Source: Clostridiaceae bacterium (GTDB lineage Bacteria > Bacillota > Clostridia > Saccharofermentanales > DTU023). Taken from it: a DNA stretch of 47,133 bases. The first letter of the stretch is position 1. Each line of letters begins with the position of its first letter. This document shows positions 1 to 47,133 of this stretch, piece after piece. The notes beneath the pieces were generated by a model. The model was not told where the DNA came from. It did no database searches and saw only the letters and a list, made by a program, of their open reading frames with translations. The translations under genes were made by a program, and so were the position numbers. The DNA lies in assembly GCA_012799825.1 (NCBI GenBank), contig JAAZKK010000072.1, positions 1-47,133 on the forward strand. The letters are read 5' to 3'.

Positions 1-1595
1 AGGAATTGCCTCACGGCACCTTTTCCCTGATTCATCATGCGGAAATATTGAATAATCTTTGTCGCCAGCACCGTCTCTGTAAGATCCTGACCGAACAGAC
101 GCTGATTGGACAAGATTTTTGTAAGTGCGATCTCAATGGCATTCTTATCATCTTCGCCAAAGGTAATCTCGGACATCGTGTCTCTTAAATGATCTAACAT
201 GGGGTCGGGTGAAAGCACCATTTCTTCTCCTCGATCGTCCACACCGAGCAAGTAACGCAGCCAACCGGCTATAACGGCAGGAATATATACCAACTGATCG
301 AGCAAAGTTTCATCTTTTTCGCGATAACGAAGAATATTGTTGCCGAAGCGCACAGAGATTTTTTGGGATGTATCGGTTGCGATCCTCTGAGGTGTATCCG
401 GCAAAAAGGGATTGGGAAAACGCTCAACGATCACCGTATCTAGAAATGCCTTCGGATCGATGATTTCCGGATCGACGACGACCGGAAGACCCTCCTTGTA
501 AGAGAGTCCTGAAATCAGATTGAGAAGATCAGGATCTTTCATCTCTTCATTGATCTTTTCATAAGATAACAGGCAACCATATACGGCGAGAGCCGTATGC
601 AACGGGTTCAGACAGGTCGATACCTTCATCGTCTCGGCCTTTTCCACGATGTCTCGGCTCGTAAAAATCACACCGCGCTTATCCCATTTCGGACGACCGT
701 TCGTAAAGTTATCTTCAATGACAAGATATTCAGCTTCTTCGGCGTTGGCAAAAGTGAAAGGAGCGACACCATGCTCCGGCGTTCCGTAAAAACTCAGATC
801 TTCCAGCATCTTCGAGACACCGGGATCAGGCGCGGGTGTTATTTTGTCAATCATGGACCACGGGAAACTGATTTGCGTATCATCTTCCAGATATGACATG
901 AATGAAGACTTCATAAAACCGCCTTCTATCCAAGACTTCGCATACGCCTTAACAGCCGATCCGAGGACCGAACCGTTGTGCGATAAATTATCCATGCTTA
1001 AAAGTGTAAGAGGTCGCTGGCCGGTAAGATAACGCTCATAAAGCAGAAGACAGGTGATGCCCATGAGATGCTTACACTCATACGGATCCCGGCTCATTTC
1101 CTCCTGTACGCTCTTAGTGAAAGCGTCGCTCGAATCGTAAATTGAATAGCCCTTCTCTGTGATCGTGTAAGAGACAAGCTGAAAATGCGGATCCTTGAAA
1201 ATACTAGACATCCGTTTCCAGTCGGGATCAGACGGAATGGCGGAAAGAACCTCACTCACACAACCTACAACACGAAGATCGAGTTGCGCATCTGATCGAA
1301 GCCCCACCGCGAGCGTCAGGTTGTCGACAGCGGCAAATTGAGCTTTGATGCCGTCGATATCAATGCTGGTGGCAACACTTACACCGCAATCGGTCATTCC
1401 GCAATCGAGAAGTTCATCTTGAATCCTAGCGGGGAACATTTTAAAAATATTTCCCGCACCGAAATGAAGCCAGCGAGGTGAATCCAACGAATCGTCACGC
1501 ACTTCCCTGATCGGATAGGAAGGAAGCTTAATCCCCCTCTCTTCCCATGCGTCACGATCTTCCAATGCCTCAAGATTTAGATATAGTTTTTTCAT
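1..1595 (-). CDS. uxuB: Fructuronate reductase / mannitol dehydrogenase family protein (3' end outside window)
   Basis: At least 531 residues are visible and no stop is reached, so the gene runs off the left edge. The ATG at 1595 follows a GGAGGAG ribosome binding site. Residues 38-48 read HFGAGNIFKMF, the N-terminal nucleotide-binding motif of the polyol dehydrogenase family. The family's catalytic signature K-x5-N-x2-H is present at K324, N330 and H333. The family oxidises or reduces hexuronates and hexitols with NAD(H). The length fits D-fructuronate reductase (UxuB), which converts fructuronate to mannonate in glucuronate catabolism, better than the shorter mannitol-1-phosphate dehydrogenases. 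Tagaturonate reductase or mannitol 2-dehydrogenase cannot be excluded. No other uronate gene is visible, so substrate assignment rests on family resemblance. Confidence 0.8.
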   Translation of the reverse strand, partial: MKKLYLNLEALEDRDAWEERGIKLPSYPIREVRDDSLDSPRWLHFGAGNIFKMFPARIQDELLDCGMTDCGVSVATSIDIDGIKAQFAAVDNLTLAVGLRSDAQLDLRVVGCVSEVLSAIPSDPDWKRMSSIFKDPHFQLVSYTITEKGYSIYDSSDAFTKSVQEEMSRDPYECKHLMGITCLLLYERYLTGQRPLTLLSMDNLSHNGSVLGSAVKAYAKSWIEGGFMKSSFMSYLEDDTQISFPWSMIDKITPAPDPGVSKMLEDLSFYGTPEHGVAPFTFANAEEAEYLVIEDNFTNGRPKWDKRGVIFTSRDIVEKAETMKVSTCLNPLHTALAVYGCLLSYEKINEEMKDPDLLNLISGLSYKEGLPVVVDPEIIDPKAFLDTVIVERFPNPFLPDTPQRIATDTSQKISVRFGNNILRYREKDETLLDQLVYIPAVIAGWLRYLLGVDDRGEEMVLSPDPMLDHLRDTMSEITFGEDDKNAIEIALTKILSNQRLFGQDLTETVLATKIIQYFRMMNQGKGAVRQF

Positions 1596-1715
1596 ACACT
1601 TATACTCCTCCACTCTCGTTCATGTCATTGTCTGTGTTCGGTAATATGGCTATAAGATATGCCTCAAATCTAAGAATACTGTTCTAACATTATTAGATAA
1701 GACAGCAACTTTACG

Positions 1716-2660
1716 TTATATATCACCTAGATATGCGGCTCCGATCATCCCCGCATCGTTGCCCAAAGCTGCTCTTTCTATCTGTGGTGTTCCAATATAA
1801 TTACTTGCAAAAACGAACTTGCCAATCTTCATACGAATTGGATCCAAAAGCGTGTCACCGGCAGCCGACAAACCACCACCTATAAGAACGATCTCCGGAC
1901 GAAATAGAGTGATAAATCCGCCGATACCGTTTGCCAAATAGTTGCAATATTGGTCGACCACCCGCAATGCTACGACATCACCTTCCCGTGCGCAGTCAAA
2001 TGCAGTTTTTCCTGACACTTCACCATACTTCTCAACATGTGCATGCATTTGTGTTTCGGGATTTTCCTTCATAGCTTCTTTTGTCTGACGAATTAGCGCT
2101 GTAACGGACGCATAAACTTCAAGACAGCCGTTTTGGCCGCACGCGCACGGTAGACCGTCTGAAATAAGCGGTGTATGACCGAATTCTGCTCCCATGCCGT
2201 CACATCCGCTAAATAGGCGGCCATTAAGGATCAGGCCGCCGCCAACACCTGTGCCCAGTGTCAACATGAGGATGTTACGATAACCTTTAGCTGCTCCGGC
2301 AATCATCTCGCCGATGACGGCACAATCGGCATCATTTCCGATAAAAACAGGTACCGGTATATGTTTCTGGAGTTCTTGCTTCAGGGGTTTATTCCTCCAG
2401 TTGGTGTTGCTCGATAGAACGAGAAGTCCGGATTGCGGATTGATAAAACCTGGCGAGCCGACACCGACAGAAGAGAAATCATCCCATTTGAGCCCAACCA
2501 TTTCAGCTGCAATTTGAGCCGTCTCTGCCATATCGGCAACGACAAGTTCAAATCCCTCGAGGGTTGGCTTCTGATGGCTAGAAATTATATTATGCGCTTC
2601 ATCAACAACTCCAGCTTTAATACTCGTCCCGCCTAAGTCAATTCCGATTCGATACTTCAT
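1716..2660 (-). CDS. ROK family sugar kinase (glucokinase-like)
   Basis: A 314-residue cytoplasmic sugar kinase. The ATP-binding loop DLGGTSIK starts at residue 8. The catalytic Asp is D110 in IGNDAD, and the zinc-binding ROK signature is E159-F-G-H162 followed by CACGQNGC with C172, C174 and C179. The ORF extends 20 codons upstream, but the ATG at 2660 is preferred: it is preceded by AGAGGT at a suitable distance and places the first beta strand (KYRIGIDLGG) at the N-terminus as usual. It is divergent from nagA across 148 bp, so a role in amino sugar use (GlcNAc or ManNAc kinase) is as plausible as glucokinase. The sequence alone does not settle the substrate. Confidence 0.88.
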   Translation of the reverse strand: MKYRIGIDLGGTSIKAGVVDEAHNIISSHQKPTLEGFELVVADMAETAQIAAEMVGLKWDDFSSVGVGSPGFINPQSGLLVLSSNTNWRNKPLKQELQKHIPVPVFIGNDADCAVIGEMIAGAAKGYRNILMLTLGTGVGGGLILNGRLFSGCDGMGAEFGHTPLISDGLPCACGQNGCLEVYASVTALIRQTKEAMKENPETQMHAHVEKYGEVSGKTAFDCAREGDVVALRVVDQYCNYLANGIGGFITLFRPEIVLIGGGLSAAGDTLLDPIRMKIGKFVFASNYIGTPQIERAALGNDAGMIGAAYLGDI

Positions 2661-2706
2661 ACCAATATACCTCTTGAGTAACAATAGTTTACAAATAATA
2701 CATTTA

Positions 2707-2759
2707 ATAATTTTGCTCACGTGCTAAACTGTTAAAAAAGTATAAAACTGCACTATGAT
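2707..2759. promoter_or_regulatory. Divergent promoter region between ROK kinase and nagA
   Basis: Minus strand: TTAACA (2735-2730), 17-bp spacer, AATTAT (2712-2707), directed at the ROK kinase. Plus strand: TTAAAA (2732-2737), 16-bp spacer, TATGAT (2754-2759), directed at nagA. The -35 boxes overlap, which would allow joint control. No clear operator palindrome was seen. Confidence 0.3.
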
Positions 2760-2808
2760 TTTATTGTAACAAATTCGGGCGCCTCAACGAAATATCTGCT
2801 CGAGATAA

Positions 2809-3942
2809 ATGAGTTCAACTATGACGACCTTATCTAATATTAAGCTCTTTGACGGAACGCATTTTCGTGATGAGACTTCGATTACTTTTCACGACGGCAT
2901 CATTACTGAGCTTGGCAATATGACATGCGGCATTGATATGGGCGGACAAATGCTCACCCCCGGATTGATCGATCTTCACATGCATGGCCAGATGGGTGAA
3001 AACAGTATGCGCCCCGGCGGTGTTATGCGTATATCCGCGACGCAAGTACAGTTTGGTGTCACCTCTTTCTGTCCCGCATCAGTCACCGATTCAGACGAAA
3101 ACACACGCATTTTTTTAGAAAATGTACGTCAAGCAATGACATACCGAAAAGGTGCACGTGTTCTGGGCGCGTATCTTGAAGGGCCTTACCTTGATCACGA
3201 TCTGCGCGGTGTCCACGACGACCGCTATATCAAGGATCCGTCTATCTCACATTACTGTGCGCTCGTTGACGGCTATGAAGATATCATCGTTCGTGTCACG
3301 CTCGCGCCTGAAAAAGATGGCGGCATGGAGCTGGTACAATACCTTACCGATCAGGGAATCACGGTTTCTATCGGTCATTCCGCGGCCAGCGCAGACGAAA
3401 CCAGAAAGGCTATCCGTCTTGGTATAAACACGACGACCCACACGTTTAACGCCATGCGCCCGCTCCACCATCGGCAGCCCGGCGTTCTCGGCGTCGCGCT
3501 CACCCATCCAGGCATTTCGACGGAATTCATCGCAGATATGGTTCATATTAATCCCCTGATTGTGAAACTTATCTACCTTGCCAAAGGTGTGGAAAGATGT
3601 TTCTGCTGCACGGATTCTATGGAGGCCGCTGGCATGCCGGACTGCGATTATCAACTCGGTATCAACGCGATATCAGTCGAAAACGGCATCGCTCGAAAAG
3701 GCGATCGGCTTGCCGGAAGCACGCTCACGATGGATCGCGGTCTTCGTCTGCTTGTTGAAGAGGCAGACATTCCGCTTCGCGATGCGCTTCGCATGGGAAC
3801 GCGAAACCCTGCCGAGATAATCGGCCGCCGGGATCTAGGTCGCCTTCTTCCCGGAGCCAAAGCCGATTTCGTACTCTGGAATGAAACGTTGCAAGTCACA
3901 GCAACGTATGTCGATGGTCAGTGCCTTTATCACGCCGATTAA
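2809..3942 (+). CDS. nagA: N-acetylglucosamine-6-phosphate deacetylase
   Basis: A 377-residue member of the amidohydrolase superfamily. It would convert GlcNAc-6-phosphate to glucosamine-6-phosphate plus acetate. Visible family motifs are HMH (H57, H59) after PGLIDL, EGPYLD with metal ligand E124, GHSAA with H190, THTFNAM with H211, H246 in ADMVHIN (usually DGxH), and the catalytic Asp D269 in CTDSMEAAG. The length is normal. Neither the first ATG nor the one at 2821 has a good ribosome binding site, so the exact start is uncertain. NagB is not in the window. The divergent ROK kinase could supply the phosphorylated substrate, which would make this a small amino sugar salvage locus, possibly for cell wall or mucin sugars. 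Confidence 0.92.
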   Translation: MSSTMTTLSNIKLFDGTHFRDETSITFHDGIITELGNMTCGIDMGGQMLTPGLIDLHMHGQMGENSMRPGGVMRISATQVQFGVTSFCPASVTDSDENTRIFLENVRQAMTYRKGARVLGAYLEGPYLDHDLRGVHDDRYIKDPSISHYCALVDGYEDIIVRVTLAPEKDGGMELVQYLTDQGITVSIGHSAASADETRKAIRLGINTTTHTFNAMRPLHHRQPGVLGVALTHPGISTEFIADMVHINPLIVKLIYLAKGVERCFCCTDSMEAAGMPDCDYQLGINAISVENGIARKGDRLAGSTLTMDRGLRLLVEEADIPLRDALRMGTRNPAEIIGRRDLGRLLPGAKADFVLWNETLQVTATYVDGQCLYHAD

Positions 3943-4102
3943 TACTGATAACGGATGACAAAGCACATGGCTTGACTTTACATCTCTAAATTGGCCAATA
4001 GATGATCACATTCTAAGCTATGAGGGCACGACATCATCTATATTTTCTCAAAAAACAGATGACACTAGATAGAAAAGACTTGATAACTGAGGAGGATCCG
4101 CC

Positions 4103-4777
4103 ATGAATGAACGCCATATTAGAAATTTCCCTGCTATCTCTCGCGCCAATCAAGAACGATTGAGAACCTTGCGGGTATGTGTCGTAGGTTGTGGGGGGCT
4201 TGGAGGATATATTATTGAATATTTCGCGCGCCTCGGCATAGGTAGCCTCGTCCTCGTTGATGGCGATATATTTGAACCTTCCAATCTGAATCGCCAACTG
4301 CTCTGCACAGAAGAAACGCTCGGGAAACTTAAAGTTGACGCGGCAGCGGAAAGAGTCGGTATGATCGATCCTGACATCGAGGTGATCGCTCATGATGAGT
4401 TTTTAAATGAGAGCAACGGAATAGCGATATTAGAACATTGCCATCTTGCCATGGATGCCTTAGACAATATACGTTCAAGACTACTCCTTGCACGCTTCTG
4501 TGATCATCTTGACATACCGATGATCCACGGAGCCATCAGCGGTTGGAATTTGCAGGCCACGACCTGTATGCCGAAAAGTCATCGCTTAGACAACATATAT
4601 CATCAAGAAAATATCATTGAGGCAGATCGATCCAGCCTTGTTTTTACTGCATCATTATGCGCCGCCGTACAAACGGCCGAAGGTGTTAAAGTGCTTCTCG
4701 GGGAAAAATCATCTTTAGAAGAACGTCTGCTGATCGGAAACCTCAAGGAAATGTCATTTGAGTACATCGACATGTAG
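4103..4777 (+). CDS. ThiF/MoeB/HesA family E1-like adenylyltransferase, orphan
   Basis: A 224-residue Rossmann-fold protein with a strong GAGGAGG site before the ATG. It shows GCGGLGG at 29-35, the ATP-site D53 and SNLNRQ at 60-65 with R64, all typical of enzymes that adenylate the C-terminal glycine of a ubiquitin-like sulfur carrier (ThiS, MoaD) or a tRNA (TcdA). The paired CxxC zinc motifs of MoeB/ThiF are absent. C155 is a possible catalytic cysteine, although its position is unusual. The length matches short ThiF-like proteins of Clostridia. No sulfur carrier, thiamine, molybdopterin or cysteine gene is adjacent, so the partner is unknown. TcdA is less likely because that family is usually longer and has a C-terminal extension. 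Confidence 0.8.
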   Translation: MNERHIRNFPAISRANQERLRTLRVCVVGCGGLGGYIIEYFARLGIGSLVLVDGDIFEPSNLNRQLLCTEETLGKLKVDAAAERVGMIDPDIEVIAHDEFLNESNGIAILEHCHLAMDALDNIRSRLLLARFCDHLDIPMIHGAISGWNLQATTCMPKSHRLDNIYHQENIIEADRSSLVFTASLCAAVQTAEGVKVLLGEKSSLEERLLIGNLKEMSFEYIDM

Positions 4778-4957
4778 ACAAACGCCGCTGTCAATTTTCA
4801 TTCTAGTACTCCTATAAAAAGTCAACATTCACATAGATGCGCCTTTTTGCCAATAACTCTGTGATCAGCCGCACATGAGAACGGTTATTGCCATAGCGTC
4901 CGATCTTTTTCATTTATGAAATATTATGTCTCAATATCGAATTGAGCCCTATGCGTG

Positions 4958-4966
4958 TGCTAAAAT
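4958..4966 (+). promoter_or_regulatory. Extended -10 promoter candidate for the sortase gene
   Basis: TGC followed by TAAAAT forms an extended -10 (TGn-TAAAAT) about 100 bp before the sortase ATG. The -35 region is poor. A leader of roughly 95 nt would contain the 18-bp tandem repeat at 5023-5058. Confidence 0.35.
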
Positions 4967-5022
4967 AACGGAGAAGCATATCAACACCACCGAACATCGT
5001 CTCGGACGATGTCTAACCTTGA

Positions 5023-5058
5023 TTGAAAACATTTGATAAATTGAAAACATCTGATAAA
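5023..5058. repeat. Tandem 18-bp direct repeat upstream of the sortase start
   Basis: Two adjacent copies of TTGAAAACATYTGATAAA, differing at one position, end 10 bp before the sortase ATG. The second copy runs into the AAAAGGA ribosome binding site. A change in copy number would alter the leader but not the reading frame. Confidence 0.8.
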
Positions 5059-5068
5059 AGGAATCATT

Positions 5069-6286
5069 ATGGATGACAAAATTGAAACACATGATGACAA
5101 TGTAAGATCCTGCGAGCATCGGCCTGTCGAGATACATTCAAATGATGAAAATATGAAGGCAAAATCTGAACGTTCAGATCGTCAACATATTCGCCGACCC
5201 GAGATCCGAAGAATCTCCCTCAGCCATCTTCCTGATAATGAATCACACGATGAAGATCCATCTTCCCTTTCACACCGAGACGATCCTACAAAGATCAACG
5301 ATGTAGAACAGAAAGATGACGTCCTCGGTGAAGATTTGCTTCTTGAAAACGACGAAGAACAGAAAGACGACGTCCTCGGTGAAGATTTGCTTCTTGAAAA
5401 GGATGAGAATCTAATTTTTGAAGATGACGATATGCACGATCAGGAAGATGACTTGCCGGAAGACGACGAGCCTCATCTCGATAAACCGGATCGCGATACA
5501 GCTTCTGTGAGAAGACGCAATCGCATCATTCAGACCGCTTTATTGGTCTTGGCAATTGTTTGTCTCGCTGCAGGAATTTACCTTTTTATTAAACCTAAAA
5601 TAGAACACCGCAACCAAGAATCTGCCGAAGAGGCGCTTCACATCCAATTGAAAGAGCAAATTAATTTCCAGGGCGAGAATGCACCTAAAGAATCATTACA
5701 GCTTGAAGCCGTCATCACGGTACGAGCAGGGGCAGTGGAAGATGACAACAGCTTTGGTTCAGGCGCAGATGTTATTTTGCAACCTGGCGAAACATTGGAT
5801 CCGAATCTCCCTGCTCCGACGCAAGCGCCTCTTGAAAAGGATAAAGTTGTCGAGGTCAGGACAGATAGCATCATGCTCATCCCATACATCCACTTGGAAG
5901 TGCCTATCGGCACCAACGTCAATCGAACGACACTCGCCATCGTTCCCGGACATTTGCCGGGAACACCTAAGCCGGGTCAAGTGGGTATTTCTACTTATTT
6001 CGGTCACAACTGGATCTATAAGAAAGATCGCCATTTCAGCCGTCTTCGTGAAGTGCCCGTCGGTGAGACGATAGAAATAAAATACGCCGGCAAGAAATAT
6101 ACATACCGCATCGATTTTTCAAAAGACATTACGCCGGACAAAATTGGTCAATATGTATATAAAAGCACAGACCAAGCCCGTATTCTCTTGGTCACGTGCT
6201 ATCGACCGGACGGAAATCCATCCGGATCGGCACCTTATCGGACAGTCGTCGGAGGCTATCTCGAATCTGTAAAACCTTTGACCTAA
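5069..6286 (+). CDS. Sortase family transpeptidase with long acidic N-terminal region
   Basis: 405 residues. Residues 1-150 are cytoplasmic, charged and very acidic, with a 17-residue unit (EQKDDVLGEDLLLE-) present twice in tandem at about 80-113. A single membrane segment follows at 153-175, then a linker, and a C-terminal sortase domain at about 275-405. The catalytic triad is H313 in FGHNW, C377 in LLVTCYRPDG and R391 in PYRTVVGGYL. Sortases cleave LPxTG-like sorting signals and join proteins to peptidoglycan or to each other as pili. The short domain and VTC motif suggest a class D/E-like or housekeeping enzyme. Classification is uncertain. No substrate with a sorting signal is encoded in the window, so it probably acts on proteins encoded elsewhere. 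Confidence 0.88.
   Translation: MDDKIETHDDNVRSCEHRPVEIHSNDENMKAKSERSDRQHIRRPEIRRISLSHLPDNESHDEDPSSLSHRDDPTKINDVEQKDDVLGEDLLLENDEEQKDDVLGEDLLLEKDENLIFEDDDMHDQEDDLPEDDEPHLDKPDRDTASVRRRNRIIQTALLVLAIVCLAAGIYLFIKPKIEHRNQESAEEALHIQLKEQINFQGENAPKESLQLEAVITVRAGAVEDDNSFGSGADVILQPGETLDPNLPAPTQAPLEKDKVVEVRTDSIMLIPYIHLEVPIGTNVNRTTLAIVPGHLPGTPKPGQVGISTYFGHNWIYKKDRHFSRLREVPVGETIEIKYAGKKYTYRIDFSKDITPDKIGQYVYKSTDQARILLVTCYRPDGNPSGSAPYRTVVGGYLESVKPLT
5306..5407 (+). repeat. Two tandem 51-bp units inside the sortase gene
   Basis: Units at 5306-5356 and 5357-5407 are nearly identical at the DNA level and encode a 17-residue acidic repeat. The unit length is a multiple of three, so copy-number change preserves the frame. 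The near-identity at silent positions indicates a recent duplication. Confidence 0.88.
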
Positions 6287-6307
6287 AATTGCAATCCTTT
6301 TGTTTCA

Positions 6308-6357
6308 AAAAGCCTCTCAGACGCCATCAATGAGATGAAAGCGTTAAAGAGGCTTTT
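6308..6357. terminator. Bidirectional terminator between sortase and ydbC-like gene
   Basis: A 10-bp perfect inverted repeat (AAAAGCCTCT / AGAGGCTTTT) encloses a loop of 30 nt that can itself pair (ACGC/GCGT). A-rich sequence lies on the left and T-rich sequence on the right. It sits between two convergent genes. Confidence 0.7.
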
Positions 6358-6433
6358 CTAATAGTTACCTTCGCTAATTTAATCACAAGTCCCGGGAACA
6401 CTTCCGATGGTGACGTGTCTTGAGGAATTGCTT

Positions 6434-6682
6434 TTATTCTCCAAACAATTCGTCAAGCGACAGATCTTCAAGGATGGTGCCCAAAATGGCGGCCTCTTCC
6501 CGTGAGAGCGTAATGCCTTTTCCCATTTTTGTATGATCCGGTGACCAATCGCGGATATCCAATTTGGGATTGGCTCCATTCCAGCTCACAAAGTTGAGTT
6601 CGCGATTCCAACCAGATTTTGGGCTGGTTGATAACACGGCAATTTCTTTCTTTATCTCGAAGGTGAATTTGTTGTTGGCCAA
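6434..6682 (-). CDS. YdbC family protein (PC4-like single-stranded DNA binding fold)
   Basis: 82 residues starting at a TTG codon with GGAG 7-8 nt upstream. The conserved core ELNFVSWNG, PKLDIRDWSPDH and MGKGITLSREE matches the YdbC/PC4 family of Bacillota, small dimeric single-stranded nucleic acid binding proteins related to the eukaryotic transcription coactivator PC4. Their exact bacterial function is not settled. The C-terminal 20 residues are acidic. The short leader holds a perfect hairpin (TTGCGA / TCGCAA, 6703-6720) just upstream of the ribosome binding site. It lies downstream of glgP by about 75 bp but is probably a separate unit. Confidence 0.88.
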   Translation of the reverse strand: MANNKFTFEIKKEIAVLSTSPKSGWNRELNFVSWNGANPKLDIRDWSPDHTKMGKGITLSREEAAILGTILEDLSLDELFGE

Positions 6683-6756
6683 TGGTAGACTCCTTTCTTC
6701 ATTTGCGACGATCTTCGCAAGTCATAGTCTGTTTATCTTGTTCGTCATTCGAGTAT

Positions 6757-9135
6757 TTAATCGATGAGCTTGTTGGGCGCAATGTGCCAGATATCGGACG
6801 CGTAGTCGCTCACGGTGCGATCAGAGCTGAAATAGCCGCTCATACAAATGTTGACCCAGCACTTCTTTGCCCAACCGATCGCGTCGCGATAGGACTTGTA
6901 GGCGTAGTTGCGCGTATTTCGATAGTCGTCAAAGTCACCTAAAACATAGAAAGGATCAGCTTTTTCATAGCTTGAACCTTTCAAGAGCTTTGTATGCAGA
7001 GCTTTAAACATCCCTGTGTTGCCGTCGGACAGCGTTCCGTCTACGAGCAGATCGACAGCGCGCTTTAAACCCTCGATGTTTTCATACTGCCAGTACGATG
7101 TGTAGAATTTTTTGGTCTCAGGAAAATCTTCAAGTTTTGGACCGAACATGAAGGCATTTTCCTCGCCCACGCGATCAACAATCTCAAGGTTCGCACCGTC
7201 ATAGGTGCCGATCGTCAGCGCTCCGTTCATCATAAATTTCATGTTACCGGTGCCGGAGGCTTCCATGCCAACCGTAGAAATCTGCTCTGAAAGATCAGCC
7301 GCAGGAAATAGACTTTCAGCAAGAGAGACATTATAGTTGTGCATAAAAACGACACGGAGTTTCTCATTGACTTCCAAGTCGTCATTGACCATGCGCGCCA
7401 CTTCGTTGATGAACTTGATCGTCGCTTTGGCTAAGAAATAACCGGGCGCCGCTTTTGCTCCGAAGATATACGCGACGGGCTGAACGTTGAGGTTCGGGTT
7501 CTCTTTCAGTTTGAGATAACGGTCACATATCTCAAGCGCATTCAACAGTTGTCGTTTATATTCGTGCAGACGCTTGATTTGAATATCGAAAAGGAAACTT
7601 GTGTCAAGTTCAATGCCTTCGCGCTCTTTGATCAACTCAATGAGATGCTCCTTGTTCTCCTTCTTAACTTCCAGATAATTTCGCATCTCGGTCGTATCTT
7701 CAGCAAAAGGAAGGAGTTCTTCTAGCGCTTTCATGTTTGTAATCCACTCGTCTGAACCGTAAAGACGCGTCAACATCGCCGAAAGATTCGGATTACAAAG
7801 ATTTAACCAACGCCGCGGCGTCACACCGTTCGTTTTGTTTGAAAATTTATTGGGCCACCAAGCGTTAAACTCTTTGAATACACGATCTTTCAGAATATTG
7901 CTGTGTATCTTAGCTACACCATTTACTGAATAGCAAGTATACACCGCAAGAAGTGCCATATGAATTTTGCCGTCATGAATGGGAGAAAGATGCTGAATCT
8001 CGTCTGAGTTGAACCCTTTGGCGCGGGCTTCCTTCTCAAACTGTTTGTCAATTTTCTCAATAATTTCAAGGATACGAGGAAAAAGGAACCTGAAAATTTC
8101 GATATCCCATTTTTCAAGCGCCTCCTGGAGGATCGTATGGTTGGTGAACGCAAATGTCTTTGTTACGATTGACCACGCTTCTTCCCAGCTCTGTTGATTT
8201 TCGTCGATCAGGAGTCGCATGAGTTCCGGAATGGCCAGAACAGGGTGCGTATCATTGAGATGAATCATGTTTTTCTCGGTAAATTTAGAAAAGTCATAAC
8301 CGTGCTGTTCCCTGTATTGCCGTACGATCGTCTGAAGTGCCGCAGAGACAAAGAAATATTGTTGGCGAACACGCAATACTTTTCCGTCATAGGATGTATC
8401 GTTCGGATAGAGCACACGACAGATATCTTGTACGCGGTTGCGCATGATTACCGCATCATCGAAACGCTGCGCATTGAACAAGTTGAAGTCAAATTCTTCC
8501 GCTTCCTCTACTTTCCAAAGGCGGAGTGTATTGACATTGCACGTATGAAAACCTGTAATCGGAAGATCCATCGGCACGGCATAGACGTCCATATCGCTGA
8601 AATGTACTCGTACCTGATCTTCACGGCGAGCAATCATGAACGGATACGGCATCTCCATCCAAGCGTCAGGATATTCTTTCTGATTGCCGTGATCGATTTC
8701 TTGACGAAAGAGTCCGAAACGATACAGCAAACCCTGCCCCATCACGGGGAGGTTCATCGTCGCCGCTGAATCAAGAAAACACGCCGCCAGACGCCCAAGA
8801 CCTCCGTTGCCAAGCGCAGGATCAGTCTCCTCATTCAAAACCGAGTCAAAATCAAAACCGTCTTCTTCAACGACTTGACGGACGTTGTCCAAAAGATCGC
8901 GGTTAATTAAATTGTTGAGTAGACTGCGACCGACAAGAAATTCCGCTGAAAAGTAGTAGGTCATCCGTTCAGATGCGTATTTTTCACGCGTCGCTTCCCA
9001 ATCAGGACCGATGTTTCCCATAATAACGCGAGAAAGCGACGTCCAGTATTCGTGCTCACTGGCTTTCTCGACACTTTTGCCAAACTCAGCGTAAAGCAGC
9101 GTTCGTATCCCATTTTTGATCTCATTAATATTCAT
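6757..9135 (-). CDS. glgP: Glycogen/starch phosphorylase
   Basis: 792 residues, close to the bacterial family length. It phosphorolyses alpha-1,4-glucans to glucose-1-phosphate. The PLP-binding region EASGTGNMKFMMNGALTIG is intact with its lysine, followed by YDGANLEI. Other family blocks are seen: TYYFSAEFLVGRSLLNN near the N-terminus, NGGLGRLAACFLDS, LNDTHP, and FSNKTNGVTPRRWL. The usual ALNG is MMNG here. The ATG at 9135 has no convincing ribosome binding site nearby; a GAGAGGGG stretch lies about 30 nt upstream, separated by a GGGCA/TGCCC hairpin that could bring it closer. No other glycogen gene is adjacent, so it is a stand-alone gene in this interval. Confidence 0.97.
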   Translation of the reverse strand: MNINEIKNGIRTLLYAEFGKSVEKASEHEYWTSLSRVIMGNIGPDWEATREKYASERMTYYFSAEFLVGRSLLNNLINRDLLDNVRQVVEEDGFDFDSVLNEETDPALGNGGLGRLAACFLDSAATMNLPVMGQGLLYRFGLFRQEIDHGNQKEYPDAWMEMPYPFMIARREDQVRVHFSDMDVYAVPMDLPITGFHTCNVNTLRLWKVEEAEEFDFNLFNAQRFDDAVIMRNRVQDICRVLYPNDTSYDGKVLRVRQQYFFVSAALQTIVRQYREQHGYDFSKFTEKNMIHLNDTHPVLAIPELMRLLIDENQQSWEEAWSIVTKTFAFTNHTILQEALEKWDIEIFRFLFPRILEIIEKIDKQFEKEARAKGFNSDEIQHLSPIHDGKIHMALLAVYTCYSVNGVAKIHSNILKDRVFKEFNAWWPNKFSNKTNGVTPRRWLNLCNPNLSAMLTRLYGSDEWITNMKALEELLPFAEDTTEMRNYLEVKKENKEHLIELIKEREGIELDTSFLFDIQIKRLHEYKRQLLNALEICDRYLKLKENPNLNVQPVAYIFGAKAAPGYFLAKATIKFINEVARMVNDDLEVNEKLRVVFMHNYNVSLAESLFPAADLSEQISTVGMEASGTGNMKFMMNGALTIGTYDGANLEIVDRVGEENAFMFGPKLEDFPETKKFYTSYWQYENIEGLKRAVDLLVDGTLSDGNTGMFKALHTKLLKGSSYEKADPFYVLGDFDDYRNTRNYAYKSYRDAIGWAKKCWVNICMSGYFSSDRTVSDYASDIWHIAPNKLID

Positions 9136-9190
9136 AGCAATTGTATACGGGGCACTTCTTGCCCACCCCTCTCTAATGATGCCGTCGCTT

Positions 9191-9199
9191 ATTATAGCA
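9191..9199 (-). promoter_or_regulatory. Extended -10 promoter of glgP
   Basis: On the minus strand TGC-TATAAT is a perfect extended -10 element about 60 nt before the glgP start. The -35 region is poor, as is common with extended -10 promoters. Confidence 0.55.
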
Positions 9200-9359
9200 G
9201 AAGCTACGATTTACACGAATGTAATCTTTTCTTAAATCATTATCTGTATAAAATGATTTTATCGTACGATTCAACAGAATTGTTCATTTTGACAGCTAAA
9301 GGGTGCTAACAGCGGTTAAACGATATTTTTTAGCAGGATTTTCTTGTCATAATGAAATT

Positions 9360-9914
9360 ATGTGCCCTCAATTACTGAAATTAACAGCGCTGTGCCGGAT
9401 TGCCTCCGGTCTTGGCATGATCGTCACGGCCATCATGCTTTCATGGCAGGATCTTCGAACACGTTACGTATCGGCGGCAACGCTTTGCGTCTTTACGCTC
9501 TTTTCTCTGATCAATGCATTCTTGTCTCCCAACACAACGTGGTTAAGCATGTTCGCAGGCGCGGCCGCGGCGGGACTATTCATGATGATCGCGTCAAAAC
9601 TGTCGCGACGTATAAGCGGTCGTGAAATGATAGGAAATGGCGATGTATGGTTTGCCTTTGCGACAGGCCTTGGCGCACAGGGAACGGAGAATGCACTCGA
9701 TATGCTCGCGACGGCATTTCTGCTAGCCGTTTTTCCAGCCATTATTTCCATTGTCCGTTACCTGTGCCGCAGATTTGTCAAAGATGCCGGCGCGGTAGAT
9801 GAAGTTCAATCATCGAAGCGATTCATCCGAGAGATCTGTCGGTCTGAAATCCCGTTCTTCCCTTTTCTTGCTCTTTCTTTATTCATTATTCGCGCAAAAA
9901 CAAGAATTTTATGA
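9360..9914 (+). CDS. Prepilin peptidase-like (A24 family) membrane protein
   Basis: A small polytopic membrane protein with the two aspartates of GxGD-type aspartyl proteases: D31 in LSWQDLRTRYV after the first membrane segment, and D95 in IGNGDVWF, which matches the GxGDVK motif of type IV prepilin peptidases. It lacks the N-terminal methyltransferase/zinc domain and so resembles the short A24 peptidases (archaeal FlaK/PibD-like or small bacterial forms). The start is uncertain. The frame is open from a GTG at 9303, but the ATG at 9360 places the first membrane helix near the N-terminus, and neither has a good ribosome binding site. No pilin or type II secretion gene is in the window. It could process type IV pilins encoded elsewhere. 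Confidence 0.75.
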   Translation: MCPQLLKLTALCRIASGLGMIVTAIMLSWQDLRTRYVSAATLCVFTLFSLINAFLSPNTTWLSMFAGAAAAGLFMMIASKLSRRISGREMIGNGDVWFAFATGLGAQGTENALDMLATAFLLAVFPAIISIVRYLCRRFVKDAGAVDEVQSSKRFIREICRSEIPFFPFLALSLFIIRAKTRIL

Positions 9915-10023
9915 CGACGTTCAAAGATCTGAGTCGCCATGAATCTCCGGTATAAAAAATGACCATCTCGCGTTGAATGAGCGACGACGATCAGAATATT
10001 TGGCAAATATCATGACATCGGCT

Positions 10024-11064
10024 TTATGTCGAAAAGAACAAAGAACTGCCTACAAATGCCGCAGCAAGAATCAAGGTCAGTATGATCGTCGCGAAACGGC
10101 TGCTACCGCGGCGTTCAGAAGTATAAACGACGCGCCCTTCGATCAAGCCTTGTCGCTTTGTGCGAACACCGAGGCCTTGAATAAAAGCGATCGGCGCGAT
10201 GAGCAAAAGAGACAAAAAGAGCAGACAGGTGATGAGAAATATACGATACTGCGTATCGTCCATCGTAATACCGGAGAATAGCGTTGATACCGCGAATCCA
10301 AACACCTTGCCGGACATCAGCAGTGAAAGGCTGTAACCCGCGCTCATCAACGATGAAGCGACAAGTGAATCACAATTGTGTCTCACCCAAGACACAAGAA
10401 ATGAGCCTATCGCCATGAAAACGAAACCTGACGTATCAAATTGTGAAAGCGCCACCAAAATGGCAATCTCTAAAGAAGCTAGACGCGGACCTGTGCCGAC
10501 TAAAAGACCTGGCTGCACTAATCCTCTGAGGAAGAGTTCTAACGCCGTTGCAGGCACGAAGACTGCCGTCGAAAGGACTAGAATTGTCGTAACAATTGAT
10601 CGATCAAGCAAAAGTTGTCCCGTATAAATATAGGCAGGAAGCGCCGTATATCGAGCAGCCTGTTCTACCCACGACACCAGAAGTTCACGCATACACCATA
10701 CGGCCATCGCCGCCAGAAAACCGATGAGAGGAGCGAATAGAAAAGACCAGCGGTTGTGCGTACCGCCCATAACCAGCTGAGTCGGTGGCTTCACGACAAA
10801 AAGAATAACGGAAGCAATAAGAAGCGGGATAAATCCCATGACGATCAGTGTGTGGACACTGTCGTCAAGAACAGCTCCTGCTACGCCACCCGTTGAAATC
10901 CAACCCTTCTTTTTCAAGATAAAAAATATGATCGAGAGAACACAGAAAACGGACAGTCCGATCAGTGCCGCGGGGAAAAGACGCTGACGTTCCTTCTGCA
11001 AACGCACACTGCGTTTGCGTTCGGTATCGATGACGCGTAAGGCTACTCGGGGCTTTTGAGTCAT
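10024..11064 (-). CDS. Degenerate CPBP/Abi-like intramembrane protein
   Basis: 346 residues with about eight hydrophobic segments. The block LELFLRGLVQP (174-184) aligns with the EExxxR-G motif of CPBP (CAAX protease and bacteriocin-processing) membrane proteins: E176 and R180 are kept, but the first Glu is Leu. The second motif, normally FxxxH, reads ALSQFDT and lacks the His. A third region around 225-240 (WVRHNCDSLVASSLM) resembles the usual SL-x3-I-x2-H helix without its His. The fold therefore looks like CPBP but with a dismantled active site. It lies 18 bp after mltG and probably belongs to the der-mltG unit. A general polytopic protein of unknown function is the alternative. Confidence 0.6.
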   Translation of the reverse strand: MTQKPRVALRVIDTERKRSVRLQKERQRLFPAALIGLSVFCVLSIIFFILKKKGWISTGGVAGAVLDDSVHTLIVMGFIPLLIASVILFVVKPPTQLVMGGTHNRWSFLFAPLIGFLAAMAVWCMRELLVSWVEQAARYTALPAYIYTGQLLLDRSIVTTILVLSTAVFVPATALELFLRGLVQPGLLVGTGPRLASLEIAILVALSQFDTSGFVFMAIGSFLVSWVRHNCDSLVASSLMSAGYSLSLLMSGKVFGFAVSTLFSGITMDDTQYRIFLITCLLFLSLLLIAPIAFIQGLGVRTKRQGLIEGRVVYTSERRGSSRFATIILTLILAAAFVGSSLFFST

Positions 11065-11082
11065 CGGTATCGTACCACCACA

Positions 11083-12219
11083 CTATGGCGCGGCACTGTA
11101 ACGCGCGACTTTGGCATCATGTTCAGCCGATGTCTTCGAGAAGTCGTTCGAACCGTCACCGCGAGCACAGAAGAATAAATACTGACCGGCGTCCGGCCAA
11201 GTGCGATCGGTAGCCGGCCAAAGAACACCCTCAATAGCAACAAGACCAGGTGAATTGATAGGACCGGGCGGCAGGCCGGAAAAACTATACGTGTTGTAGG
11301 GATTGTTGCCGTAGCGCTCGATATCGTCATGGAAAATCCACAGTCGAGCGTCCTTCCCTTCTTCCTTTCGAAGATAATTAATCGTCGCGCAAGACTGAAG
11401 CGGCATTCCCTGATCAAGACGATTCATAAAGACGCGGGCAATCTTAGGCATCTCAACAATCGGTCCTTCCTGTTGCACGACGGAAGCCAGAGTCAAAACC
11501 TCGTCTAATGACATACCGATCTTTTCAGCACGATCCTGATAATTGCCTTGCCTAAGACGATACTCCGTATTGCTAAGAAAAGTGCGAATGATCTGCTGCT
11601 CTGTTGCGTTGATATCAAAACGGTACGTATCAGGCCAAAGATATCCCTGAAGGAGCCACTCGCGACCCGGTTTCGCCTCAATCTGTCGGACAAACGAAAA
11701 ATCTATGAATAGGCTCGGCTGATTCATCATCATATCGAGCAATTCCGGGTTAAAGCGCATGCCGGCATCAAGCAATTTGTCCTTAATATCAAGATACGTC
11801 ATACCTTCGTAGATCGTCACTGTCACAGGCTCAGGCTGATTTGTGAGCAGAACCATGATCTCATCGTACGCAAGCCCGGGAACTAGATAATGGGTACCAT
11901 ACTGGTACTGTCCGTCAAATCCGTTAAACTTGGAAATAAGCTTAAACGCCATAAGATTTGAGATTAGACCCTTGTCAACAAGAATTTCACCAATGATCTC
12001 GGAGTCGGCCTGCTGCGGGATATAGACTTCGATCGCATTCGGCGTATCCTTTGTTATCGGGGAAAATCCGTGTTCGTCAAATTGGCTTCGAAGATTCGCG
12101 AAACGTTCGTCCTGATTAAGAACATAGCGGTAACCCGTGATAAAACCGGCGATCACAAAACCTATGATCAGCAGAACCACGATGAGAATAACGATCGATT
12201 TTGTAACGTTGCGGGTCAT
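11083..12219 (-). CDS. mltG: Endolytic murein transglycosylase MltG (YceG-like)
   Basis: 378 residues with one N-terminal membrane anchor (about 7-29), a LysM-like region (about 65-130) and the YceG catalytic domain. Family blocks are EGMTYLDI, QGYLWPDTYRF, LTLASVVQQEG, ARVFMNRL, MPLQSCATINY, and YNTY...GLPPGPINSPG. MltG cuts nascent glycan strands in the membrane and sets their length. In most relatives the catalytic segment is LASIVEKE; here it is V-Q249-Q-E251, so one of the two conserved acidic residues is Gln. E251 is retained. The gene follows der after 56 bp, a spacing that suggests co-transcription. The ribosome binding site (AAAGGA) is rather far from the ATG. Confidence 0.93.
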   Translation of the reverse strand: MTRNVTKSIVILIVVLLIIGFVIAGFITGYRYVLNQDERFANLRSQFDEHGFSPITKDTPNAIEVYIPQQADSEIIGEILVDKGLISNLMAFKLISKFNGFDGQYQYGTHYLVPGLAYDEIMVLLTNQPEPVTVTIYEGMTYLDIKDKLLDAGMRFNPELLDMMMNQPSLFIDFSFVRQIEAKPGREWLLQGYLWPDTYRFDINATEQQIIRTFLSNTEYRLRQGNYQDRAEKIGMSLDEVLTLASVVQQEGPIVEMPKIARVFMNRLDQGMPLQSCATINYLRKEEGKDARLWIFHDDIERYGNNPYNTYSFSGLPPGPINSPGLVAIEGVLWPATDRTWPDAGQYLFFCARGDGSNDFSKTSAEHDAKVARYSAAP

Positions 12220-12275
12220 AGTTTACGCGCGTACCGTCCTTTCTCATAGACGATACGATTATAGCATGAGGAGCC

Positions 12276-13625
12276 CTAGTAGGGCGTCACCTTCGACGCC
12301 TTCTCGTCACGTGCCGCTCTCCCCTTAAACTGAATTCTGATGGGTGTACCGTCAAAATCGAATGCTTCGCGAAGGCTATTTTCGAGGTAACGCTCATACG
12401 AAAAATGCACTAATTTTCGATCATTGACGAAAAAAACGAACGTCGGAGGACACGTTGAGACTTGTGTCGCGTAATAAATTTTGAGGTGGCGACCTTTTTT
12501 TTGAGGTGTCGGGTGCTGAATGACCGCCTCGGCAATGACTTCATTCAATAGCGAAGTCGTTACACGACGTCGTGCCGCCTCATAGGAACGGAGCAACAGC
12601 GGCCAGATGCGGGGCAGATTGAGACCCGTTTTCGCGGAAATAAAGAGCACCGGCGCGTACAACATGAACGGAAAGCGCGCGCGTAACCTTTTTTCCATTT
12701 CAAACTGGGATATTTCACTATGATTGACGGCATCCCATTTGTTGAGAAGAAAGATGACGGGTATTCCTTCATTGTGCGCGATGCCCGCGATTTTCGTATC
12801 TTGGGCGGTCGGTCCATCAATGGCATCTAAAACGAGTAAACATACATCGGCACTTTTAACCGAACGCGAAGCCGTCAGCACACTGACAAATTCGATTTTT
12901 CCTGTGACTTTAGATTGACGACGAATACCGGCTGTATCGTAAATGTGAAAACGACCGTATTCGTTCTCAACTAAAGTTCGAATGGCGTCACGCGTCGTCC
13001 CCGGAATGTCTGAAACAATGCTCCGCGCCTCACCGATTAGAGCATTGCAGAGCGTTGATTTGCCGACATTGGGCCGTCCTGCTACGGCAATCGTGATAGG
13101 TTCATCCGAAATGTCGTCCGAGGCGATCGATTTCATCGGTTCAGTCACCGCGTCAAGAAATTCGGGAAGACCCAGTTTATGCGAAGCGGATATGGAGTAA
13201 ACATGTTCAAAACCGAGTTCATAGAACGCGTAAAAAGAATCGGGTTCGTCACCGGGCTGATCAACTTTGTTGACAGCGACAACGACCGGCTTCCCACTTT
13301 TACGAAGCATATCCGAGATCTTGAATTCGAGATCGGAAAGTCCCACCTTTACGTCGCACACAAGACAAAGAACATCAGCTGTGTCAATCGCCACTTCAGC
13401 CTGACGCTGTACAAGACGTTGGATATCATTGTCAGCAAAATCGATACCGCCGGTATCGATAACTTGGAACTCAAGACCGCCCCAGTCGGCCTCACCGACG
13501 ATGCGGTCTCTTGTTACACCGGGCTCCGGTCCGACAATAGCCGTCTGTCGACCGGTGAGAGCATTAAATAATGTTGATTTTCCTGTGTTTGGGCGGCCGA
13601 CAAGGGCCAGCACGGGCATGGTCAT
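12276..13625 (-). CDS. der: GTPase Der (EngA), ribosome assembly
   Basis: 449 residues with two tandem GTPase domains and a C-terminal KH-like domain, the defining architecture of Der. The first P-loop is GRPNTGKST near residue 10 with DTGGI and NKVD. The second is GRPNVGKST near 190 with DIPGTTRD, DTAGI and NKWD. Der is essential for 50S subunit maturation. The ATG at 13625 is preceded by AGAGAGGA at a good distance. It starts the run der, mltG and the CPBP-like gene. Confidence 0.98.
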   Translation of the reverse strand: MTMPVLALVGRPNTGKSTLFNALTGRQTAIVGPEPGVTRDRIVGEADWGGLEFQVIDTGGIDFADNDIQRLVQRQAEVAIDTADVLCLVCDVKVGLSDLEFKISDMLRKSGKPVVVAVNKVDQPGDEPDSFYAFYELGFEHVYSISASHKLGLPEFLDAVTEPMKSIASDDISDEPITIAVAGRPNVGKSTLCNALIGEARSIVSDIPGTTRDAIRTLVENEYGRFHIYDTAGIRRQSKVTGKIEFVSVLTASRSVKSADVCLLVLDAIDGPTAQDTKIAGIAHNEGIPVIFLLNKWDAVNHSEISQFEMEKRLRARFPFMLYAPVLFISAKTGLNLPRIWPLLLRSYEAARRRVTTSLLNEVIAEAVIQHPTPQKKGRHLKIYYATQVSTCPPTFVFFVNDRKLVHFSYERYLENSLREAFDFDGTPIRIQFKGRAARDEKASKVTPY

Positions 13626-13769
13626 ATCGGTCCTCTCTTTTCAAAACAAAAAGCAACGTGCCCTGCGGCGCGCTGCCTCCTGTGCTTTCGAATCTCTACG
13701 GCGCTTTTTATAAAGTGCATGCCAGTATCCTGCGCGTAACGCGCCGGCAATGCCACATCAAAACACGCG

Positions 13770-13952
13770 TCAGGCATCCTCTGTTGGCATCACCTCGCGT
13801 CCGTCGTAGTACCCACATTCTTTACAAACGCGGTGCGGCACTCTAAGTGCGTGACATTGTGGACAGCGCGTGAGTGTGATCGGCTTGTGTTTAAGCGTGG
13901 CACGGTGCGTGCGCGATCTTCTTTTTGACCATTTTCTTTTTGGTACGGCCAT
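13770..13952 (-). CDS. rpmF: 50S ribosomal protein L32
   Basis: 60 residues: MAVPKRKWSKRRSRTHRAT is the standard L32 N-terminus. A zinc ribbon follows with two CxxC pairs (CPQC and CKEC), so this is the zinc-binding form. The ATG at 13952 lies 8 bp downstream of AAGGGGG; an in-frame GTG 9 bp upstream falls inside that ribosome binding site and is not the start. The yceD gene that often precedes rpmF is absent, and the upstream neighbour is a DUF1934 gene. It has its own strong promoter. Confidence 0.97.
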   Translation of the reverse strand: MAVPKRKWSKRRSRTHRATLKHKPITLTRCPQCHALRVPHRVCKECGYYDGREVMPTEDA

Positions 13953-14033
13953 GTTGTACACCCCCTTTCGGAGTCATGCAATCTATTGAGAGGCGGCTCA
14001 TAATCGCCGCTTTCTTGTAAAACACGCTCCGCT

Positions 14034-14062
14034 ATTATCCTCAAAATAACGGAAACTGTCAA
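14034..14062 (-). promoter_or_regulatory. Strong sigma-A-type promoter of rpmF
   Basis: TTGACA (14062-14057), 17-bp spacer, GATAAT (14039-14034) on the minus strand. The -35 overlaps the stop codon of the DUF1934 gene. The predicted leader of about 75 nt contains a GCGGC/GCCGC hairpin (about 13993-14010). Confidence 0.75.
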
Positions 14063-14547
14063 ATTTCAGGTCTATTATCAGGTTCTTCAGGTATAAAGCC
14101 CCTAGGCGTGATATGGAACTGTACATTCGCGCTGTAAGTGTGGCGATCATTGAACGACAACACGTATCCCAGACTTAAATCGCCGCCTGCCTCATTGAGC
14201 TTTCCGTCGACTTCGTGTGTAAAAATGGAGAACTTCATGCGGCCAAACGGCGTCTCGCGCTGTTCGATCAGCTGCTCTCCCTTGATAAAATCGAGTTCCT
14301 GACGAATCTGACCTTCCCGGCTTATGCGCACACGGCCATCCGGATAAAGGCTGACACTCGTCAATGTATCATTGAGTCCTGTGACATCGCTTTCTTTATA
14401 AGAGACACGCCAAACGTCCTCACCTTGTTCATAAGAAAGCTTGCCCTGTGTGGTGAGCTGAAGAGAATCAAGTTCTCTTTTGCCTTCCCACTGGCGGTGA
14501 GTTAAGTAAATCACAGCATCACGATCAAGATCATGAGGCATCAACAC
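14059..14547 (-). CDS. DUF1934 (YwiB-like) beta-barrel protein
   Basis: 162 residues with the alternating pattern of a small lipocalin-like beta-barrel: LDSLQLTTQGKLSY, VWRVSYKESDVTGLNDTLTSV, GRVRISREG, FIKGEQLIEQRETPFGRMKFSIFTHEV. It ends with a beta strand motif FHITPRG. These are features of the DUF1934 family represented by YwiB of Bacillus, whose function is unknown. The start is GTG at 14547, six bases after GGGAGG; the ATG two codons later is too far. It overlaps the end of murI by 17 bp, which implies translational coupling. Confidence 0.8.
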   Translation of the reverse strand: MLMPHDLDRDAVIYLTHRQWEGKRELDSLQLTTQGKLSYEQGEDVWRVSYKESDVTGLNDTLTSVSLYPDGRVRISREGQIRQELDFIKGEQLIEQRETPFGRMKFSIFTHEVDGKLNEAGGDLSLGYVLSFNDRHTYSANVQFHITPRGFIPEEPDNRPEI

Positions 14548-15496
14548 GATTGTCCTCCCTTGTCGACCCGTTATTAACCGCGCGTCGCTTCAACAGCGAA
14601 CCGTTTTCAAGCGGTTCCAATTCAACATGATGAACTATATCGATAGCCCTGTCAAGAAATCGCGCCGCATGTTCGCGAAACGTATCCGGCGCGTCGCTTG
14701 AATAAAAAGTGAGGCTCCCCTCTCCTGCGCCTTCACGCAACATGGAATCGCGTTGCAGCATCGCTTTAACCGTGCGAGCGATATGGAACGCGCTGTCAGT
14801 AAGATGTACGTCTGCTCCTACCGCTTTCCCAATCGACTCAGAAAGCACAGGATAATGTGTACAACCTAAGATGACCACATCGGGATGAAACGCGCAGATT
14901 TCAGCTAGGTAGCGTTTCGCTGTGCGATCGGCAAGAGGACCGTTCCAGACGCCTTCATCGACCAATGAGACAAAAAGCGGACAGGATTGCTCTTTAAAAA
15001 CTGGCTCGCGCAATTGCAATCTCTTTGCGAGCTCCGTTACGCTTTTGCGATAGACACCGCTCTTCACCGTCAGGGTCGTGCCTAACAAAGCGACACGTGC
15101 CGCTCGCGGAGGTTCTCCGAATTCATTCAAAATTTTCAGTTCATCAGGCAGCACGTCGAATACAGCCTGTGTACCCTGTGTGATCACTTCAAAAACCGGT
15201 ACCCAGCCTGCCCGTTCTCTTACGGCGTCAGCAGCGACGCTGCTTGCCGTTGTGCAGGCAATCACAATAGTTTTGACTCCGCGCTCCAAAAGAAAATCGG
15301 TAATTTCCAGTGCATAACGCCTGACAGTCTCCGAATCCTTTGATCCATACGGAGCGCGTGCTCCGTCCGCGACGTAAATAAAGCGCTCATGAGGAAGTGC
15401 CGCGATGAGAGCTTTCAGAATAGTAAGACCGCCGATGCCGGAATCGAAAATCCCGATCGGAGCATTACTCATCTCAGTATGATCGCCTTGCGACAC
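14531..15496 (-). CDS. murI: Glutamate racemase
   Basis: 321 residues. It makes D-glutamate for peptidoglycan. The N-terminal IGIFDSGIGGLTIL carries the conserved Asp-Ser, and the two catalytic cysteines are in VIACTTASS (normally ACNTAS) and LGCTHYP. The Asn of the usual CNTA motif is Thr here. The start is GTG at 15496, preceded by AGAGG with 6-nt spacing; an ATG eight codons later is a possible alternative. A C-terminal tail of about 50 residues follows the racemase fold. It is followed by the overlapping DUF1934 gene. Confidence 0.95.
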   Translation of the reverse strand: MSQGDHTEMSNAPIGIFDSGIGGLTILKALIAALPHERFIYVADGARAPYGSKDSETVRRYALEITDFLLERGVKTIVIACTTASSVAADAVRERAGWVPVFEVITQGTQAVFDVLPDELKILNEFGEPPRAARVALLGTTLTVKSGVYRKSVTELAKRLQLREPVFKEQSCPLFVSLVDEGVWNGPLADRTAKRYLAEICAFHPDVVILGCTHYPVLSESIGKAVGADVHLTDSAFHIARTVKAMLQRDSMLREGAGEGSLTFYSSDAPDTFREHAARFLDRAIDIVHHVELEPLENGSLLKRRAVNNGSTREDNRVDAS

Positions 15497-15656
15497 GTTT
15501 TGCCTCTTTCTTAACTAAGGTATGATCTATTGATCAGACGATGATTGGAACGAGAAAACGATCGCTCTTTGCGCTCTTCATGCGAAGAACTTGCCTCTTG
15601 TTCCATGTCTGCTTACCGACAACTCTCTAAAAAATCCCTGCGGAGCTTTATTGACA

Positions 15657-17093
15657 TTAATAGGCTTTTCCCCAAATGACCATATGAAGCGCCGGACGAT
15701 CGCAGACGACACATCGATGGGATGCGCCAACATCGCCATCAATCAATCTTGAAGTCGCTTTCGTAATATCTTTTACTTTCACCTCGCATTCAGGTTCTCC
15801 GCACCAAGGCGCACGAACAAAGCCAGGCTTCTCATCGATCGTTTGGACAAACGTATCCCAGTCCGAAACGTCATAAATTCGCGACGTAAGGCGTTCATAA
15901 GCGTTTTCGTACAAACGATTGTTAAGATCGTCCAGCATCTCAGGTAGAACTTCAACGATATGATCGAGCGGTACAACAGTCTTTTCACGGTTGTCGCGTG
16001 TCACAGCGACACAGGACCTTTTTTCGATATCGCGCGGCCCTAATTCAAGGCGGATCGGAACGCCTTTCATCTCATACTCGGCGAATTTCCAGCCCGGCAT
16101 ACGATCGCTGTCGTCTAACTTCACGCGGAAACCTGCATTCTCAACTGTTTTTTTGAGACGGAAAGCTTCCTCTAAGACGCCGTCTTTATGTGGCGCAATC
16201 GGAATAATGACGACCTGAATCGGAGCTACCGCAGGCGGTAAAACGAGACCGTCATCGTCGCCGTGCACCATAATAATGCCGCCGATAGAACGTGACGACA
16301 CACCCCACGACGTCTGGTGAACATATTGAAGCTGATTGTCGCGATCGGCGAACTGGATGTTGAACGCCTTGGCGAAACCGTCGCCGAAATAATGCGACGT
16401 TCCGGCTTGCAAAGCCTTGCCGTCGTGCATCATAGCTTCTACAGTATAAGTATTCACTGCGCCGGCAAATTTCTCCGACTCGCTTTTTTCACCGGAAAGA
16501 ACAGGTATAGCAAGCGCCGATTTGTAAAATTCTTCATATAGTTCAAGAATCATCAGCGTTTCCTTCATGGCTTCTTCCGCTGTCGCATGTGCAGTATGCC
16601 CTTCTTGCCAGAAAAATTCCCGAGTGCGCAAGAACGGACGCGTCGTTTTCTCCCAACGGACGACGGATACCCACTGGTTATAAAGCTTAGGAAGATCGCG
16701 CCAGCTTTCGATCACATCGGCGTAATGATCGCAAAAAAGCGTTTCAGACGTCGGTCTCACGCACAGGCGCTCCGTGAGCTCCTCATCGCCGCCATGTGTC
16801 ACCCAAGCAACTTCCGGAGCAAATCCCTCAACATGATCTTTCTCTTTTTGCAGAAGGCTTTCCGGGATAAAGAGCGGCATCATCACATTCACATGCCCCG
16901 TCTTCTTGAACCGCTGATCCAATTCACTCGTGATTAGCTCCCAGATTGCGTACCCGTAAGGACGAAGGATGACGCATCCGCGAACGGTGGAATACGAGCA
17001 AAGCTCGGCGCGCATGCAGATATCCGTGTACCAGCGGCTAAAGTCTTCATCGCGAGGCGTGATTGCCTCAACCATTTTCTGTTTTTTACTCAC
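15657..17093 (-). CDS. proS: Prolyl-tRNA synthetase, archaeal/eukaryotic (type 3)
   Basis: 478 residues, the length of the type 3 enzyme without the editing insertion found in most bacterial ProS. It shows [31 protein letters not shown] at the N-terminus, class II motif 2 near [16 protein letters not shown], the anticodon-binding domain from about 285, and the C-terminal zinc-domain-like tail ending in WGKAY. The C-terminal cysteines CGEPEC and CVVC are consistent with that zinc domain. The start is GTG at 17093, four bases after GAGGAG. This type of ProS is common in Clostridia and some other bacteria. Confidence 0.97.
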
Positions 17094-17191
17094 AGTACTC
17101 CTCTACTTTTCTTAATTCAAATCATTTTTAACGTCGTTACCGTCGAGCGTTATTTTAATAAATCAGCGTCGTACGAAAATTCTCGATTGAA

Positions 17192-17226
17192 ACTATACTA
17201 ACGAACACCGGACTTTAAAAATCATA
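17192..17226 (-). promoter_or_regulatory. Candidate promoters of proS
   Basis: Two candidates on the minus strand: an extended -10 TGG-TATGAT with -10 at 17226-17221, and TATAGT at 17197-17192 with a weak -35 (TTTTAA) 17 bp upstream. Both give leaders of about 90-125 nt. I saw no T-box element. Confidence 0.35.
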
Positions 17227-17259
17227 CCACACGTACCTTAAAGGAAAAAGTTCATAGGG

Positions 17260-18588
17260 TCAGCGAAGCGCCAATACTCCCCAAGCATTGTCAATCGCGG
17301 TCAATGTGTTCGTGTAAAGCGTGCTCCCATCTCGGTAGAGACCACCGAAAATCACGCTGTTTTGAGATGCTACTCTATGGCGCAACAGCGCCTCATTTGC
17401 GTCTTCTATAAGCTGCAGGTCACCTACGGCTCGTCCAAGACGCATCGCCAAAGCATACTCGCACGGTGTAGCCTCGATCGCAAGCGGCGCACTGTTGATC
17501 ACATTCCAGCCGATGGGCAAACGCTTATTATCGCGAAGCGATGAACGGATCATCGAGAGAAAAGTATCGTCTGAAAGTCCCACTTCGGCCAAATGAAGAG
17601 CCATGATGAGCTGCTCCCGAAGAAAAATCACCTGTTCCCCATCCCTCAATACAACGTATTCTTGCGTTGTCGCGTTGACTGCCGGCGCCATGAACGGCAA
17701 ATTGCCATCTTCGTTCGCCCGCTCTGTCAAGGCAATCCAGTACGTCGCGACGGGCGCCCACTTCGGCTCAAAACGGGATAGAGATAGAAGCGCCCACAAG
17801 TCGATTTCGAAGAGAAGTGTTCCCATTCGAACGATATCGTCGTCCGGAAGCGGCCATGGCTCTTCCCAAACATCCAGCGCAAGAGGAAGTTGTGCACCGG
17901 CGCGAAAAGGCTGATCGGTCTTTTTATTCTCAAATATCGGCCATAGGGCATCTGACGCCTTCATGATGGAGCGTTCAAGCTCGCCTCCGCCCCAAAGGCG
18001 CCACGCCTCAAGAAGAGCTCGCGTGTAAGCCAGCGTCACGGGCCAGTGCACATTTCCGCGAAGGATGACAGGATCAGAAGAAGCTTTCGCCCATTCAGTA
18101 GAATCTGACTCTTCAATGCGAAGCCAAGCGTCATGAAAAGAAGAATCATCCCTCCAAAAGGCCTCGTCAAAATCTCTCATCCACTTGTAAAAAGCGCGTT
18201 TGTTGCGCATGGCGACGAGTGCGCGACCGTAAAGAATCTGATCCGACGCGTTAAATAGAGTACTTTTTGTTCCGTTCTCTCCGCGTTTCTCAGGCGTTTC
18301 GTAGGAAGATGCCAGAAGTGTTACCGTCTTTTTCGACGCTTGTTCTTCAGATGTGTCGGATATCAGCCGAACTTCAGTAAGAAGATGCGACTTGATGACA
18401 CTCATCAAGCCGGGCGCGTAAATATCTGGATCATAAGTGTCAGCTTTCTCCACCGCTCCATAAAGCAGAGGAAGTTCAACTCTCTTAGAAGCTCCGCTAC
18501 AAGCCGTAAGCAAAAGTGACGGACATACGATCGCGAAAAAGAACAGTGTAACGAGGACAATTCGTCTTGCGTGTTTTTCTTTTGACAT
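17260..18588 (-). CDS. Predicted lipoprotein of unknown function, helical-repeat type
   Basis: 442 residues if the ATG at 18588 is used; the frame is open from an ATG at 18600, but that one abuts its AAAGG and lies only about 5 nt from the predicted transcription start. The N-terminus is a lipoprotein signal: basic KEKHARR, a hydrophobic stretch, then LLTAC-SG with the lipid cysteine. The body is rich in Trp and predicted helices, with spaced WxxxLxLSRF, VATYWIALTERANEDGNLPFMAP and PCEYALAMRLGRAVGD segments. These are reminiscent of (alpha/alpha)6 glycosidase barrels such as GH8, but I see no convincing catalytic motif. It probably sits on the outer face of the membrane. Its function is unassigned. 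Confidence 0.8.
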   Translation of the reverse strand: MSKEKHARRIVLVTLFFFAIVCPSLLLTACSGASKRVELPLLYGAVEKADTYDPDIYAPGLMSVIKSHLLTEVRLISDTSEEQASKKTVTLLASSYETPEKRGENGTKSTLFNASDQILYGRALVAMRNKRAFYKWMRDFDEAFWRDDSSFHDAWLRIEESDSTEWAKASSDPVILRGNVHWPVTLAYTRALLEAWRLWGGGELERSIMKASDALWPIFENKKTDQPFRAGAQLPLALDVWEEPWPLPDDDIVRMGTLLFEIDLWALLSLSRFEPKWAPVATYWIALTERANEDGNLPFMAPAVNATTQEYVVLRDGEQVIFLREQLIMALHLAEVGLSDDTFLSMIRSSLRDNKRLPIGWNVINSAPLAIEATPCEYALAMRLGRAVGDLQLIEDANEALLRHRVASQNSVIFGGLYRDGSTLYTNTLTAIDNAWGVLALR

Positions 18589-18611
18589 TTTCTCAGGCAT
18601 CCTTTAGCTTA

Positions 18612-18620
18612 ATTTTAACA
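18612..18620 (-). promoter_or_regulatory. Extended -10 candidate for the lipoprotein gene
   Basis: TGT-TAAAAT on the minus strand in the 63-bp gap shared with tmcAL. The predicted start of transcription near 18605 leaves no room for a ribosome binding site before an ATG at 18600, which supports the later start at 18588. Confidence 0.35.
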
Positions 18621-18663
18621 TCATGAGGTTGTGTTGTGGTACGAGTGGAGGATATCGTAAAAA

Positions 18664-19944
18664 ATGGACACCTGCGGACTCATCGCGGAATACAATCCGC
18701 TCCATCGCGGACATCAGCGGCAATTGTCTGATCTTCGCGATAGGATAGGAAAAGATGCCGGCATCGTCATTTGTATGTCAGGTCCCTTTTGTCAACAGGG
18801 CGTACCCGCCTTGCTTGATAAGGGTGTAAGGGCTGAGCTTGCACTTCGCGCAGGAGCCGATCTCGTGCTGGAACTTCCCCAGACTTTTGCGACAGATTCA
18901 GCAGAGCGCTTTGCCGAAGGGGCGATTGAGACATTACTTGCGACCGGTGTCGTCCGATCGCTCGCATATGGAACAGAATATCCCGATAAGATTGACACTA
19001 TAAAAGCACTCGGCGCTTTTTTTGCGGAGGAATCACCTGAATTTCGCTCAAAACTTAAAGAAGAGCTCCGCACCGGCCTCAGCTATGCCGAAGCAAGATC
19101 GAACGCAGCTGCTCGTTGGATCGAAGATGCTGACACTCTTCTCCAGTCCCCGAACACAATTCTTTCCATAGAGTATGAAAAGGCGTTTATGCGCCTGTTG
19201 AAGGATGATATTGTTCTTCCTACTTACGCGCTCCCTCTATTCAACAAGGAAGAGTGGTCATCAAGAAATGTGCGCGCCATCGTCGAACAACGGTTCGACA
19301 GAGAGTGCGGTCTTCTTTTGCCGGAAAACTACTGGCCCCTTCTTAATGAATTGCTCCCGATTCTGCCGTCCCCGTCCACCGCCGCTGTCATGCGAGCGGC
19401 AATCGAAGGCCGCGGATTGGTCACGACATATGCCTTGGCAAGACATACGTTACTTTCCCCTCTCTTACGCGATATCGATCAGCTGAAGACAATCCGAGGC
19501 ATGCAGGGCGGATTGGCCGAGCGAGTGGTTAACGTCCTTGCCGACACGACTTTTGATCATGTGATAACTTCGCGCTATGAAAAGGCTCCGTCCGAATTGA
19601 CCTCTGCTCAGATCATCGCGACGCGTGTCTTTCCGACATCCCGCGTTCGCCGTGCACTCCTATCCGTCGCGCTTAACATCCGATCGGACGATGTCGCCCT
19701 CACTGAGGCAAAACCGCATTACATCCGCGTCCTAGGCTTTACTAAGAGAGGACAGCGCCTCCTCTCTTTCATGAGGCATACATCGGAACTCCCCGTCATC
19801 ACGATCGCGTCTCAATTCAAAAACCTAGTTTCCGATGAGGCAAAGCGTCAAGCACAACTTGATCTTTTTGCACAGTCACTTTGGAACGCCCTTGCGGGAC
19901 TTTCTTGTAACGGTGAAATTCAACGTATTCCGATCTCCGTATGA
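18664..19944 (+). CDS. tmcAL: tRNA(Met) cytidine acetate ligase TmcAL (YlbM family)
   Basis: 426 residues. The nucleotidyltransferase signature NPLHRGH (11-17, HxGH) comes right after the N-terminal strand GLIAEY, followed by MSGPFCQQG and RAELALRAGADLVLELP. This is the pattern of YlbM/TmcAL, which activates acetate with ATP and acetylates C34 of elongator tRNA-Met. GGAGG lies 11 nt upstream of the ATG. It is followed after 38 bp by tyrS on the same strand, so the two tRNA-related genes are probably co-transcribed. Confidence 0.93.
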   Translation: MDTCGLIAEYNPLHRGHQRQLSDLRDRIGKDAGIVICMSGPFCQQGVPALLDKGVRAELALRAGADLVLELPQTFATDSAERFAEGAIETLLATGVVRSLAYGTEYPDKIDTIKALGAFFAEESPEFRSKLKEELRTGLSYAEARSNAAARWIEDADTLLQSPNTILSIEYEKAFMRLLKDDIVLPTYALPLFNKEEWSSRNVRAIVEQRFDRECGLLLPENYWPLLNELLPILPSPSTAAVMRAAIEGRGLVTTYALARHTLLSPLLRDIDQLKTIRGMQGGLAERVVNVLADTTFDHVITSRYEKAPSELTSAQIIATRVFPTSRVRRALLSVALNIRSDDVALTEAKPHYIRVLGFTKRGQRLLSFMRHTSELPVITIASQFKNLVSDEAKRQAQLDLFAQSLWNALAGLSCNGEIQRIPISV

Positions 19945-19982
19945 TAAAGTGTATAAGCAAGCAATGATAGGAGGAAGCATCT

Positions 19983-21209
19983 ATGACGAATAACGTCTAC
20001 GACATGCTGAATGAACGTGATTTTATCGCACAGGTCACACACGAGGACGAAGTGCGCGACTACCTTACAAAGAAAGGATCGACTTTTTACATCGGGTTTG
20101 ATCCGACGGCAGATAGCCTGCACGCGGGACACCTTGTCCAGATCATGGTTATGCGCCACCTGCAACAGGCCGGTCTGCGCCCTATCGCACTGATGGGTGA
20201 AGGAACGGGCCATATCGGAGATCCCAGTGATCGCACCGACATGCGCTCCATCATGTCGTCTGAAACCATTCGACATAACGTCGATTGCTTCGTACAGCAG
20301 ATGAGCCGACTGCTCGATTTTTCAGAGGACGGCGTAATCCTTGAGAATAATGCAAAATGGCTACTTTCTCTTAATTACGTCGACTTTATCCGCGACGTGG
20401 GACCGCACTTTACCGTCAATCGCATGCTTGCCGCAGATTGTTACCGTCAGCGCATGGATCGCGGTCTATCCTTCTTAGAATTCAACTACATGATCATGCA
20501 AGCCTATGACTTTCTTATGCTTTTTAGAACGAGGGGATGCCGTCTCCAAGTCGGCGGTGACGATCAATGGTCAAACATCATCGCCGGCTCCGAACTGATC
20601 CGAAAAAAAGAAGGAGAAGCGGCATGGGGTCTTACGTTTCGTCTTTTGACGACAAGCAGCGGTCAAAAAATGGGTAAGACGGCCTCCGGCGCCCTTTGGC
20701 TTGACGAACGCAAATGCTCCGTTTATGACTTCTACCAGTACTGGAGAAACGTGGATGACGCTGACGTCGGAACGTGTATGCGTATGCTTACGCTCCTCCC
20801 TTTGGAAGAGATCAAATCATATGAACGCCTTGAAGGTGCCGCCATCAACGACGCGAAAAGACGTCTAGCACTTGAGATCACGACGTTAGTTCACGGACGT
20901 GACAAAGCTGAGCAAGCGGATGAAGCGGCGCGCAAGGCCTTCTCCGGCTCAGGCAACAGCGCGGCGATCCCGACTTGCCCCATATCGGAGGAAGAACGCG
21001 GCAACACTTACATCGATGTAATCGCAAGACACGGTCTTATGCCTTCAAAGAGCGAGGCGCGTCGTCTAATTCAGCAAGGCGGACTCTACGTAGAAGATCG
21101 CCAAGTAACTGATCTTTTTGAAACGCTTTCTGATGACGTATTCGATAAAGGAGAGATTGTGATACGTCTGGGTAAGAAACGCCACGTTAAACTCACGTCA
21201 AGTACTTAA
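19983..21209 (+). CDS. tyrS: Tyrosyl-tRNA synthetase
   Basis: 408 residues. Class I signature 1 is HAGH (47-50) after GFDPTADSL, and signature 2 is KMGKT (a KMSKS variant) near residue 230. VGGDDQWSNI and QAYDF identify the tyrosine pocket. A C-terminal S4 domain begins at about 345 (LMPSKSEARRLIQQGGLYV). AGGAGGAAG precedes the ATG. It charges tRNA-Tyr in the cytoplasm. No T-box leader fits in the 38 bp after tmcAL. The stop codon lies within an 18-bp tandem repeat. Confidence 0.98.
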   Translation: MTNNVYDMLNERDFIAQVTHEDEVRDYLTKKGSTFYIGFDPTADSLHAGHLVQIMVMRHLQQAGLRPIALMGEGTGHIGDPSDRTDMRSIMSSETIRHNVDCFVQQMSRLLDFSEDGVILENNAKWLLSLNYVDFIRDVGPHFTVNRMLAADCYRQRMDRGLSFLEFNYMIMQAYDFLMLFRTRGCRLQVGGDDQWSNIIAGSELIRKKEGEAAWGLTFRLLTTSSGQKMGKTASGALWLDERKCSVYDFYQYWRNVDDADVGTCMRMLTLLPLEEIKSYERLEGAAINDAKRRLALEITTLVHGRDKAEQADEAARKAFSGSGNSAAIPTCPISEEERGNTYIDVIARHGLMPSKSEARRLIQQGGLYVEDRQVTDLFETLSDDVFDKGEIVIRLGKKRHVKLTSST

Positions 21210-21241
21210 ATACAAACATCACCTTAAATACAAACATCACA
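21206..21241. repeat. Tandem 18-bp repeat at the tyrS stop codon
   Basis: TTAAATACAAACATCACM occurs twice head to tail, differing only at the last base. The first copy begins at the tyrS stop. It fills nearly the whole 41-bp gap between convergent tyrS and rpe, where no obvious terminator hairpin is seen. Confidence 0.85.
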
Positions 21242-21250
21242 AAGAATCGA

Positions 21251-22003
21251 TTATTTACCCTTTGAGGTCAGGCGTTCGCTGTGCGCACGTCGCATTGCCG
21301 TGCGCATATTTTCAGCTGCTGCCGCGGGGTCATCAGCGCCGAAAATGGCCGATCCTGCCACCACCATATCGGCTCCTGCATATACCAGTTCTTCGACATT
21401 GGATATATTGATGCCTCCATCTATCTGAAGGCGAACATCGCAGTCTGAAGCGTCAATCATGGCGCGCGCCTGTTCGATTTTCTCTTTAATCTGAGGAATA
21501 AACGATTGGCCGCCAAACCCCGGATTGACCGTCATAAGCAACAACATGTCCAGATCAGGAAGCACCCAACGTATGTGATCTAAAGGTGTTGCAGGATTCA
21601 GAGCGACTCCGGAAAAACAGCCCAGCTTGCGAATTTCAGACAACGTACGCTGCAAATGGGTCACAGTCTCTACATGAACAACGATCACAAGAGCTCCGGC
21701 TCGAGCAAATGACCGCAACATATCGCTTGACGGATACTCTACCATCAAATGCGTATCTAATGGTAGCGACGTCTGTGAGGCAAGACATTCTAAGACAGGT
21801 GCCCCAAAAGAGAGGTTCGGAACAAAACGACCGTCCATAACATCACAGTGAATCACATCAGCCACATCTTCAATAGCGTGAACCGACGACGCTAAATTGG
21901 CCAAATCACATGACAATATCGAAGGGCAAAGAAGCGGCTTCGAGCGGTCAAGAAAAGAAGCTCGATGTCGCGTTCGGATGTCATGATCAGACACGGTGTT
22001 CAT
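21251..22003 (-). CDS. rpe: Ribulose-phosphate 3-epimerase
   Basis: 250 residues, a TIM-barrel metalloenzyme interconverting ribulose-5-phosphate and xylulose-5-phosphate. Motifs are LLCPSILSCDLANL, HCDVMDGRFVPNLSFG, HLMVE, MTVNPGFGGQSFI and QIDGGIN. There is an N-terminal extension of about 22 residues compared with most Rpe, but the ATG at 22003 has an excellent GGAGG four bases upstream. Its ATGA overlaps the kinase stop codon, so the start is well supported. The kinase-rpe adjacency is common in Bacillota, usually with rsgA in between; rsgA is missing here. Confidence 0.97.
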   Translation of the reverse strand: MNTVSDHDIRTRHRASFLDRSKPLLCPSILSCDLANLASSVHAIEDVADVIHCDVMDGRFVPNLSFGAPVLECLASQTSLPLDTHLMVEYPSSDMLRSFARAGALVIVVHVETVTHLQRTLSEIRKLGCFSGVALNPATPLDHIRWVLPDLDMLLLMTVNPGFGGQSFIPQIKEKIEQARAMIDASDCDVRLQIDGGINISNVEELVYAGADMVVAGSAIFGADDPAAAAENMRTAMRRAHSERLTSKGK

Positions 22004-24177
22004 GATTCCTCCGTTGCATCTGTGCTCGTCGTCGTTGTTGTCGATGATTCTGTCGTTGTTGTTGTCGTCGTTGTTGTCGATGATTCTGTCGTTGTTGTCG
22101 TTGTAGTCTCAGGTGTCGTTGTTGTCGTTGTCTCCGGCGGAGGCGTTGTCGTGGGCGTGATATAGTGCTGATAATCCTCGTACGACCCGTAAATCAGTTC
22201 GGGAGGTTCCGACAACATAAAGGTTACGCCGGGCTCCGTCACTTGTTCGATGATATAAATACTATCCCAGTCTTCCCTTTTGTTGACGTCGAGCGAAGTC
22301 GTCGAACCGGAAATCTGCCTAAGATTGATTTGGTGTACGCCAAGCGATGACAACTGCTTCTGAGCCTCTCTCAAAGTTTTTCCGCGAAGAAGCGGCATAA
22401 TAGCGGAGACAGGTTGAGTCGTCGGATTCAGAACGTTATATAGATCTTGCGCCGTTCCGACTACAAAATGAACCAGCGTATTCGGCGGCACTTTCTCATT
22501 GGGAGCCGGACGCTGACTGATAACAAACTTATCGTTATCAGGGACCGGTCTTCCCGTATAGGATTCTTCGCCTCCCAAGACCAAAGAATGGCTGCTCAAC
22601 AGGTTGATCGCCTCGTTGTAGCGCTTATGAGTGCAATTCGGAACGACAACTTCGGAGGCGCCCGAACTGTACACAAGTTCAATCAACGAACCCATCGCCA
22701 CCGGGGTGCCGGGCTCAGGAATCATTTCTATGATTTCATTGACTGGCACCGTATCCGAAGGCTCACGAGTAAGTTTAATTAGGAAACCGAGTGTGCGCAA
22801 TTGCTGCTCCGCAAGAGCGACCGTTTTCCCAACAAGATCGGGAACCTCAATCGATTCTCGACCAAGAGAAATATAGAGAGTCAATGTCATGCCGCGCGGA
22901 TCGATTTTTAAAGTGCCATCCGATTCCGGATCCTGTTTAAAAATAATATCCGGAAGCACGGTCTCATTTTCCTCATATTCTCGGACGATCTTCATTCCCG
23001 CGCTTTCCAGAATATTTAACTCATTTGCGATGTCGTTGATGTTGGAACCATTAAAGTTGTTGAGGACAATCTGTCCCACGCTCGGCATTTTGCCGTCACT
23101 TCTCGTAAATCGTCGAACTAACCACACCGTAAGTAAGGCAAGTAGGGCGATGGCAACCGCGACAACGGTAACAGCAATCGCTGTATCGCGATATCGACTC
23201 GAACGGCGTTTATTATATGTACGTTCAATATCACGCAGGCGACTGAAGTGCGATTCGCCGTTCTGTACGCTAAGCGCCGATGTCGAATCTCCATCCCACG
23301 TTGAGGCTGTCCTCGGAATGACACCGTAAATTCCGTTCGGGTCAATCATGAAAGCATCAAGCTCATCTACGAATTCTTGAGCAGATTGATAACGCGCGTC
23401 GGGATTTTTCTGGATAGCGCGATGAATGATGCGATCAAGAGCAGGCGGTAGAGAGCGTACGATGGTGGACGGCGGAGGAGCCATTTCTTGCAAATGTTTG
23501 ATCGCGATAGCAACCGAAGATTCTCCGTCAAAAGGAAGTTTTGCCGTCAACATTTCATAGAAAACGATGCCCAACGCGTAGAGGTCGGAACGCGCCGTGA
23601 CTTTGCCGCCGCGCGCCTGTTCAGGAGAAAAATAATGCACTGAGCCCATCACAATACCACCGGTCAACGTAATCGTGTTGGCACTTGAGGCGCGAGCGAT
23701 ACCGAAGTCCGTTACTTTTGCCGACATGTCCGGTGTGATCAGTATGTTTTGCGGTTTGATATCGCGATGGATCACTTCGTGTTCATGTGCGTGTTCCAGC
23801 GCGAGTCCTATCTGGATGGCAAGAGGTGTCGCTATGTGGTAATCTAGGGCACCATGTTTTTGTATCAATTCTTTTAGAGTAATACCCTCTATGTATTCTT
23901 GCGCGATATAACGAATTCCGTCACGAGAACCATAATCAAGTACGCGGACAATATTCGGATGATTAAGGCTTGCTGCCGCACGCGCTTCAGTGGCGAATCG
24001 GCGCACAAACTCCGGATCATCGGCAAGATCGCCATGCATCACTTTAAGCGCGACCTCGGTATGATTGACAAGGTCGAGCGCAAGATAAACAGTCGCCATA
24101 CCGCCTTGTCCGAGCATTTTGATAACGCGGTAACGATCCGCGACAATAACCCCGTTCGTGAACGGTTGAACCACCAT
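22000..24177 (-). CDS. prkC: PASTA-domain Ser/Thr protein kinase (PrkC/Stk1-type)
   Basis: 725 residues. The Hanks-type kinase domain spans about 15-275: glycine loop MLGQGGMATVYLA, K45, HRDIKPQN with D139, and DFG with D157. A basic juxtamembrane stretch precedes one membrane segment at 332-354. About four PASTA-like repeats follow outside the cell (about 360-665), the second being the clearest (EVPDLVGKTVALAEQQL). The last roughly 54 residues are almost only Thr, Pro, Ser and Glu. Such kinases sense muropeptides or lipid II and regulate wall growth and division. AGGAGG lies five bases before the ATG. It is downstream of its phosphatase and overlaps rpe. Confidence 0.97.
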   Translation of the reverse strand: MVVQPFTNGVIVADRYRVIKMLGQGGMATVYLALDLVNHTEVALKVMHGDLADDPEFVRRFATEARAAASLNHPNIVRVLDYGSRDGIRYIAQEYIEGITLKELIQKHGALDYHIATPLAIQIGLALEHAHEHEVIHRDIKPQNILITPDMSAKVTDFGIARASSANTITLTGGIVMGSVHYFSPEQARGGKVTARSDLYALGIVFYEMLTAKLPFDGESSVAIAIKHLQEMAPPPSTIVRSLPPALDRIIHRAIQKNPDARYQSAQEFVDELDAFMIDPNGIYGVIPRTASTWDGDSTSALSVQNGESHFSRLRDIERTYNKRRSSRYRDTAIAVTVVAVAIALLALLTVWLVRRFTRSDGKMPSVGQIVLNNFNGSNINDIANELNILESAGMKIVREYEENETVLPDIIFKQDPESDGTLKIDPRGMTLTLYISLGRESIEVPDLVGKTVALAEQQLRTLGFLIKLTREPSDTVPVNEIIEMIPEPGTPVAMGSLIELVYSSGASEVVVPNCTHKRYNEAINLLSSHSLVLGGEESYTGRPVPDNDKFVISQRPAPNEKVPPNTLVHFVVGTAQDLYNVLNPTTQPVSAIMPLLRGKTLREAQKQLSSLGVHQINLRQISGSTTSLDVNKREDWDSIYIIEQVTEPGVTFMLSEPPELIYGSYEDYQHYITPTTTPPPETTTTTTPETTTTTTTESSTTTTTTTTTESSTTTTTSTDATEES
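22020..22155. repeat. Low-complexity Thr-codon repeat at the kinase 3' end
   Basis: Reiterated ACN codons (read as GTTGTTGTCG on the plus strand), including two copies of a segment containing GATGATTCTGTCG. It encodes the Thr-rich tail. Such arrays change length easily by slippage. Confidence 0.8.
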
Positions 24178-24189
24178 GCATACCTCCTG

Positions 24190-24939
24190 TCAGGCAAACA
24201 CAACCAAAGCGGTCACGTTGTCCGGCGCTCCTTCGCGCAAGACCTGTTCAATTAGCGATGTGACGACGTCGTTCGGCGTTTTACCTGTTCGCAACGTCTT
24301 TTCGATCGCCTTAAATGGAAGGAAACCGTGTAACCCGTCCGTAGCCAGCAACAGACGGTCCTCCGGTTTCAGGTCAAGATGCAGGATTTCCGGCCTGACA
24401 TATTCCGGATAACCGAGCGCTTGCGTCAAAATATGACGTTTAGGATGCAAGACACTCTCCTCTTCCGTCAGCTTACCCATAGCAACCATTTCATTTACAT
24501 ACGTATGATCGCTTGTCATCTTTTCCAAAACGCCGTCGCGCATACGGTAAAGCCGGCTATCTCCTATATGCGCGACGAAGCAGCTTTGATTGTAGATCGC
24601 TGCCAACGTCATTGTGGTTCCCATTCCCTCGTTCTCTTTCGTTTCAAGGGACTTTAAATAGACTTTGATATTCGTCTTTTGTATGGCACCATCAAGCGAT
24701 TTACGGATCGCCTCCGGATGATTGTCGGGAGGAAGATATTTGCGCAGATAGGAAAGCACATAATCGACTGCCGTTTGGCTCGCAAGCTCGCCGTGCCGGT
24801 GTCCGCCGAGTCCGTCGGCCACGACAAAGAGAAGTGGCCACGTCCCTTCACGCACATCCACGGCAAAAGCATCCTCGTTATTCTTGCGCACGAGTCCGGC
24901 GTCTGATAAACCTTTGTAAGCGATGCGATCGCTCTGCAT
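24190..24939 (-). CDS. prpC: PP2C-type Ser/Thr protein phosphatase (PrpC/Stp)
   Basis: 249 residues from the ATG at 24939, which has GGGAG nine bases upstream. The frame remains open to a weak TTG at 24999, and the ATG at 24948 is too close to the same ribosome binding site. PP2C metal-binding motifs are present: SDAGLVRKNNED, VADGLGGHRHGE, HIGDSRLYR, and the C-terminal DNVTALVV. It removes phosphate from targets of the adjacent PASTA kinase. The stop is 12 bp before the kinase ATG, so the two are co-expressed from the promoter near 25110. Confidence 0.95.
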   Translation of the reverse strand: MQSDRIAYKGLSDAGLVRKNNEDAFAVDVREGTWPLLFVVADGLGGHRHGELASQTAVDYVLSYLRKYLPPDNHPEAIRKSLDGAIQKTNIKVYLKSLETKENEGMGTTMTLAAIYNQSCFVAHIGDSRLYRMRDGVLEKMTSDHTYVNEMVAMGKLTEEESVLHPKRHILTQALGYPEYVRPEILHLDLKPEDRLLLATDGLHGFLPFKAIEKTLRTGKTPNDVVTSLIEQVLREGAPDNVTALVVFA

Positions 24940-25095
24940 GACATTCATCTCCCGCTTGCTGTCACGTGATGGCTCGCTATCCGTTGCCCTCTCCCCCAAC
25001 CGTTGAAGAAGTAAATATCACCTGTATCGTCGTACCTCATTTCAGGTAAAAAGACAAACGAAATTGAGCGAACAATTCATCCCGCTTAAAGTGAA

Positions 25096-25124
25096 ATTGT
25101 ATCATCTCGGCGTACAGACCGCAA
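25096..25124 (-). promoter_or_regulatory. Promoter of the phosphatase-kinase-rpe operon
   Basis: TTGCGG (25124-25119), 17-bp spacer, TACAAT (25101-25096) on the minus strand, in the gap after rsmB. It gives a leader of about 150 nt to the preferred phosphatase start. Confidence 0.65.
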
Positions 25125-25158
25125 CTTGAGGGCATTTACACTCGAAGGACGCATCGGC

Positions 25159-26565
25159 TCAGGTTCTCATACGACGAAGACGCGCTATAAAAAAACCGTC
25201 TGAATTCATGTCAGGCGGCATAAGTAGAACCGCCCCCGGCAAGCGTGTTGACACCATATGGCGTACAGGCAGCGGAAGATCCTGCGTCAGGTCTTCCAGT
25301 GCGAACTCACGTCCCTCAGGAGATGTGAGAAACATTTGAATCTGAGCTTCATTTTCCATAGGCGAAAGAGTACACGTCGAATATATAAGCGTCCCGCCGA
25401 TCGCCGTTGCCTTAGCGCCGCATCTCAAGATAGATTGCTGCAACGGCAGCAGTCGTTCGATGGTTTCCAAATTCACACGCGACCGGATTTCCGGTCGTTT
25501 CGAAAGCAATCCGAGACCGCTGCAAGGCACATCGCAAAGAACTCGATCAAAAGACTTGTCCCATGTGGAAGGAAGTCTGGATGCATCAAGGCAAAGACAC
25601 GAGACATTGACGTGGCCGCGACGCTTCATTGAGGAAAGAAGATGATCCGTCCGCTCGGGTGAAACGTCACACGCGGTCACTTCTGCCTCATCGCCGGTGA
25701 TCTCGGCAAGATAAGCCGTTTTCCCGCCGGGAGCGGCGCAACAATCGAGAATGCGATCTTTTTTACGTGCTCCGAGGAGCTGTGCGGCCAGCATCGCAGA
25801 CTGCGATTGCAAACTAAAAAGCCCCTCACGGTATGCGGTAAGTTGGGTCACATCGCGCCCCATTGGCGTTAACGCGTGAGCATAGTCAGGCCAAAGCAGA
25901 CATTGCGGATACCAAGAAGCTGTCTCTTGTCCTTCAAGCCACGTCTGAAATTCTTGTTGACGCCTCAGATCGGGACGTATTGCAAGGAAAGGAGGAGAGG
26001 TTTTCGACCATGCGCCGATCCGCTGGGCTCGCTCTTTTCCATGCCATGCTATAAAGAGCCGGTAGAGTTCCTCCGGCAAACCGAATAATAAAGCGTCGGC
26101 AGCGTCGTTATCCTCCGGGAGCTCAGGTTTAGAGCGCGCCAAACGACGCATAATGCCGTTTACAAAACCTGTCGCTCGTTTTCCTACTAAAAGACGGGTA
26201 AGGCGCACGCTTTCATCGCATGCCGCTCTTGGCGGAACGTGGAAAGAAAAATATAGTTGCCAGACACCTGCTCTCAAAATGGCGCGCACCCAAGGTTCAA
26301 GCGATGCGAGAGGACGTTTTGAGACCGACGAAATGGCATAATCGATTATTGGCAGGTCGCTTAACGTCCCCCACACCATCGCCGACACAAATGCTCGATC
26401 GCGTGCGTCGAGTTCACACGACGCCAGATGTCGCGACGCACTTTCATTTGAAAATGCGCCGTCATCCGTCACTTCACGGATGATTGTCACAGCAGCCTTG
26501 CGCGCTGGATCTTGTCGTTCGCGCTTTGCGGAGCGCGCTTTATCATGTCGTCTTCGTTGACTCAT
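25159..26565 (-). CDS. rsmB: 16S rRNA (cytosine-967-C5) methyltransferase RsmB
   Basis: 468 residues with an N-terminal NusB-like RNA-binding domain (about 20-150) and a C-terminal SAM-dependent methyltransferase. The SAM motif is DCCAAPGGKTAYLAE, and the catalytic cysteine lies in DVPCSGLGLLSKRPEIR, with a second conserved Cys in YSTCTLSPMENE. Two-domain architecture and length fit RsmB rather than the shorter RsmF-like enzymes. The ATG at 26565 lacks a clear ribosome binding site. It lies 45 bp after the zinc protease gene and close to fmt and def, as in many Bacillota. Confidence 0.96.
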   Translation of the reverse strand: MSQRRRHDKARSAKRERQDPARKAAVTIIREVTDDGAFSNESASRHLASCELDARDRAFVSAMVWGTLSDLPIIDYAISSVSKRPLASLEPWVRAILRAGVWQLYFSFHVPPRAACDESVRLTRLLVGKRATGFVNGIMRRLARSKPELPEDNDAADALLFGLPEELYRLFIAWHGKERAQRIGAWSKTSPPFLAIRPDLRRQQEFQTWLEGQETASWYPQCLLWPDYAHALTPMGRDVTQLTAYREGLFSLQSQSAMLAAQLLGARKKDRILDCCAAPGGKTAYLAEITGDEAEVTACDVSPERTDHLLSSMKRRGHVNVSCLCLDASRLPSTWDKSFDRVLCDVPCSGLGLLSKRPEIRSRVNLETIERLLPLQQSILRCGAKATAIGGTLIYSTCTLSPMENEAQIQMFLTSPEGREFALEDLTQDLPLPVRHMVSTRLPGAVLLMPPDMNSDGFFIARLRRMRT

Positions 26566-26610
26566 GTCACACGATATTTCATCAATTGCACATACTAAGC
26601 AACAAGAAGC

Positions 26611-27294
26611 TTAACGGCGTCGAGATCTCGACATCATAACGAGGCGTAACAAGTTTATAATCGCTGCCGACGTCGCCGCGACATAGGTGAGCGAGGCAGC
26701 TGACAAGACTTTTCGCGCATACGGAATCTCATCGGGCGCAAGGATTCCCGTTCGCCCGAGCATCTGAAGGGCGCGTCGACTCGCGTTGAATTCGACCGGA
26801 AGCGTGACAATATAGAACAAGACCGCCGCGGCGAAAAGCATGATTCCCACATTGATCAGCGTCTGGCCCGCAGTGCCCGGAATAAAAAATCCGATCAATG
26901 CAATGTAAGGCCCGAGCATCGATCCGATATTCGCGACGGGAACGAGAGATGAGCGAAATTGGTTAAGCGGATAACGATCGCGTAGTTGAAGGGCGTGACC
27001 CACCTCGTGCATGGAAACGCCGAGCGCTGAGACCGACGACGAATCGTACGTCGAATCAGATAAACGAAGTACGCCCTCGCGCGGGCTAAAATGGTCGCTC
27101 AACGTGCCGGAAACGCGCTCCACGGAAATTGCCTCAAGACCGTTTTCATCCAAGACGCGGCGCGCCGCCTGCGCTCCCGTATATCCGGATCGCGCACGTA
27201 TCTGATTGTATCTCGAGAAACGCGATCGCACCAAAAACTGCGCAAACAAGCTAAAGAGCATGACGCCGATAAGCAGATAAAAATACCAGTACAT
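26611..27294 (-). CDS. YugP-like membrane zinc metallopeptidase
   Basis: 227 residues with an N-terminal membrane helix (about 3-20) and further hydrophobic segments around 120-165 and 195-220. The zinc motif HEVGHA sits in VSALGVSMHEVGHALQLRDRY, followed by the conserved NQFRSSLVPVANIGSMLGP and VEFNASRRALQML blocks of the YugP/Zn_peptidase_2 family. The physiological substrate is unknown. AGGAGAAG precedes the ATG. It sits between fmt and rsmB, a placement common in Clostridia. Confidence 0.9.
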   Translation of the reverse strand: MYWYFYLLIGVMLFSLFAQFLVRSRFSRYNQIRARSGYTGAQAARRVLDENGLEAISVERVSGTLSDHFSPREGVLRLSDSTYDSSSVSALGVSMHEVGHALQLRDRYPLNQFRSSLVPVANIGSMLGPYIALIGFFIPGTAGQTLINVGIMLFAAAVLFYIVTLPVEFNASRRALQMLGRTGILAPDEIPYARKVLSAASLTYVAATSAAIINLLRLVMMSRSRRR

Positions 27295-27314
27295 GTACTT
27301 CTCCTAATAGTTCG

Positions 27315-27330
27315 ATCGGCTTTTGCCGAT
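27315..27330. promoter_or_regulatory. Leader hairpin upstream of the YugP-like gene
   Basis: Perfect stem ATCGGC/GCCGAT with a four-base loop, about 20-35 nt before the start codon and just upstream of the ribosome binding site. It is not followed by a T-tract on the minus strand, so it is a leader structure rather than a terminator. Confidence 0.4.
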
Positions 27331-27404
27331 ACATTCTTTGTGACAGGAAGCGTATGCCTCCAAAATAATCTATCTTCTGTCGATTAATTTAATCATACGA
27401 TCTT

Positions 27405-27410
27405 ATTATA
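27405..27410 (-). promoter_or_regulatory. Candidate promoter for the YugP-like gene and rsmB
   Basis: A perfect TATAAT on the minus strand in the 154-bp gap after fmt. The -35 is weak. A T7 stretch just after the fmt stop (near 27435) may end fmt transcription but has no good stem. Confidence 0.4.
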
Positions 27411-27448
27411 GAGGTTATGTGTCGATTTCATGAAAAAAACCGTGATAT

Positions 27449-28450
27449 TTAAATCGGCAAATCGAAGCGGGCGTCTTCTTTAATATTGTGAGCGACCTCG
27501 TAAGAGAAAACAGGCGATTTAGATGGCATCTGTACCTTCAATAATTCAATCCACCCGCTTCCGCATTGAACAAGAAAACGCGTTTTATTGAAGATGGTGA
27601 TGGTGCCGGGCTGTCGTGTCGCAAGTTTTACATATTCACCGCCGTGATGATCATTCGGAGCTGAGATATCACATCCCGTAAGTTCATTGATATCATCGTC
27701 GATGCGGGCGCTGAGAATTTTTACGCGTTCACCATTCATATAGGCGTACGCGCCGGGCCAAGGGTACATCGCACGAATACGATCATGGACTTCCTTTGCC
27801 GATAATGCGAAATTGACGTGTCCGTCTTCTTTCGCCAAACGGCGTGTCATGGTCGCACGCGATTCATCCTGCGGCACGGCCTGAAGTCGTCCCGCAACCC
27901 AGTCTTCCAAGACGTCGACGACAAGCTCACCGCCTTTTACAGCAAGTTTATACGTCAAAGAACCGGCATCGATATCATCTGTGATCGTCATTGAAGAAGA
28001 CGCTATCAACGGGCCGGTGTCAAGACCACGGTCCATCAACATCAGCGTTACTCCAGTCTCTTGGTCGCCATTGAGAATAGCCGATTGTACGGGCGATGCG
28101 CCTCGATAGAGTGGGAGCAGCGACGGATGCACGTTGAGGAATCCGCGCTTCGGGATTGACAACATTTCCTCAGAAATCAATTGTCCATAAGCTGCCGTCA
28201 CTGCCACATCCAGCGAAAGCTCGCACATAACACGCAACAACTCGGGATCATTGCCCTTTTCAGGCTGCAAAAGCGGTATCCCCTGTTCGTTCGCCCATTC
28301 GGCGACGGGCGGTGCAGCAAGCTTTTTTCCGCGTCCCTTTGGACGATCAGGTTGTGTTACGACCAACGATGGGCAAAATCCTCTGCGATCGAGACATTCC
28401 AGAATCGTTCTTCCAAATTCAGGCGTTCCGAAAAAGGCGTATCTGATCAT
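27449..28450 (-). CDS. fmt: Methionyl-tRNA formyltransferase
   Basis: 333 residues. It formylates initiator Met-tRNA. The N-terminal FFGTPEFGRTIL, the loop QPDRPKGRGKKLAAPPV, and the active-site region NVHPSLLPLYRGASPVQSAIL plus GVTLMLMDRGLDTGP are all present. The C-terminal OB-like domain covers about 210-330 and includes RIRAMYPWPGAYAY. The start overlaps the def stop by ATGA (28447-28450), the standard def-fmt pair, so translation is coupled. Its own ribosome binding site is weak. Confidence 0.97.
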   Translation of the reverse strand: MIRYAFFGTPEFGRTILECLDRRGFCPSLVVTQPDRPKGRGKKLAAPPVAEWANEQGIPLLQPEKGNDPELLRVMCELSLDVAVTAAYGQLISEEMLSIPKRGFLNVHPSLLPLYRGASPVQSAILNGDQETGVTLMLMDRGLDTGPLIASSSMTITDDIDAGSLTYKLAVKGGELVVDVLEDWVAGRLQAVPQDESRATMTRRLAKEDGHVNFALSAKEVHDRIRAMYPWPGAYAYMNGERVKILSARIDDDINELTGCDISAPNDHHGGEYVKLATRQPGTITIFNKTRFLVQCGSGWIELLKVQMPSKSPVFSYEVAHNIKEDARFDLPI

Positions 28451-29073
28451 AATTCTTGTGCATACTCCTCGTCCGGCGTTCCGGCGCCATAGTCCGTTAA
28501 TGCTTCACCTATCGATTCTGAGGCATTTTCTTGTCGTTCTTTGTCTTCTGCATCAACACGATCTTCCGGCGACACTTCGTTCTTTTCTTCATCAAGCAAC
28601 TTCTTCAATTCGTCAAGTGTAATTAAAGGCGTTTCGGAGCGCCGTCTGAAAAGAATGCCGTCGAGATGATCGCATTCGTGACAAACGCATCGCGCGCCTA
28701 ACCCAGTCAAGCGAATTTCAAAAGATCTGCCGTCTTTATCCTGTGCTGACACAAGAACCTCCATAGGACGCTTTACGACACCGTAAAGATCAGGTATCGA
28801 TAGGCAGCCTTCCATACCTTCCTGCTCGCCCTTTACATCTTTAATGTCGGGGTTAATAAAGACCATCGCACCGTTCTCATCACCGACATCCAGCACAAAA
28901 AGACGACGCAACACGCCTACTTGCGGTGCGGCAAGCCCAACGCCCTCGCCGTCGTACATCGTCTCCAGCATATCCTCGACCAGTGTCTTAAGACGCGCGT
29001 CAAATCGAGTGACAGGACGTGATTTTCGATTTAACGCAGGATCGCCTTCTTTTAGAATCATTCGCTTTGCCAT
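28447..29073 (-). CDS. def: Peptide deformylase with acidic C-terminal extension
   Basis: 208 residues. The three deformylase motifs are GVGLAAPQVG, EGCLSIPD (metal-ligand Cys) and HECDHLDG (HExxH, with Cys where Ile or Leu is common). It removes the formyl group from nascent proteins. The catalytic domain ends near 155; about 50 further residues are highly charged and mostly acidic, without a recognised domain. AGAGGG precedes the ATG. It is co-transcribed with fmt. Confidence 0.96.
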   Translation of the reverse strand: MAKRMILKEGDPALNRKSRPVTRFDARLKTLVEDMLETMYDGEGVGLAAPQVGVLRRLFVLDVGDENGAMVFINPDIKDVKGEQEGMEGCLSIPDLYGVVKRPMEVLVSAQDKDGRSFEIRLTGLGARCVCHECDHLDGILFRRRSETPLITLDELKKLLDEEKNEVSPEDRVDAEDKERQENASESIGEALTDYGAGTPDEEYAQEL

Positions 29074-29168
29074 AAGCCCTCTTTTCTGCAGTCAGTCTAG
29101 CACATAAGATACACGATAACAGTCACAGGGAACACATCTCTTGTCTTATCAATCAACGTCTTTATAGC

Positions 29169-29196
29169 GTTATATCAAAAATTCATATGCGAGCAA
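29169..29196 (-). promoter_or_regulatory. Candidate promoter of def-fmt
   Basis: TTGCTC (29196-29191), 16-bp spacer, TATAAC (29174-29169) on the minus strand, with TG one base before the -10. It lies in the 226-bp gap between priA and def, which otherwise shows only a weak ACGATT/AATCGT inverted repeat (about 29217-29242) that may be what remains of a terminator for priA. Confidence 0.5.
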
Positions 29197-29299
29197 AGAG
29201 AACAACACAAGTCACGATTTGAACAACTAAATGAATCGTATTCGTTTTGCAGCAATCGTCATCATGAAAGCTCGCTAATATCGATGCGATAACGAAGCT

Positions 29300-31582
29300 T
29301 TATAGCGACGACCATGAGTCAATATCGAGTGTAAATGAGACGTTGTCTAAACGCTTTGTATGGTCGCCTGCGTGAAAAACAAGGCGTGACAATGATTCTA
29401 AAGAAGGATCACTAATCATCACACGGAAACGATAGCGGTGTCGGATTTTGGAGATTGGAGCAGGCGCCGGCTCTGTCACTTCGGTCGCGCTGAACGTTCC
29501 CCCGTAACGACGAATGAGTGCAACGACACGGTTATAAAAGACACGGGCCATTTGTTCCGCGGCACCTTCATCAAAGCTCTTGAACATGGCTTCTGCGATA
29601 TGTCCGAAAGGAAGGTAACTCATGCGTCTTCGGAATACAATCTCTTCGCGATAGAACGTTTCGTAATCTTGTTTTGCGGCAGTGCGGACAACAAAATGAT
29701 CGGGCTGCACCGTCTGAATGATGACACGCCCCTTTTTAAGACCGCGTCCTGAACGTCCTGCCGCCTGTGTCATCAACTGAAAAGCTTGTTCAGAAGATCG
29801 AATTTCACCCGTCCCAAGCAATTGATCGGCCGACAAAACAGCAGACAGCGTCACGTTCGGAAAATCATGACCCTTCGCGATCATCTGGGTGCCGACGAGG
29901 ATATCGGCTTCTTGGCGCTCAAATGTTTCTAAAATTTCCCGGTGGGAGAAACGACCACGAGTCGTGTCCTGATCCATGCGGAGCAATCTTGATTCCGGAA
30001 ATAATGCGCTCACCGCGTCCTCGACTTGCTGTGTGCCCGCCCCTGCAGCCATAAGTTCGTCGTTGCCGCACGCGGGACATTTCTCGGGAACCGCTGTCAA
30101 CAAATCGCAAAGATGGCAAACCATCTTCTGCGGAAGACGCTCCGGCCGAAATGGGTGGCTATGTGTCGCTAACGCGACATCACAGCGTGGGCATCTCATC
30201 TGCCATCCGCAGACAGGACATATGATGGTGCGTGAATATCCGCGTCGATTGAGAAGCAGAATCGCCTGTTCTCTTCTTTCAAGTGTTTCCTGAAGCGCGA
30301 TACGGAGCGGTTCACTAAAGAGCGTCACATTACCTTTCGCATATTCACGGCGCATGTCGATGATCTCGACGTCAGGAAGACCCTGATGCGAAATGCGATG
30401 CGGCAAGCGCAGCAACGTCGATTTTCCTGTTTCAGTGCGCCAGAAGGTCGAAATTTGCGGAGTCGCTGAACCCATAACGAGGACTGCTCCATTTAGGATC
30501 GCGCGCATCCGTGCGACATCGCACGCATAATAGCGCAGCATCGTCTCTGATTTGTAGCTCGATTCCTGTTCCTCGTCGACGACGATGAGGCCGAGGTTGC
30601 GAAGCGGCGCAAAGACGGCCGAACGCGCGCCCACGACGATCGGCACACTACCTTCCAATATACGCTGCCAAGTTTCATAACGCGCGGTCGGCGTCAGGCG
30701 ACTGTGTAAAATCGCGGCTCGGTGACCGAATCGCGAGACAATGCGATGCATCATTTGAGGTGTTAGCGCGATTTCAGGCACCAGAATCAGCACCGTTTTC
30801 CCCGAAGAGAGAACCTTTTCCGCGGCGCGAAGATAGACTTCCGTCTTCCCGCTTCCTGTTACACCAAAAAGAAGAAATTCCGAGAGTCTACCCTTCCCCG
30901 CTTTTTCACCGGCATGGACGATCGCATCGAACGCTGTTTGTTGATCCGGTTTGAGTGTCGGAATCTCAGTAGTGAGCGCGTCGTCCGACCACGTATCCAA
31001 CTCTCGCGCCGTTTGCTGCTTGAAAAATGTAAGGATACCGCGCTGACGAAGCGTGCGTAGGACGCTTTGACTGGCACCCGTCGCTTGACGTATTTCCGCC
31101 AACGACGCGCTCTCATGCTCCAGCAAGAGTTCAATTACGCGGATTTGCTTCATGCTGCGCAGCCGTCCCGCGTCAAGAAGATCCATCGCCTCATCGGGAT
31201 CTGTGAGACGCGCGGCATGTTCCTCGCGGTCGCCGACGGCCAAAATTGCAGGCGGAATCATTGTATTCAACGCCTCCCCAATCGTACAGTAACAACGCCG
31301 CTTCAGCTCAAATGCTAGAGTGATCTGCTCCTCTGTCACCTGAGGTCGAGACGACACGAGAGAGGCGATCGACTTGACATCGCTTTCTTTAACATGTTCC
31401 GGAAGGGTGTCGGCAAGTTCGGTGAGGTAAGCGTTTATAGGCTTTTTTCGCGTGCCAAAGGGGACGGCAACGATCGATCCCGGAAGAGCGGCATCTTGTA
31501 GTGCCGACGGTATTCTGTAGGTCCACGCGCGGTCAAACGAGCGATTGGCCCTAGAAAGATAGACGATTCCGTAACGACTCAC
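29300..31582 (-). CDS. priA: Primosomal replication helicase PriA
   Basis: 760 residues. The order is an N-terminal DNA-binding domain, winged helix, helicase with Walker A GVTGSGKT (240-247), motif II DEEQ (336-339), GSATP, zinc module with eight cysteines in CxxC pairs (CPVC, CPRC, CHLC, CPAC), and helicase motifs GTQMIAKGHDFPNV and AGRSGRG. PriA reloads the replisome at stalled forks. Motif II is normally DEEH, and the following RYHARD segment reads RYYACD, so two usually invariant positions differ. The start is GTG at 31582, overlapping the ispG stop by four bases. Confidence 0.96.
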   Translation of the reverse strand: MSRYGIVYLSRANRSFDRAWTYRIPSALQDAALPGSIVAVPFGTRKKPINAYLTELADTLPEHVKESDVKSIASLVSSRPQVTEEQITLAFELKRRCYCTIGEALNTMIPPAILAVGDREEHAARLTDPDEAMDLLDAGRLRSMKQIRVIELLLEHESASLAEIRQATGASQSVLRTLRQRGILTFFKQQTARELDTWSDDALTTEIPTLKPDQQTAFDAIVHAGEKAGKGRLSEFLLFGVTGSGKTEVYLRAAEKVLSSGKTVLILVPEIALTPQMMHRIVSRFGHRAAILHSRLTPTARYETWQRILEGSVPIVVGARSAVFAPLRNLGLIVVDEEQESSYKSETMLRYYACDVARMRAILNGAVLVMGSATPQISTFWRTETGKSTLLRLPHRISHQGLPDVEIIDMRREYAKGNVTLFSEPLRIALQETLERREQAILLLNRRGYSRTIICPVCGWQMRCPRCDVALATHSHPFRPERLPQKMVCHLCDLLTAVPEKCPACGNDELMAAGAGTQQVEDAVSALFPESRLLRMDQDTTRGRFSHREILETFERQEADILVGTQMIAKGHDFPNVTLSAVLSADQLLGTGEIRSSEQAFQLMTQAAGRSGRGLKKGRVIIQTVQPDHFVVRTAAKQDYETFYREEIVFRRRMSYLPFGHIAEAMFKSFDEGAAEQMARVFYNRVVALIRRYGGTFSATEVTEPAPAPISKIRHRYRFRVMISDPSLESLSRLVFHAGDHTKRLDNVSFTLDIDSWSSL

Positions 31583-32667
31583 CTAGCATCATGTACGAGG
31601 TTTTGAATTTCCTTCATAAGCTCCTCGACGGCTTTATCACTGCTTACTTTTCTGATCGCTTTCCCCTTTTTGAATAGAAGGAACTGGTCACGGCCTCCTG
31701 CGAGTCCGACATCGGCCTCACGCGCCTCGCCGGGTCCGTTGACGGAACAGCCCATCACAGCGACGGTAATAGGTTCCTTGATGTCGGCGATTCGCCGTTC
31801 TACTTCCTCGGCAATGGCAATCAGCGGGACTTCCGTTCTTCCGCAAGTCGGACAACTGACAAGCCGTGCGCCGCGTCTTCGCAAACCGAGAGATTCTAAA
31901 ATGGAATAGCCTGCGGCAACTTCGTCTATCGGATCGCCGGTCAAGGAGACGCGAATCGTGTCGCCTATTCCTTCCGCAAGGAGCGCGCCAATGCCGACAG
32001 CGGAACGTATCAGACCTTGGCTTTTAACTCCGGCTTCTGTCACGCCTACATGAAACGGATAAGGGAGTACTTGCGCTAAGATCCGATACGTCTCAATGAG
32101 CAGGCGCGGCGACGACGCTTTAGCGGATACACAAATATCGTAGAAATCGTAACGTTCGAGAGCTTTACAAGCCAACACGGCTGAAGCGGCCAGCGCTTCG
32201 GCTGTCACGCCGCCGTATGATTTGCGAATATTTCGATCAAGTGACCCGGCATTTACTCCGACGCGCACGGGAATACAGTGGCGTCGCGCGATGTCCGCAA
32301 CCTGCCTCAGCCCGTCTTCTTCATGGATGTTGCCGGGATTGAGCCTTATCGCATCAGCGCCATAACGTATGGACGAAATCGCTAAGCGATAATCAAAATG
32401 AATGTCCGCAATCAGCGGGAGCGGAGATTGTTCATGAATAAGCTGAATCGCCTGCGCCGCCTCTGCGTCGGGAACAGCTACCCGCACAAGCTCACATCCG
32501 GCCTTCTCCAAGTCAAGAATTTGCTGAAGTGTCGCCTGAACATCTCGAGTGTCCGTCGTACACATCGACTGGACGGATATCGGCGCATCGCCACCCACAA
32601 TGACGTTGCCAACCTGTAAGGCACGTGATGTTCTTCTTTTAAAAGATGTATTTGCTTCCACTCTCAT
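31579..32667 (-). CDS. ispG: 4-hydroxy-3-methylbut-2-enyl diphosphate synthase (IspG/GcpE)
   Basis: 362 residues. It carries out the penultimate step of the MEP isoprenoid pathway using a [4Fe-4S] cluster. It shows PISVQSMCTTDTRD, the TIM-barrel blocks ADIHFDYRLA and RLNPGNI, and C-terminal cluster ligands in VSCPTCGRTE and GCSVNGPGEA. GGAGTGA precedes the ATG. It is 24 bp after rseP and overlaps priA, so it is in the middle of a long operon with dxr and uppS, which use or feed the same pathway. Confidence 0.97.
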   Translation of the reverse strand: MRVEANTSFKRRTSRALQVGNVIVGGDAPISVQSMCTTDTRDVQATLQQILDLEKAGCELVRVAVPDAEAAQAIQLIHEQSPLPLIADIHFDYRLAISSIRYGADAIRLNPGNIHEEDGLRQVADIARRHCIPVRVGVNAGSLDRNIRKSYGGVTAEALAASAVLACKALERYDFYDICVSAKASSPRLLIETYRILAQVLPYPFHVGVTEAGVKSQGLIRSAVGIGALLAEGIGDTIRVSLTGDPIDEVAAGYSILESLGLRRRGARLVSCPTCGRTEVPLIAIAEEVERRIADIKEPITVAVMGCSVNGPGEAREADVGLAGGRDQFLLFKKGKAIRKVSSDKAVEELMKEIQNLVHDAR

Positions 32668-32691
32668 TCACTCCATTTGGACACAGTCGGT

Positions 32692-34017
32692 TTACCACCC
32701 AAAAAGTCTTGATAGATCGAGCCAAAGGACGAATACTCCCAACGCCAGAAATATGACGACACCGGCGATGGACGTCACATTTTTGAATTCTTCAGAAAGA
32801 GACTTTCTTCTTATACCTTCGACGACCAGAATCAGAAGATGGGAGCCATCAAGGGGCGGAATTGGCAGCATATTCGTAAATCCGACCGCTACCGATAGAA
32901 TACCGAACATCGTCAATATATCGGTGATGACTTCACCAAACGTTTTGCCGCGCGACACTGTGTCTGCGACAACCGTTACGACCCCTACGGGACCAGCAAA
33001 GCTGTCCTCCACGCCGAGTTGTCCTGTAAAAAGCATACCCAGCGAACGGAACGACGAACGAATGATGGCCATCGGGTATTGAAACCCTTGTGACAGAGCA
33101 TCGCTGACACGTTTGGAATAAGCGAGCGTCAGTCCAAGAGGCTTGCGCGCAGAAATCATAAGAGGAGATACCTCAAGTCGAGTGCGTTTACCGTCGCGGA
33201 TCACCTCCGCCGTCAGTTTCTTGCCCTCAGAGCGCGCGATCAACGTTTGAATGCGCGCATGATCTCCAAATGGTATCCCTTCGAGTGCGATAACTTGATC
33301 ACCGGGCATGAAACCCTTTTCTTCGCGATAGGCGGCAGCATCGACTTCCACAATCATAAATGTATCTCGATCTTCCTGATAGATGATACCGAGCATCGGG
33401 CGCGGCGCGTCAAACTCCGGTTCCAAGACGGTCGTTTTCACTTCACCTTCTGCGTTCTTATAAGTAATCGTCCATGCAGAATCTTCATCGTGCACCATTT
33501 GTGTGATCCCGATGTCGAGTGTTGTATATATACGTGAGCCGTTAATCGCCACAATGCGATCTCCCGGCTCAATCTCCGAGTGCTCAATCATACTCCCCGG
33601 CACCGGTTGATCGACAACCGGAATCACTACTCCGTTAAAACAGAAAAGAATAGTGAACACGAGCAATGCCGAAAGCAAATTTACCAAAGGACCCATCGCA
33701 ACGACGATGGCGCGCTGCCATCGCGGCTTGTTCATGAATAGACTCGGATCCTCCCGGTCAAACTCGGGATCGCTCATCTCGCCTTCAATGGCCGAATCTT
33801 CTCCAGCGAAACTGACGGAGGCGCCGATCGGGATCGCCTTGATATTGAAACGAACGCCATTTTTGACGCGTTCATAAAGAACAGGACCCATAAAAATCGA
33901 GAACTGTTCGATCTTAAAGCCGAGCGCACGCGCGGCAAGAAAATGGCCCAATTCATGCAACACCATAATTAGACTAAGGATGAATACACCGGCTAAAATA
34001 CTAAATACGGTTGTCAT
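32692..34017 (-). CDS. rseP: RIP site-2 metalloprotease RseP (RasP)
   Basis: 441 residues. The zinc motif HELGH is in the first membrane helix (LIMVLHELGHFLAARALG), and the third ligand Asp is in NMLPIPPLDGSHLL in a C-terminal helix. A PDZ region lies between (EPGDRIVAINGS and MPGDQVIALEG, two candidate loops). It cleaves membrane-embedded anti-sigma factors and signal peptide remnants. The ATGA overlap with dxr (34014-34017) and the position between dxr and ispG are conserved in Bacillota. Confidence 0.97.
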   Translation of the reverse strand: MTTVFSILAGVFILSLIMVLHELGHFLAARALGFKIEQFSIFMGPVLYERVKNGVRFNIKAIPIGASVSFAGEDSAIEGEMSDPEFDREDPSLFMNKPRWQRAIVVAMGPLVNLLSALLVFTILFCFNGVVIPVVDQPVPGSMIEHSEIEPGDRIVAINGSRIYTTLDIGITQMVHDEDSAWTITYKNAEGEVKTTVLEPEFDAPRPMLGIIYQEDRDTFMIVEVDAAAYREEKGFMPGDQVIALEGIPFGDHARIQTLIARSEGKKLTAEVIRDGKRTRLEVSPLMISARKPLGLTLAYSKRVSDALSQGFQYPMAIIRSSFRSLGMLFTGQLGVEDSFAGPVGVVTVVADTVSRGKTFGEVITDILTMFGILSVAVGFTNMLPIPPLDGSHLLILVVEGIRRKSLSEEFKNVTSIAGVVIFLALGVFVLWLDLSRLFGW

Positions 34018-35405
34018 ACAGCAGTTATCTCCGCTTGGCGGATCACATCCTCCCGAACCTCTTGATGAACCGCCATCATAGCATCAAATGATGACTCATT
34101 TATGGACGACATGTGATTAAAATCATGGAGAGCACCGGCAATGAGCGAGAAGAGCTTAGGAAAGTCGATGTTTCCGGCTAGGAACAGACTTACGGCAGCT
34201 TCATTGGCGGCGTTCAGAACAAGCGGCATAAGACCGCCTTGTTGAACGGCATCGCGTGCCATAAGGATCGATGGGAAGACGTCTTCGTCAGGTGCGAGAA
34301 ACGTGAGCGCACCGGATGTGGCATGAAGAAGATCGAACTGTTCCGATTCAGGCCTCAACGATCGATCAGGGAACGTCAGCGCAAACCGGATCGGCATCTT
34401 CATATCAGGCAGGCCGAGCTGAGCCAAAACTGAACCGTCAGAGAACACGGCCAATGAATGGACAATACACTCCGGATGGACGACAACTTCAACGCGCTCT
34501 GGAGGCAAATGAAAGAGCCGGCATGCCTCGATGAGTTCAAACCCCTTATTCATTAAAGTCGCAGAATCCACTGTTATTTTATTTCCCATCGACCATGTAG
34601 GATGCCTGAGAGCTTGGTCAGGCGTAACCGCAGCCAGCCCTCCTTTCGAAAATCCTAAAAAAGGGCCACCGGAGCACGTTAACATTACTCGAGAAAGCGC
34701 CTCTTCCGAAGCAGCAAGCGCGCATTGCCAAACGGCGGAATGTTCGCTGTCAACAGGGAGAATCCATGCCCCGCCTCTTGCAGCGCGACGTCTTACGACC
34801 TCACCGGCCGCCACAAGGGACTCTTTGTTTGCGAGCGCGATCTTTTTGCCGCAGTCTGCCGCGGCAAGCACCGGTTCGAGACCGGCAAAACCGGTAATAG
34901 CACCGATGACCGTATCGGCGTCCTGTAGCGAAGCGGCAAGCACCGCCCCCCTCCTTCCCACACCGATGACCGGCAGATCAGATGAGGAAGGAACAAGTAA
35001 AGACGGCGATGAATCTTCATTTTTTTGAATCTTCACGGTATCCGGAATATTCGAAATAAGCGGTACTTTATCCTCCGGCATGGCGTGATACCGCGCTTCT
35101 TCTCCGAGGAGCAACAACAGTGACTGGCGCGATGACTCATCCTGAACGCTGACATAGCGCGGATGCCAGATTCGGATCTGACTGGAAAGAAGTTGTACGT
35201 TGCGGCCACATGCCAGCGCTATCACATCTATGTTTTCTTCTTCGGCAACTTGCAGCGACTGCACGCCGATCGATCCTGTCGAGCCGAGCAAACTTAAAGA
35301 TCGCGTCCGTTTGACAGGTGTTTTCAGTGATCGCGGGACGCGCGTTATAGCCTCAACGGAGCCACCTCGAATGCTCGATGAGCCTAAAGTTGGTGTAAAC
35401 GACAT
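34014..35405 (-). CDS. dxr: 1-deoxy-D-xylulose 5-phosphate reductoisomerase
   Basis: 463 residues, about 70 longer than typical Dxr. NADPH motif LLGSTGSIGVQSL starts at about 39 after an extension rich in Ser, Thr and Arg. Substrate and metal sites are LANKESLVAAGE, DSEHSAVWQC, CSGGPF and HPTWSMGNKITVDSATLMNKGFE. A Ser-rich insertion of about 35 residues lies before the VIGAITGFAGLEP strand. The usual VHPQSIVHS reads VHPECIVHS. It makes MEP, the committed step to isoprenoids and so to undecaprenyl carrier. It begins five bases after the cdsA stop with a weak ribosome binding site. Confidence 0.96.
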   Translation of the reverse strand: MSFTPTLGSSSIRGGSVEAITRVPRSLKTPVKRTRSLSLLGSTGSIGVQSLQVAEEENIDVIALACGRNVQLLSSQIRIWHPRYVSVQDESSRQSLLLLLGEEARYHAMPEDKVPLISNIPDTVKIQKNEDSSPSLLVPSSSDLPVIGVGRRGAVLAASLQDADTVIGAITGFAGLEPVLAAADCGKKIALANKESLVAAGEVVRRRAARGGAWILPVDSEHSAVWQCALAASEEALSRVMLTCSGGPFLGFSKGGLAAVTPDQALRHPTWSMGNKITVDSATLMNKGFELIEACRLFHLPPERVEVVVHPECIVHSLAVFSDGSVLAQLGLPDMKMPIRFALTFPDRSLRPESEQFDLLHATSGALTFLAPDEDVFPSILMARDAVQQGGLMPLVLNAANEAAVSLFLAGNIDFPKLFSLIAGALHDFNHMSSINESSFDAMMAVHQEVREDVIRQAEITAV

Positions 35406-35410
35406 GACTC

Positions 35411-36388
35411 TTACACCAAGCGTTGCGCCAACGTAGCAATCGCCAGCATCGTCGGGAGTGCCGTTTTCAAGCTGTCGAAACGATCACTGATGCCGCCGTG
35501 TCCGGGAAGGAGCGTTCCGAAATCTTTGATATTGCACCAGCGCTTAAGCGCAGAACTTGTAAGATCACCGAATGTTGAAACCGCGCTCATAAGTATAGCG
35601 GTGATTAGAGCGAAAACAAGAGAGCCTGCTGTCGAGAAGCCCAGCGGTTTCCCGATGAGTAGCGGCACATAGATCAAATAGAGAATAACTGTCATCAAGA
35701 CACCGCCCAATGTACCTTCCCAAGTCTTATTAGGACTTAAGGTAGGCACCATTTGATGTTTTCCCCATGCCTTGCCGACAAAATATGCCGCACTGTCCGA
35801 TAAAACCGTCGTGATGACCGCCAGCACAAAATAGCGCCAACCGATCGGATAGCCGTATAGCAGAGCAATCGACGACGCCAGTGGCAATGAGCACGAGAAA
35901 ATAATCCACACATTGGCGATCACGATCGGTAATGCTTCAGAGCCTCGCTTCCAAAGCCTCGGCAACCCGATGAGCGGAAACAACACGACGAGGAATAGCG
36001 CATAGACTCCGAGACTTCGTAGTGCGAGCGTCGCATCGACCGATTTTACGAGCTCCATCGGAAGTCCGCGAACGAAACTATCCTTCAATATTCCCAGATA
36101 CGCCGTAAGACCGATAAAGACCGTCATGAGCGCTGTCGGGATAACTTTAAGTCCCGGCATGCGCAGATTGACGGCTTTCACATGTTCGATCGTCATCATG
36201 AACGTGATGAATATAAACAGGATTATAGGGAAAAAAGCCACCCAACGTCCAGGAAGGATAAAAACGATGAGTACAATACCCTCTATGGCACCTGTTCTCA
36301 CTCGAGTCATCAGATCGCTGTGATCTTTTCTTGTTCTTGTCGTTTTATGTATTCTCTTCTTGCGCACCGGAGATGGATCTGTAACCAT
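35411..36388 (-). CDS. cdsA: Phosphatidate cytidylyltransferase
   Basis: 325 residues, polytopic with about eight membrane segments. The C-terminal signature is STFGDLTSSALKRWCNIKDFGTLLPGHGGISDRFDSL, the CdsA family pattern; KTWEG precedes it. It makes CDP-diacylglycerol for phospholipid synthesis. The N-terminal 25 residues are basic (VRKKRIHKTTRTRK). GAGGTGAG lies before the ATG. It is placed between uppS and dxr as in most Gram-positive bacteria. Confidence 0.96.
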   Translation of the reverse strand: MVTDPSPVRKKRIHKTTRTRKDHSDLMTRVRTGAIEGIVLIVFILPGRWVAFFPIILFIFITFMMTIEHVKAVNLRMPGLKVIPTALMTVFIGLTAYLGILKDSFVRGLPMELVKSVDATLALRSLGVYALFLVVLFPLIGLPRLWKRGSEALPIVIANVWIIFSCSLPLASSIALLYGYPIGWRYFVLAVITTVLSDSAAYFVGKAWGKHQMVPTLSPNKTWEGTLGGVLMTVILYLIYVPLLIGKPLGFSTAGSLVFALITAILMSAVSTFGDLTSSALKRWCNIKDFGTLLPGHGGISDRFDSLKTALPTMLAIATLAQRLV

Positions 36389-36460
36389 GGGCGCTCACCT
36401 CATTCCGTATATTAATGTGCTGACCTAAAGTCTTCGTATAAGAAAGAGCTCGCAGATATA

Positions 36461-37186
36461 TTATGAGCTGCCGTAACGTCGCTTGCGACTCATGAAATCT
36501 GCAATCGCAGAATCAAGCTCTTTCTCACCGAAATCTGGCCAGAGTGTGTCATCAAAATATAGTTCCGCATAAGCTGCTTGCCACAATAAAAAATTGGAAA
36601 GACGCATTTCACCGCCTGTGCGGATAATAAGATCAGGATCCGGAACATCGGACAAATAAAGGTAGGAAGCGAAACGATCTTCATCTATCGCCTGAGGGGG
36701 CTCTCCTCGTTCGACGGCATCTTTTATAGCGGAGTGTGTCGCTGTGACGATTTCACGACGTCCGCCATAATTGAATGCGATGATCAGCTGTAAACGATTT
36801 CGATCGGCAGATGTCGTTTCAGCCTCGTCCATCGTCTGGGTTAAAAGCGGCGGCAAACCTTGCCGATCTCCCATAAATCGGAGACGCACGCCTTCTTGGC
36901 GCAATTCGTCCGCGTATTTATTGAAATATAGGACAAGCAAACGCATCAGACCGCGCACTTCGCGTTCCGAACGCTTCCAATTCTCCGTCGAAAAAGCGTA
37001 GAGCGTCAGATAAGCGATGTCGCGCTGAATGCAAAGTCTCGAGAGCTTATGTACATTTTCCGCACCTGTTCGATGTCCGAATTCAGCACGTCTGCCCTGA
37101 CGCTTGGCCCATCTGCGATTGCCGTCCATAATGACGGCTAAATGTCGCAGCTTATTGTCCGTCGTCTTCAGACTGTCTTTATCCAC
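36461..37186 (-). CDS. uppS: Isoprenyl transferase (undecaprenyl diphosphate synthase)
   Basis: 241 residues, cis-prenyltransferase fold. It shows HLAVIMDGNRRWAKRQG with the catalytic Asp, GHRTGAEN, YAFSTENWKRS, and the C-terminal RTGGEMRLSNFLLWQAAYAELYF. It makes the C55 lipid carrier for peptidoglycan. The start is GTG at 37186; the nearest ribosome binding site (GGAGAT) overlaps the frr stop 12 nt upstream. The seven-base gap to frr suggests coupling. Confidence 0.97.
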   Translation of the reverse strand: MDKDSLKTTDNKLRHLAVIMDGNRRWAKRQGRRAEFGHRTGAENVHKLSRLCIQRDIAYLTLYAFSTENWKRSEREVRGLMRLLVLYFNKYADELRQEGVRLRFMGDRQGLPPLLTQTMDEAETTSADRNRLQLIIAFNYGGRREIVTATHSAIKDAVERGEPPQAIDEDRFASYLYLSDVPDPDLIIRTGGEMRLSNFLLWQAAYAELYFDDTLWPDFGEKELDSAIADFMSRKRRYGSS

Positions 37187-37193
37187 GGAACTG

Positions 37194-37766
37194 TCAGATC
37201 TCCATCAACTCTCGGTTTTTATTTTCAACCGTGGTGTCGACATTAGCGATGTATTGATCCGTCAACTCCTGTACATCGTCACAAAGTTTGAAGGACAAAT
37301 CCTCCGGAATCAACTTGTCTTTGCCCATCGATTTAAACTTATCGTTAGCATCACGACGGATATGTCGTATGGTGACTTTCGCGCTCTCTCCTTTTTTTGA
37401 GACATCACGCGTCAACTCGCGGCGACGTTCTTCTGTCAATGCAGGAAAAACCAAGCGAATGCAGCGGCCGTCGTTGACGGGATTGATCCCAATGTCCGAG
37501 GCTTGTAGTGCGCGCTCGATTTCCTTGAGCATCGATGTATCCCAAGGCGTAATGACGAGAAGTTTCGCTTCCGGAATCTGTACATTCGCAATTTGCTTGA
37601 TCGGTGTCGGCACCCCGTAATAGGACACTGTAACGGGATCTAGGACGTGCGGGTTTGCCCTGCCGGCACGAACCGTGCGCAAGTCGGCTTCCAACGCCTC
37701 GATCGTTTTTTTCATCTGATCTTCATAATCTTCCATCAACAGGCTGATTTCATCGATCGTCGACAT
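37194..37766 (-). CDS. frr: Ribosome recycling factor
   Basis: 190 residues, slightly longer than the usual 185. It carries the RRF blocks LRTVRAGRANPHVLDPVTVSYYGVPTP, IPEAKLLVITPWD, and the C-terminal VTIRHIRRDANDKFK. It splits post-termination ribosomes with EF-G. A very strong GGAGGAGG precedes the ATG. The 154-bp gap upstream contains its own promoter candidate. Confidence 0.98.
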   Translation of the reverse strand: MSTIDEISLLMEDYEDQMKKTIEALEADLRTVRAGRANPHVLDPVTVSYYGVPTPIKQIANVQIPEAKLLVITPWDTSMLKEIERALQASDIGINPVNDGRCIRLVFPALTEERRRELTRDVSKKGESAKVTIRHIRRDANDKFKSMGKDKLIPEDLSFKLCDDVQELTDQYIANVDTTVENKNRELMEI

Positions 37767-37846
37767 ATGTTTACCTCCTCCTTCAAAAAAAGGACTGTTA
37801 CATCATGTTACCAGATTACCGCGCACTAAAAAAAGCTCGATAATCT

Positions 37847-37855
37847 TTTATAGCA
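37847..37855 (-). promoter_or_regulatory. Extended -10 promoter candidate for frr
   Basis: TGC-TATAAA on the minus strand in the gap after pyrH, about 80 nt before frr. The transcript would start within an imperfect inverted repeat (AGATTATC / GGTAATCT, about 37812-37845) with a T7 stretch in its loop. Confidence 0.4.
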
Positions 37856-37920
37856 CAACGCACTCAAAATAAGTTGAATGAAAAAGAGAACTGAGAAACC
37901 GGAAACGCAAGTCATCTAAG

Positions 37921-38628
37921 TCAACGTTCCGCGACCACCAATGTTCCTATTTTTTCACCCTTCGCGGCGCGAATAACCAGATCAGGATCGCTGTTTGAAA
38001 ACACAAGCAGCGATAAATTGAAATCACGACAAAGCGCTGCCGCAGTCGCATCGATCACACCAAGTCGATTTTCTAAAATCTCATCGTACGTGATCGTGTC
38101 ATAACGCACCGCATCCGGAAAACGATGCGGATCTTTGTCGTAAACACCATCTACTTGTGTCGCCTTGAGTATGACGTCGGCATGGATCATCGCCGCGCGG
38201 AGCGCCGCCGCGGAATCGGTTGAAAAGAAAGGATTGCCCGTCCCGCCGGCAAAAATGACGACTTTGCCCTCATCAAGAAAGCGACGGGCTTTTACGGCAT
38301 CGACCGGTTCGGCCACGGTAGGCATCGGCACTGCCGTCATCAACTCCGCCTTTAATCCTTGGCGAGTCAAGGCATCTCGTAACGCGATGCCATTCATGAC
38401 AGTGGCCAGCATACCGATTTGATCCGCCTCTGTGCGATCCATGTTCTTGGAGAGGCGCCCACGCCAAAAGTTGCCTGCGCCGTTGACAATTGCGATCTCG
38501 TGACCGTTCTCGACAAGACGTCGTACCAGTTCCGCCGCGCGGTCAAGCGCATCCGCATCCAGTCCGAAGCCGTTCTTGCCGGCAAGTGCCTCGCCGGACC
38601 ATTTCAAAAGAAGTCGTTTATATGCCAT
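37921..38628 (-). CDS. pyrH: Uridylate (UMP) kinase
   Basis: 235 residues, amino acid kinase fold. It shows RLLLKWSGEALAG, GAGNFWRGR, DQIGMLATVMNGIALRDAL, the IFAGGTGNPFFSTDSAAALRA loop, and KATQVDGVYDKDP. It phosphorylates UMP to UDP and is usually allosterically controlled by GTP and UTP. AGGAG precedes the ATG. It lies between tsf and frr, the canonical order, but 147 bp from tsf with a GC-rich hairpin and promoter-like sequence between. Confidence 0.98.
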   Translation of the reverse strand: MAYKRLLLKWSGEALAGKNGFGLDADALDRAAELVRRLVENGHEIAIVNGAGNFWRGRLSKNMDRTEADQIGMLATVMNGIALRDALTRQGLKAELMTAVPMPTVAEPVDAVKARRFLDEGKVVIFAGGTGNPFFSTDSAAALRAAMIHADVILKATQVDGVYDKDPHRFPDAVRYDTITYDEILENRLGVIDATAAALCRDFNLSLLVFSNSDPDLVIRAAKGEKIGTLVVAER

Positions 38629-38698
38629 CGTCTTTCTCCTATATTCGACCGCCTACCGAATCCTTCAGGAATGACTAAAGAATCGCGAATGCCCGAGC

Positions 38699-38729
38699 AT
38701 TATGTCATAAAAGGCATCCTGTCCGACAA
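38699..38729 (-). promoter_or_regulatory. Candidate promoter of pyrH
   Basis: TTGTCG (38729-38724), 19-bp spacer, CATAAT (38704-38699), with TG one base before the -10 on the minus strand. It follows the hairpin at 38736-38755. Confidence 0.35.
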
Positions 38730-38735
38730 TCTAAA

Positions 38736-38755
38736 GGGGGCGCATCAGCGCCCCC
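38736..38755 (-). terminator. GC-rich hairpin after tsf, partial terminator
   Basis: A perfect 8-bp stem GGGGGCGC/GCGCCCCC with a four-base loop lies 20 bp past the tsf stop. On the minus strand only TTTAGATTG follows, so termination may be incomplete. It would reduce pyrH expression relative to the abundant rpsB and tsf products. Confidence 0.55.
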
Positions 38756-38775
38756 CGGTATACACGATTCCGCTC

Positions 38776-39426
38776 TTATTTATTGAGCTGTGCGGCGACC
38801 TCATCTGCAAAATTACAGTCTCTTTTTTCAAGGCCCTCACCCATTTCGTAACGCACAAAACGGCGCACATGGATATTCTCGCCGATGCGACCAGAAAGTT
38901 CCTTGATGACTGTCTCACAGGTCTTGCTGTCGTCTTTAATGAAAGGCTGATCGAGCAAGCAGATATCTTTTATATATTTTTCCATCCGTCCCTCGACGAT
39001 TCTGTCGACAACGGCCTCCGGTTTACCGGATTTCAATGTCTGAGCGTGAACCAACTCGCGCTCTCTCTCAATAACTTCCTCGGGTACTTCCTCACGACGC
39101 ACATAAAGCGGGCTCATCGCTGCTACTTGTAGCGCAAGATCGTGAACAAGTGTACGGAAATCCTGGTTATTTGCAGCAAAATCGGTCTCGATATTGACCT
39201 CGATCAATACACCGATACGGCCGCCGGCGTGAATGTACGCATCCACGATGCCCTCGGCTGTAATGCGGCTGGATTTTTTCTCCGCCGTTGCGAGATCGTT
39301 CTTGCGCAGCCATTTAATCGCTTCATCTATGTCACCGTTAGAGGCTTGAAGCGCTCTTTTACAATCCATCATACCGGAGCCGGTAAGATCTCTGAGTTCT
39401 TTAACCATTTGTGCCGTAATTTTCAT
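38776..39426 (-). CDS. tsf: Elongation factor Ts
   Basis: 216 residues, the shorter EF-Ts form seen in many Bacillota. The N-terminal UBA-like domain has VKELRDLTGSGMMDCKRAL, and the core has EVNIETDFAANNQDF, the usual TDFVA(R/K)N motif. The C-terminal RFVRYEMGEGLEKR is also typical. It exchanges GDP for GTP on EF-Tu. AAGGAG precedes the ATG. It follows rpsB after 67 bp and shares its promoter. Confidence 0.98.
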   Translation of the reverse strand: MKITAQMVKELRDLTGSGMMDCKRALQASNGDIDEAIKWLRKNDLATAEKKSSRITAEGIVDAYIHAGGRIGVLIEVNIETDFAANNQDFRTLVHDLALQVAAMSPLYVRREEVPEEVIERERELVHAQTLKSGKPEAVVDRIVEGRMEKYIKDICLLDQPFIKDDSKTCETVIKELSGRIGENIHVRRFVRYEMGEGLEKRDCNFADEVAAQLNK

Positions 39427-39493
39427 ACTTAAACTCCTTCATTCTTCGGTGATCTATCTTTTATCTGAATTAATTTGTATCTATTTCATGCCA

Positions 39494-40285
39494 TTAAAAT
39501 GCGTCGGACTCATCGTACATGTCTTCGTCGTCATAGTCACTATCCGGTTCTTCATGAACGGACGGATCGGTAGATTCATCTTCGTCCAGACGTCTGACAT
39601 CGAAACCTTCTCTGCCTTCAATCACAGCGTTGGCCATGACACTGGTAACCAGTTTAATGGCGCGAATCGCATCATCATTTCCCGGGATAACAAAATCGAC
39701 TTCATCCGGATCGCAGTTTGTGTCAACGATAGCAACGATCGGAATTCCCAGACGACGGGCTTCCGCAATCGCAATATGCTCCTTTTTCGTATCGACAACG
39801 TAAACACAGGTCGGAAGCTGTTTCATGTTCGCGATGCCGCCAAGGTTTCGTTCAAGCTTGTCAAGTTCATTCTTCAATTTCGCGACTTCTTTTTTCGGAA
39901 GATTGATCCACGAGCCGAGTTCTTCAGCTTCGCGGAGTTCATGCAGGCGTTCAATACGCTGTTTAATGGTTCTAAAGTTCGTCAACGTTCCGCCGAGCCA
40001 GCGGTGATTGACATAAAACATGCCGCAACGCTCCGCTTCTTCGCGAATGGCGTCCTGTGCCTGTTTCTTTGTGCCTACAAAAAGTACCGTGCCGCCACGC
40101 GACACAATTTCGCTGATAAAGCGATACGCAATCTCAATCTTGCGGATCGTCTTTTGCAGGTCAACAATGTAGATCCCATTGCGCTCTGTGAAAATGTAGG
40201 GCGCCATTTTTGGGTTCCAACGACGGGTTTGGTGGCCGAAATGCACGCCACCCTCAAGTAACTGTTTCATGGAAACGACTGACAT
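39494..40285 (-). CDS. rpsB: 30S ribosomal protein S2
   Basis: 263 residues from the ATG at 40285, which follows AGGAGG; the frame is open further upstream but that part is the leader. [27 protein letters not shown] and [32 protein letters not shown] are diagnostic. The C-terminal 33 residues form a strongly acidic tail with many Asp and Glu, longer than in most S2. It is the first gene of the ribosomal-isoprenoid array. Confidence 0.98.
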
Positions 40286-40365
40286 AATACCTCCTGTTTT
40301 GTCCTCCGGCGCACGCTTCACCTCTGATATCAGGGCAACAGGTGCCACACGCCGTGTGTTTTCCG
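40286..40365 (-). promoter_or_regulatory. rpsB leader with three consecutive hairpins
   Basis: Between the promoter and the start codon the minus strand can form CACAC-GGC-GTGTG, GGCA-CCTGT-TGCC, and a CTGATATCAG palindrome, then AGGAGG. Ribosomal operons are often autoregulated through leader structures. That this leader binds S2 is an inference. Confidence 0.4.
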
Positions 40366-40371
40366 TTGTCG

Positions 40372-40400
40372 ATCATAGCATAAAAAACGGTCATCGGCAA
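40372..40400 (-). promoter_or_regulatory. Promoter of rpsB-tsf
   Basis: TTGCCG (40400-40395), 17-bp spacer, TATGAT (40377-40372) on the minus strand, giving a leader of about 80 nt. Confidence 0.72.
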
Positions 40401-40506
40401 ACACAAACCAATTTTCTTTTTGATCGTTAATTGCAAAAGTAATCTCATCTCATTCGTGAATATACGTTCTGCAAATTGGCATTGAACAGTAACCTCTAAA
40501 GAACTT

Positions 40507-41697
40507 CTATTGGGTTAGATCTTCATCTATCCATGCGACGATTCGGTAATCGTTTGTTTTGTCATATGTACCAAACGCAAGACCCGTTTGGATCACAATG
40601 GGGTTTTCGCCGGAAGCGCCAGAAATAAACAATTCAGGGTGGTCGTTGCCCGCTTGTGTCTTCGATAAAAAGGCGATTTTCGAACGATCAGGCGACATAA
40701 TTCCATCCCAAGTTATCCGATTGGTAACAGCGGGCAGGATACGCTTCATGTGATCATCTTGATAACTAATATAATCCCAAAATTCGGTAATCTCTGATGT
40801 CGCATCGATAGTAACCAAGAATGGAACAGAAGAACCGTCTTTCGTTGAATCTATGTCATAAACATAGGTACAAAGCATCTTTTTCTCGTCCACCCACTGT
40901 CTGAACTCAACGTGACCATTTGGAATGACCCAGTAACGGTTGCTCGCATCACTATAGATGCTTCTTAGAGACAACGATTCGACAATAGATCCGTCTGGTT
41001 GAATGAAATAATCATTTGTCTTTATTCTATTCACAACAAGCTCAACGGCTGAGCTCTTTAGATTGTCTACTGGTACGCGATAGACACTTGCATCCTGATC
41101 ACTTATGTACATGCCATCCCGTTTTGAATTGCAAAAATAAAAATAATTATCTGGTCCAAATTTCGCACCCCAGTGAATCGGAATATCTGAGAAAGCGCCC
41201 TGTTCCTTAGTGACAAGTTCCGAAACATTAACATATGTACCATCATTTTCAAGCCAACCAACTGTCGATCTTCCACCTAAATGCTGTTGATCGACCCGAA
41301 TAGCCATTCTTTGACAATCGGGTGATAGTGCCTGCCCATAGAGGGGGTGAGTGACCGCGTAGTAACCATAGGGATAAACTCCTGATGGCAGATCAAAAGT
41401 GCTGAGAGGTTTAAATCTACCCGTTTCCGGATTGATCAAGATTACGGAGATCCAGCCTGATACATCTTTGACAGCAACAATACCTTTCATTTCAAATTTC
41501 TCTTCATCCGGCTGGTGTGAATCCTGCGTTTCAGTAGGTTTACTGTCTTCAACAAATTGAGATGAAGTCTGAGGTATCTCGAAAGAGGTATCGTGCGTCT
41601 TAGTGGGTTCATGCTTGTCTCTACTAGGACTGCAACTGATAACTAAAGCGAGTAACATGACTAAAATTAAAATAATGATTGCAATTCTCTTTTTCAT
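40507..41697 (-). CDS. Predicted lipoprotein with TolB-like beta-propeller features
   Basis: 396 residues. The signal is MKKR, a hydrophobic core, then ALVISC-SP, so Cys22 is lipidated. A Thr/Ser/Glu-rich linker (about 25-70) precedes a beta-rich domain with repeats such as ALSPDCQRMAIRVD and MSPDRSKIAFLSK. These resemble the SPDG-x-x-(L/I)AF motif of TolB/WD40-like propellers. No enzymatic motif is visible. AGAGGATG precedes the ATG. It is likely anchored on the outer surface of the cytoplasmic membrane, where it may bind a protein or glycan. The function is unknown. Confidence 0.8.
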   Translation of the reverse strand: MKKRIAIIILILVMLLALVISCSPSRDKHEPTKTHDTSFEIPQTSSQFVEDSKPTETQDSHQPDEEKFEMKGIVAVKDVSGWISVILINPETGRFKPLSTFDLPSGVYPYGYYAVTHPLYGQALSPDCQRMAIRVDQQHLGGRSTVGWLENDGTYVNVSELVTKEQGAFSDIPIHWGAKFGPDNYFYFCNSKRDGMYISDQDASVYRVPVDNLKSSAVELVVNRIKTNDYFIQPDGSIVESLSLRSIYSDASNRYWVIPNGHVEFRQWVDEKKMLCTYVYDIDSTKDGSSVPFLVTIDATSEITEFWDYISYQDDHMKRILPAVTNRITWDGIMSPDRSKIAFLSKTQAGNDHPELFISGASGENPIVIQTGLAFGTYDKTNDYRIVAWIDEDLTQ

Positions 41698-41725
41698 CTT
41701 TTCATCCTCTGCTTGATAACTCCTG

Positions 41726-41744
41726 AATTAATAGTATATTAATT
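41726..41744. promoter_or_regulatory. Inverted repeat overlapping the lipoprotein promoter
   Basis: AATTAATA-GTA-TATTAATT, perfect 8-bp arms with a 3-bp centre, covers the -10 box. It may be an operator. No regulator gene is adjacent, so the protein that would bind it is unknown. Confidence 0.4.
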
Positions 41745-41765
41745 TTCTCCATATTGTACTGTCAA
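41736..41765 (-). promoter_or_regulatory. Promoter of the TolB-like lipoprotein gene
   Basis: Consensus TTGACA (41765-41760), 18-bp spacer, TAATAT (41741-41736) on the minus strand, about 40 nt before the start codon. Confidence 0.6.
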
Positions 41766-41779
41766 GAAGCCGAGCTGGG

Positions 41780-41908
41780 TCAAAGTCGGGTCAGGCAGCA
41801 TCTCCGCACCACCACAAGATAGCCATCAGCAGAGAAGTCCCATCCTATACCGTCAAACCGCTTAGGTACTACAAAATCGCAATTACTAACTTCTTCGAAG
41901 TATACCAT
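41780..41908 (-). pseudogene. 42-codon ORF, possible remnant of a propeller-type gene
   Basis: ATG to TGA, with a GGGGGA stretch before the ATG and a stop just upstream in frame. The segment GWDFSADGYLVVV resembles the FSPDG-x-L-V pattern of TolB-like blades. It could be a fragment left by loss of a paralogue of the neighbouring lipoprotein, a small real gene, or chance. The rest of the 424-bp interval from 41698 to 42121 holds only the two promoters. Confidence 0.25.
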
Positions 41909-41980
41909 TCCCCCAGCATATTTATTTTATTTATAACAATTGATTAAAAAATGAGATCATAACACCCTTTACGTCGGGTC

Positions 41981-42009
41981 TTAACGCGATTTTGTCGCTG
42001 TGATACACT
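41981..42009 (+). promoter_or_regulatory. Candidate promoter of the M20 dipeptidase gene
   Basis: TTAACG, 17-bp spacer, TACACT. The predicted transcript start near 42016 falls on the ribosome binding site of an ATG at 42026, which favours the later start at 42122. Confidence 0.4.
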
Positions 42010-42121
42010 TTTAAAAGGTATAACAATGCGATTTGCGCACAAAAGGGCAAGACGCTCTGCTGTCCATACCGCATTTACGGCATGTCAAGCCGAAAATATT
42101 TTGAATATTGGGAGAGATTGT

Positions 42122-44230
42122 ATGTTATCCAATTCACTACTTAAATTTGCCGCCTCTGAGCACTGGCAGGTGTATAAAGAAGACGCCTGCGTTTTCGGCA
42201 CCGTCAACGGCTACTGCATCACCGCATCGACAAGCGACGCCCTCACTACTTTTTTTGTTCCTGTTGCCGGTATTGCACCGGAGAATCTTATTGAACTCAC
42301 GGTCTGGCTTGAGAAAACGCGTTTCCCGCTCGTGCTGATTAATTACGAAATGACAGATAATTTCATGGCTATCAGGGCGAAAGACACGGCCTTTTCCGGT
42401 ACGGCAGCACAGATGAAGCACTTCCTTGATATTCTCACCGAAAAACTCGATGAGCTTGATATCGATCCGGACGTCTGTGCCATTTGCGGGCTACCCGCAG
42501 ATCATCGCGCACTCTATGTGGGTCTCTTCTGCCATATTCACGCCGATTGCATTCATAAAGTCGGTATCGATTTTACGAATCCCAAACGCGACGTACATAG
42601 CAACGCTGTTTCTGAGATGGAACTCTTGCTTCTAAATGACGCCAATGACGCTCTCGCCGATGAAGAGCTCCCCGAGGAGCCGTCTTTGGATGAGAACGCG
42701 GATTCTCTATCCGGTAGCAACACTGTCGAATCAGCCCCGCTCATCGAAGATTCCAACATCATATCAGCAACAGCCGTAACGTCGGGTGTCGTCACGACTC
42801 TCCCCTTCTCTGATGAGATCGATCCGTCATCTACACCTTCAGATGGAGAAGAAGCAGATGATTCATCCGAGGAGCCGACACCGTCTGGCAAAAATGACAC
42901 ACCCGAACCGGTACCTGAAGAACGACTCCTAGAACTTGCCGAACCTTTTATGCCTTATGAGGAGGCTTTCCTCAGCGATCTTGCCGCTCTTATCGCCATT
43001 CCCAGTGTCCAAGGGAAAGAAGAAGAGGGTGCGCCGTTCGGTCAGGAACCGAAGCGCGCGCTTGAAACTTTTCTTTCAATGGCTGAGCGGATGGGCTTTC
43101 ACACTGTCAATGTCGACAATGTAGCAGGCTATGCCGAAATGGGATCAGGAGACGAGATGGTAGCTTGTGTATGCCATCTTGACGTCGTCCCCGCAGGCAG
43201 CGGCTGGAATCAGGATCCGTGGGAACTTATCCGCGACGGCGACACAATCTCAGGGCGCGGCGTCATAGATGACAAAGGACCTGCCCTAGCCTGTCTCTAT
43301 GCGATGAAAACACTGAAGGACGATGATCATTTTGCACCAAAACGTCGTATCCGCCTGATTGTCGGTACTAATGAAGAATCAGGAAGCCAGTGTCTTGCAC
43401 ATTACGGCCGTTTTGAAGAGATACCTGTCGCAGGTTTTACGCCTGACGCCCGCTTTCCAGCCGTCTACGCTGAAAAGGGCATCGCGCATCTTAGACTCAC
43501 CATGAAACGTCATAGTGAAGATGCCATTAAGGAAGCGTCTGCAGGCAGTGCGGTTAACATGGTTCCAGGATCCTGCGAAGTCCTTTTAAAAGATGGCACG
43601 CCGATCACATATCAAGGGCAAATGGCACATGCCAGTGCACCTGAACTCGGTATTAACGCCATTGCGGAAGCCATGGACGCGCTTGCGACAATGTTTGAAA
43701 AAGACGGCCGTCAAGATGCATTTGTCGATTTCTTCAACACCGTGCTCGGACGGGAAACCGACGGTCAATCTATAGGATTCGCTTTTTGCGATGAGACAGG
43801 AGCGACGACCGTCAACGCCGGACTTCTTTCCATCGACGAGAACGAGGCCGCATTGTCACTTGACATACGCTATTCGGCACACCTTGATTACGAGGAAGCA
43901 AAGACACGCCTCGTAGCTATTGTTGAACCTTTTGATGTAGACGTCTTCTGGGAGAGCCATGTTTCGCCGCTTTACCTTCCAAAGACATCGCCGCTTATCC
44001 GTGCACTGATGGACACGTACACGGAACTCACTGGTACTTCAGGCGAACCGCTAACGATGGGCGGCGGCACCTACGCCCGCACACTCCCCAATATATGCGC
44101 ATTCGGATCAGTCTTCCCCGGGCAACCTGAGGTAGCGCATCAAGCGAATGAACATGTAAAGATAGCGGAACTTCTCGCAGGCGCCAGGCTCTACCAAGAA
44201 GCTCTTAAGCGTCTTGCCAACTGGGAATGA
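42122..44230 (+). CDS. M20 family dipeptidase (PepV-like) with extra N-terminal region
   Basis: 702 residues from the ATG at 42122 (GGGAGAG five bases upstream). An in-frame ATG at 42026 with AAAAGG would add 32 basic residues, so the start is not certain. The N-terminal part of about 145 residues has a cysteine/histidine cluster: C119-x2-C122-x14-C137-H-x-H140-x2-C143. A Ser/Asp/Glu/Pro-rich linker follows to about 270. The C-terminal peptidase has H352-L-D354 in CHLDVVP, GRGVIDDKGP, and E418-E419 in NEESGSQ. These are the M20 catalytic motifs, and the HLDVVP/DDKGP pattern fits the PepV/Sapep dipeptidases, zinc or manganese enzymes that hydrolyse dipeptides in the cytosol. The terminator at 44315 ends the gene. 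Confidence 0.88.
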   Translation: MLSNSLLKFAASEHWQVYKEDACVFGTVNGYCITASTSDALTTFFVPVAGIAPENLIELTVWLEKTRFPLVLINYEMTDNFMAIRAKDTAFSGTAAQMKHFLDILTEKLDELDIDPDVCAICGLPADHRALYVGLFCHIHADCIHKVGIDFTNPKRDVHSNAVSEMELLLLNDANDALADEELPEEPSLDENADSLSGSNTVESAPLIEDSNIISATAVTSGVVTTLPFSDEIDPSSTPSDGEEADDSSEEPTPSGKNDTPEPVPEERLLELAEPFMPYEEAFLSDLAALIAIPSVQGKEEEGAPFGQEPKRALETFLSMAERMGFHTVNVDNVAGYAEMGSGDEMVACVCHLDVVPAGSGWNQDPWELIRDGDTISGRGVIDDKGPALACLYAMKTLKDDDHFAPKRRIRLIVGTNEESGSQCLAHYGRFEEIPVAGFTPDARFPAVYAEKGIAHLRLTMKRHSEDAIKEASAGSAVNMVPGSCEVLLKDGTPITYQGQMAHASAPELGINAIAEAMDALATMFEKDGRQDAFVDFFNTVLGRETDGQSIGFAFCDETGATTVNAGLLSIDENEAALSLDIRYSAHLDYEEAKTRLVAIVEPFDVDVFWESHVSPLYLPKTSPLIRALMDTYTELTGTSGEPLTMGGGTYARTLPNICAFGSVFPGQPEVAHQANEHVKIAELLAGARLYQEALKRLANWE

Positions 44231-44314
44231 CGCTTTAACGACTTCTGCACCAGAGAAGACTTCCGGTGAATGCGCTAACACAATAATATTATTTGATTCA
44301 TTTAGTCAGAAATG

Positions 44315-44346
44315 ATCCGAGATCGGAATGCCCTCTCGGATTTTTT
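44315..44346 (+). terminator. Rho-independent terminator of the dipeptidase gene
   Basis: Perfect 8-bp stem ATCCGAGA/TCTCGGAT with an 11-base loop, followed by a T6 tract. The preceding 85 bases after the stop codon show nothing. Confidence 0.85.
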
Positions 44347-44398
44347 CTATGTGAAAACGAAATTGAATAAAAATAAATTGATAACATATGTGACCAAA

Positions 44399-44428
44399 TT
44401 GTCAGTTTATTCTTTTCTATGTTAGAGT
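44399..44428 (+). promoter_or_regulatory. Promoter of the zinc-uptake operon
   Basis: TTGTCA (44399-44404), 18-bp spacer ending in TGT, then TAGAGT (44423-44428), an extended -10 form. The start of transcription would fall near 44435 inside the palindrome at 44425-44444. The leader is about 150 nt. Confidence 0.5.
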
Positions 44429-44444
44429 TAGTCATGACTAACTC
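44425..44444. promoter_or_regulatory. Perfect 20-bp palindrome, probable metalloregulator operator
   Basis: GAGTTAGTCATGACTAACTC is identical to its own reverse complement and overlaps the -10 box and predicted transcript start of the zinc operon. A repressor bound here would block transcription. Whether it is Zur, AdcR-like (MarR) or DtxR/MntR-like cannot be told from this window; it does not match the Bacillus Zur or streptococcal AdcR consensus as I know them. Confidence 0.65.
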
Positions 44445-44582
44445 AATCAAAGCGGGCCACATTGTTGTTCATAGAGTTCATACGAACAAAGAACAAAGAT
44501 GCGTGAGACTTTAAATCTCTGATGGTCTGAATCTGAACTGATTAGTTTCAATAAATACATACACATAGAGGAGGATGAATTA

Positions 44583-45260
44583 ATGATGTATTTAAAGAAG
44601 TTATTGGTAGTAGGCGCACTCGTTTTGAGCCTCTCTTTAGCTGCTTGTAACGGTCAGACTCCACCTGATTCGACTGACGCGCCGACTCCGTCTAATCTGC
44701 CGAAACAGATGCAGCAACAAGATCAACCTGATGCCTCTCTGGCGGATTGGGACGGAACTTGGAGGAACATGATCAGCTTCTTAAGTGAAGATGACGAAGG
44801 TTTACGTGAGGCGTTGGAACATGTAGCTGAAGAACACGATATGACGGTAGATGAATATATCGAACATGAGAAGGAAGAGAGTGTACCCTTCGAAAAAATG
44901 GTGATCGACAGCAATGCGGAGACGATTACCTTCTACGAACTATACAGGGACACAGACGGTAAGACGGCTAAGTATACCTATAAGGAGGCCTTGGAATTTT
45001 CTCATGGCGGCGCCAACTTTAATTGGTATGTTTTCGAAACCAAAGATGCTTCTGATCATCCTATTGTTCTCCTAATGGAGATCCATGGCGAAGAAAACAT
45101 GGCGCACTTCCACGTTCGTGCAGCAAAGTCAATTGATGAAGCCATGAAGGATGAGCATTGGTATCCAACATTCATGGACGAGAACATTCCTCTTTCCATG
45201 ATTGCTGAAGAATTAGAACATCACGATGAATCTCATGGACATCATGACCATGACCATTAA
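44583..45260 (+). CDS. zinT: ZinT-like metal-binding lipoprotein
   Basis: 225 residues with GGAGG eight bases before the ATG. The lipoprotein signal ends in SLAAC-NG (Cys22), followed by a Pro/Gln/Thr-rich linker. The rest resembles the ZinT/YodA calycin domain: LADWDGTWRNM, ETITFYELYR, YTYKEALEF, FNWYVFETKD, MAHFHVRAAKSIDEA and HWYPTFM. HFH is a typical metal ligand set. The last 14 residues are mostly His and Asp/Glu. ZinT proteins bind zinc under scarcity and pass it to the ABC system; in streptococci this domain is fused to AdcA, whereas here it is a separate lipoprotein upstream of the binding protein gene. Confidence 0.88.
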   Translation: MMYLKKLLVVGALVLSLSLAACNGQTPPDSTDAPTPSNLPKQMQQQDQPDASLADWDGTWRNMISFLSEDDEGLREALEHVAEEHDMTVDEYIEHEKEESVPFEKMVIDSNAETITFYELYRDTDGKTAKYTYKEALEFSHGGANFNWYVFETKDASDHPIVLLMEIHGEENMAHFHVRAAKSIDEAMKDEHWYPTFMDENIPLSMIAEELEHHDESHGHHDHDH

Positions 45261-45288
45261 TGGTTGACGAAATCAGGGTTTGTCGCTT

Positions 45289-46644
45289 ATGTCATTATTT
45301 GCTTTCAAAAGCGAGAGAGACTCGGAAAGGTATCCTCTTCTCAAGAGGATCCTTTCCATTGTCCTGCTTATATCTATTGTCATGAGTATTTTTTTGCTCA
45401 GTGCCTGTCGGAGAAATGAGCAGGTCATAGACGGTTCTCTGGTATATACCTCTTTTTATCCCGTTTACGATTTAACCAAATCCGTTGCGGAAGGAACGGA
45501 TATTCATATCGATATTCTAATGCCGGCGGAACAAGATCCCCATATGTGGGAACCGACTCCTCGCGATCTTCAAAAATTGGCCGTTGCCGACATGCTTATA
45601 GTTAATGGGGCTAACATGGAAGAACGTTGGTTAGCCGGTATAAGAGAAAGCTTGCCCAATTTAAAAATTGTCGATCTATCGGAAAATGTTGACTTGATAA
45701 CGTATAAGGGACAGGCTTCGCTGGGCGAATTTCAGTATATGGTCAAACTGGATCTGGTGGGAAACCGGGTTTATCCCATCGAATTCGGTCATACCCATGA
45801 AGAGTTTATGCGAATTGCATTTATTAAGACTGATGGTCAAGAAAAGAAAGAGGATATGATCGACTACGCCAAAGCCGTCATGCTGGATCAAGGAGAGACG
45901 GTGGAACAATACAGTTTGATCGAAGTCGAGAACGAAAAGGTCTATCAAATGAAGATGGGTCATACTTCCGGAATGATGTATTATCAAGTTCCTGAAAGCG
46001 GCAGCTACTACCTGATATCGGATCGCTTATCAGAAGCGCTGTTAAGTTATCGCCTCTTAGAGGAAGAAGGCGGCGAAGACCTGCCTGTGGAAGTGATTCT
46101 GACGGGTTCCACCTCAAGCTTGGACAAAACAACGTACGACCCGCATTCTTGGATGTCGACGATCAATGCCAAGATTTATCTTAATGCGATCAATCAAAGT
46201 CTGGCCGCGTTTTACCCCCATTACTCCAAAAAATTTAATAGAAATAAGGTTCGAATGGTCAACGAACTGGCTCTTTTGGAGCATGAATTCAAGGATAAAT
46301 TCGCTGCCAAGGAGAACAAGGTCTTCGTTGTTACCCACTATGCCTATGCCTATTTGGCCAGAGACTTCGGCCTGGATCAATACCCCCTTCAGGGATTAAC
46401 CAGCATGGGATCGATCAGCCTGCATACCCTCCGACGTGCCATCGCCTTTTGCAGGGAAAACCATGTGAGCAAAATTTTCTATGAAGCAAAAGGCAATAGC
46501 AGAGACGCTTACACCATTGCATGGGAAATCGGAGGCGATGCCGACACCTTGAACTCTATGGAGTTCGTCAGCAAAAGCGAGGAGGTCCGATATATCGATA
46601 TCATGCGGGACAATTTAGAACGATTAGAACAATCAATGAGGTGA
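45289..46644 (+). CDS. znuA: Zinc ABC transporter substrate-binding lipoprotein (ZnuA/TroA family) with a large insertion
   Basis: 451 residues from the ATG at 45289; a TTG at 45280 is too close to the AGGG. The lipobox is LLSAC-RR (Cys40). TroA-fold features are SFYPVYDLTKSVAEG, DPHMWEPTPRDL with H85, YDPHSWMSTINAKIY with H286, VVTHYAYAYLARDFGL with H350, and IFYEAKGNSRDA. These supply the usual three His plus one acidic metal ligand. Between residues 138 and 282 lies an insertion in place of the short His-rich loop of typical ZnuA. It contains RVYPIEFGHTH (160-170) and KVYQMKMGHTS (217-227), two related motifs. The preceding zinT and following znuC indicate zinc uptake, though Mn is possible for the family. 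Confidence 0.9.
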   Translation: MSLFAFKSERDSERYPLLKRILSIVLLISIVMSIFLLSACRRNEQVIDGSLVYTSFYPVYDLTKSVAEGTDIHIDILMPAEQDPHMWEPTPRDLQKLAVADMLIVNGANMEERWLAGIRESLPNLKIVDLSENVDLITYKGQASLGEFQYMVKLDLVGNRVYPIEFGHTHEEFMRIAFIKTDGQEKKEDMIDYAKAVMLDQGETVEQYSLIEVENEKVYQMKMGHTSGMMYYQVPESGSYYLISDRLSEALLSYRLLEEEGGEDLPVEVILTGSTSSLDKTTYDPHSWMSTINAKIYLNAINQSLAAFYPHYSKKFNRNKVRMVNELALLEHEFKDKFAAKENKVFVVTHYAYAYLARDFGLDQYPLQGLTSMGSISLHTLRRAIAFCRENHVSKIFYEAKGNSRDAYTIAWEIGGDADTLNSMEFVSKSEEVRYIDIMRDNLERLEQSMR

Positions 46645-46649
46645 ACAGA

Positions 46650-47133
46650 ATGAGTGCAAACGCTTTGCAAGTGTCGAAGCTGTCGTTTTCATATACAGAA
46701 GATCCGGTTCTTACGGATGTAAATTTTAAACTTCCCGAGCAGGAATGTATGGTCATTTTCGGCAGCAACGGCTCCGGTAAATCTACCTTGCTGCGCCTAA
46801 TTCTAGGACAACTTCGTGCCAAGTCGGGCGATATAGAAATTTTCGGGCAGGAAGTTCAAAACAAGAAAAATTGGCAAGATGTCGGCTATGTTCCGCAAAC
46901 AAATGTGACCAAAAGTGTGGCCTTTCCGGTTACCAGCGCAGAAATATTAGCCAGCAGTCGTTATAGATATTTGAAGGGTTTTAGAATTGCTCGCAAAAAT
47001 GAGTATGAATCGGCTCTGAAAGGGCTGGAGCGTTTTGGCTTGGCCGAGTACGCCCAAGTTCCGTTCAGTGAATTATCCGGCGGACTGCAGCAACGGGTCA
47101 TGATTGCCCGCGCCATGCTGGACAAACCCAGGA
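46650..47133 (+). CDS. znuC: Zinc ABC transporter ATP-binding protein ZnuC (partial, runs off the edge)
   Basis: 161 codons are visible, with no stop. GAGGTGAAC precedes the ATG, which is two codons after the znuA stop. Walker A is GSNGSGKSTLL, the Q-loop is VGYVPQ, and the ABC signature is LSGGLQQRVMIARAML. The order binding protein, then ATPase, fits the Znu/Adc zinc importer. The permease (znuB) should follow beyond the window. Confidence 0.93.
   Translation, partial: MSANALQVSKLSFSYTEDPVLTDVNFKLPEQECMVIFGSNGSGKSTLLRLILGQLRAKSGDIEIFGQEVQNKKNWQDVGYVPQTNVTKSVAFPVTSAEILASSRYRYLKGFRIARKNEYESALKGLERFGLAEYAQVPFSELSGGLQQRVMIARAMLDKPR

Follow-up and report, generated by a model that had tools for sequence, protein, structure and literature searches.

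The zinc receptor AdcA of Streptococcus carries a His-rich loop (residues 120–136; ligand His140) and a C-terminal ZinT domain. The interface with the ZinT domain includes this loop, and zinc recruitment is aided by both parts (PMC7858048). In Gram-negative bacteria, ZnuA and ZinT are separate proteins, whose contact is thought to be made via the loop slot; a SAXS model places the ZnuA loop in the cleft of ZinT (PMC6689063). The zinc donors AztD and PhtD hand over the metal outside the cytoplasm to a receptor of cluster A-I. In published descriptions of the NikKMLQO system, K and L are additional components of the periplasm (PMC545781, PMC2667541), of which NikK is diverse in sequence (PMC2667541).

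Here, we describe a receptor gene of a Clostridiaceae bacterium (GCA_012799825.1, contig JAAZKK010000072.1) that compares with these systems in an unusual way. The window, i.e. the whole stretch of DNA that was analysed, comprises positions 1–47,133 (47,133 nucleotides). Its predicted receptor is, like AdcA, a zinc-type cluster A-I protein with recruitment parts in which ZinT is involved, but it differs from AdcA in that ZinT has a gene of its own and an uncatalogued folded domain stands where the His-rich loop would be. The separate ZinT is a trait shared with the Gram-negative ZnuA and ZinT, from which the window differs in the folded domain that stands for the His-rich loop, in the location of zinT within the znu operon, and in that both proteins are predicted lipoproteins.

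The receptor and the position of its insert

The receptor gene and its landmarks are as follows:

45289–46644, + strand: ZnuA-type zinc receptor lipoprotein (PF01297, E = 8.8e-58; YcdH/AdcA alignments; lipobox LSAC)
45541–45543, + strand: H85, predicted zinc ligand 1 (DPHMW; AdcA alignment)
45718–46128, + strand: inserted domain, residues ~144–280, in the slot of the His-rich loop (the ZnuA alignment breaks here; homologous domains occur elsewhere)
45766–45798, + strand: motif 1, RVYPIEFGHTH, residues 160–170, loop 1 with H168 and H170
45937–45969, + strand: motif 2, KVYQMKMGHTS, residues 217–227, loop 2 with H225
46144–46146, + strand: H286, predicted zinc ligand 2 (DPHSW), right behind the insert (alignment and conservation)
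46336–46338, + strand: H350, predicted zinc ligand 3 (VVTHYA; alignment)
46483–46485, + strand: E399, predicted zinc ligand 4 (FYEAKG; alignment)

The reading frame is also open from a TTG codon at 45280; the ATG at 45289, which gives a protein of 451 residues, was used for numbering. By every core test of its sequence, this protein is a ZnuA. The PF01297 match (196 bits vs a cut-off of 29) spans the whole receptor with the insert skipped, and the four predicted ligands, three His and one acidic residue (H85, H286, H350 and E399), align with the zinc-type set of AdcA and YcdH. Two close insert-bearing ZnuA proteins (loci L008 and L009) have a hydrophobic N-terminus that lacks the lipobox Cys of the window copy.

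Matches to the structurally solved zinc receptors YcdH and AdcA (phmmer) stop at about residue 137–141 and restart at about residue 282, right ahead of the DPH-W ligand motif, and the insert therefore takes the place of the His-rich loop. The His-rich loop that ZnuA proteins often, though not always, have ahead of the second His ligand is absent; a domain of 135–145 residues with few His is found instead, and the insert of the window is itself not His-rich. The spacing between the lobe-1 His and the DxHxW motif is about 197–210 residues in insert-bearing receptors vs about 77–147 in ordinary ZnuA proteins of the same family. The first-pass annotation had reported a 145-residue insert with both motifs in a ZnuA-like protein, and this description is exact: with ATG numbering, residues 138–282 correspond to positions 45700–46134. 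It had located the insert near the junction of the two lobes, and in this respect it needs to be corrected. By analogy with the AdcA loop 120–136 and His140 (PMC7858048), the slot belongs to the N-terminal lobe and is next to a metal ligand.

Conserved residues and predicted fold of the insert

The likeness of the two motifs had been taken for an internal duplication, a reading that the comparisons do not support. The motifs are identical at 5 of 9 positions, but a pair of 9-mers at least as good turns up in 192 of 200 shuffled versions of the whole protein and in 46 of 200 shuffled inserts, and the two halves of the insert, compared as profiles, match weakly (only 18 columns aligned, 58% probability). 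As the likeness is not above chance, duplication was rejected as the key feature of the insert.

Conservation of individual residues, by contrast, exceeds chance in the zinc-linked relatives (n = 9; a ZinT fusion in one case and ZnuA inserts in the other eight). All nine have H168, H170 and H225; the GHTH of loop 1 and the GH or AH of loop 2 are likewise kept in 9/9, while the Thr of the second GHT is present in only 4/9. The positions of H168 and H225, His in 9/9 zinc-linked proteins, are never occupied by His in the 13 members of the ECF group described below (0/13). All 13 share a helix His and a Glu-His pair instead, both of which are absent from the zinc-linked group, the window insert included. 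We infer that the two conserved sets may serve as alternative metal ligands.

Profile searches with the insert found no Pfam, NCBIfam or PHROG family above cut-off and nothing credible in the PDB (best E = 0.4). Pfam matches of single members of the family (isocitrate DH C-terminal, PA14, DUF5004, etc.) were weak, below cut-off and not family-wide, and were rejected. Neither a scan of viral contigs nor a tblastn search of plasmids returned relatives of the insert.

The structure of the insert alone, predicted from four sequences, is a β-sandwich with helices (pLDDT of 67); an AF2 model of the full-length receptor, also from four sequences, had a pLDDT of 40 and was unusable. In VIA-align, the insert model scores best against GOLD domains from SEC14-like proteins (Z = 6.0, 3.2 Å, 92 residues, 15% identity), a similarity that may mean only a common arrangement at Z below 8, and a model with a pLDDT of 67 excludes no fold family. 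The list also holds p24, GPR180 and TMEM87A, and the best Foldseek match of the same model (pLDDT of 67) has E = 0.034. The GOLD domain (SEC14-like, p24) has a β-sandwich arrangement similar to that of this weak model; no sequence kinship between the two was found.

The β-sandwich, predicted at moderate confidence, and the conservation across distant relatives point to a folded module, as the first-pass annotation had suggested, and not to a disordered loop; nor did the segment prove to be a known annotated subdomain of any Pfam, NCBIfam, PHROG or PDB family. Judged by its sequence relatives, the insert is a real, distinct and undescribed domain family, which may have been noted outside the libraries and open-access papers searched.

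Distribution and evolution of the domain

Genome searches with growing profiles found the domain both alone and in other proteins, in four settings. It is inserted in ZnuA in 7 of the 188 genomes of the order to which the window genome belongs, and also in three public Christensenellaceae MAG contigs. A distant ZnuA group (genomes G476 and G403) has it in the same slot, where it is followed by a short His-rich stretch. In a chain encoded by genome G048, the domain is N-terminal to a strong ZinT domain (PF09223, E = 5.7e-71); this fusion (L059, 3–1016; G048:C10) is His-rich at its start and cut by the contig edge. Finally, there are standalone proteins, for which NCBIfam gave no match; most of them combine a signal of the lipoprotein type with His-rich stretches.

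Of the 16 standalone loci, 12 adjoin a CbiM-type gene, and most of these carry NikL, CbiQ and CbiO as well, typically in the order CbiQ–CbiO–domain–CbiM–NikL. The CbiM-, CbiQ- and NikL-like neighbours were confirmed by profiles in sampled loci. At two of the 16 loci (G305 and G270), a PF01497-type binding protein is encoded downstream of the standalone domain; in G305, the domain possibly works with a third class of importer. The stretch read in G305 (L058) contains ABC importer genes beside the PF01497-type protein and, farther upstream, a NikL-like ORF. Two standalone ORFs, those of G347 (L055) and G634 (L054), look like orphans with no recognised metal transporter nearby; the ORF of G634 stops early.

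Since it is encoded beside CbiM, NikL, CbiQ and CbiO, the standalone domain appears to take the place of NikK. The likeness to NikK of NikKMLQO is one of position: the standalone relatives are extracytoplasmic and occupy the same operon place beside M and L, whereas the window copy lies in a zinc receptor. Because the same domain stands alone beside Ni/Co transporters, resides in the ZnuA slot and is fused to ZinT, we regard it as a putative module for metal capture that these systems share.

In a tree of the ZnuA core (39 sequences, with long branches), the insert-bearing receptors of the order form one clade (support of 100/99), which stands apart from the ordinary ZnuA proteins additionally encoded by several of these genomes. 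The receptors of G476 and G403 sit elsewhere, which forces at least two changes. A tree of the domain itself separates the window group and the ZinT fusion from the ECF forms and the G476/G403 domains (98/96). The simplest reading of these trees, which is not proof, is that the domain entered the same ZnuA slot twice, separately.

Association with ZinT

The receptor gene is flanked by the following features:

44425–44444, no strand: perfect palindrome GAGTTAGTCATGACTAACTC, candidate operator, ~140 bases upstream of zinT
44583–45260, + strand: ZinT-like lipoprotein with a His-rich C-terminal tail, directly upstream of the receptor (PF09223, E = 3.2e-13)
46650–47133, + strand: ZnuC-like ABC ATPase, truncated where the contig stops (PF00005, E = 1.8e-25)

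The ZinT-like protein scores 50 bits vs a cut-off of 27, contains the His cluster H...HFH (as HGEENMAHFH) and is encoded by an ORF of its own, not fused to the receptor. At three further loci (L008, L009 and L061), an ATPase and a permease-like ORF are found behind the receptor gene, and a gene block zinT–znuA–znuC(–znuB) is conserved around the insert-bearing receptor. Such sites also occur upstream of zinT at other loci: in L008 and L009, AGTTAGGCAAGCCTAACT precedes the gene by about 40 bases, and looser TTAG/CTAA sites are present in L005 and L061. These sites are candidate operators of a metalloregulator. Elsewhere in the window, positions 42026–44230 encode an M20-type peptidase whose N-terminal extension, unmatched and more than 300 residues long, holds a CAICGLP...HIHADC stretch resembling a small metal-binding unit.

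The tie between the insert and the upstream ZinT-like lipoprotein, suspected earlier from the window, is strengthened by the homologous domain that is fused to ZinT and by the gene order in the relatives. ZinT is directly upstream in all seven insert-bearing genomes of the order, while the only credible ZinT matches in the other 181 genomes (G016, G110 and G115) are all in-loop ZnuA–ZinT fusions. The co-occurrence of insert and ZinT has a Fisher p of ~2e-10, calculated as if the genomes were independent, i.e. ignoring their relatedness. A weak ZinT match in G148 was discarded as spurious, as its ORF shows no ZinT or ZnuA features.

In the three fusions (L063 of G016, L100 of G110 and L101 of G115), a whole ZinT domain is located within the His-loop slot of ZnuA, not at the C-terminus as in AdcA. 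The slot thus holds a folded zinc-related domain, as it does in the window, but this domain is ZinT. The in-slot ZinT of G016 itself carries a long repeat of the HEDEHDHEDEH kind. In G048 (L104/L106, G048:C60), three ZinT domains in a row, one in a 242-residue ORF and two in a 428-residue ORF, are encoded upstream of an insert-bearing ZnuA.

No ZinT was found for the insert-bearing ZnuA proteins of G476 and G403, in which H225 is also missing. The domain is therefore not solely a ZinT dock, and neither docking of ZinT nor the H168/H170/H225 set is general.

Possible function of the insert

From its slot, its operon and its conserved residues, we infer that the insert is probably an extracytoplasmic metal-recruitment and docking domain, which replaces the flexible His-rich loop of ZnuA and passes zinc to the cleft. 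Zinc would be caught by ZinT, through its His-rich tail and its site, and/or by the insert, through its two conserved GH loops (H168, H170 and H225), and the insert would also offer a docking face to ZinT. The metal would then be handed to the H85/H286/H350/E399 site and imported. In Ni/Co operons, the free form with the helix His and Glu-His set would do the same job for a CbiM-type membrane receptor. The proposed transfer resembles the handover from AztD and PhtD to their cluster A-I receptor, but no sequence link to either donor was found, and the insert is a module built into the receptor.

This proposal has to be weighed against one in which the insert binds no metal and holds ZinT or another partner at the ZnuA cleft, its GH loops being structural turns. 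The presence of ZinT upstream in 7/7 insert-bearing genomes, the position of the ZinT interface of AdcA in the same slot (PMC7858048) and, weakly, the protein-binding GOLD-like sandwiches among the fold neighbours are all consistent with such a dock. We nevertheless regard docking without metal binding as rather unlikely, since the His residues of both loops are invariant only in the zinc-linked members, the standalone relatives in Ni/Co operons are His-rich without any ZinT partner, and G476 and G403 have the insert without ZinT. The location of the insert in the N-terminal lobe, right before the ligand H286, would also suit a lid or gate that shields the cleft and sets the choice of metal or its release to the permease, with neither capture nor ZinT docking; such a lid is improbable, as it leaves the standalone and ZinT-fused forms and the co-occurrence with ZinT unexplained.

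Most relatives of the domain adjoin Ni/Co ECF transporters, and the receptor could in principle be one for nickel or cobalt that has acquired a Ni/Co-type domain. Its core ligand set is of the zinc type, ZinT is encoded upstream, and the window insert is devoid of the conserved His and Glu-His of the ECF type, all of which makes a Ni/Co receptor very improbable. That the motif repeat alone is within chance would fit a domain that is carried along neutrally and plays no part in metal uptake. We give this idea hardly any credence: the domain, with its invariant residues, has persisted in two families of the order, the same ZnuA slot was apparently entered twice, and the context is one of metal uptake in nearly all settings. 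Recruitment and docking thus remain our preferred reading.

A wider and more tentative proposal, which we consider quite possible without thinking it probable, is that an undescribed family of extracytoplasmic carrier domains for transition metals serves two unrelated classes of importer, as a free His-rich lipoprotein for the Ni/Co ECF transporter and, within ZnuA or ZinT, for the zinc ABC transporter. The ligand set, either the two GH loops or the helix His and Glu-His, would fix the metal, and the loop slot of ZnuA would be a plug-in site for His-rich loops, ZinT and this domain.

As far as sequence comparison goes, what is new here is the accessory domain, uncatalogued in the libraries searched; the ZnuA-type receptor that carries it is of a known kind. 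Debate continues on the route of zinc to ZnuA-type receptors and on the role of ZinT and His-loop parts (PMC7858048, PMC6689063). These questions could be tested cleanly in a clade that has a compact conserved domain in exchange for the loop, with ZinT always adjacent. The link of the domain to Ni/Co ECF transporters makes it a candidate soluble metal-delivery partner for these transporters, and its zinc and Ni/Co ligand sets, if they are such, offer a natural comparison for the choice of metal.
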